Assembly (NCBI GenBank): GCA_030606865.1
Contig: JAUWFQ010000005.1
Coordinates: forward strand, 1-37,844
Direction of reading: 5' to 3'
Source: a bacterium
GTDB taxonomy: Bacteria > Fidelibacterota > Marinisomatia > Marinisomatales > JAHJCW01
DNA length: 37,844 bases
Below, one piece after another: positions 1 to 37,844 of the stretch. The notes beneath the pieces were generated by a model that was not told the origin of the DNA, searched no databases, and saw nothing but the letters and a program-made list of their open reading frames with translations. Position numbers and translations under genes: made by a program. Within the stretch, counting starts at the first letter, position 1. Each line of letters opens with the position of its first letter.

Positions 1-15
1 TTTATTCTCCTAATT

Positions 16-882
16 TTATAGTGCTGTAAGTGAACCGTAGGACTCTGGTCTACGGTCCCGGAAAAACTGCCAGGTGGAGCGTACCTCATCGATCATGTCT
101 AAATCAAACTCCGCAACAAGCAACTCATCTTTATCCTCCGAAGCGATAGTGAAAATTTTTCCCCTTGGGTCCACGAAATAGGAACTACCATAAAATTTTC
201 CGAGATTCCACGGTTTTTCTTCTCCCACGCGGTTGATACAGCCCATAAAATATCCATTAGCTACCGCATGTGCCGGCTGTTCAAGTTTCCAGAGATATTG
301 TGATAACCCGGCAACCGTTGCCGATGGATTGTAAACAATCTCTGCGCCGTTCAATCCCAGTGCACGTGCACCTTCGGGGAAGTGCCGATCATAGCAAATG
401 TATACACCTACTTTAGCATATCGTGTTTCAAAAATCGGATACCCAAGATTACCTGGGCGGAAGAAAAACTTTTCCCAGAATCCCGAAGTATGGGGTATAT
501 GATGTTTCCGATATTTTCCGAGATACGATCCATCTGCGTCGATCACTGCAGCTGTGTTGTAGAGCACTCCGGGTTGTTCCTTCTCGTAGATTGGTACGAT
601 TATGACCATCTCGTATTTCCTGGCGTATTTGCTCATGTGCTCGATTGTTGGTCCCGGTACAGGCTCGGCAGATTCATACCAAGCATTATCCTGTCCAGGA
701 CAAAAATAAGGAGTATTGAAAATTTCCTGAAGACACAAAACCTGAACGCCTTGTTTTCCTGCGTCTTCGATAAAAGGGATATGCTTTTCGATCATTGCTT
801 CTTTAATTTCTTCAATTGTTCCCTCTCCTTCCGTCATCGGAAGACTCATCTGGATCAATCCGGATTTTACTTTTCTCGGCAT
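16..882 (-). CDS. Beta-ureidopropionase / N-carbamoyl amidohydrolase, nitrilase superfamily
   Basis: This 288-residue cytoplasmic enzyme is expected to hydrolyse N-carbamoyl-beta-alanine or N-carbamoyl-beta-aminoisobutyrate to the beta-amino acid, CO2 and ammonia. The nitrilase Glu-Lys-Cys triad is visible: E53 in LQEIFNTPYF, K126 in YRKHH and C163 in VYICYDRHFPE. The length fits a single nitrilase domain. The start follows AAGGAG at good spacing. It lies 15 bp downstream of the dihydropyrimidinase gene, which makes the next enzyme of reductive pyrimidine breakdown the natural assignment. N-carbamoylputrescine amidase is a close relative and cannot be excluded by sequence alone. The family is certain; the substrate is inferred from the operon. 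Confidence 0.88.
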   Translation of the reverse strand: MPRKVKSGLIQMSLPMTEGEGTIEEIKEAMIEKHIPFIEDAGKQGVQVLCLQEIFNTPYFCPGQDNAWYESAEPVPGPTIEHMSKYARKYEMVIIVPIYEKEQPGVLYNTAAVIDADGSYLGKYRKHHIPHTSGFWEKFFFRPGNLGYPIFETRYAKVGVYICYDRHFPEGARALGLNGAEIVYNPSATVAGLSQYLWKLEQPAHAVANGYFMGCINRVGEEKPWNLGKFYGSSYFVDPRGKIFTIASEDKDELLVAEFDLDMIDEVRSTWQFFRDRRPESYGSLTAL

Positions 883-897
883 ATTTTTCTCCTTGTA

Positions 898-2277
898 TTA
901 ACGAACAACAGGTTTCCGTTTAATAAATTTTCCATATCCAATATTACCTATGAACCTACCTTTTCTTGCGATAATCTTTCCTCTTAAAATCGTCGTGTTG
1001 GGATAACCTTTGAGTTTCCACCCCTGATATGGTGACCAGTCACAGTTCGTTTCCAAATTTTTATAGTCAATAGTTACATTTTTTCTAGGGTCGAATACTA
1101 GGATATCCGCATCGGTTCCAACTTGAAGCGATCCTTTTTCGGGATACATTCCAAATATCTTTGCCGGATTTGTTGATTGGTAATGAACAAACTGATTTAA
1201 ATCTATTTTACCTTCTCTCACGCCAAAAGTATACATCAATGGCATCATCAATTCTGATCCGGGCATGCCGAATGGTATTTTTGTAAAATCACCTTCCCAC
1301 ATTGCCTTTTGTTTCGTGTCAAAAGTACAGGTATCAGTTGCTATGGTATCAATCTCTCCATCTCCAAGAGCATCCCAAAGCCGGTCAATGTCTTCCTTCT
1401 TTTTGATCTGCGGACAGGTTCCATAAAGATGTCCGTCCTCTTGTTTAAAAAGATCGTCCTCCAGTAATAGATATTGCGGACAAGTTTCAGCAAAAACTTC
1501 TACACCGCGTTTCTTTGCTGCTGTTACGAGATTTGCGCCACCGCCCGTTGACATGTGAACGATATAAAGCCTGCCACCGGTAACCTCTGCCCATTTTATT
1601 GCCCTTTGTATTGCTTCTTCTTCAACAAAGTTGGGTCTTGAAAGGACATGACAATATGCGCCATACTTTTTCATATCGGCAGGATTGTGATATTTTTCAA
1701 CTAAATAATCCAGTACATCTACCGATTCTGCATGAACCATTATGGTGCCACCAACTTTCTTCGTTTCTTCTAAAGCTTGATAGAGCATACTATCGGAAGA
1801 CATCCATCCCTCGCTTCGATAGATCATAAACATTTTAAACGAGACGATACCTTCCATTACCAAAGACTTGAGTTCAGATTTGGTTCTATCGTTCCAATCT
1901 GTTATGCCTCCGTGAAGGGAATAATCCACGCACACTTTCCCGTCTGCTTCTTTTTTCCGTGATTTCACCGTATCGGTAATCGTATTCCCTTTGCTTTGTA
2001 TGGCGAAATCAACAATTGTTGTAATCCCACCGGCTGCGGCAGCTTTCGTCCCAGTGATAAAATCATCTGCAGAAACTGTTCCGCAAAAAGGTAATTGAAG
2101 ATGAACGTGAACATCCAAACCACCAGGCATAACGTATTGACCTGTAGCATCAATTATTTGATCGGCACCATTCAGATCTTGCCCGACAATCTCTATCTTT
2201 CCATTTGAAATTCCAATATCAGCCTTGAATGTTTCACTGTCTGTCACGACAATTCCGTTTTTTATTATAAGATTCAT
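898..2277 (-). CDS. hydA: Dihydropyrimidinase / D-hydantoinase
   Basis: This 459-residue cyclic amidohydrolase opens 5,6-dihydrouracil or dihydrothymine to the N-carbamoyl-beta-amino acid. The dinuclear metal site of the hydantoinase family can be followed: H57 and H59 in GLDVHVHLQLP, K148 (the carboxylated lysine) in SFKMFMIY, H182 in MVHAES, H241 in VHMSTGGG and D315 in IATDTCTF. The length is normal for the family (about 460). The weak point is the residue after D315, which is Thr where many family members have His or Asn (TDHCTF or SDNCTF types). It is the second gene of the operon, between the semialdehyde dehydrogenase and the ureidopropionase. Allantoinase or phenylhydantoinase activity is possible but fits the neighbours less well. 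Confidence 0.9.
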   Translation of the reverse strand: MNLIIKNGIVVTDSETFKADIGISNGKIEIVGQDLNGADQIIDATGQYVMPGGLDVHVHLQLPFCGTVSADDFITGTKAAAAGGITTIVDFAIQSKGNTITDTVKSRKKEADGKVCVDYSLHGGITDWNDRTKSELKSLVMEGIVSFKMFMIYRSEGWMSSDSMLYQALEETKKVGGTIMVHAESVDVLDYLVEKYHNPADMKKYGAYCHVLSRPNFVEEEAIQRAIKWAEVTGGRLYIVHMSTGGGANLVTAAKKRGVEVFAETCPQYLLLEDDLFKQEDGHLYGTCPQIKKKEDIDRLWDALGDGEIDTIATDTCTFDTKQKAMWEGDFTKIPFGMPGSELMMPLMYTFGVREGKIDLNQFVHYQSTNPAKIFGMYPEKGSLQVGTDADILVFDPRKNVTIDYKNLETNCDWSPYQGWKLKGYPNTTILRGKIIARKGRFIGNIGYGKFIKRKPVVR

Positions 2278-2339
2278 AATATTTGCTCCAAATTAAACAG
2301 GATTATTGTTTTCTTTTGTATCCATTTTTATATAGCAGT

Positions 2340-3794
2340 TTAACTCATCCAGTTAGTTTTTGCCTCAGGATTCCATTTGGTTGTGACTTTTTTTAGTTTT
2401 GTCCAGAATTCTATTGAACTTTTGCCGGTAAGGTCCCCAACACCGAATTTTGATTGATTCCAACCACCAAATGAAAACGGTTCTCGCGGAACAGGCACAC
2501 CAATATTTACACCGATCATACCGGCACTTACATTCTCTGCTACATATTTTGCCAAGCCACCCGATTGAGTAAATACAGCCGCTGCATTACCATATTGTGA
2601 GCTATTTTCAATTTTCAATGCCTGTTCTACTGTATCTACGTGAATAATTGATAAAACCGGTCCAAATACTTCTTCTTGAGCTATGTTCATTTCGGGGGTC
2701 ACGTGATCAATTACAGTCGGTCCCACATAAAATCCATTTTCTTTATTCTTAACAGTAGCTCCTCGTCCATCAACTAAAATATCAGCTCCCTGTTCTTCTG
2801 CTTCAGTAATATAATTTTCAATACGTTTCTGCGCATCTTTCGAAATAATGGCACCAAGAGTTTTACCAGGTATGATCGTTTTTGCTTTTTCACAGATTCC
2901 CTTGATTATGCCATCAACGTTACCAACAGCTATAACCGCTGCTGCTGCCATACATCGCTGACCAGCGCAACCTGTCATGGATGCAGCTACATCTGCAGCG
3001 GTCATTTCATGATTTGCATCTGGTAAAACCAGAAGATAATTCTTTGCTCCGCCCAATGTCAGCACTCTCTTATTTTGACTGGTAGCACGTTGATAAACTA
3101 TTTTTGCTACTTTAGTAGAACCAACAAAAGTAACGGCATCAATGTCCGCGTGGTCACAAATGGCTTCTACAGATTCCCGGTCACCATTTACAATATTAAA
3201 AATTCCATCGGGTAATCCTGCTTCCGTTAAAAGTTCTGCAATTCGTATTGCACTGATTGGAACCTGTTCTGAAGGTTTGAGAATCATTGCATTGCCTAAA
3301 GCAATTGCATTGGGCATTGTCCAGTGGGGAACCATATTGGGGAAATTAAATGGTGCTATAGAAGCCACTACACCAAGGGGATATCGCTCAGAACGACATT
3401 CAACACCTTTGCTAACCTCAAGTATTTCTCCCTGCACAAGCTGAGGTAATGAACAGGCAAATTCAGTTAACTCAATGGACTTCTCAACTTCTGCAATGGC
3501 TTCAGGCAAAGTTTTGCCATTTTCCTCATGAACTAATACAGCCAACTCTTTTAAATTCTTTTCAAGAAGATTTTTATATCGATAAAATACTTGAACTCTT
3601 TCTTTAATGGAGATTGCAGACCATTTAATAAATGCAGTTTTGGCTGAGGTTACAGCATCATCTAAAATGTCAGAACCATTAAGGGGAACCTTAGATATTA
3701 TTTCTCCGTTTAAGGGACTGGTAACATCCAGAAAATCACCCTTGAAAGTTACCTTCTGACCGTTATAATAATTTGTTAGCGGTTTATACTTGAT
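2340..3794 (-). CDS. mmsA: Methylmalonate/malonate-semialdehyde dehydrogenase (acylating)
   Basis: This CoA-acylating aldehyde dehydrogenase converts methylmalonate or malonate semialdehyde to propionyl-CoA or acetyl-CoA, the end of thymine and uracil catabolism after transamination of the beta-amino acid. The catalytic Cys lies in TGCAGQRC (about C281 of 484) and the cofactor-binding region includes FVGSTKVA. The first ATG, GTG or TTG in frame is a TTG at 3545, which would remove about 83 residues. Upstream of it the frame stays open and encodes a normal family N-terminus (KPLTNYYNG, then VTSPLNGEIISKVPL, then SAKTAFIKWS). The frame is closed by TAG at 3806-3804, just before a strong Shine-Dalgarno. 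The start I annotate is therefore ATC at 3794. It is the first gene of the operon. Confidence 0.88.
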   Translation of the reverse strand: MKYKPLTNYYNGQKVTFKGDFLDVTSPLNGEIISKVPLNGSDILDDAVTSAKTAFIKWSAISIKERVQVFYRYKNLLEKNLKELAVLVHEENGKTLPEAIAEVEKSIELTEFACSLPQLVQGEILEVSKGVECRSERYPLGVVASIAPFNFPNMVPHWTMPNAIALGNAMILKPSEQVPISAIRIAELLTEAGLPDGIFNIVNGDRESVEAICDHADIDAVTFVGSTKVAKIVYQRATSQNKRVLTLGGAKNYLLVLPDANHEMTAADVAASMTGCAGQRCMAAAAVIAVGNVDGIIKGICEKAKTIIPGKTLGAIISKDAQKRIENYITEAEEQGADILVDGRGATVKNKENGFYVGPTVIDHVTPEMNIAQEEVFGPVLSIIHVDTVEQALKIENSSQYGNAAAVFTQSGGLAKYVAENVSAGMIGVNIGVPVPREPFSFGGWNQSKFGVGDLTGKSSIEFWTKLKKVTTKWNPEAKTNWMS

Positions 3795-3798
3795 AGAA

Positions 3799-3805
3799 CC
3801 TCCCT
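3799..3805 (-). promoter_or_regulatory. Strong ribosome binding site of the pyrimidine operon
   Basis: The minus strand reads AGGGAGG, ending 4 nt before an ATC codon (3794-3792). This site, together with the in-frame TAG just upstream of it, fixes translation initiation near 3794 although no ATG, GTG or TTG is present there. Confidence 0.6.
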
Positions 3806-3912
3806 ATTGAATGTAAATGGAAAAGATATTTTGTAAAATTACTATATAATACCTGCTGTTTTTTTGACTATTTTATGAACAATAACTGAACCTTGAATTT
3901 TTTAATTTGGAA

Positions 3913-3926
3913 AATGGCTAGCCATT
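3913..3926. promoter_or_regulatory. 14-bp perfect palindrome upstream of the pyrimidine operon
   Basis: AATGGCTAGCCATT is a perfect palindrome about 120 bp upstream of the mmsA start. It could be an operator for a dimeric repressor, but no second copy and no adjacent regulator gene were seen. The rest of 3806-4208 is AT-rich and shows no gene that I can support. Confidence 0.2.
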
Positions 3927-4208
3927 ATAACAAATAACTCCGATTAATTAGACCCTTTTTACAGAAAATTTTGAAGTTGAATACTTTCATAATTTCTCAA
4001 ATTTACAAAACCTCATGAAATATCCCATAACAATTATCATTTCTAAGGGGCAGGAGCATTGATACAGAAATAATATACCTATGGTTTGATTTTGAAATAA
4101 ATCTTTGCAGTATAAAATATAATGACTGAAGTAGCCATAAATAGCCAAAAAATGATGGTAAAATAGCATAGTTGTTATTGCACACTTTCAAAAATTGTCA
4201 TTGTAAAA

Positions 4209-4258
4209 CACCGTCTTCACACGGTAGAGATCGGTAGTTCAAGCCTGCCATTGCCTAC
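4209..4258 (+). pseudogene. 3' half of a tRNA-Val(CAC) gene
   Basis: The segment keeps an anticodon loop TTCACAC (anticodon CAC), a variable region and a complete T arm: stem GGTAG/CTGCC with loop TTCAAGC. A 3' acceptor strand (ATTGCCT) and discriminator A follow. The matching 5' acceptor strand (AGGCAAT) and a D arm are absent upstream, and the anticodon stem pairs poorly. This is a truncated tRNA, of the sort left at attachment sites of elements that integrate into tRNA genes. Confidence 0.55.
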
Positions 4259-4262
4259 ACTT

Positions 4263-4290
4263 AAAAAATCCCGTTTCATGACGGGGTTTT
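4263..4290 (+). terminator. Rho-independent terminator after the tRNA-Val fragment
   Basis: A stem CCCGT/ACGGG with loop TTCATG lies between an A-run and a T-run directly after the tRNA remnant. The same kind of hairpin follows both tRNA-Met remnants near 26.5 and 28.2 kb. Confidence 0.6.
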
Positions 4291-4308
4291 AACTTTTAAT
4301 AGTGAGTA

Positions 4309-4335
4309 TCAACTTAGTCAAATAAAATCAAATAA
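4309..4335 (-). repeat. AT-rich module shared with two other tRNA-fragment loci
   Basis: On the minus strand this reads TTATTTGATTTTATTTGACT followed by AAGTTGA. The same block occurs at 26471-26497 (almost identical) and, in a longer diverged form, at 28124-28160. In all three places it lies just beyond the terminator of a truncated tRNA. Its function is unknown; it could be part of an element attachment region. Confidence 0.5.
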
Positions 4336-4351
4336 TGGCAAAAATCGTACA

Positions 4352-4380
4352 GGTTTCATTTTTCAACAGTTTTTGGTATT
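4352..4380 (-). repeat. Partial copy of the dispersed GTTGAAAAATGG repeat
   Basis: The minus strand reads CCAAAAACTGTTGAAAAATG, matching the core of intergenic repeats at 5235-5256, 6586-6635, 25363-25412, 26401-26445 and 28050-28100. This copy touches the stop codon of the neighbouring acyltransferase gene. Confidence 0.45.
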
Positions 4381-5200
4381 AAGATTCACTTATTTTTGGT
4401 AAGCCGGAGTCAATCAGCAAATCAGCAACCTTTTTTTCAAGACATCTAGTAAAATTATTAATAGGATTACCTACAATGTTGTTATCAAGACAGGAAGCGA
4501 TATTCATTGGTTTGCCAAAGTTTAAAACCATCCTCTTAAAAGGATTTAATCCTTCAGCCCCGTAAATGCTTATTGGAGATACGGGTACCTTTAATCCATG
4601 CTCTTGATATAATTCATATACAATTTTACCGACAGTAGAATGAAACTTTGGGATATAAGGATGATACTCACTATGTTTATTGAACCTTATTTCTTTTTGT
4701 CCAAGGGTCTTTAAAATATCTAAGGGAATTTGAAAAATAACAACAGCTCTATCTTGCAACAAATATTCCTTTACTTTATTGATAGATTGTCTGATATTTT
4801 TTATAAACTCGATTTTGTCTCCTTGATAGCTTTTATTTATCGGAATCATTTCATGCTGTTTGAGTTTTTTAGATAAATATTTAGCAAATATGAATGCAAC
4901 CGGATACATTATTGGATACAAAATTTGCCCAAGGGCCGATTTTATATATCCAAGCGACTCCTTTGTATCGAACATATAGTGCGCTGTCAAAAAATATAAT
5001 TGTCTATCATACGCGGTAAGAATACCCGCGATATCTCGACCAACTCCCGGATGATTTGCGATAATTAAGTTTGGACCTTCTTTAATGATATTTTCTCGAC
5101 CGAGATAAGAAACATACCTATTAAAAGGAATGAAGATGGGCTTCAGAATCCGTTTAGCTTTATTATACTCCGTCTTTATCTTTACATTTGGTTTAGCCAT
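4379..5200 (-). CDS. Glycerophospholipid acyltransferase-like protein
   Basis: This 273-residue protein resembles the PlsC/GPAT acyltransferase superfamily. IIANHPGVGRD lies at residues 47-56 where the catalytic block I is expected, followed by VVIFQIPLD and then PVSPISIYG, a possible block IV. The spacing in block I is His-x5-Asp (H50, D56) rather than the usual His-x4-Asp, and a clear EGTR block III is missing. It may be a divergent or altered acyltransferase working on membrane lipids. It is flanked on both sides by copies of the dispersed intergenic repeat. A second, more canonical PlsC-like gene lies at 24589. The family call is moderate; the substrate is unknown. Confidence 0.55.
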   Translation of the reverse strand: MAKPNVKIKTEYNKAKRILKPIFIPFNRYVSYLGRENIIKEGPNLIIANHPGVGRDIAGILTAYDRQLYFLTAHYMFDTKESLGYIKSALGQILYPIMYPVAFIFAKYLSKKLKQHEMIPINKSYQGDKIEFIKNIRQSINKVKEYLLQDRAVVIFQIPLDILKTLGQKEIRFNKHSEYHPYIPKFHSTVGKIVYELYQEHGLKVPVSPISIYGAEGLNPFKRMVLNFGKPMNIASCLDNNIVGNPINNFTRCLEKKVADLLIDSGLPKISES

Positions 5201-5234
5201 CGCATCGAAAAATTAATTATACTAAATTCAAACT

Positions 5235-5256
5235 AAAACCAATTTTTCAATGGTTT
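5235..5256 (-). repeat. Copy of the dispersed intergenic repeat (core hairpin)
   Basis: The minus strand reads AAACCATTGAAAAATTGGTTTT, an imperfect palindrome (AAACC..GGTTT). It lies between the GNAT gene stop and the acyltransferase start. Confidence 0.45.
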
Positions 5257-5277
5257 ATAGATTTTTATTAATTAGGA

Positions 5278-5862
5278 CTAACGGGTCCTTTGCCAGTCAG
5301 AATCTTCTAAATACTCTTCAAGCTCTTTCCACATTTCATTCACATCGCAACGCATAATTATAAGATCACGTGTTGTGCCTTCTAAATCTTTAACGTAATC
5401 CGGTAAGACCGCTTCTTGCTTAAAACCCATTCTCTTGAAGATGTTAATTGCAGCCACTTGTGGTTTCATCATTTTCACAATTATTTCTTCAACTTTTTCA
5501 CTAATAGCTAATAAATACAATTCACGTGCTAATAACATTCCCAAACCTTTTCTACGATATGTTTTTGAAACCAATAGTCTGATTTCGCCGAAATGTTTTT
5601 TCCATTTCCTTTTTTCTAATTCTAAAAGTCCGTCCGCAACGATATTGTCTTTGTCTAAAGCAATAATCCGTTTACTATCTCCTAACTTTGATGATTTAAT
5701 GATCTGTTTAATAGTCTCTTTATTGGTTACGTCAACTCGCAAATATATTCTATCTTCTTTTGGAAGAGATTTGAAAAATGCAGTTAATTGATTCCGATCT
5801 TTCTTTTTAAGCGGACGTAATACGATCTCTGTACTATCCCTTAATTTGACATTTTTTTTCAT
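5278..5862 (-). CDS. GNAT family N-acetyltransferase
   Basis: This 194-residue cytoplasmic protein has the GNAT acetyl-CoA-binding motif A: strand IRLLVSKTY followed by RRKGLG at residues 103-108 and the helix MLLARELYLLA. After it comes the motif B region with AAINIFKRMGFKQEAVLPDYV. The N-terminal half contains RPLKKKDRNQLTAFFKSLP, typical of RimI/YhhY-type enzymes. The start has AAGG upstream. The acyl acceptor cannot be told from sequence. No operon partner is evident; the acyltransferase downstream is separated by a repeat copy. Confidence 0.8.
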   Translation of the reverse strand: MKKNVKLRDSTEIVLRPLKKKDRNQLTAFFKSLPKEDRIYLRVDVTNKETIKQIIKSSKLGDSKRIIALDKDNIVADGLLELEKRKWKKHFGEIRLLVSKTYRRKGLGMLLARELYLLAISEKVEEIIVKMMKPQVAAINIFKRMGFKQEAVLPDYVKDLEGTTRDLIIMRCDVNEMWKELEEYLEDSDWQRTR

Positions 5863-5954
5863 ATTTGTACCTTTTTGTTCTACCTGTTATAAATTTCTCA
5901 CATTATATAAAAATTATTAAATTATTTGGTTAACTCATGATTTGTGGTATATAA

Positions 5955-6512
5955 TTAGAATTCCATATAAATTGACAGGCTTGGACCATAAATAATGCCT
6001 ATTGTAGCACCAAATGTTCCTCCATATACTATCCCTCCCATGATAGAGGCTCCGATCAGTTTAAATAAAATTGCGTCGTCATCGAAATTAAAATGGATTG
6101 TATCCATATAATGACCAATAACAAGTAAAGGTATCATACTGGCAGTTAATATAGTTGCGCCATGGATAGCGCCATACAATGCACCCTTTAGCGCCGCAGG
6201 ACCGGGCTTTGGGTTACCGTTTAAAAGTTGTTTTGTCGTCCATTCGGATGTAATGTAACCAACATATCCACCAATTAATGATGAAGGTACTCCGGTTATA
6301 ACATTTTTCCATAGCGGTCCGTGCACACCGGACATATTAGTTGCGCTCCAATATATCTGAGCAATTCCCATGGTACTACCTGCTACTACACTAAGTATTC
6401 GTCCGGTTTTTAAACATTGATTATATTTATAATTAAAATCATTGATTTGGTTAGTATGGGAATAGCCAATGGAAATAAAGAATAATAATAAAAGAGAGGA
6501 TGATTTTTTCAT
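5955..6512 (-). CDS. Glycine-rich membrane protein of unknown function
   Basis: This is a 185-residue protein I do not recognise. It starts with a signal peptide or anchor (residues 1-18, MKKSSSLLLLFFISIGYS) and then shows hydrophobic segments rich in small residues, such as GALYGAIHGATILTASMIPL near 108-127 and GGTFGATIGIIYG near the C-terminus. Such Gly zippers suggest a small multi-span membrane protein, or an envelope protein with amphipathic glycine-zipper helices. The start is supported by AAGGA eight bases upstream. It stands alone on the minus strand with AT-rich DNA on both sides. Confidence 0.6.
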   Translation of the reverse strand: MKKSSSLLLLFFISIGYSHTNQINDFNYKYNQCLKTGRILSVVAGSTMGIAQIYWSATNMSGVHGPLWKNVITGVPSSLIGGYVGYITSEWTTKQLLNGNPKPGPAALKGALYGAIHGATILTASMIPLLVIGHYMDTIHFNFDDDAILFKLIGASIMGGIVYGGTFGATIGIIYGPSLSIYMEF

Positions 6513-6982
6513 ACATTATTTCCTTATGCACTAATTAAAAGGGATAAAACATATTAAAGTGTAATACTAAATAGATTAAATATCAATCAAAACCAAATTT
6601 TCATCGGTTTTTGGAATTTCAACTTGCTTGAACTAGGAATATTTGCTGTGAGCTAAATCAACCGTTGCTTAAAGGCAATTTGCAGTTATTCAATATAAAG
6701 TTGCATTGTTATAAACAATAGCATATGTAAATTTATTAAATAGTTATACTCTTAATAGATACTTGATTTCGAATGAATGATCAAAAAAATATCTTAAGTA
6801 TTTTACAGAGGAATTGCGTAATTGATTTCTCAAGTATCGTACATCCATGATGAAATTTGACGGAATCATTTTTTAATTTTAATGGTGTGCATTAGTGGTT
6901 CTGAGAGTGTTGTCACGATGGTTACGGAAGCGTGGAAAAGCATTTTCATGGGGAGTCGTAGTGGTTGGTCTAATATTAGGAA
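6513..6982. other. Long AT-rich intergenic region
   Basis: About 470 bp between two divergently transcribed genes, so it should hold both promoters. A copy of the dispersed repeat lies at 6586-6635. A short open frame (6895-7002) reaches into the next gene. I see no RNA gene or convincing operator. Confidence 0.4.
6586..6635 (-). repeat. Full-length copy of the dispersed intergenic repeat
   Basis: The minus strand reads TAGTTCAAGCAAGTTGAAAT, then TCCAAAAACCGATGAAAATT, then TGGTTTTGA. It matches the copies at 25363 and 28050 in the order GTTCAAG, AAGTTG, AAACCGTTGAA, TGG. Confidence 0.5.
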
Positions 6983-7002
6983 TTGCTTATGAATCGGTCT
7001 GA
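6895..7002 (+). CDS. Possible 35-codon single-span membrane peptide overlapping the next gene
   Basis: This frame starts at GTG and encodes a basic segment (RWLRKRGKAF) followed by a hydrophobic stretch, GVVVVGLILGIAY, the layout of a small one-span membrane protein. It overlaps the start of the yejM-like gene by 14 bp. No clear Shine-Dalgarno precedes the GTG and I know no family for it. It may be chance. Confidence 0.2.
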   Translation: MVLRVLSRWLRKRGKAFSWGVVVVGLILGIAYESV

Positions 7003-8845
7003 AACAAAAACCCATATAAGAGTTCTATTCTGGTTTTTAGGTTTTAATATTTTATTGTCTATAGGGCTTAATTATTTCTATCTGGTTTTCACTCCCGGTT
7101 GGAATAAGTTATTTAGTATAGTATTTCTGCATTCTGCCTTAGTTTCAAATATATTGTTGATCTACCTGATGGTTGCGCTACCTCTGTTCACGCTCGGGGT
7201 TGGTTCAAGATATCGAACTCCAGTATTCATCTTGTTTGTGGTCATCCTTTCAAGTCTCCATATTCTCAATTTGATTGATATTGCTATTTATAGAATATTC
7301 AAGTTCCATTTCAACAGTATGGTCATTAATCTTATCTTTACGGAAGGTGCCAAAGATTCTTTGCACCTCGGGTTCAATACCTTGGCAACCTTGGGACTTA
7401 TCGTGATGGGAATTGTAACCATTGAAGTATTGTTAATCTATAAGGTATTTCATAGGTTCGGTTATAAACCCATTTCAAAACGTATTACCACTGCTGCCAT
7501 TACAATAAGCCTATTAATAGTATCTACTGACAAATTAACTTTCGCCATTGCTGATCTTTATAACCGCAGCGAAGTCACCCGTTTTAGCAAGGTATTCCCG
7601 TTATATCAACCCCTGACAATCAAGCGGTTTATGTATAAGAATTTTGGATTTAAGGTCGATAGAGAAGAAATGCTAATTTTTGACCAAAGTTACAGTAGTT
7701 TGGATTATCCCAAACGACCCCTAATCGGCCCAAAGCAAGCTCACCCTGTGAATATAGTATGGATTGTAATCGATGCCTGGCGTTATGACATGTTATCAGA
7801 GGAACTAACACCAAACATCTGGGACTTTTCAAAAAGGTCCACCATTTTTATGAATCACTATAGCGGTGGTAATGCCTCACGTTTCGGAATATTTACTTTA
7901 TTCTACGGTATTCACGGTTATTACTGGCATCAGTTCTTAGGTGAGCGACAGAGTCCGGTCTTCATAGACCAACTGAAAAAATTGAATTATGATTTCAAGA
8001 TTATCTCAAGCTCAAAATTAACTAATCCTGAATTTCGGAAAACTGCTTTCATCAAGATACCAGAGCACATTGTGGACACATTGGATGGGAACCGGGCCGA
8101 AAATAAAGACCCCTTATTGACTACAACATTTTTATCTTGGCTGAATACCAGAGATACGAGCAAACCTTTCTTTTCGTTTTTGTTTTATGATGCCCCGCAC
8201 GGTCCCTATAGTTATCCGGATGGATTCGAAAAATACACGCCCTCCAATAAGCAACTAAATTATCTCACGGTTGGAAAGAAGGATTCTCTCAGTCTCTTGA
8301 ATAGTTATAAGAATGCGATCTATTTCGATGACTCGGAAGTTGGGAAGATCATCACTGCCATGGAAAAACAGGGTCTCTGGGATAATACTATTCTGATTAT
8401 TACGGGTGACCACGGAGAAGAATTTTATGAGACCGGATTTTGGGGACATACGAGCGCTTTTTCTGATTACCAGACAAAAGTCCCGCTGTTACTGTATGTA
8501 CCAAACCGGGACTCTAATAAAGTGGAGTATTTGACCTCGCATGTTGATTTAGTGCCGACGATGCTGGCATTACTGGGTTATAAGGATGACGAACATATTT
8601 ACACGCAGGGACAATCGTTATTAGAGGGTCAGGGACATGAATACATCGTGGTATCAGGCTGGGATGATTGTGCCATCATCAATTCGGAACATTTTTTAGT
8701 TTTCTCGTTCGAATCATACAATATAGCTTCTTGGGAAGTCCGTGACACCCAATATCGTCTCATTAATAATGATCGCGATATTCTGAAGCAAAAGCGTTCC
8801 GATATCATGAACGTAGTGGCAAGTTTTAAGGAGTATTTGAAATAA
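6989..8845 (+). CDS. YejM/PbgA-like inner-membrane protein with sulfatase-fold domain
   Basis: This 618-residue protein has about five membrane segments in residues 10-185, then a basic linker and a periplasmic alkaline-phosphatase/sulfatase-fold domain. That is the architecture of YejM (PbgA, LapC), which in enterobacteria controls LPS synthesis through LapB and FtsH. Conserved pieces are IVWIVIDAWRYDML (first metal-site Asp), SGGNASRFGIFTLFYG and ITGDHGEEF, with a further His in WGHTSAF. At the catalytic nucleophile region the sequence is NASRF, without the CxPxR motif of true sulfatases. I chose ATG 6989, preceded by AGGA seven bases upstream, over the TTG two codons earlier. Catalytic activity is doubtful; a structural or regulatory role is possible. 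Confidence 0.8.
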   Translation: MNRSETKTHIRVLFWFLGFNILLSIGLNYFYLVFTPGWNKLFSIVFLHSALVSNILLIYLMVALPLFTLGVGSRYRTPVFILFVVILSSLHILNLIDIAIYRIFKFHFNSMVINLIFTEGAKDSLHLGFNTLATLGLIVMGIVTIEVLLIYKVFHRFGYKPISKRITTAAITISLLIVSTDKLTFAIADLYNRSEVTRFSKVFPLYQPLTIKRFMYKNFGFKVDREEMLIFDQSYSSLDYPKRPLIGPKQAHPVNIVWIVIDAWRYDMLSEELTPNIWDFSKRSTIFMNHYSGGNASRFGIFTLFYGIHGYYWHQFLGERQSPVFIDQLKKLNYDFKIISSSKLTNPEFRKTAFIKIPEHIVDTLDGNRAENKDPLLTTTFLSWLNTRDTSKPFFSFLFYDAPHGPYSYPDGFEKYTPSNKQLNYLTVGKKDSLSLLNSYKNAIYFDDSEVGKIITAMEKQGLWDNTILIITGDHGEEFYETGFWGHTSAFSDYQTKVPLLLYVPNRDSNKVEYLTSHVDLVPTMLALLGYKDDEHIYTQGQSLLEGQGHEYIVVSGWDDCAIINSEHFLVFSFESYNIASWEVRDTQYRLINNDRDILKQKRSDIMNVVASFKEYLK

Positions 8846-9045
8846 TATTTTATTAGATAGAAAGATTAGGTTCATGATTTGAGTAAGACAGGATTTTGTT
8901 ATGGACAGTAGCGAAGCTAAGAGGATCAAAGCAAGACTGTGATTTTCATTAAGGATATTTTATTGAATGTCATATTAACGACGATTAATGAAATATATTA
9001 ATGTAAAAGAATTCTTGAAGACAAGAAACGAACTTGGAGGATTAG

Positions 9046-9312
9046 TTAAATTTTACCAAACCACATAAGTAGTCCGATAACCATAAAACTTCCTGCGGCC
9101 ATTTTTTGAATCATTTCGGTGGGAATTTTAGTCTGTAACCATCCACCAAATAATATTGCAAGTGCTGTTAATACTGAAAACGCAATCATTGAACCAATGA
9201 ATAACCCCCATCCTGAAAAGCCCTTAGACTTCATGGCTAAAATTGCTAATTGAGTTTTATCGCCTAACTCTGCTAAAAATACAACACCGAATGCTAACCA
9301 AATTGCTTTCAT
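9046..9312 (-). CDS. TMEM165/GDT1 (UPF0016) family half-size transporter
   Basis: This 88-residue membrane protein has three hydrophobic spans and the family signature ELGDKT at residues 15-20. Members are Mn2+ or Ca2+/H+ antiporters; full-length proteins carry two such motifs, while many bacterial ones, like this, carry one and presumably work as dimers. Manganese export is the likeliest role. I looked upstream for a yybP-ykoY-type manganese riboswitch and could not make one out. It stands alone on the minus strand between plus-strand genes. Confidence 0.82.
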   Translation of the reverse strand: MKAIWLAFGVVFLAELGDKTQLAILAMKSKGFSGWGLFIGSMIAFSVLTALAILFGGWLQTKIPTEMIQKMAAGSFMVIGLLMWFGKI

Positions 9313-9498
9313 AATAAGTATATACCTCTATAAATATTATTTGGAATTTGGTAAGATTTGCGGTTATGGTAATAGATTAAAAATCAATATATAGCAATTT
9401 ATCTATTTGGAACTATGAAGCAGCCTGAGTAATTTTATTGAGATACATTCTCATTAATATTTTAAATTAAACAGGTGATTAATAAAATAGGATAATTC

Positions 9499-9874
9499 AT
9501 GAACCCTAATAAATACTCTCTTCTGACCATATTAGAAATTATATTTTTTTCATCGTCGATAATAATGGTGGATAAACGCTCATACATGTGGACATATGAA
9601 GACAAAACGATGGAAGCCGGAGAAGTTTGAATATAAAGGTGATGGATGGGAGTTAGAAATAAAATATAATGCAAATATTAGCTACAAAGTTGGGAATTTG
9701 TTTACGCTCGGACTAGAAGCAAGAGGCGGGGAAAGTGGACATTATATTGGTCATGTAATATCACATGGTACGGGTAAAGCTTGGGTCGCTTTTGGATCGG
9801 CGATAGCTGTTACGGATATAAAAAACAACAAACCACAATTAATACTGAGAATGATAATGGGCATTAATCTCTAA
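9499..9874 (+). pseudogene. Decayed outer-membrane beta-barrel protein gene (internal deletion plus frame change)
   Basis: An ATG at 9499 behind AGGA opens a frame reading a signal-like start and RSYMWTYEDKTMEAGEV, ending at TGA 9628-9630. The shifted frame continues with EYKGDGWELEIKYN and ends RMIMGINL, a terminus typical of a beta-barrel strand. The two parts look like the N- and C-terminal ends of one exported barrel protein with the middle missing and a frame break at the join. The downstream part could be translated alone from 9596 (92 residues) but would lack a signal peptide. I do not know a named family. Confidence 0.55.
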
Positions 9875-10015
9875 TAATTTCAAAGTATTTAATAGAGAGA
9901 GGGTGTCGTTGTGAGATATGCTGGAGACATAATTTGATAAAATATTCGGAAATGTTTTGATATATTTGAAACACTAATCCTTTTACCGAAGCAATAATTA
10001 ACAGAATAGAAATAG

Positions 10016-10573
10016 ATGCCGAATTTTAAATATATCAATTATCCTGAAATAGGTGATGTACTTTTCGAGAAAAGTAAAAAAGCGAAGCGAGTAATCATCT
10101 CTATTAAATCACCGACAAACATAAGAGTGGCTGTACCAAGATTCGTAACAATTAGAAAAGCTAAATCTTTCGTATCTGACAAATTGGATTGGATTAAAAA
10201 GCAACAAAGTCAGCATTCCCAAAAAGTTAATGTTACCAAATTAACAAAGTCTGTATCTGCTGAAGAAAAATCAAGGCTTATAATACGAGTTGAATATCTT
10301 GCTACTAAATATGGTTTTACTTATGGCAGAGTAACATTAAGAACCATGAAAACAAGATGGGGTAGTTGCACCGCACAAAATAATATTAGCCTGAATATTG
10401 GTTTAATTGCTCTTGCTGACGAATTAAGAGACTATATTATTTTGCACGAGCTTGTTCATACAAAGATAAAGAACCATGGTAAAGAATTTTGGAATGAATT
10501 GAATAGTATTATGTATAATCCAAAATTATTAAGTAGAAAACTTAGACAAAACTATGGATTGTTTGAGATATAG
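10016..10573 (+). CDS. YgjP-like (DUF45) metal-dependent hydrolase
   Basis: This 185-residue protein carries the DUF45/WLM-type zinc site HELVHTKIKNHGKEFW (H144, E145, H148, with H154 as likely third ligand), preceded by the family hallmark TRWGSC at residues 113-118. Proteins of this family are probable metallopeptidases related to SprT. The length is somewhat short for the family (about 220-240). The start codon has no clear Shine-Dalgarno. It stands alone and its substrate is unknown. Confidence 0.85.
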   Translation: MPNFKYINYPEIGDVLFEKSKKAKRVIISIKSPTNIRVAVPRFVTIRKAKSFVSDKLDWIKKQQSQHSQKVNVTKLTKSVSAEEKSRLIIRVEYLATKYGFTYGRVTLRTMKTRWGSCTAQNNISLNIGLIALADELRDYIILHELVHTKIKNHGKEFWNELNSIMYNPKLLSRKLRQNYGLFEI

Positions 10574-10697
10574 ATTGGAAAAATTATAATGTTGACTAGA
10601 TAGGTTGCCAGAAAGAATAACTAATAATTTATTAATTCCGAACCTTTTTTTAATATATTTAAATTTGTCACACAAAAATCATCAAAAACATATTTAG

Positions 10698-11855
10698 ATG
10701 AATAAAATCACTAAAGATCCGATGTTTCGCTATCTTGCATTATTATCAATTGCAGCGACAGTTGGACTTCAAGTATGGCGCACACTATTCAATAATTTTG
10801 CAGTTGAAATCGTACATTTAGAAGGTAACCACATTGGGATAATTCAATCGGTTAGAGAAATTCCGGGATTTTTGGCATTGCTAATTATATATATCATTCT
10901 TATTGTTAAAGAACATAGATTATCAGCTCTTTCTATAGCAATTTTGGGATTTGGAGTTGGAATAACCGGAATTTTTCCTTCATACACCGGACTTATAGCA
11001 ACTACTATGATCATGAGTTTCGGTTTTCATTATTTTGAGACTACAAATCAATCGCTAACACTCCAATATTTTGATCAAGATTCATCTCCTTTAGTTATTG
11101 GCAAATTAAGGAGTTACGGAGCTGCAGCTAATATAGCAGTTGGAATATTTATTTATTTCATTAGTTATATACTATCCTACAAAGCAACTTTCGTATTAAT
11201 AGGACTCGTTATTGTAATCGTGGGAACTTGGGGGATATTACAAAATCCCACCCGAGAAGGGATTCCACTGCAGCATAAAAAAATGATCTTCAAAAAGAAA
11301 TATTGGTTGTATTATTTATTAACATTTATGGCAGGCGCAAGGCGACAAATATTTGTCGCCTTTGCGGTATTTTTATTAGTAAAAAAATTCGAATTCTCTA
11401 TTCAAGAGATTACTATGCTATTCGTTTTAAACAATACTATAAACTACTTTCTTAATCCGCTTATAGGAAAAGCGATTATAAAGTTTGGGGAACGTAGAGT
11501 ATTATCTTTGGAATATTTTAGTCTCATAATAATCTTCATCGGATATGCCTTTGTCGAATCGAAAGCAATCATCGTGGTTTTATATGTTTTAGACCATATT
11601 TTCTTCAATTTCGCAATGGGAATCCGTACCTATTTTCAAAAAATAGGTGACCCTAAAGATATTGCACCAAGTATGGCAGTTGGGTTCACTATTAACCATA
11701 TTGCTGCTGTTATAATTCCTGCTTTAGGGGGATTAATGTGGATTTTGGATTATAGGATTCCCTTCATCGCCGGTGCTGTAATGAGTGCGATTTCATTGTC
11801 ATTAGTACAATTTATCAAATATAAAAAAAATAAGATTACGTATGTTCAAAAATAA
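10698..11855 (+). CDS. MFS transporter
   Basis: This 385-residue integral membrane protein has about twelve hydrophobic segments in two halves, as in the major facilitator superfamily. The central loop near residues 175-200 is basic (NPTREGIPLQHKKMIFKKKYW). The second half begins with LTFMAGARRQIFVAFAVFLLVKKF, which looks like a conserved loop and helix. I cannot assign a substrate. The coding sequence contains a perfect 24-bp palindrome at 11339-11362. It has its own short upstream gap and no evident operon partner. Confidence 0.8.
   Translation: MNKITKDPMFRYLALLSIAATVGLQVWRTLFNNFAVEIVHLEGNHIGIIQSVREIPGFLALLIIYIILIVKEHRLSALSIAILGFGVGITGIFPSYTGLIATTMIMSFGFHYFETTNQSLTLQYFDQDSSPLVIGKLRSYGAAANIAVGIFIYFISYILSYKATFVLIGLVIVIVGTWGILQNPTREGIPLQHKKMIFKKKYWLYYLLTFMAGARRQIFVAFAVFLLVKKFEFSIQEITMLFVLNNTINYFLNPLIGKAIIKFGERRVLSLEYFSLIIIFIGYAFVESKAIIVVLYVLDHIFFNFAMGIRTYFQKIGDPKDIAPSMAVGFTINHIAAVIIPALGGLMWILDYRIPFIAGAVMSAISLSLVQFIKYKKNKITYVQK
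11339..11362. repeat. Perfect 24-bp palindrome inside the MFS gene
   Basis: The two arms AAGGCGACAAAT and ATTTGTCGCCTT are exact reverse complements with no spacer. It encodes part of the ARRQIFVAF segment. Such a long GC-flanked palindrome is unusual in this AT-rich coding sequence. Confidence 0.7.
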
Positions 11856-12034
11856 TATTATATGATAAATTTTTATTTATTCCTTGAAATAAATTCATAT
11901 TCATAAAAAATTCAAATTTAAAGGAATGTTGTTTTTAGCTTTTATATTAATGTAAATTGAAAATATTAATATAGATAATTTTATCAAATTAATTTATACT
12001 TTAAATTGAATAAATAATTGAACAGAGGATTAAA

Positions 12035-12853
12035 ATGAAATATTATAAACTTATTATCTTATTAATTATCTTATTAATTATTACTGCTTGTTCACGGGTA
12101 CTTATATCAAATCGAAGGCAGTTAAACTTGATACCCAATTCGTCAATGTTACAAATGAGCTTTGATCAATATGGTCAATTCCTCGAGGAGAATGTGATAA
12201 GTGCCGATAAGGAAAAAACAGATATGGTCAAGCGTGTTGGTAAAAACATCCAAAAAGCTGTGGAACAATTTTTTATCGATAATGGTTTAGAAGAAGAATT
12301 AAAAAATTATGATTGGGAATTTAACTTAGTTGAAAGCAATGAAGTAAACGCTTGGTGTATGCCAGGCGGGAAAGTGGTGTTTTATACAGGAATTTTACCT
12401 CTCACTAAAGATGAAAATGGTTTAGCCGTAGTTATGGGACATGAAATCGCTCATGCTATTGCGGAACACGGTAATGAACGCATGAGCCAAGGACTAATGG
12501 CGCAGCTTGGTGGTGTCGCTTTAGCGGTGGCAGTTAGAGATAAACCCGAACAAACACAACAATTATGGATGACCGCATTTGGAGCCGGTTCCCAACTTGG
12601 TGTATTACTTCCATTTAGTCGCTTACATGAAAGCGAAGCAGATCACTTGGGTCTGATATTTATGTCAATAGCAGGGTATAATCCCAATCATACAGTTTCA
12701 TTTTGGCGACGTATGTCAGAAATGAAAGGAGGACAAGCTCCTCCTGAGTTTATTAGCACTCATCCATCCGATGAAAATAGAATCGCACAAATTGAAAAGC
12801 TATTGCCGGAAGCATTAAAATATTACAACGCTGCTGTTCCTGCTTCATACTAG
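12035..12853 (+). CDS. M48 family metallopeptidase lipoprotein (LoiP/YcaL-like)
   Basis: This 272-residue envelope protease has a lipoprotein signal with lipobox ITAC (C19), the zinc site HEIAH (H136, E137, H140) in GHEIAHAIAEHG, and a third ligand in HESEADHLGL near residue 200. The C-terminal FISTHPSDENRIAQIEKLLP is typical of BepA/LoiP/YcaL relatives, which degrade or mature misassembled outer-membrane proteins. AGAGGATT precedes the start. The length and layout are complete for the short periplasmic M48 class. Confidence 0.92.
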   Translation: MKYYKLIILLIILLIITACSRVLISNRRQLNLIPNSSMLQMSFDQYGQFLEENVISADKEKTDMVKRVGKNIQKAVEQFFIDNGLEEELKNYDWEFNLVESNEVNAWCMPGGKVVFYTGILPLTKDENGLAVVMGHEIAHAIAEHGNERMSQGLMAQLGGVALAVAVRDKPEQTQQLWMTAFGAGSQLGVLLPFSRLHESEADHLGLIFMSIAGYNPNHTVSFWRRMSEMKGGQAPPEFISTHPSDENRIAQIEKLLPEALKYYNAAVPASY

Positions 12854-13031
12854 TTCAAAATTTTTTTAATAATTATCGTAATTTAATTAGGTTTAAAAAA
12901 TACCTTTATAATTTAATCGTTTTAGATTAAAAGAATACCAAATAATAATCATATTATCTTGATTTTCTGTAGTTTGAGTACATAATGTTAGCAGTCAATT
13001 AACAATAATTTATAATAATTATGTTCAACGA

Positions 13032-13508
13032 ATGAAAGTAATATTTTTAGATATAGACGGGGTGTTGGTAACCAGGAATTCCATTAAATATCAATATTTA
13101 AATTTTCCTGACGAAACCAATATTCGATTTAGTAAGAAAGCTGTAAAAAATCTGAATAAACTTATTCGGTTAACTGAAGCTAAAATTGTTATTAGTTCAA
13201 CTTGGAGATTATTTTATTCTTTGGAAAAACTACAGAATATTTTCGAAGAACAAAAAATTAAAGGTGAAATAATTTCCACGACAAGCGTCGAAAGAGCCAC
13301 GGTTGAAGAAGATATTCCGCGCGGACAAAAAATAGCTGATTGGTTGGAACAACATTCTGAAGTTAAACAGTATGTAATAATCGATGACGATGTCCAAGCT
13401 GATTGCATCCAATTCCATCCATATAATTGTGTAGAAACATCATATAAACGTGGTCTTGCTCCTGAAGACAGATTTAATGGAGCTCTAGCAATATTAAATG
13501 AGAAGTAA
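13032..13508 (+). CDS. HAD-like hydrolase, Swiss-army-knife RNA repair type
   Basis: This 158-residue protein begins with the HAD motif I FLDIDGVLV (D7, D9), has the Ser/Thr motif in IVISSTWR and an acidic motif in VIIDDD. The compact layout with STWR matches the HAD domain described in Swiss Army Knife RNA repair proteins and stand-alone relatives. The substrate is unknown; a nucleic-acid end phosphatase is possible by family. The next gene follows after 33 bp on the same strand. Confidence 0.75.
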   Translation: MKVIFLDIDGVLVTRNSIKYQYLNFPDETNIRFSKKAVKNLNKLIRLTEAKIVISSTWRLFYSLEKLQNIFEEQKIKGEIISTTSVERATVEEDIPRGQKIADWLEQHSEVKQYVIIDDDVQADCIQFHPYNCVETSYKRGLAPEDRFNGALAILNEK

Positions 13509-13541
13509 TCTATATTATACTTTAAACAATAGGAGATAATC

Positions 13542-13787
13542 ATGAAAATAAACATCAAAGCACTTGCCCTATCAACGGGAATATTAGGAGGGTTAGCCAT
13601 CTTCCTGTTAACTGTTTGGTTTTTGATTATGGGATATAGCGGCGATTTACTTGCTAAGCTAGGCAGTGTTTACCTTGGATATTCAGTTTCTTGGCTGGGT
13701 GCGTTTGTTGGTTTGATCTATGGTTTTGTTGATGGACTTATCGGAGGAGCGTTATTAGGATTTTTCTATAACAAATTTGCAAAATAA
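13542..13787 (+). CDS. Small holin-like two-span membrane protein
   Basis: This 81-residue protein has two hydrophobic segments (residues 12-32 and about 46-76). The second is glycine-rich (GAFVGLIYGFVDGLIGGALLGF), and the end is basic. It resembles a group of chromosomal small proteins often labelled bacteriophage holin in annotation, without any phage context here. AGGAGA precedes the start at good spacing. The function is unknown. Confidence 0.65.
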   Translation: MKINIKALALSTGILGGLAIFLLTVWFLIMGYSGDLLAKLGSVYLGYSVSWLGAFVGLIYGFVDGLIGGALLGFFYNKFAK

Positions 13788-13916
13788 ACGATTACATTTT
13801 TATTTAAATAGAAAAATCATTATAATTGCACCCGGATAGTCCTCTTTAAAAGCAAAGGATAAGCTATTTGAACGTGACAGATTACGAAATTTTGAAAATT
13901 AGTTGAGGAAACACAC

Positions 13917-14114
13917 ATGAAATACTTAACATACTTGATAAGCCTCTTGTTTGTTTTAGCATTTGTCGGATGCGACAAAGCTAAAGACACCGCTGTCGAT
14001 GTAAAAGAAACTAAAACCGAAGCCGTAGTAGAAGAAGTGGAAGCAGTTGAAGAAGAAGCTACTGAAGCATTGGAAGAAGTTGCCGAAGAAGCAAAAGAGG
14101 AAGTAACAGAATAA
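13917..14114 (+). CDS. Small very acidic lipoprotein
   Basis: This 65-residue protein has a lipoprotein signal ending in FVGC (C19). The mature part is almost only Glu, Ala, Val, Lys and Thr, with repeated EE and EEA units, predicted to be a charged helix or coiled coil. TGAGGAAA precedes the start and a strong terminator follows directly, so it is probably a single-gene transcript that could be well expressed. Low complexity prevents homology inference. A periplasmic cation-binding or spacer role is only a guess. Confidence 0.7.
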   Translation: MKYLTYLISLLFVLAFVGCDKAKDTAVDVKETKTEAVVEEVEAVEEEATEALEEVAEEAKEEVTE

Positions 14115-14137
14115 TTATTTAGTAATTATTTTAAAAA

Positions 14138-14166
14138 GGGAAGCTAATTTTTAGCTTCCCTTTTTT
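14138..14166 (+). terminator. Strong Rho-independent terminator
   Basis: A perfect 10-bp stem GGGAAGCTAA/TTAGCTTCCC with loop TTT is followed by six T and preceded by an A-run, so it could also work from the other strand. It ends the acidic lipoprotein transcript. Confidence 0.9.
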
Positions 14167-14237
14167 ATTATGCATTTAACTTAAAAATCGTTGTTTTTGT
14201 TAATGTGCAAACGTTTTAATTTTGTTCTAATTAAATA

Positions 14238-15047
14238 ATGATTCCAGAAAACTTTATATTTGCACTTGGGCTTACAATTTTCGCCGGACTATCCACCGGT
14301 ATTGGTAGCACAATGGCTTTTCTTTCAAAGAATTTCAATCCCAAATTTTTAGCAGGTTCATTAGGTTTTTCAGCCGGAGTCATGATCTATGTTTCTCTAG
14401 TTGAAATATTCGTCAAAGCTAAAGATTCATTAATAATTATTTATGGTTATAAACAGGGTTATTGGCTCACTGTTTTAGCTTTTTTTGGCGGAATTGCCAT
14501 AATTGCTCTGATTGATTGGTTAGTCCCATCATTTGAAAATCCACATGAACTAAAAAATCTTGAAGATCCCGTTTCCGACAATACTGTACATAATAAAAAA
14601 TTAATGCGCATGGGAATGTTCTCTGCTTTGGCGATCGGAATTCACAATTTTCCTGAAGGTTTAGCAACCTTTATAGCAGCATTACAGGATCCGGCTTTAG
14701 GTGTTAGCATCGCTGTGGCGATAGCCATCCACAATATACCGGAAGGCATCGCTGTTTCTGTACCGATTTACTATGCAACAAAAAATAGAAAAAAAGCATT
14801 TTACTATTCCTTTCTCTCCGGTTTGGCTGAACCGGTCGGAGCGATAATCGGCTATTTTTTACTAATTAGAATATTTGGAGACACTGTTTTCGGAATCGTT
14901 TTTGCGGGAGTAGCAGGAATTATGGTGTATATCTCTCTTGATGAATTATTACCTACAGCGGAAGAATTTGGTGAACACCACGTTGCCATTTATGGTCTGA
15001 TTGCCGGTATGGCAGTGATGGCTCTCAGCTTGCTAATGTTTGTATGA
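14238..15047 (+). CDS. zupT: ZIP family zinc transporter ZupT
   Basis: This 269-residue inner-membrane metal importer has about eight spans and both ZIP metal-binding signatures, HNFPEG in the fourth span region and HNIPEG in the fifth. It is a full-length match to the ZupT group, which takes up Zn2+ and other divalent cations. It begins soon after the terminator of the preceding gene, so it has its own promoter. No Zur-type palindrome was recognised upstream. Confidence 0.93.
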
Positions 15048-15090
15048 TAGCTATCTTTTCTCCAATTAATTAAAAATGCAAATCCAAAAA

Positions 15091-15744
15091 TTATTTAGGT
15101 GCAGTAAGACAAATAATTGGCCATGACTCATAAAAGGATAATAGCCACAGCGAACCATTTGGCTCATCTTCAAAAAATACAAATTTAAAGGTAAATATAC
15201 CCTCGCCGATATCCTTCCAAGTTATAGATTCTAAAAGTTCCAATACATAATTAGGTATCAATTCTAAGTCAGGATGAATTGAAATCTTAACCATAAAATC
15301 GTCTGATAAACGATATCTTTTGTACCAATAAAAAAGGCCTTTTACAGTCCGCTCCAAAACATTATTAATTCTTGACAAATCATAGTCAAGCGCCATACTC
15401 CTCCCGAGGAAAATTCCACCCTTTGTTACCACATCCACAGGTTTAATACTCTGCCAAATAAGATTGCGAAAGCCTTTTTTCTCTGGTTTTTTTAACGAAC
15501 GTATAATTTCACCTTTCCATAATTTAGCAGCTGCCGGGTGCTTATCAGAACCACCTGATGTTGCTATTATAGCTCTAAAATATTCATCGTCTTCTGATTG
15601 GGGGCAATGGCATATCTCACAACATGGAACTGTAATAAGGTCGCTTGGGCGAGGATGTGGGAATAAACATTTTGGCGGAACGTGATCATTTGTAATTCCC
15701 TTTGATTTCCCACAATATACGCAATTAAATTTACGTTTTGGCAT
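15091..15744 (-). CDS. HNH-type zinc-binding protein (putative endonuclease)
   Basis: This 217-residue protein begins with a CxxC zinc pair (C8, C11), then NDHVPPK (D20, H21) and a second pair (C42, C45). That order is typical of HNH endonucleases of the DHVPPK type, often found in mobile or defence contexts. The C-terminal 150 residues are unrecognised. The start overlaps the end of a small upstream gene, suggesting coupling. Its role (defence nuclease, homing, RNA metabolism) is open. Confidence 0.6.
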   Translation of the reverse strand: MPKRKFNCVYCGKSKGITNDHVPPKCLFPHPRPSDLITVPCCEICHCPQSEDDEYFRAIIATSGGSDKHPAAAKLWKGEIIRSLKKPEKKGFRNLIWQSIKPVDVVTKGGIFLGRSMALDYDLSRINNVLERTVKGLFYWYKRYRLSDDFMVKISIHPDLELIPNYVLELLESITWKDIGEGIFTFKFVFFEDEPNGSLWLLSFYESWPIICLTAPK

Positions 15745-15940
15745 AATGGTGTTTTCCTAACGTTATTATTACATTTTTAAGATCTGAAAAGAGATAGTAT
15801 TTGTTGGTATAAAAATTTTCACCTAAATAAATTTTTCTTTTAATATTTGTGTTAATATTGATTTTGAGTTCATATTTACCAAAAAAATTATCCGCTTTTT
15901 TTCGATTTAATTCGTCCAAAATAATTGTTCGCTTTTTCAT
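15731..15940 (-). CDS. Small protein coupled to the HNH gene
   Basis: This 69-residue basic protein is not recognised (N-terminus MKKRTIILDELNRKKADNFF). Its stop overlaps the HNH gene start by 14 bp, and AGAGG lies directly before its own ATG. The arrangement resembles a two-gene unit in which the small protein may regulate or neutralise the nuclease-like partner, but nothing in the sequence proves that. Confidence 0.45.
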   Translation of the reverse strand: MKKRTIILDELNRKKADNFFGKYELKININTNIKRKIYLGENFYTNKYYLFSDLKNVIITLGKHHYAKT

Positions 15941-15980
15941 AAACCTCTATGATTAATAACTTGTTAAAGTCCTATTTAAG

Positions 15981-16109
15981 TTACTCAGAGATTATCATTA
16001 GGTTGAAACAGAATCGTTCTTTTAGGAACACAAATGAACCGAATTCGCGGAAGCTATCTAATAAATGTTCAACTTCTACATCACTGCTCACTCTTGCTTT
16101 TTCTTCCAC
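15981..16109 (-). other. Open frame overlapping the 3' end of the broken DoxX gene
   Basis: A GTG-started frame of 42 codons has a protein-like composition (for example HLLDSFREFGSFVFLKERF) and overlaps the DoxX remnant by about 29 bp in another frame. It may be the remains of a further gene at the distal end of the metal operon. I do not recognise it. Confidence 0.2.
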
Positions 16110-16559
16110 CGTGGACTGTTGCTCCAACAACAAGCCCGGCACTAATTAAAACTAAATTCATTATGATATACTGCCCTTCAAAAGTAGGCGCATAAGGAAA
16201 TCATGTGAATATTTCAGCTGGAAATAAGAGAAGTGGGGTCCGTGTTCCCAACATTTGGGCAAACAATAAAAATAAGGTTACACGTAAGAATGCACTGGAT
16301 ATTAAACCCAATCCAATTAGCGTTTCCCAGGTTGCTAAGATTATTAAAGCTACATTTGCTTGGATAAAACCAAAGGTCAATCGTTCAATTGTAACGGTTG
16401 CGATTTCCTGAGCTGGACTTAAACCGGGAAAAATTTGAGAACCCCAAACCATAAAAATACTATTCCCACGCTTATTCTTAGAAAAAGAATCCCGCAATGT
16501 TTCATAAACGAGGTTATTCTTTCGTCAGCATTACGATAAAAATCACGAAGTTGCTCCAT
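16081..16559 (-). pseudogene. Broken DoxX-family membrane protein gene
   Basis: Starting at ATG 16559, behind AAAGGA, the frame reads MEQLRDFYRNADERITSFMK and a first membrane span ending in GVLKFFPV, then stops. A one-base shift near 16421-16430 restores a DoxX-like frame (LSPAQEIATVTIERLTFGF, then TWETLIGLGL and FAQMLGTRTPLLLFPAEIFT). That frame meets TGA at 16203, probably a former TGG, and continues as [20 protein letters not shown] to TGA at 16081. One frameshift and one nonsense change make this a pseudogene, unless they are sequencing errors. It is the last readable gene after cusA and HMA. Confidence 0.75.
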
Positions 16560-16570
16560 TTTACTTTCCT

Positions 16571-16813
16571 TTATTTTATGCTTTCCCAATTCTTTACGGA
16601 AAATTTGCCCGCTTCTTCAACAACTTTAATTATCTTTTTTTTATCAATTACTTTAGAATCATAGCGTACAATAAATTGTCTGTTTTCCAGTGTAAACGAG
16701 TGACTTTCTATACTTTTCAACCCATCCAGGGCTTTACCAATATCGGTTGGTCATCCCATTCATAGGATGCCACACCTGATTGACATTCCAACAACTTTTA
16801 AAGAAGCCTGCAT
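16571..16813 (-). pseudogene. Broken heavy-metal-associated (HMA) domain protein gene
   Basis: From ATG 16813 the frame reads QASLKVVGMS, the first strand of an HMA metallochaperone. The expected metal-site and helix region is scrambled and holds two in-frame stops (TGA at 16762 and 16753). It then resumes in the same frame with KALDGLKSIESHSFTLENRQ and ends WESIK. The clean HMA pattern on both sides of a damaged 15-codon patch suggests compensating small indels. It lies between cusA and the DoxX remnant, 11 bp from the latter, and would have encoded a small cytoplasmic or periplasmic metal carrier. Confidence 0.7.
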
Positions 16814-16886
16814 AATTTCTCACTTTTACAATTTGATAATACAATGAGTGTTAACAGCGTTAGTGATTTTATTTTCGGTATTATAA

Positions 16887-19800
16887 TTAATTTCTCTTTA
16901 ATTTAAATGACTTCCACAAGTAATATATCGTTGGAATTACCAGTAGCGTAAGTATTGTGGAAGTAACCATTCCGCCTACCATTGGGGCAGCAATCCGCTT
17001 CATTACTTGAGAACCTGTTCCACTTCCCCATAAAATTGGCAGTAAGCCGACAATTGTAGTCGTAACTGTCATTAATTTGGGTCGTACGCGATCAACGGCA
17101 CCTTCCATTACTGCGCCATATAAATCTTTTACTGAATCCATTGTCCCGTTATTTTTTCGATATTTATATGCTTGGTCAAGATAAATTAACATGACGACAC
17201 CGGTCTCAGCGGCAACTCCCGCTAAAGCGATGAATCCCACCCCTACAGCGACACTCATGTTGTATCCAAGGATATACATGAACCATATTCCACCGACCAA
17301 TGCAAATGGTAGAGATAGCATTACAATTAAACTCTCGGTTAAATTTTTAAAATTGAAATACAACAGTAGGAATATGATCAGTAGAGTAATAGGTATCACA
17401 ATCTTGAGTCTTTTATTGGCTCGTTCCATATATTCGAACTGACCACTCCAGACAATTGAGTAACCCGCCGGAACTGTAAATTCCTTGGCAAGTGCCCCTT
17501 TCGCTCGTTTAACATAAGTTCCAACATCAATACCGGTAATATCCACGTAAATCCAACCTGTTCTGCGGGCATTTTCACTCTTAATTACCGGAGCTCCCTT
17601 CCGAATTATTATATCGGCGACTTGAGTAATTGGTATCTGCGCTCCACTAGGTGTTGGTATGATTATCCGTTTAAGCTTAGTTATACTATCGCGCAATTCT
17701 CTGCTATATCGTACATTAATTGGGTAACGCTCTAAGCCTTCGACAGTATATGATACATTCATACCGCCAATTGCCGATTGTATTATATCTTGTATATCAC
17801 CAACCGTAAGACCATATCGTGCAGCTTCATCGCGATTTATCTTAAAATCGATAAAATTGCCTCCGGTCACCTTATCGGCATAAGCACTAAGCGTACCAGG
17901 AATTTTCTGTACAATTGCCTGCACCTTGGCACCTAACATATTAAGTGTATCAAGATCAGCTCCCATTAACTTTATGCCCACCGGTGTCTTAATTCCGGTA
18001 CTCAACATATCAATACGTGTTTTGATTGGCATTGTCCACGCATTTGTTAAACCGGGGAATTGTATTGATGCGTTCAGATCAGTGGTCAATTCCTCTAAAG
18101 TTGTAGATCGATGTTCAGACCAGAGAATATTCAAAAAGGAACGAATCCAGTTTGGTAAATTCCAATCAGAGAACCAGCGCTTAACAAAGATGCGTTCCGG
18201 CCAATCCTGAGGTTGTTTAAGCGTTATTGTAGTTTCTATCATACTAAGCGGTGCCGGATCAGTGGCTGTTTCTGCTCTTCCCACTTTACCAAATACTCGC
18301 TCTACTTCAGGAAAGGATTTAATGATCTTATCTGTTTGTTGCAGCAATTCCTTCGCTTTGGTAATCGAAATACCAGGATCGGTTGTAGGCATGTAAAGCA
18401 AATCACCTTCATTAAGCGGTGGCATAAATTCCGAACCAATTCTTTTTAACGGGAAAACGGTAACTACTAAAATCATTATTGCAGCTAATATTGTTGTTTT
18501 TCTGAATTTTAGCACAAATTTGATTAGGGGTCTATAAATCCGAATTAGAAATCGACTGATTGGGTTTTTATTCTCCGGGCGTATCGTACCTTTAATAAAA
18601 TATCCCATCAATACCGGAACAATCGTTATCGCCATGATTGCTGATGCACCCATTGCATAGGTTTTCGTAAATGCCAATGGCTTGAATAATCGTCCTTCCT
18701 GTGCTTGTAATGTAAATACCGGTAAAAACGATACCATTATTATCAATAATGAATAGAACAATGCAGGTCCTACTTCCTTTGATGCATTAAGGATCAACTG
18801 CCATCTGTCAATTTTACCATCATCTTTCTCAATGTGTTTGTGAGCATTTTCAATCATCACAATTACTGCATCAACCATAGCCCCAATCGCAATTGCAATA
18901 CCACTTAATGACATTATATTTGCATTTATTCCTTGATAGCGCATTATTAAAAATGCCATCAATATTCCAACAGGCAAGGTAAATATGGCAACAAAGGAAC
19001 TTCTGAAGTGTAATAGAAATATTATCAACACTAACGCAACAACTATACTTTCTTCAGTTAATTTCTCTTTTAAGTTTTTAATTGCCCGCTTAATTAATTG
19101 TGATCGATCATAAGCTGTATTAATCGTTACTCCTTCCGGCAGCCCGACTTTCAATTCTTCGAGTTTTTCTTTTACGTTGTCAATAACTGCTAGTGCATTC
19201 TCGCCGTATCGCATAACGATGATACCACCGACCACTTCTCCGATTCCATCGCGCTCAGCGAGACCCCTTCGCAGTTCCGGTCCTAAATGAATATTCGCGA
19301 CATTTCTGAGTAAAATCGGGACACCGTCTTCATCTACACCTAAAGGAACTTTTTTCAAATCATCAATTGATTTAATATAACCTAATCCTCTAACCATAAA
19401 TTCAGTTTCTGCCATTTCTATTAATTTTCCGCCTACATCATTATTACTGCGTTTTATAGCCATTTTGATTTTATTGAGCGGGATGTTGTAAGCAAGGAGC
19501 TTATTGGGGTCAACATCAACCTGATATTGCTTAACATAACCCCCAATGCTGGCAACTTCTGATACGCCGGGAACACTCATTAATTCATATCTTAAATAAA
19601 AATCCTGAATTGCTCGCAATTCCTGCAAATCATGATCATTACTTTCCACAGTATATTCGTAAACCCAACCAACACCTGTTGCATCCGGTCCTAATTGTGG
19701 ATTAACTCCATCCGGGAGCCTTCCCGATACAAAATTAAGATATTCTAGGACTCTACTCCGAGCCCAATAGATATCAGTTCCATCTTCAAATATTATGTAA

Positions 19801-20078
19801 ACAAACGATACACCAAGAAATGAATATCCTCTTACAACTTTTGCATATGGCACTGAAAGCATTGCTGTAGTTAATGGGTATGTGATTTGATCTTCAACTA
19901 CCTGTGGAGCCTGACCCATATAATCAGTCTGAATAATAACTTGGACATCACTCAAGTCAGGTATAGCATCTAGCGGCGTTGTTGATACAGCTACAATTCC
20001 ACCAAGTATTATTGCGATAGTAGCTAATATTACCAAGAAGCGATTATTAACGGACCATTCAATTATTCTTTCAATCAT
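16887..20078 (-). CDS. cusA: CusA/CzcA-type RND heavy-metal efflux pump
   Basis: This 1063-residue inner-membrane proton-driven pump subunit has the RND layout of twelve spans and two large periplasmic loops. Family marks include NRFLVILATIAIILGG at the start and GAMVDAVIVMIENAHKH (the proton-relay Asp in TM4). The methionine-containing segments LLYMPTT, PLSMIETT and RIDMLSTG correspond to the three-Met copper/silver site of CusA, which favours monovalent Cu/Ag over the CzcA type. The start ATG directly follows the cusB stop codon, with AAAGGAGA inside cusB, so the two are translationally coupled. The length is normal. Confidence 0.92.
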   Translation of the reverse strand: MIERIIEWSVNNRFLVILATIAIILGGIVAVSTTPLDAIPDLSDVQVIIQTDYMGQAPQVVEDQITYPLTTAMLSVPYAKVVRGYSFLGVSFVYIIFEDGTDIYWARSRVLEYLNFVSGRLPDGVNPQLGPDATGVGWVYEYTVESNDHDLQELRAIQDFYLRYELMSVPGVSEVASIGGYVKQYQVDVDPNKLLAYNIPLNKIKMAIKRSNNDVGGKLIEMAETEFMVRGLGYIKSIDDLKKVPLGVDEDGVPILLRNVANIHLGPELRRGLAERDGIGEVVGGIIVMRYGENALAVIDNVKEKLEELKVGLPEGVTINTAYDRSQLIKRAIKNLKEKLTEESIVVALVLIIFLLHFRSSFVAIFTLPVGILMAFLIMRYQGINANIMSLSGIAIAIGAMVDAVIVMIENAHKHIEKDDGKIDRWQLILNASKEVGPALFYSLLIIMVSFLPVFTLQAQEGRLFKPLAFTKTYAMGASAIMAITIVPVLMGYFIKGTIRPENKNPISRFLIRIYRPLIKFVLKFRKTTILAAIMILVVTVFPLKRIGSEFMPPLNEGDLLYMPTTDPGISITKAKELLQQTDKIIKSFPEVERVFGKVGRAETATDPAPLSMIETTITLKQPQDWPERIFVKRWFSDWNLPNWIRSFLNILWSEHRSTTLEELTTDLNASIQFPGLTNAWTMPIKTRIDMLSTGIKTPVGIKLMGADLDTLNMLGAKVQAIVQKIPGTLSAYADKVTGGNFIDFKINRDEAARYGLTVGDIQDIIQSAIGGMNVSYTVEGLERYPINVRYSRELRDSITKLKRIIIPTPSGAQIPITQVADIIIRKGAPVIKSENARRTGWIYVDITGIDVGTYVKRAKGALAKEFTVPAGYSIVWSGQFEYMERANKRLKIVIPITLLIIFLLLYFNFKNLTESLIVMLSLPFALVGGIWFMYILGYNMSVAVGVGFIALAGVAAETGVVMLIYLDQAYKYRKNNGTMDSVKDLYGAVMEGAVDRVRPKLMTVTTTIVGLLPILWGSGTGSQVMKRIAAPMVGGMVTSTILTLLVIPTIYYLWKSFKLKRN

Positions 20079-21890
20079 TTAAATCTCCTTTGTCTTCATA
20101 CCGCAAACCGGGCAATTGCCTGGTTCTTCCATTACCACGTATGAATGCGATTCCATTGGACAGGTATCATACTTTTGATCAGGATTGTAAGGCTCCTCTT
20201 TTTGAATAAGCTTCATTCCACAATCAGGACATAAGCCAGCTTTATTAACTTTCACATAAGCATGTGATTCCATTGGACAAGTATAGTACGAAAGTGTATT
20301 ATTCTTAATTGTACCAAATGTATTGTTTTCAGTGTTATCCATCTCAGTTTTCACTGTATCATGAGAATTATGATCGTGTCTCATCATTTCATATTTCTGC
20401 ATTTTTGAATTTATATTGTCTTTAGGATTTTCTTGATCATGCTCAGAGTTAATTGGATTTTCAATCGCTTCAATTTTGGTAGTTTTTCTTGAAGCTAACA
20501 TCTTTGCAATACTTTCCTGCAGCTTGCTTTCCGAATCAAGCAGGAACTGTGCTGATGTAACAACAGTCTCTCCGGCTTCAAGTCCTTCCTTAATTTCATA
20601 AAATCCATCACCACTTTCGATTCCAACCATAACATCTCGCGGTACAAATCTCCCTTCGCCTAAAGCGATAAATACTAAGTTTCTTGCACCTGAGTACATT
20701 ACAGCCTCTGTTGGTACAGCTATTACATTCTTTACGGGAACAGATGATATATTTACATTAGCATACATTCCAGGCTTTAACATATTATCTTCATTTGGAA
20801 ACGATAATCTTACTTTTAGTGTGCGTGTTTTTGCATCCAAATATGGATAAACATATTCGACTTTACCGTAAAATTCCTTACCGGGAATATAAGATAGTGT
20901 CATTTTTACATTTTGCCCAACTTGTATCCATGGTACTTCATATTCGTAAATATCAGCATATACCCAAACACTTGATATATTTGAAATCGAATACAAATTC
21001 ATACCCGGCTTTACTTCCATTCCATCTTGAACATGTTTTTTCTCAACTATACCGTTAAATGGCGAGTGAATTTTTAATGTTTTACGTATTGTATAATCTT
21101 TTTCTAATCTATCTATCTGATCGCGAGAAATATCAAAATTCTCTAATCGTTTTCTCGTTGAAGATAACGTGTTTTTCAAATTTTCAATTGCTGAAGTTCT
21201 ATTTTCCTTTTTAGCATCTAATAACCGTAAATATAAATCAACATATTCTTCTTGAGCGGTAACAAGCTGTGGACTATATATTTCCAGTAAAGTATCTCCT
21301 TTTTTTACTTTCTGTCCTGTTGTATTAACATATGTTTTTTCTACCCAACCGATAAATTTTGTATGTACATGAGCCGTCTTTGCTTCATCATAGTCAATTC
21401 TCCCAATAGTCCTAATGTCCTGATGTAAATCTCTCTGAACAGCATATGCCGTACGAACACCAATATTTTGTTCGGTTGCAGGATTTATTTTAACTGTTGC
21501 CCCAAATGTTTCCTCACCCTTATAAACGGGAATCAAATCCATACCCATCGGCGATTTACCAGGTTTCGGAGATATATAGGTAGGATCCATCGGCGCTCGA
21601 TAATATAGTATCTCCTTTGAACCTGAAGAGGATTTATCCTCATCTGTTGTTGGCTTACTTTCATCTGAGGATCCATATAATGGAGTTAGATTCATTCCAC
21701 AAATCGGACAATTTCCAGGTCCCTCTTGAATCACATTAGGATGCATTCCACAAGTATATAATTCTTCACTCATCGATTCTATTTTAGTATCATGTTTAGA
21801 TGAATCAGCTGTTGAACATCCGGTCACTAATAATTCTATGCTTATGATCGATAAAAACACAATTGTTTTTAAAATATATTTAGTTTTCAT
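20079..21890 (-). CDS. cusB: CusB-type membrane fusion lipoprotein with four heavy-metal-binding modules
   Basis: This 603-residue periplasmic adaptor links CusA to CusC. It has a lipobox LVTGC (C25). Two heavy-metal-binding modules follow: YTCGMHPNVIQEGPGNCPICGM (about 46-66) and YYRAPMDPTYISPKPGKSPM (about 96-115), the latter without Cys. Then come the barrel-sandwich, alpha-hairpin and beta-barrel domains of RND adaptors. A His/Asp-rich linker (EMMRHDHNSHDTVKTEMD) leads to two more modules in the last 70 residues, each with CPMESH and CGM. I chose ATG 21890 because AGGAGAG lies just before it; an upstream ATG at 21908 lacks one. It overlaps the cusC end by 11 bp. Confidence 0.88.
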   Translation of the reverse strand: MKTKYILKTIVFLSIISIELLVTGCSTADSSKHDTKIESMSEELYTCGMHPNVIQEGPGNCPICGMNLTPLYGSSDESKPTTDEDKSSSGSKEILYYRAPMDPTYISPKPGKSPMGMDLIPVYKGEETFGATVKINPATEQNIGVRTAYAVQRDLHQDIRTIGRIDYDEAKTAHVHTKFIGWVEKTYVNTTGQKVKKGDTLLEIYSPQLVTAQEEYVDLYLRLLDAKKENRTSAIENLKNTLSSTRKRLENFDISRDQIDRLEKDYTIRKTLKIHSPFNGIVEKKHVQDGMEVKPGMNLYSISNISSVWVYADIYEYEVPWIQVGQNVKMTLSYIPGKEFYGKVEYVYPYLDAKTRTLKVRLSFPNEDNMLKPGMYANVNISSVPVKNVIAVPTEAVMYSGARNLVFIALGEGRFVPRDVMVGIESGDGFYEIKEGLEAGETVVTSAQFLLDSESKLQESIAKMLASRKTTKIEAIENPINSEHDQENPKDNINSKMQKYEMMRHDHNSHDTVKTEMDNTENNTFGTIKNNTLSYYTCPMESHAYVKVNKAGLCPDCGMKLIQKEEPYNPDQKYDTCPMESHSYVVMEEPGNCPVCGMKTKEI

Positions 21891-23163
21891 TATAACTCTC
21901 CTTGTCAATATTAATTATTCCTATAGTTTGATATAATTTTGCGATTAGAGTATTTTGCTTAGCTTTAACAGAAGCAAACTCTAACCTTATTTTTACCCCT
22001 AACCGTACACTATCCAATAAATCTAAAAAACTGATTTTCCCTGTTTCATAGGCCGAATAGGCGGAAGATAACATCTGTTCAGATTCTTGAATCAGTCGCT
22101 CATCATATATTATGTATGTATCATTGATCTCACGCAATTCTTTCAAAGTTGAAAGGATATCATATTCAACATTATTCCAAATATCTGATAATAAATCTTC
22201 TTCTTGTTGTAGATTAAAAAAAGCTGACTTGACCTGCGCTTTATTCTTTTTAAACCAAAGGGGCAGATTGATACCAACTTTAACACCGAGGGCGTCGGCT
22301 CCTGCCGATACAGCTCCACCTAGATCAGTTGGACCAATAAATGTATAAGTCAATCCTGCTGTCAAATCGGGATAGTTTTTTAGTCTGGCGAGCTTATACT
22401 GATCAGACGCTATTGCGATGTTAGCCTGAGATATAGCAAATAAAGAATTGTACTTATTGGCTAGATTGAGCCAATATTGATTCGGTTTATAAATTAAATT
22501 TAATTGGAATTTATCGCCAATTATACTCGTTGAAAATTGTCCATCAAATAGAATTTGCAGATCATTAATGCTTTTTTCTAAACTACTTTCAATTTCATTT
22601 ATTTTACTTTCTACTAATGCCGCTTCAATTTGAAGTTTAATAATCGGGTGTAGTGTAAACCCTATCCCGTGAGCATGTCGACTTTGTGCAATATTTTCAA
22701 AGGATTTTAGTTCAACTTTGTATTGCTCTAATATTTCTAATGATTCACTAAGTTTAAAATAATCGGCTAATCTTTTTCGAAGTAAAAAGGATATTTTTAC
22801 TTTCGTGTTATCCAAATTGAGTCCACTAATGTCTGCTCTGACTTTTTCTATGTTTCGTTCACGTTTTAATTTTCCCCATAGCGGAAATTTTTGTCCCAGC
22901 GTAATTTGGTTTTCAATAGGTCCATTTCTTGTCTCTATTGAATTGATGCTAAATGAGCTTTCTATCATAGGATCGGGTAAAACACCCGATATTTTAATTT
23001 TTTCTTTAGCTGCCTGATAGGCTTTTTCTGCTGCTAGAACTTCGCGGTTTATTTTTAAAACCAATTCTATAGGATTTATTGTTTGCGCTAAGCCCGATGC
23101 AACTATAGCAAATAATACTATAAGTAGTTTATTCCACCCTGTTATTTTTGATTTTGATATCAT
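21880..23163 (-). CDS. cusC: CusC/TolC-type outer-membrane efflux protein
   Basis: This 427-residue outer-membrane channel of the TolC family has two long alpha-helical repeats, each with stretches of the type found in outer-membrane efflux proteins (ILEQYKVELKSFENIAQSRH; YSAYETGKISFLDLLDSVR), and the conserved GVKVGINLPLW segment. An N-terminal signal peptide (WNKLLIVLFAIVASGLAQT) is present. I chose ATG 23163, preceded by AAAGGAG five bases upstream, over a GTG two codons earlier. It is the first pump gene; its 3' end carries the cusB Shine-Dalgarno. A hairpin-like inverted repeat lies just upstream. Confidence 0.88.
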   Translation of the reverse strand: MISKSKITGWNKLLIVLFAIVASGLAQTINPIELVLKINREVLAAEKAYQAAKEKIKISGVLPDPMIESSFSINSIETRNGPIENQITLGQKFPLWGKLKRERNIEKVRADISGLNLDNTKVKISFLLRKRLADYFKLSESLEILEQYKVELKSFENIAQSRHAHGIGFTLHPIIKLQIEAALVESKINEIESSLEKSINDLQILFDGQFSTSIIGDKFQLNLIYKPNQYWLNLANKYNSLFAISQANIAIASDQYKLARLKNYPDLTAGLTYTFIGPTDLGGAVSAGADALGVKVGINLPLWFKKNKAQVKSAFFNLQQEEDLLSDIWNNVEYDILSTLKELREINDTYIIYDERLIQESEQMLSSAYSAYETGKISFLDLLDSVRLGVKIRLEFASVKAKQNTLIAKLYQTIGIINIDKESYNEN

Positions 23164-23194
23164 GTACACTCCTTTATTAATTAATTTTTTATTT

Positions 23195-23238
23195 ATTACG
23201 CCAAATGATAATCATGGCATAATACAAATAGGCGTAAT
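23195..23238. promoter_or_regulatory. Inverted repeat upstream of cusC
   Basis: ATTACGCC at 23195-23202 is matched by GGCGTAAT at 23231-23238, a perfect 8-bp inverted repeat with a 28-nt spacer, placed between the Cys-rich gene and cusC. It may be an operator or an mRNA hairpin affecting relative expression. Confidence 0.35.
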
Positions 23239-23278
23239 TCTCCTTACAAGGAAAACCACTTTGTGAAAATGGAGTGTT

Positions 23279-23650
23279 TTAAACTAGGAGTGGAGTTTGA
23301 AAGCCCGGATGGACTTTAGAAAAACATAATTTATCTACTATCTCAAGTAGCGTATATTCTTCAGATATATTGAAAATTTCGGAGAAAGAAACATTATAAT
23401 CAACTGTCAAGTTTTTCTGTAGATCTACTTTATTTAGTGGAGCCGAAGTAACAGGTTGAAAGAGTGCCACAGTACATTCCGTCATGGATTCACAACAATC
23501 ATCTCCCGCCATATCCATATCGCATGTGTTGGAAGATTCCCCACACCCTGCCATATCGCAGCTTATATGCGTGAAAAAAGGCATCGCAAACAATCCTGCG
23601 AAAAGCAGTAATACAATAACTGATAATAGTTTTATTTTATTATTATTCAT
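23279..23650 (-). CDS. Cys/Met-rich exported protein of the metal efflux locus
   Basis: This 123-residue protein begins with a membrane anchor or signal (residues 7-27). A compact cluster of likely metal ligands follows: C31, M33, C36, C43, M45, M47, C52, C53 and C59, in CDMAGC, TCDMDMAGDDCC and MTEC. The C-terminal half is ordinary and ends HPGFQTPLLV. Position and composition suggest a periplasmic copper/silver carrier or sensor for the pump, analogous in role, not in sequence, to CusF. I know no named family for it. It lies 115 bp upstream of cusC on the same strand. Confidence 0.65.
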   Translation of the reverse strand: MNNNKIKLLSVIVLLLFAGLFAMPFFTHISCDMAGCGESSNTCDMDMAGDDCCESMTECTVALFQPVTSAPLNKVDLQKNLTVDYNVSFSEIFNISEEYTLLEIVDKLCFSKVHPGFQTPLLV

Positions 23651-23759
23651 TGATTAACGTTATGATCTATAATGTCTAAATAAGTCTTAAATTTCGTGGC
23701 AAGTTACAATTTCCCATTTAAAAAACTGTTACACTATTATTGAAAAATTGTATAAGATT

Positions 23760-24341
23760 TTAGTCGGAACCAATTGTATCAATTGAATTTCTTGCCCTAC
23801 CTCGAAGAGATTTAAACTGGCTTGGGCTCATACCGGTAACTTTTTTGAATTGGTTAGAAAGATATTGCACATTGCTATATCCTAATCGATATGCGATTAC
23901 AGACAAAGTCAATTCATCATATATTAACAGTTCTTTAACACGTTCAATCTTTTGCAGGATGAAATATTTTTCGATAGTTATACTTTCAACTGAGGAAAAT
24001 AAAGTACTTAAAAATGAATAATCATGATTTAGTTTTTGTACTAAGTAATCAGATAGATTTATGTTCATTTCTTCTAACCCATCTTGATAGATTAAATCAA
24101 TAATCAACGTCTTTATATTGTCAATTATTTCGGCATTTTTGTCAACTAACAATTCGAATCCGTTTTGCTCTAGGATCTGGGATATTTCATTCATATCAGG
24201 ATGATTCCCGGAATATTCCAACGTTGCCAGTCCAAATCGTTCAATAGTTGTTGTAAATCCTAACTTATCAAGTTCTTCTTTCACGACTTTACTACAGCGT
24301 GGGCATACCATGTTTTTTATTCTTAGATTTATTGTCGGCAT
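23760..24341 (-). CDS. HMA-AraC fusion transcription regulator
   Basis: This 193-residue protein has an N-terminal heavy-metal-associated domain (INLRIKNMVCPRCSKVV, metal ligands C13 and C16). It ends in an AraC/XylS helix-turn-helix domain of about 100 residues (ELTLSVIAYRLGYSNVQYLS, then FKKVTGMSPSQFK). The fusion implies direct sensing of a soft metal and control of the efflux genes that follow on the same strand. I chose ATG 24341 because AAAGAG lies upstream; an in-frame TTG at 24401 lacks a ribosome site and would add a low-similarity leader. Such fusions recur in Bacteroidota; the exact metal is unknown. Confidence 0.82.
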   Translation of the reverse strand: MPTINLRIKNMVCPRCSKVVKEELDKLGFTTTIERFGLATLEYSGNHPDMNEISQILEQNGFELLVDKNAEIIDNIKTLIIDLIYQDGLEEMNINLSDYLVQKLNHDYSFLSTLFSSVESITIEKYFILQKIERVKELLIYDELTLSVIAYRLGYSNVQYLSNQFKKVTGMSPSQFKSLRGRARNSIDTIGSD

Positions 24342-24425
24342 GATATTTACTCTTTGGTTGAATGTACAGTCCTCCGTTTTATTATCAAAAGGATTTTCCA
24401 AGATGATATACTATTAATTATTTTA

Positions 24426-24464
24426 CTATTGTATTTCTGTTAAGATTATTGTCTTCTATTGTAT
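24426..24464. promoter_or_regulatory. Direct repeat CTATTGTAT x2 upstream of the HMA-AraC gene
   Basis: CTATTGTAT occurs at 24426-24434 and 24456-24464, exactly 30 bp apart (about three helical turns). AraC-type proteins bind direct half-sites, so this could be an autoregulatory operator. A partial copy, ATTGTATAAG, appears just downstream of the regulator gene near 23745. Confidence 0.25.
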
Positions 24465-24588
24465 AATGAAACGTATTACCGCACCTTTCAAGGAAGAAAG
24501 TGGTAAAGATTGACAATGTAACCCGTTGAATAAATCAAACTAATTTATCTGCTATTTTTTGTAAATTTCAGTTATTATTATTTGATCA

Positions 24589-25161
24589 ATGATAGCTAAA
24601 TCTATATCCAAGTTATATTTTAAACTGAGTGGCTGGAAAACCGTAGGGAGCATTCCATCGGATGTTAAGAAATGTATAATTATTGGTGTTCCGCATACCT
24701 CAAATTGGGATTTTATTTATGCCCGTTTGGGATTGTATATTTTTGATTATAAAATTCGCTATCTAATAAAAGACAGTATGTTTAAGAACCCAATAGCTGC
24801 TTGGTTCTTTAGAACTACCGGTGGTATTCCGGTTAACCGAAGTAAAAGCACTAATTTAACCGGCGAATTGGCTCAATTACTCAAAAATGCAGATACCCTT
24901 TATATAGCAATTCCACCTGAAGGAACACGAAAAAGGGTGAAGCGTTGGAAAACCGGTTTTTATCGAATAGCAGTAGATTGTAACATTCCTATAGCTTTAG
25001 CTTTTATAGATTATAAAAAAAAGCAAGCCGGTTTTATGAAAATATTTTATCCTACCGGTAATATGATTGAAGATTTTAAAGTGATAGAATCTTTTTACTC
25101 GCCTGAAATGGCAGCTATACCTGATCATTATAATCCACAAATTTTTGAAAGAGACGATTAA
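24589..25161 (+). CDS. 1-acylglycerol-3-phosphate acyltransferase family protein (PlsC-like)
   Basis: This 190-residue protein has canonical lysophospholipid acyltransferase blocks: His-x4-Asp in VPHTSNWD (H36, D41), a block II region around FFRTTGGIPVNRSKS, and block III PPEGTRKR (E110-R113) followed by WKTGFYRIA. It is compact and lacks long membrane spans, like the short bacterial PlsC relatives. The acyl acceptor is not determined. It is divergent from the regulator gene, with a shared upstream region of about 190 bp. Confidence 0.82.
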   Translation: MIAKSISKLYFKLSGWKTVGSIPSDVKKCIIIGVPHTSNWDFIYARLGLYIFDYKIRYLIKDSMFKNPIAAWFFRTTGGIPVNRSKSTNLTGELAQLLKNADTLYIAIPPEGTRKRVKRWKTGFYRIAVDCNIPIALAFIDYKKKQAGFMKIFYPTGNMIEDFKVIESFYSPEMAAIPDHYNPQIFERDD

Positions 25162-25362
25162 ATAGTATTAGGTAGGTAAAGTAGACAAATCCGGGGAAAT
25201 TATTTACAAGTTAATTCTGAAAAATGATTTTTCATAGTTTATCGAAAGCCTCATTATTCATTAAGAAATAATACCAATACAAATTATAATACAAGCGGTA
25301 TTTATTATTCTTTCTAATAAATATTCTCAGCATATTTCCGCTTCTCTAACCCGTACATCCGA

Positions 25363-25412
25363 CCCCGTTCAAGTTACTTAAAATTTTAAAAACCGTTGAA
25401 CAATGGATTTTT
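25363..25412 (+). repeat. Copy of the dispersed intergenic repeat
   Basis: The plus strand contains CCCCGTTCAAGTTACTTAAA, then ATTTTAAAAACCGTTGAACA, then ATGGATTTTTGG, matching the copy at 28050-28100 in order and spacing. Confidence 0.5.
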
Positions 25413-25522
25413 GGGGAGTGGATTCATATAAAGTGTACCAATATGGAACATTTTGTATTAAACTGATAATTATATTTATTAATAAAAAACACTAAAATCA
25501 ATTAAAACAATAACATACGATT

Positions 25523-25539
25523 TTGGCACAATCTTTGTT
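25523..25539 (+). promoter_or_regulatory. Candidate sigma-54 promoter
   Basis: TTGGCACAATCTTTGTT matches the -24/-12 consensus with GG and the -12 dinucleotide correctly spaced; the -12 element is GT instead of GC. It lies about 60-75 bp upstream of the response regulator start. Confidence 0.35.
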
Positions 25540-25600
25540 GTATATGTAGTAGAAGTTCTAAAATAAATTGCAATTAAAGAATTACGAGCGGGGGAATATT

Positions 25601-25966
25601 TTGAAGAAAAGAATACTTATAGTTGACGATGAACCATCAATTGTTAGACTCTTGTCATTGCGGTTACAAGTGAAGGGTTATGAAATTATTGAAGCATACG
25701 ATGGATTGGAATGTGTGAAAATTGCCAAAAAAGAAGTACCGGATTTAATATTATTGGACATTAAAATGCCAAATGAAGATGGAATTGGTGCTTTTAAGAA
25801 ACTAATTCAGATGGATATAACAAAAGATATACCTGTCATTTTTATGACTGCTTATCCCAAATTAGAAATAAAGAATCTAGTGCTTAAGATGGGAGCTAAG
25901 GATTGCATTTCTAAACCGTTTATCAGTGAAGATTTTGAACAAACTATCGCCATGGCTATTGCATAA
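25601..25966 (+). CDS. Single-domain response regulator (CheY-like receiver)
   Basis: This 121-residue receiver domain has the acidic pair D9-D10 in ILIVDDEPS, the phosphoacceptor D53 in LILLDIKMP, the switch Thr in VIFMTAY and the conserved Lys in CISKPF. There is no output domain. I chose TTG 25601 because GGGGGAAT lies before it and the domain begins at once; an in-frame TTG at 25568 would add an unusual leader. It is followed with a 1-bp stop/start overlap by an unknown protein, which is probably its partner or output. Confidence 0.85.
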   Translation: MKKRILIVDDEPSIVRLLSLRLQVKGYEIIEAYDGLECVKIAKKEVPDLILLDIKMPNEDGIGAFKKLIQMDITKDIPVIFMTAYPKLEIKNLVLKMGAKDCISKPFISEDFEQTIAMAIA

Positions 25967-26346
25967 TGAAGATGATTAATTCCAGATTATATTATGATAT
26001 TAAAGAATTGCCGCCGGGAATATTGAATTTTCATTATTATACAGATGAAATCAGAGAAAATTTCGCTGATTTAAAATCATATACAAAACAAATAAATCAG
26101 CAAGAGGTATTGTCTACTTTATATAAAATTGGTATTAAGAATATGCTATATAATATTAATGAGGTGGAATTTTCAAGATTATTTAAAGAGGTTGAAAAAT
26201 ATAAAGATCATATAGATGAATTGGCACGTACCGAACCAATTGAAGCAAATATTGCAATTGCAAAATTATGGGGTCCAAATGAATTGCAGAGAAAATTCAT
26301 CGAATGGTTTGAAAAAAATGGATATTCTATTCCTAAAGGTAATTAA
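25966..26346 (+). CDS. Unknown protein coupled to the response regulator
   Basis: This 126-residue soluble, mostly helical protein is not recognised. It contains no membrane span, no Cys-rich motif and no HTH that I can see. Notable segments are RLYYDIKELPPGILNFHYYT at the start and KLWGPNELQRKFIEWFEKNG near the end. Its ATG overlaps the regulator stop (TAATG), so the two are translationally coupled, which suggests binding to or acting with the receiver domain. Confidence 0.6.
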   Translation: MKMINSRLYYDIKELPPGILNFHYYTDEIRENFADLKSYTKQINQQEVLSTLYKIGIKNMLYNINEVEFSRLFKEVEKYKDHIDELARTEPIEANIAIAKLWGPNELQRKFIEWFEKNGYSIPKGN

Positions 26347-26400
26347 TTAGGAATATATAATAATCTGCCTGTGTTTTATTCACTACAACACCATACCACT

Positions 26401-26445
26401 GGTTAAGTAAGTTGAAATTTTAAGGGATGTTAAAAAATCGATTTA
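26401..26445 (+). repeat. Diverged copy of the dispersed intergenic repeat
   Basis: GGTTAAGTAAGTTGAAATTT and, after a short gap, GATGTTAAAAAATCGATTTA follow the order of the better copies at 25363 and 28050 with several changes. It forms the start of the composite module. Confidence 0.35.
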
Positions 26446-26513
26446 TATTAGGCATATCCATAATACAGTATTATTTGATTTTATTTGACTAAGTTAACTA
26501 ATTCCTTAAAAAC

Positions 26514-26543
26514 AAAAAATCCCGTTCTAAAGCAGGATTTTTT
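26514..26543 (-). terminator. Rho-independent terminator after the tRNA-Met fragment
   Basis: On the minus strand, stem AATCCTGC/(G)ACGGGATT-type pairing around TTTAGA is flanked by A- and T-runs (plus strand CCCGTTCTAAAGCAGGATTT). It lies directly downstream of the tRNA-Met remnant. Confidence 0.55.
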
Positions 26544-26548
26544 GAGTG

Positions 26549-26597
26549 TGTGGGCACAGGGATTTGAACCCCGAACCAACGGATTATGAGTCCGTGA
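26549..26597 (-). pseudogene. 3' half of a tRNA-Met(CAU) gene
   Basis: On the minus strand an intact anticodon arm ACGGA-CTCATAA-TCCGT (anticodon CAT), a variable loop, a T arm CGGGG-TTCAAAT-CCCTG and a 3' acceptor strand TGCCCACA are present. The 5' acceptor strand and D arm are absent; the upstream sequence (GTCAATCGAGGAGAAACTC) does not pair. It cannot make a normal tRNA. Confidence 0.7.
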
Positions 26598-26660
26598 GTT
26601 TCTCCTCGATTGACAAATTGACGTACGTAATATATACGTATAACTTGGGTGAAAAATGAA

Positions 26661-26681
26661 CTCTGCCGTGTGAAGACAGCG
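26661..26681 (-). pseudogene. Anticodon-arm remnant of a tRNA-Val(CAC)
   Basis: The minus strand reads CGCTGTCTTCACACGGCAGA, an anticodon arm CTGTC-TTCACAC-GGCAG with anticodon CAC. It matches 18 of 21 bases at the tRNA-Val remnant near 4.21 kb. No T arm or acceptor stem follows. Confidence 0.4.
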
Positions 26682-26726
26682 CTAATTTCTGTTTTGTCGA
26701 GGGAAAATCAGATTTTTTAACCTTCT

Positions 26727-26750
26727 GTATCCACAGAAAGTGTATCCACA
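26727..26750 (+). repeat. Tandem GTATCCACA motif, copy 1
   Basis: GTATCCACA occurs at 26727-26735 and 26742-26750, 15 bp apart. The same pair with the same spacing recurs at 27289-27312. Paired direct motifs of this kind can be arm-type sites of tyrosine recombinases. Confidence 0.4.
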
Positions 26751-26948
26751 ATGTAGTAAAAGTTAATAAATATATATTTATTGCTATTCATCGGTTAATA
26801 GTGTAACCTCCCGCACGTTGTCAGATGTTATGACAAGGATTTAGACGTAAAAACAATTTATATTTTATACAAATCTTAAATAGTAATACTTTCTATACCC
26901 TAATCAGACCTCAGGGCAAAATTTAATAATCAATTAGGAAACATAAAG

Positions 26949-27158
26949 ATGGCAAAAAAAGAAGTTGGAACCGTTAAATGGTTCAACGACAGCAAAGGAT
27001 ATGGTTTTATTACTCGCGATGAAGGCGAGGACATATTTGTACATCATAATTCAATTATAGCAGATGGTTTTAAAACACTAAAAGAAAATGCTAAAGTAGA
27101 ATTTGACGTTGTCAAGACTGATAAAGGTGAAGCCGCTGCAAACGTAATAGCAGCATAA
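26949..27158 (+). CDS. cspA: Cold-shock domain protein
   Basis: This 69-residue single cold-shock domain, a nucleic-acid-binding RNA chaperone, has [11 protein letters not shown] (RNP1, residues 11-21) and DIFVHH (RNP2, residues 28-33), and the full length of CspA proteins. AGGA lies a short distance before ATG. A terminator follows at 27201. It lies between the two tRNA-Met-fragment modules, in a region otherwise full of remnants. Which csp paralogue it is cannot be told. Confidence 0.95.
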
Positions 27159-27200
27159 TTTAACCCTATTATCAGACTGAAATTATTTTCAGTTAGTAAA

Positions 27201-27224
27201 AAGCCCTATAATTAGGGCTTTTTT
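27201..27224 (+). terminator. Rho-independent terminator of the cold-shock gene
   Basis: A perfect stem AAGCCCTA/TAGGGCTT with loop TAAT is followed by a T-run; a smaller hairpin (ACTGAAA/TTTTCAGT) precedes it. Confidence 0.9.
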
Positions 27225-27288
27225 ATTGGTGCAATCTATAATAGGCAGAGATACATAGTCGTCGTGAGACACTTCTTTTAACAGTTTT

Positions 27289-27312
27289 GTATCCACAGAA
27301 TGCGTATCCACA
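27289..27312 (+). repeat. Tandem GTATCCACA motif, copy 2
   Basis: GTATCCACA at 27289-27297 and 27304-27312 repeats the arrangement at 26727-26750, including flanking similarity (CACAGAA and TTTAG/TGTAG). Confidence 0.4.
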
Positions 27313-27391
27313 TTTAGGCGGTTCTAAACGTTTTTTGTACTCTTTTTAGGTACAGTATTTATATTCACTTCACCACCTACTGTCAACCTAA

Positions 27392-27450
27392 AACAGAAAC
27401 TCTCTTTAGGGAGCAGATACTATCCGAATACGAGCTGTCTGCAGAATTAA
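27392..27450 (+). repeat. Coding-like direct repeat, copy 1
   Basis: This 59-bp stretch is about three-quarters identical to 27931-27988. In one frame it reads TETLFREQILSEYELS against TETLFKELIQTEYELS in the other copy, so the peptide is better kept than chance would predict. It may be a scrap of a once coding sequence duplicated on both sides of the nuclease-like gene. Confidence 0.4.
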
Positions 27451-27518
27451 TAATAGCTCAATTATCATCAATTAAAAAAGATAAGAGCCACAGAATAAAA
27501 CATACATCAAATAATTCC

Positions 27519-27794
27519 TTAACAAAGTATTGTGACTTGCGCAACAACTTTACCATAGGTGTCTCGCGATTGAACAAAACATTTAACTTCTTTGCCCAAT
27601 ATTGCTTTTTCCAAATTTTGCTTATCACGAGCCCCTTCTAACGACCTTAATTCAGCAACATAGATATTTGTAATTCTTATTCGTTCCGAATTTTTATACT
27701 CATATTGATTATTATTACCAAGTTGAGTAACCTTCATATCAAAGGTGTCGCCATCAATAACATTTGTTACTGAACCTCGAATTGTATCAGCCAT
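27519..27794 (-). CDS. Small staphylococcal-nuclease-like (SNase/TNase fold) protein
   Basis: This 91-residue protein has the OB-fold pattern of thermonucleases: VTNVIDGDTFDM (D14, D16) near the start, ERIRITNIYVAE (R40 and E48 as possible catalytic-site equivalents) and SRDTYGKVVAQV near the end. The Arg usually found in the final YGR is Lys here, and the protein is shorter than catalytic SNases (about 150), so activity is doubtful. AGGAGG precedes the start. It lies inside the repeat-bounded region. Confidence 0.65.
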   Translation of the reverse strand: MADTIRGSVTNVIDGDTFDMKVTQLGNNNQYEYKNSERIRITNIYVAELRSLEGARDKQNLEKAILGKEVKCFVQSRDTYGKVVAQVTILC

Positions 27795-27930
27795 TATAAC
27801 CTCCTATTTGGTTAAGCTATATAAAAAATATTTGTTCCGAATTATCTATTAACAAAAAATTATGATATTTGGAACAAATATTAACCATTAGTTAGTCTTA
27901 AGGTGAGTGCGTAGTTACCCAGAGATTACT

Positions 27931-27988
27931 AACAGAAACTCTTTTTAAGGAGCTGATACAAACAGAATATGAGTTATCTACCTAATTA
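27931..27988 (+). repeat. Coding-like direct repeat, copy 2
   Basis: This is the partner of 27392-27450. The frame reads RLLTETLFKELIQTEYELST and then stops. An in-frame stop lies about 30 bp upstream, so this is a fragment and not a gene. Confidence 0.4.
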
Positions 27989-28049
27989 TAAAAATATTCA
28001 AAAAATATTTAAAGAATGTATGTAAGCTTATCTCACCACAACACCTTAC

Positions 28050-28100
28050 CCCCGTTCAAGAAAGTTGGAATTCTGAAATCCGTTGAAAAAATGGTTTTTG
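28050..28100 (+). repeat. Best-preserved copy of the dispersed intergenic repeat
   Basis: CCCGTTCAAGAAAGTTGGAA is followed by TTCTGAAATCCGTTGAAAAA and ATGGTTTTTG. It serves as reference for the other copies in this window. Confidence 0.5.
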
Positions 28101-28176
28101 TTGAGCGTGTCCATAATGTAGTATTATTTGACTTTGTTTGACTTCATCTGATTAAGTTGAGTTGATCAAAAAACAC

Positions 28177-28203
28177 AAAACCCCGTCGTGAAACGAGGTT
28201 TAT
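28177..28203 (-). terminator. Rho-independent terminator after the second tRNA-Met fragment
   Basis: The minus strand has CCTCGTTTCACGACGGGG-type pairing (CCTCGT with ACGGGG, one G-T) followed by TTTTGTGTTTTTT. It closely resembles the hairpin at 4263-4290. Confidence 0.55.
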
Positions 28204-28208
28204 AGACG

Positions 28209-28254
28209 GTGGGCCCACAGGGATTTGAACCCCGAACCAACGGATTATGAGTAC
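28209..28254 (-). pseudogene. Truncated tRNA-Met(CAU) 3' segment
   Basis: The minus strand reads CTCATAATCCGTTGGTTCGG and then GGTTCAAATCCCTGTG, identical to the remnant at 26.55 kb from the anticodon loop onward. The 5' side of the anticodon stem is replaced (GAGTA instead of ACGGA), so the match begins at the anticodon loop, a common crossover point for tRNA-targeting integrases. The acceptor end differs (GGCCCACC). Confidence 0.65.
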
Positions 28255-28569
28255 TCTGTTTGTCGAGGAGCATTTTGATTGTATGCTGTAATAAGTTGTC
28301 AACCACTGTCTACTTCTGTCGTTATTATTTATATTATAACTATAAATAAGTGTATTGCCTTTCTTGTCCATAAACCATAGGGTAGTTTTAATTGTTAAGG
28401 CATCTTATCTATAATCATATTTTGAACCATCTTTTTCTGCTTTGCAGATAACAACCGCCACTCTCCTTTTTATGACTCCATGCTTTTTCTTTAAGACCTT
28501 TTATGCCGTTTTAATAAATTCATAGTTCAATTATATCATGGTTACATTTTATAAGTATTGGCTACAACT

Positions 28570-29850
28570 TTAATTCACTTTATCGCTTATTAGAACAGCA
28601 CCTTCGGAGCGAATAGTCAAATTTATAGCACTTCCCTTCCCAAAAACCCTCTCGATAAATTTGATATATTCCCTCGCATATTCTGTTAGAATGAAAACTT
28701 GAATAGTTCCAGCAAAACCACCGCTGTGAACCCGGCAAGCTCCATCTCCAATTTTGCTTAAATATTTTTCCGTTATGGCTAAGGCAAGTGTTACACCTTG
28801 TTCGCGAATATTTTTTATCGAAAAAATATTTTGAAGCCACTTAAAAGAAGAATCACCTGATTCTTTTACTAATTGAAGAAATCTTTTTGCATCTAAATTA
28901 TTTAAAGCCTCCACCATTTGAGAAACCCGTTTATTCTCTTCGAAAAAATGCATTGCTCTCATCACCGCTCTATCACCGGCACTGTTTCGCAGTTTGGGAA
29001 TATTCTCAATAAAATCATTTTCATCCACTTTACAAAGAACAGGTTTACCAAAAAATTTAGCAACCGATTTCATTTCCGCCGGCACGGCTGCGTAATCGTC
29101 TGTCAAATCAGCGTGATTTCCTCCAGTATCAACAATTACAAGACTATACCCTAATTTGTAAAAATCTATGTCAACTTTTTCCACAACCGGTTTTGTGGGA
29201 TTTTTAAAATCAATCGAAATTATTCCACCGACTGAACAAGCCATTTGGTCCATGAGTCCGCATGGTTTTCCAAAATAGACATTCTCTGCGTATTGCCCTA
29301 TTTGCGCGATTTTCTTAGCTGAAACTTCTCCTTCATTAAAAAGAAAATTAAATATCGTTCCTATCATCACCTCTACAGACGCGGATGAACTTAGCCCTGA
29401 ACCGGGAAGTACGTCGCTTATCATACAGCCTGAGAAACCACCAATTTCGAAACCTGATTCAATTAATCTATTAGCAATCCCGCGAATTAACGCAGTTGTT
29501 GTCCCCTTTTCTTTTTCATTAATTTTAAGATTATTTAAGTTTACTTCAAATGGTCGGGAATATCCTTCTGAATAAAGAATAATTTTTTTATTTTGATTTT
29601 TTGTAACAACTACAATTGAATCAAGATTAACACTTGCCGCAATTACCTTCCCGTTATTATGGTCTGTATGGTTCCCTCCTATTTCAGTGCGTCCTGGAGA
29701 ACTGAAAAAATATTTTTCACCTTCATCAAACCTTTGAAGAAAATCTTTTTCTAATTTTCGATAACGTTCTTCTTGTTTTTCAAGAATTTTAACGCCTTCA
29801 CCATACATTTTGTGAAATTTTTCCATTACGTGTTCATTTTCAAAGTTCAT
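28570..29850 (-). CDS. galK: Galactokinase
   Basis: This 426-residue GHMP-family kinase phosphorylates galactose at C1 in the Leloir pathway. The galactokinase signature [13 protein letters not shown] lies at residues 52-64, the ATP loop in [13 protein letters not shown] and the C-terminal GHMP motif in [12 protein letters not shown]. It is longer than typical GalK (about 380-390) by an N-terminal helix-rich extension of about 40 residues. Its ATG overlaps the galT stop (ATGA), with GAGGAG just upstream, so galT and galK are translationally coupled. No terminator was recognised downstream. Confidence 0.93.
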
Positions 29851-30893
29851 TTGCTCCTCTCAATCTTTTTATAATGAATCTCTGAAAGAGATTTCAGCTT
29901 TTCCGCTGCTTGTTCAGCTGTAATATCGCGCTGGGCTTCCGAAAGCATTTCGTAACCAACCATAAATTTTTTGATAGTTGCTGAACGTAGCAATGGTGGA
30001 TAAAAATGAGCGTGCAATTGCCAATGCGAATAATCTTTATCATCAAAAGGGGCACCATGCCAGCCCATCGTGTAAGGGAAGGATATTTTGAAAATATTAT
30101 CATATTTTATGAGATGTCGTTTTAATATCTCCGCTAGTGATGTTTTTTCATTAGATGTTAAATCCGTTAAACGCAAAACGTGCCTTCGAGGTAGAAGCAT
30201 TGTTTCAAATGGCCAAACTGCCCAAAATGGTACAAGTACGATCCAATGTTTATTTTTAAGAACTATTCGTTCCTTCTTTTCCAATTCTTGATTTAAGTAA
30301 TCCAATAATAAAACAGAAATGTTTTTTTTAAAGTACTTTTTTTGTTGTCTCTCTTCTTTAAATGGTTCATTTGGTATATTGTTATTCGCCCAAATCTGCC
30401 CATGTGGATGCGGATTTGAGCAGCCCATTATCGTCCCTTTATTTTCAAAGACCTGAACCCATCTATATTTTTCTCCGAGTTCATTCGTTTGCTCAACCCA
30501 AAGATTGACCACTTCTTTAATTGACTCTATTTCCATTTCAGGCAAAGTTAAATTGTGTTTCGGAGAAAAACAGATAACACGGGATGTTCCTTTTACTGTA
30601 TGAGATTTAAAAAGCTCACTCTCTTCTTCAACTATGGGCGTATCAGGCAATAGAGCAGAAAAATCATTTGTAAAAACAAATGTGTTTTTATAGTTGGGGT
30701 TTTTATGCACGCCTGCTCGTTCATTTTTGGGACAGAGATAACATTTGGGATCATATTGGGAATGACTTTCCTGTGAGGGGCTTTCCACTTGACCCCGCCA
30801 CGGACGTTTAGTTCTATGAGGTGAGACAAGAACCCATTCATCAGTCAAAGGGTTATAACGTCGGTGTGGGATTGTTTTAAATTGTTTATTCAT
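29847..30893 (-). CDS. galT: Galactose-1-phosphate uridylyltransferase
   Basis: This 348-residue Leloir enzyme exchanges UMP between UDP-glucose and galactose-1-phosphate. It has a zinc pair in CYLC (C51, C54), the active-site motif [13 protein letters not shown] with H164 as the expected uridylylated histidine, and the second-half HIT-like residues in [11 protein letters not shown]. The start region [19 protein letters not shown] is duplicated as a remnant at 34636-34728. No strong Shine-Dalgarno precedes the start, which fits a gene that formerly followed the symporter directly and was translated by coupling. Confidence 0.94.
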
Positions 30894-30900
30894 AAATTTT
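30836..30900. repeat. 65-bp direct repeat, copy A (galT 5' end)
   Basis: It covers the first 20 codons of galT and a few bases before them. It matches 34671-34735 in 62 of 65 positions, same orientation. The two copies bound the block holding the GH63-like and GH97 genes. Confidence 0.9.
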
Positions 30901-30934
30901 TCTATGTATCCTTTATATTCTCTACTGTAAATAA

Positions 30935-32524
30935 TTACAAAGTAAATTTGTTTTTTCCGATTTCAATATTTTTTGTTATTGTTTTTTCTCCATTATTTAT
31001 TATTAAAATGAAAGATATTGATGTTTGCACGGTAATTTTAATTGGGTCATATAATGATTTTCTTTCGTTACAAAAGATATCGATAGGTGTATTGCTAAAA
31101 AGTAAATTACTTACTCCCAATTTCTCGGTAGAAAACAAAGTCCAATATACAGTATTTGCCGGAACATCCAATGTGATACCGATATAATTTTCAATTAATT
31201 GGGTAATGGGACCTATAGCCGACCAGCCAACAAAATCAGGTTTTGCAAGATTCCCCGGTTCAACTGTTTCCGGAGCATAATTCTCCCAAACTGTGTTGGT
31301 TTCTTTAAAAACTTCTGACATATTATTTAAATGATTGCAGACAATTTCCCGAGCTAATTGATGGCGACCATTTGCTACTAATCCTTTGACAATCATGTGA
31401 TTAGTAGGCGCCCAGACACTACCCAGCCAGTAGTGGCCGGTCTTTACATATTTGGAATGATCGGCGGCCAGGGTTGGTACGCGATGTGTTCGATTGAAAG
31501 AGTTCGGGTCATTTAGATGCGACACCAATTTTTCAATATGATTAGCATTGGTGATGCGCGCCCAGAGCGGCCAGAATGAAGCTACTGTTTTAACTTTTAA
31601 GAATGAGTCGTCTTTATCCAAATCCCAGTAAATGCCGTCTTCTTCACACCACATGCTTGTGTTTATCAGCTGTTCAAGTTCTTCGTATAGAGCCTGAAAT
31701 TCTTGTTCAATTTTTTTATCTCCAACAACGCGGGCTAATTTTACTAAAAAGTGAGCCGACATGGCTTCAGTGGCATCATAATCAATCCAACTGTAAGGCG
31801 GATAAGGTTTATTGGCAATACTGCGCGGCGAGTTATCCATGCCGCTTCCCCAGCCCGACCACCAATAATGACCGTTTGGATGGCGGCGGTTTTTACGCAC
31901 CCAGTTGGAATATTTCTTTAAAATGGGCAATATTCTTTGAACGCGCGAACTATCGCCTGTATGACAATAATATTCGTATTCAATCCAGGAAAAGAGATTG
32001 TTGCGCGTAAACCAGCTTGTTTCAGTATCCTGATCGTCCATTCCGTCGGATTTACGAATTACTCCGGCAATGGCGCCATCTTCGTGCTGCTTGCGGTAGA
32101 AATTATCCAAACTAACAATATTCGGCAAGGCTCCCTGTGAATATTTAGCCCAAGCAACGGAAAAACAGGTGTCCCATTGAAAAATGCGCTTATCAAAAGC
32201 AGCGTCTACATATTGCTCAACAAATCCATTTTCAGGCGTGCCATGCTCGATTTTTTTCATCCCGATTTGCCAGCATTTTTTATACATGGCAATTAAATCG
32301 GGGCGTGATGGAATTATTGGTTCGGGGACTGTTTTCAGTAAGTGGTCAAATCTACTTTTTATCAGAACTTCAGTATCCTGGGCTGCCACCGTTTTATTGA
32401 ATTTTAATAATATTAGGGGACTCAGACTAACAAGAGATAATGTTTTAAGAAAATCACGACGATTAAAACTCCTAATAATTTGATTCTTTTTTGCATAAGA
32501 TTTAACTTTTCCCTTATTTTTCAT
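30935..32524 (-). CDS. Tat-exported GH63/trehalase-like glycoside hydrolase
   Basis: This 529-residue protein has a twin-arginine signal ([21 protein letters not shown] at 22-23) and then an (alpha/alpha)6 catalytic domain of the GH63/GH37/mannosylglycerate-hydrolase kind. Marks are [28 protein letters not shown] (candidate acid Asp), [34 protein letters not shown] and the C-terminal ENYAPE (candidate base Glu). It should hydrolyse an alpha-linked glucoside, mannoside or similar small glycan in the periplasm. It is the second gene of the inserted block, 55 bp after the GH97 gene. The exact specificity cannot be read. Confidence 0.75.
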
Positions 32525-32578
32525 AATGAGTCATATAATAATTTTGTAAATATTATGCAGGAAACACACACTCATTAT

Positions 32579-34591
32579 TTACTTTGTTTCCCCGCTTTGA
32601 GGATTAAATCTTGCTGCGAAACCACCACTTTTTATTAGCCGTACCTTTAGTGTGTCTTCTGAGTTAACTTTAAACTGCTCAATTTTAATAGCGGTAGGAT
32701 TTGTCTCAAAATCTGTTTCCGCCGCGTCGCGATACATTTGTACCTTGTACGTACGACCCTTTTCTAAGAAATCGAGTGCTATTTGCATTTCACGCGGTTG
32801 CTCGTCTGTGATACTTCCCATATACCAGCTGTTACCCTGGCGCCGGGCTATGGTTACAAAATCCCCAATTTGCGCGTTAAGTACTTTGGTTTCATCCCAG
32901 TTAGTCGGAACATCTTTAATAAACTGAAAGGCAGGCTGTTCAACGTAGTTCTCAATTAGATCAGCGGCCATTTGCAAAGGACTGTAAAGAACAATATACA
33001 ATGCCAACTGTTTGGCCAGAGTGGTATAAACACGATGTTTTCCGGTGTTGTCAAACTTCAGATTAAAAATACCCGGTGTATAATCCAGCGGTCCGGCCAG
33101 CATCCGCGTAAATGGCAGAATGGTAGTATGTTCCGGTGGATTGCCCTCACTCCATGCATTGTATTCCATACCGCGTACGCCCTCGCGGGTCATTATATTT
33201 GGCCAGGTGCGGCGTATTCCAGTTGGCTTGATCGGCTCGTGGGCGTCAATCATAATTTGATGTTTAGCTGCTTCCTGCACAACTTTACGGTAATGACGCA
33301 CCATCCATTGCCCATGACGATATTGTCCTTTTGGAGACATCCTGCCGGCATAGCCTGTTTTTACTGCATGTATGCCCAAGGACTGATATAAACTCAGCGC
33401 ATCCTTTAATTGCTTTTCATATTCGGGAACGTTGCCGCCGCTTTCGTGATGCCCGATCAGTGTAAGTCCTTTCTCTTGTGCATAAGCTGCGATGCGAGGT
33501 AAATCGAAATCGGGATATGGTGTAGTAAAATTTTGTATATTTTTTTCGGTGGACCAAGTGTCCCATCCTAAATTCCAGCCTTCAATTAAAATTCCTTTGA
33601 TGCTGTTTGCAACGGCAAAATCCAGGTATCTTAAAGCACGTTCGGTGGTAGCGCCGTGTTTTTTACCGATATACCAGGTATTTGTGCCGATATGCATCCC
33701 CCACCAGATACCTACATATTTCATAGGCTTTATCCATGAAGTATCTTCTATTTTGCAAGGTTCGTTTAAATTTTCAATCAGATGTGATTCAATTAACTTA
33801 CCCGGCTCATCGGCAATTTGAAAGGTGCGCCAGGGTGTTAAAAAAGGCGTTTGACCGATTACTTTCACACCATCCGGCCAGGGCGCTAATTCACAATGGA
33901 AGGAATGTTTTTGAACTGTTTTCTTTTTTAAAGTCATTCCTGCATAATCAGTTAAAGCAGCTTCGTGAATACTTAGGTGAATTCCGTTTGCGTTTATCAT
34001 GGTAATCGGTGTATTTGCCGAAGGCATTTGTGAAAGCGGAGTTTGCTTGTAGAGACGCTCGTAAGTCGAAAATTCGCCCTTAGTCCACCAGGCGGTAAAA
34101 TCCTGGGCAAAATTAAATTCCGTTTCTTCGGAGCTTATACGGAATCGATTCAGATTATCCTGGGCAGGCAAACGGTAACGAAAAGCGATGCCGTCGTTAA
34201 AAGCGCGAAAAATGAGTTCAAATTTACGGTGTAAAGAATCCGTTTCGCTTAGATAAACAATAAGCTGATTATAGACGTTACTAATTGAAGCGTCCGTTCC
34301 CCACACCGGCTGCCAGACTTCATCTGTACTGCTTTGAGAGACAGAATCCACTTGCAAACCATCAAATAGCGGTGCCTGATCTTTAAAGTGGAAGCCAAGC
34401 AAGGAAGGCTTTAGCAATTCTTGCTGCTCAAAAGAAATTGAATAATGAGCTTTTTGCTGAAGTAACTCAAATTTAATCTGAATTGTCCCGTCCGGCGATA
34501 ACAAATCGTGTTGATTCCCTGGCTTATTATTACAGGAAAGGAAAGCTGTTATAAATACAAAACTTAATAAATGGAAAATGTGCTTATGCAT
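32579..34591 (-). CDS. GH97 glycoside hydrolase (SusB-like alpha-glucosidase), lipoprotein
   Basis: This 670-residue envelope enzyme has a lipoprotein signal (FLSC), an N-terminal GH97 beta-sandwich and a (beta/alpha)8 barrel: GILIEGWNLGWDTW, LIGHHESGG, GIHAVKTGYAG, RGMEYNAWSEGN, TILPFTRMLAGPLDYTPG. From memory of the family, retaining GH97 alpha-galactosidases have an Asp nucleophile at the position where VKTGYAG here carries Gly, as in inverting SusB, so alpha-glucosidase activity is favoured despite the gal context. AGGAGCTAAC precedes the start. Base use looks richer in G+C than the neighbouring genes, consistent with later arrival. Confidence 0.88.
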   Translation of the reverse strand: MHKHIFHLLSFVFITAFLSCNNKPGNQHDLLSPDGTIQIKFELLQQKAHYSISFEQQELLKPSLLGFHFKDQAPLFDGLQVDSVSQSSTDEVWQPVWGTDASISNVYNQLIVYLSETDSLHRKFELIFRAFNDGIAFRYRLPAQDNLNRFRISSEETEFNFAQDFTAWWTKGEFSTYERLYKQTPLSQMPSANTPITMINANGIHLSIHEAALTDYAGMTLKKKTVQKHSFHCELAPWPDGVKVIGQTPFLTPWRTFQIADEPGKLIESHLIENLNEPCKIEDTSWIKPMKYVGIWWGMHIGTNTWYIGKKHGATTERALRYLDFAVANSIKGILIEGWNLGWDTWSTEKNIQNFTTPYPDFDLPRIAAYAQEKGLTLIGHHESGGNVPEYEKQLKDALSLYQSLGIHAVKTGYAGRMSPKGQYRHGQWMVRHYRKVVQEAAKHQIMIDAHEPIKPTGIRRTWPNIMTREGVRGMEYNAWSEGNPPEHTTILPFTRMLAGPLDYTPGIFNLKFDNTGKHRVYTTLAKQLALYIVLYSPLQMAADLIENYVEQPAFQFIKDVPTNWDETKVLNAQIGDFVTIARRQGNSWYMGSITDEQPREMQIALDFLEKGRTYKVQMYRDAAETDFETNPTAIKIEQFKVNSEDTLKVRLIKSGGFAARFNPQSGETK

Positions 34592-34635
34592 GTTAGCTCC
34601 TTTTATTATTGCTAAAATTTCAATTTAAAAGTGTT

Positions 34636-34728
34636 CTATTTATAAACAGACATCTTCAACTTATCCATAAATTCATCAGTCAAAGGGTTATAACGTCGAT
34701 GCGGGATTGTTTTAAATTGTTCATTCAT
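34636..34728 (-). pseudogene. Abandoned 5' end of galT
   Basis: From ATG 34728 the first 19 codons read [19 protein letters not shown], identical to galT except one K-to-E change, and the rest of the frame is unrelated and stops at TAG 34636. It begins 5 bp after the symporter stop codon. It is the scar of a former symporter-galT junction. Confidence 0.88.
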
Positions 34729-34735
34729 AAATTTT
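34671..34735. repeat. 65-bp direct repeat, copy B (galT scar)
   Basis: It is the partner of 30836-30900; the only differences are three transitions. It starts at the symporter stop codon and includes the same 8 bases before the ATG. Confidence 0.9.
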
Positions 34736-36371
34736 ACCAAAACATTGTATATAAAACTATAAGAACTAATATTATTGCATAAGCACCGATATTGAACGCC
34801 GAACTTGTTTTGAATGTTTCCGATGTAACGGGAATCCCCTTTTCATCATCAACTGTTTTTGCTGTGCTCAAACTAACACCAGCAATTATTACCATTGTAA
34901 TCAACAAAGTGTAAAACATTTGATCCATCCAGGGAAGATTAACTGCTTCTGTTTTTAAGAGTAGTGCAACCGGGATCGATGCCACAATTCCAATTATCGC
35001 TCCTTTTGACGTTGCCTTTTTCCAGAATAGTCCCATTAGGAAAACACCCAAAATCCCGGGACTTACCACTCCGGTATATTCCTGAATATACTGAAACATC
35101 TGCGGAATATTTCCGAGAAGGGGAGCCATCACGCCGGCAATTACTAATGCGGATGCAGCCGTTAAGCGACCAATATTTACCATTTGTTTATCGGTTGCAT
35201 TTTTGTTGATATACGATTTGTAAATATCCATTGTGAAAATTGTTGATGTTGAATTGAGCATTGATGCAAGCGAAGAAACAATTGCGGCAACAAGCGCGGC
35301 AATTACAATTCCCTTTAAGCCATTGGGAATTAAAACACTTATCAGCCACGGATATGCTTTATCGTAATTAATTGAACCATCAACCTTTGTGAATGCTTCG
35401 GTTACGCCCGGAATGATTGCAGTTCCTTCGGGTTGAGTAAGCATAACGAAAGCGACGATGCCCGGAATTACAACGATAAGAGGAATTATCAGTTTCAAAA
35501 ATGCGGCAAAAACCAGTCCTTTTTGCGCTTCGCCAAGCGACTTTCCCGCAAGCGCTCTTTGTATTATATATTGATTAAATCCCCAGTAATAAAGATTTGC
35601 CACCCACATACCGCCAATTAAAACTGCAATACCAGGCAGATTAAAGAACTCAGGGTGTCCTCGGTCAAGTATCATGTGAAATTTTTCACCGGCAGTATTG
35701 AAAACATGACTAAACCCGTTTATTAATCCACCTTCAGGAGTTACAGCGTTGAGCGCCAGTACTGTTGTAATCATCCCACCGAATACAAGAACTATCACTT
35801 GCACAACATCTGTCCACGCAACTGCTGAGAGACCACCATAAAGTGAATAGGATGCGGCAATTAACCCCAAACCTATAATAGCATAAATGATTAAACTTCC
35901 ATCGCCGGTTCCAACAATTGTATCAACAGCTTTAGCTCCGAGGAAAAGAATTGAAGTAAGATTCACAAATATAAATAAAGCAATCCAGAAAACAGCAAGA
36001 ATTGTTTTAAGATTTTTGTCGAACCGCTGTTCGATAAATTCCGGTATTGTATATAATTTTTTCTCAATGAAAATCGGTAGAAAATATTTTGCAACGATGA
36101 TAAGTGTCAGCGCTGCCATCCACTCGTAAGAAGCAATTGCCAGACCAATCGCCAAACCGGAACCGGACATCCCAATAAATTGTTCAGCCGAAATATTTGC
36201 CGCAATCAACGATGCGCCAATCGCCCACCATGGTAGTGTTTTACCCGCAAGAAAATAATCTTCTGCATTTTTCTCATGTCCCTCTTTCTTCCGTGAAACC
36301 CACAAACCCAATGCCACAATTCCAATGATGTAAGTTAAAAAAACAATTATATCAATTTTTGCTAACTGCAT
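34734..36371 (-). CDS. Sodium/sugar symporter (SSS family, SGLT-like)
   Basis: This 545-residue inner-membrane protein has about fourteen spans, close in length to bacterial SGLT. Family marks are SLIAANISAEQFIGMSGSG, GLSAVAWTDVVQ (the sodium-solute-symporter signature region) and SSLASMLNSTSTIFTMDIY. It probably imports galactose or glucose with sodium, given the epimerase upstream and the galT scar directly downstream. AGG lies upstream of ATG at acceptable spacing. Substrate is inferred from context. Confidence 0.88.
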   Translation of the reverse strand: MQLAKIDIIVFLTYIIGIVALGLWVSRKKEGHEKNAEDYFLAGKTLPWWAIGASLIAANISAEQFIGMSGSGLAIGLAIASYEWMAALTLIIVAKYFLPIFIEKKLYTIPEFIEQRFDKNLKTILAVFWIALFIFVNLTSILFLGAKAVDTIVGTGDGSLIIYAIIGLGLIAASYSLYGGLSAVAWTDVVQVIVLVFGGMITTVLALNAVTPEGGLINGFSHVFNTAGEKFHMILDRGHPEFFNLPGIAVLIGGMWVANLYYWGFNQYIIQRALAGKSLGEAQKGLVFAAFLKLIIPLIVVIPGIVAFVMLTQPEGTAIIPGVTEAFTKVDGSINYDKAYPWLISVLIPNGLKGIVIAALVAAIVSSLASMLNSTSTIFTMDIYKSYINKNATDKQMVNIGRLTAASALVIAGVMAPLLGNIPQMFQYIQEYTGVVSPGILGVFLMGLFWKKATSKGAIIGIVASIPVALLLKTEAVNLPWMDQMFYTLLITMVIIAGVSLSTAKTVDDEKGIPVTSETFKTSSAFNIGAYAIILVLIVLYTMFW

Positions 36372-36486
36372 ATTTTACCTGCTTTAATTTATTCCAAAAT
36401 TTCTGATCTTAATTTGAAAACATCTTTGTTACCGGATTATTAGTAGTAAATACCATAAAATCTATAAAGTTAAAATCCGTGATTGC

Positions 36487-37599
36487 TTATTCACTTATTG
36501 AGAATTTATATATCGTTTTTTGTTTGTACGTTTTCCCTGCCTGAAGCACTATTGATGGGAAATTTTTGTGATTTGGAGAATCAGGGAAATGCTGTGCTTC
36601 CAGACAAAATGCGGTTCTGTAATTATATCTTGTACTGTCTTCTCCAATATCGGAGCCGTCAAGAAAGTTTCCGGAGTAGAATTGTAATCCCGGTTCTGTT
36701 GTAAATACTTCCATTTTTCTTCCTGAAACAGGCTCGCGAACAATTGCAGCGAGGCTTAATGAATCTGATGTTTTATTTAAAACCCAGTTATGATCATAGC
36801 CATTTCCATATTGAAGTTGTAAATATTCATCGTTAATTCGTTTGCCTATAATTGTAAATTCCGTAAAATCCATTGGAGTTTCTTTTACTTTTAATATTTG
36901 TCCTGTAGGAATTAGTTCATTGTTTACAGGAATAAAGCTCTCGGCAAAAATTTTAAGTTCATGTTCAAGAATATCAGATTTTCCTGCATCTTTAAGATTG
37001 AAAAATGAATGATGAGTAAGATTGATAATTGTGTTTTTATTACATGTAGCATTATAATCAATTATTAATTCATTTTCGTCGGTAAATGAGTATTTTACGT
37101 AAACCGTTAAATTTCCCGGATATCCTTCTTCGCCGTCTTTACTCAAGTATTTGAATTTTACAAAATGCCGGTTATCATCGTTTTTATATTCTACCACATC
37201 CCAAATTATATTATGAAAACCATTTGGGCCGCCATGGAGATGATTATTCCCGTTGTTGGTAGCCAAATAATATTCAGTATCGTTTAAAACAAATTTCCCT
37301 TTATTAATTCGGTTCCCGTATCGTCCAATTATTGCTCCAAAGTATGGATTCCCGTTGATGTATTCTTCAGGAGTACCGTAGCATAATACAACATTGTTAA
37401 TATGCCCATTTTTATCAGGAACATTTATTGACATAACCGTTGCCCCGAGATTTGTAATTTTAACAGCACTGTTGGTTTTATTCGATAGGATAAAGGTTTT
37501 TAATTGTTTTCTCATAATGCTGGTTTTGTTTTCTCTTCCACAAGAAAAAACTATTATTAACAAAAAGAATAGTATGTACTTTAAAATATTTCTTATCAT
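36487..37599 (-). CDS. galM: Aldose 1-epimerase (mutarotase), lipoprotein
   Basis: This 370-residue enzyme interconverts alpha and beta anomers of galactose or glucose. It has a lipobox VFSC (C20), so it acts in the envelope, before sugar uptake. GalM marks are FGAIIGRYGNRI, NNGNNHLHGG (catalytic-site His), NLTHHSFFNL and GYDHNWVL, with EPGLQFYSG near the C-terminus. It follows the GH127-like gene by about 11 bp and precedes the symporter, in line with release of a sugar, mutarotation and import. Confidence 0.93.
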   Translation of the reverse strand: MIRNILKYILFFLLIIVFSCGRENKTSIMRKQLKTFILSNKTNSAVKITNLGATVMSINVPDKNGHINNVVLCYGTPEEYINGNPYFGAIIGRYGNRINKGKFVLNDTEYYLATNNGNNHLHGGPNGFHNIIWDVVEYKNDDNRHFVKFKYLSKDGEEGYPGNLTVYVKYSFTDENELIIDYNATCNKNTIINLTHHSFFNLKDAGKSDILEHELKIFAESFIPVNNELIPTGQILKVKETPMDFTEFTIIGKRINDEYLQLQYGNGYDHNWVLNKTSDSLSLAAIVREPVSGRKMEVFTTEPGLQFYSGNFLDGSDIGEDSTRYNYRTAFCLEAQHFPDSPNHKNFPSIVLQAGKTYKQKTIYKFSISE

Positions 37600-37610
37600 A
37601 ATATTAAAAG

Positions 37611-37844
37611 TTAATCAAGTTTCCATTCCAGAATACCTCCTGAGTAGTTTTCCTGTAGTTTAACTTCTAACCTCATCGATTTTGTTTTTACGTTAGAAAT
37701 TTCGATACTAGTAAATTCATCTTTTAAAACCGGATATTCACTATGTGTTGATATTTCTTTCCATTCTCCGTTTTTCAGATATGTTATCTTCCATGTTTCA
37801 GGAACTCTGCAACCACCATCAGGGCCATCATCGAACCAATATAT
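37611..37844 (-). CDS. C-terminal part of a GH127-like (beta-L-arabinofuranosidase) glycoside hydrolase
   Basis: This frame enters from the right edge and ends at TAA 37611. The readable 77 residues include YWFDDGPDGGCRVPETWKIT and LEVKLQENYSGGILEWKLD. This resembles the C-terminal beta-domain typical of GH127 proteins, where WFDD..GGCRVP and SGGI.EW recur. It is incomplete here, so the catalytic part cannot be examined. It is the most upstream readable gene of the sugar operon. Confidence 0.55.
   Translation of the reverse strand: MYWFDDGPDGGCRVPETWKITYLKNGEWKEISTHSEYPVLKDEFTSIEISNVKTKSMRLEVKLQENYSGGILEWKLD

Follow-up and report, generated by a model that had tools for sequence, protein, structure and literature searches.

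We identified a small gene directly upstream of cusCBA that is probably a cis-acting, metal-sensing leader (an upstream open reading frame) of the CutF type, at which stalling of the ribosome would open cusC for translation. The stretch of DNA that was analysed, 37,844 nucleotides in length, is referred to below as the window. Comparison across related loci shows that the encoded protein belongs to a family with a conserved C-terminus and a spacer of near-fixed length, that this family is linked to metal genes, and that a covarying stem involves the Shine-Dalgarno (SD) sequence of the next gene. The binding of metal, the stalling, the direction of the response and the target of the regulator are inferred.

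The initial annotation of this DNA had described a regulator gene, a small gene and cusCBA, and its coordinates, strands and gene order are correct (Table 1). The small Cys/Met-rich protein is indeed encoded directly before cusCBA, with matches to OEP, to HlyD_D23 plus HMBD, and to CusA/CzcA following downstream. A same-strand gene is present within 1000 nucleotides downstream of the leader, the start of cusC being 115 nucleotides away. Six cysteines (C31, C36, C43, C52, C53 and C59) and four methionines (M33, M45, M47 and M56) are clustered within 29 residues, and one further cysteine is found at position 108. The N-terminus carries lysine plus a hydrophobic stretch, which agrees with the earlier description of an exported Cys/Met-rich protein, the export signal being recognized by eye only.

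Table 1. Features of the regulator, leader and cusCBA locus, in positions of the window
Feature	Position	Strand	Basis
HMA-AraC regulator gene, 193 aa, CxxC at C13/C16	23760..24341	-	Pfam, alignment, structure model
Operator-like 36-nt motif (AAAATCTTATACAATTTTTCAATAATAGTGTAACAG), overlapping the regulator stop codon, upstream of the leader	23726..23761	-	
Leader gene, 123-aa Cys/Met-rich protein, predicted to be exported, ending PLLV-stop	23279..23650	-	
Anti-SD arm ACACTCC, from the second nucleotide past the leader stop codon	23271..23277	-	
Inner hairpin 1, predicted intergenic RNA	23234..23259	-	fold
Inner hairpin 2, predicted intergenic RNA	23194..23224	-	fold
cusC SD arm GGAGTGT, partner of 23271-23277	23166..23172	-	
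Likely cusC start, ATG	23161-23163	-	
cusC, outer-membrane efflux protein	21880..23163	-	OEP, 3.5e-32
cusB, adaptor, four HMBD stretches	20079..21890	-	HlyD_D23 + HMBD
cusA, heavy-metal RND pump (CusA/CzcA)	16887..20078	-	TIGR00914, 1221 bits

The 80 wide loci that were fetched contained 68 ORFs of the family, distributed over 67 loci. At E ≤ 1e-4, a family profile (65 members) had matches in 83 of the 245 phylum genomes and in 43 of the 94 better ones. This count is better than that of a single-protein search (65/245 genomes at E ≤ 0.01), which includes weak hits that the profile did not confirm. The 29 genomes reached through HMA-AraC loci, mostly titled Bacteroidota, yielded one weak family match (E 0.006). 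No consistent Pfam or NCBIfam match was found for the 65 members, and the weak Pfam matches of single members are led by Yqai (E 0.0031). All are shorter than 150 amino acids where compared (123 in the window, 112-140 in alignment A1). Columns 31, 36, 42, 43 and 52 (Cys), 71 and 120 (Pro), and 121 (Leu) are conserved in at least 90% of sequences. The window copy is a diverged member, with G35 and T42 at two positions that are cysteine in 58 and 59, respectively, of the 65 aligned sequences, and without the PP that 49 of the 68 ORFs have within their last 15 residues. One locus (L099) contains tandem leader copies at 8632-8997 and 11169-11534, the first of which is followed by a short OEP match only.

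In 48 of the 68 copies, cusC, cusB or cusA is found closely downstream on the same strand. Behind ten of the other 20 lies a gene for a small exported protein carrying a VCSFC motif; these proteins form a single cluster, which Pfam leaves unnamed, and in several of the loci an HMA lipoprotein is encoded further on. Two more precede OEP and a multicopper oxidase, and two are located at contig ends. Single cases lie behind a P-type ATPase (L050), or before an HMA lipoprotein (L069), a DUF4396 protein (L064), an outer-membrane-like protein plus an HMA protein of that same cluster (L094), peroxiredoxin and SOD (L080), and CcmF (L096). This survey had been proposed in the initial annotation, which held that the small gene should not occur mostly away from metal efflux genes; the link to metal genes is tight, cus genes following in the 48 copies given above. 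On the other side, 37/68 copies have a same-strand gene less than 100 nucleotides upstream, mostly of types without a link to metals (isochorismatase or glucosidase, for example), so that first place in the transcript is not given for the leader.

Just past the stop codon of the small gene lies a stretch complementary to the SD of the gene that follows (ACACTCC at 23277-23271 with GGAGTGT at 23172-23166 in the window). This arm differs between genomes and its SD partner differs along with it, as in GACCTTTCCTGTT/AACAGGAAGGGTT (L099), ATTATCCT/AGGATAAT (L098) and AACTCCTA/TAGGAGTT (L085). The 68 ORFs provided 64 junctions, two having no downstream gene and two no start within 150 nucleotides; start codons were picked by SD strength and start type, independently of the arm. 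Matched arm/SD duplexes have a mean of -9.6 kcal/mol, against -5.9 kcal/mol for arms mismatched with the SDs of other loci (z -14.5), and none of 2000 permutations of the 64 junctions fell below -6.8 kcal/mol. At 159 other same-strand junctions of the same loci the corresponding means, from which junctions too short to hold both arms are dropped, are -3.41 and -3.42 (z 0.04). A scan in 3-nucleotide steps places the optimum at the stop codon (offsets -3 and 0). Duplex strength reaches -6 kcal/mol in 57/64 junctions and -8 kcal/mol in 50/64, and seven are weak (above -6). When one copy was taken per genus (22 genera), in none of 20 draws did any of 1000 permutations attain the observed mean; two loci in different genera with identical leader ends and intergenic arms (L084 and L126; transfer or mis-binning) count twice in this test. 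Of 26 loci fetched later, nine were at a contig end or had no suitable start at 15-150 nucleotides. The remaining 17 junctions gave -12.0 against -7.0 kcal/mol (0/5000 permutations), including two weak duplexes; these loci were all found by the family profile, and some come from genomes of earlier loci (G027, G068, G191).

Predicted folds agree with the pairing. Minimum free energy structures have at least five pairs between the arm and the SD region at 57/64 junctions, compared with 34/101 other junctions, and the intergenic fold of the window is better than 200/200 shuffles (z -3.61). Three sub-alignments (A2, A3 and A4) comprise 33 of the 64 junctions; L089, L067 and L072, which were divergent or of unusual length, were left out, as was a fourth group of six. 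The covariation score was reached by 0/500 shuffles in A2, 0/500 in A3 and 9/500 in A4, and the share of paired cells in A4 is not beyond shuffles (53/500), all of these shuffles ignoring relatedness. The RNAalifold consensus contains the stem in two of the three sub-alignments and misses it in A3. Pairs changed on both sides number 4 of 8 in A2, 6 of 11 in A4 (SD helix) and 4 of 19 in A3; in A2 and A4 the SD helix alone bears on the switch. The A3 loci (14 of L049-L077) belong to one genus, in which an additional AGGATT/AATCCT helix lengthens the SD stem to 19 pairs. When the stop codon and the 13 nucleotides after it are covered, mean SD openness rises from 0.26 to 0.52 (0.48 to 0.85 in the window) and from 0.29 to 0.49 at the 17 later junctions, compared with 0.47 to 0.48 at other junctions.

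A covarying SD stem is what a switch of translation initiation needs, and this argues against control of the type described for CruR, in which stalling would act on Rho-dependent transcription termination and not on access to the SD. CruR of Bordetella pertussis, as described in excerpts of PMC9426467, is likewise a Cys-motif leader (CXXC) with a C-terminal arrest-like motif that precedes copper operons. It works through Rho, and it differs in its DUF2946 domain, its RAPP motif, its dispensable signal peptide and its response, copper switching expression off. The Pfam families listed for the 65 members at E ≤ 0.1, 14 in number, do not include DUF2946, and we regard CruR-type control as highly improbable here.

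The same SD-stem logic is found in Sec/YidC leaders, and the leader could respond to a different signal, for instance the state of export or the oxidation of its cysteines in the manner of SecM or VemP, with the metal genes as its output. In toeprinting experiments, ribosomes translating NSP-stop and NAP-stop peptides were arrested while the stop codon occupied the A site (PMC10987492, as excerpted). However, the cysteine columns that are at least 90% conserved and the predominance of metal operons make a signal other than metal quite improbable.

Conservation along the protein peaks in the last four residues (3.74 bits), with PL[LR]I-stop conserved in the family and PLLV-stop in the window, and is lowest in the linker (0.88 bits); the signal, Cys and F.P..SAP regions have about 2 bits and the PP zone 1.49 bits. 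From the last cysteine of the cluster to the end of the protein there are 62 amino acids in the median (interquartile range 62-63, range 33-73), which would suffice for the ribosome tunnel (~30) and the membrane (~17), by the figures that an excerpt of PMC9973294 uses for CutF. The end codons vary synonymously and show no covariation with the SD (z -0.2), which argues that the peptide is what is selected. We had also considered the C-terminal codons, which resemble CTCC, as a possible anti-SD sequence, and rejected this for the same absence of covariation. TGA is the stop codon in 0/68 family copies compared with 154/570 other genes. As a sign of RF1-specific arrest this avoidance was set aside, because TGA terminates two of the copies found later and the stem often includes the G of TAG as a paired base.

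The initial annotation had read the small protein as a periplasmic carrier in the place of CusF. A stable copper/silver carrier or sponge feeding CusCBA would be Cys/Met-rich, exported and encoded next to cusC, as this protein appears to be (its export judged by eye), and a stem at the stop codon would likewise arise if it merely coupled translation to cusC. We consider this reading rather unlikely, and not the best one. In a carrier one would not usually expect an unconserved linker of near-fixed length together with an end that is the best-conserved part. Some copies are followed by operons for which the fetched DNA shows no RND pump, and CusB already has four HMBD metal-binding stretches. 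What points instead to a cis-acting leader is the combination of a stop-anchored stem masking the SD, a conserved C-terminus, a spacer whose length is nearly fixed and whose sequence is not conserved, and a location in front of metal operons of different kinds.

With no excess copper or silver, such a leader would be translated, exported and presumably discarded. As the ribosome leaves at the stop codon, the arm past the stop would pair with the cusC SD and close cusC. Cu(I) or Ag(I) would bind the Cys/Met cluster of the nascent chain outside the ribosome and the membrane, and translation of the metal-bound chain would halt at the terminal codons. The stalled ribosome would then cover the arm and free the SD, allowing cusCBA to be translated. 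A stall would open cusC, and excess metal is the condition under which cusCBA should be expressed; metal is therefore expected to bring about or lengthen the stall. Above this leader switch, the HMA-AraC regulator would probably control transcription from 23726-23761. Several observations count against this reading: the window copy lacks both the PP and two common cysteines, 7/64 and 2/17 duplexes are weak, single copies precede peroxiredoxin/SOD or CcmF, and the stem alone also fits plain translational coupling. In addition, the C-terminal motif of CutF alone caused no stalling of a LepB fusion (PMC9973294, as excerpted).

Nascent-chain metal sensors are already known, and the present arrangement matches that of CutF, in another sequence family and mostly in front of an RND pump. 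In Rhodobacter capsulatus, the nascent CutF chain is exported and has a CxxxC motif as well as a conserved C-terminus, and its copper-dependent pause was proposed to open a stem hiding the cutO SD (PMC9973294). By the excerpted account in that paper, CutF and CutF-like proteins share with our family a length below 150 amino acids, a Cys motif, a conserved C-terminus, a stem on the SD of the next gene, a same-strand metal gene downstream and, as far as the signal can be judged by eye, export, OEP/CusC being the commonest neighbour among CutF-like proteins. The stem has been shown for CutF itself; on comparative evidence, a stem of this type hiding the next SD is present at the window and family junctions. 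In contrast to CutF, the family ends in PL[LR]I-stop, has PP in 49/68 copies and none in the window, and gives no DUF2946 match. Its spacer is about 62 amino acids rather than 45, its anti-SD arm starts at the stop codon, and it is found mostly before an RND pump whereas CutF precedes an oxidase. CzcI of Cupriavidus, by its description in the same source, is similarly small, precedes an RND metal operon and has no PP motif.

The family shares its ending with HYC_CC_PP (NCBIfam NF047658), a group of small Cys-rich proteins of Bacteroidota, and this is our boldest lead. The ending [FYL][LR][ILV]-stop occurs in 61/68 family members and 26/30 HYC_CC_PP proteins (L207-L236), compared with 1/688 proteins of the phylum loci and 20/634 of the HMA-AraC loci, a control that may still include HYC proteins and the regulators. 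Many of the 30 HYC_CC_PP loci appear by eye to precede cusA-like or HMA-like genes. However, the two are separate by sequence: a profile comparison aligns 22 columns only, all in the signal peptide, and the curated cut-off of NF047658 is reached by no member, 1/65 matching at E 0.044 and the window copy giving no match. HYC_CC_PP loci also have no clear SD stem (27/30 junctions, z -2.1), in a weak test in which several starts look misassigned. No match for HYC_CC_PP was found in the literature. We suggest tentatively that the leaders may constitute a phylum-wide arrest-peptide family of their own, sensing metal and holding the stop codon in the A site at PL[LR]I-stop, and that this termination-arrest code may be common to HYC_CC_PP. 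Arrest of this kind is known for other leaders (PMC10987492, as excerpted). If so, one code could serve copper sensing in both groups, through SD unmasking here and perhaps by another route in HYC_CC_PP.

Our search found no literature on the small-protein family, the stop-anchored covarying stem or the PL[LR]I-stop ending; the supplementary lists of PMC9973294 may contain members. Sensing of metal by nascent chains rests on very few cases, and according to an excerpt of a 2024 study arrest by CruR and CutF had yet to be demonstrated experimentally (PMC10987492). A covarying switch at a fixed point offers a clear and cheap test. For small Cys-rich exported proteins encoded before metal operons, carrier should not be the default annotation.

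The regulator gene upstream of the leader encodes an HMA-like N-terminal domain with CxxC joined to an AraC-type C-terminal domain, as had been claimed; it may, as the initial annotation proposed, stand in for CusRS or CueR. Pfam recognizes the AraC part clearly (HTH_18, E 1.8e-13; HTH_AraC, E 9.8e-9), and the HMA part falls below its threshold (E 0.11). The latter is indicated by C13, R15 and C16 (MVCPRC), invariant among 28 aligned sequences, and by a structure model (pLDDT 86) that matches AraC domains and, more weakly, HMA domains of the CopZ type (6ff2_A; TM 0.79 by target length, E 9.8e-3). Relatives are present in 16/245 genomes of the phylum (E ≤ 1e-12). The type is common elsewhere, with at least 577 relatives among the 596 matched stretches listed, and is widespread in Bacteroidota among the matches listed, of which the best 80 were kept. 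A P-type ATPase is found within the fetched DNA at 12/16 regulator loci of the phylum. Among the best 80 other loci, 43 have a P-type ATPase, 14 have CusA and 30 have none of the genes searched for, short contigs included. A literature search for HMA-AraC copper regulators, judged by title, returned nothing relevant. Elsewhere in the window (25568-25966), a receiver-domain protein stands alone, by eye with no obvious kinase adjoining.

Directly 3' of the HMA-AraC gene we found a 36-nucleotide motif, both in the window (23726-23761) and in loci L047, L107-L111, L113, L116 and L118. A matrix built by eye from nine loci of the phylum, the window locus among them, beats the best of 20 random segments from the same locus in 25/80 other loci (3.8 expected). 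Its mean score is 2.9 downstream of the regulator, -4.4 upstream and -5.0 in random segments. As this operator-like motif sits before the leader in the window, the leader operon is probably the target of the regulator, which would control its transcription from there. In L113, a frame about 80 nucleotides past the regulator (3438-3995) starts, by eye, like an HYC_CC_PP protein (STHYCGD...) and is followed by cusA; it may be a leader from a different family occupying this position.
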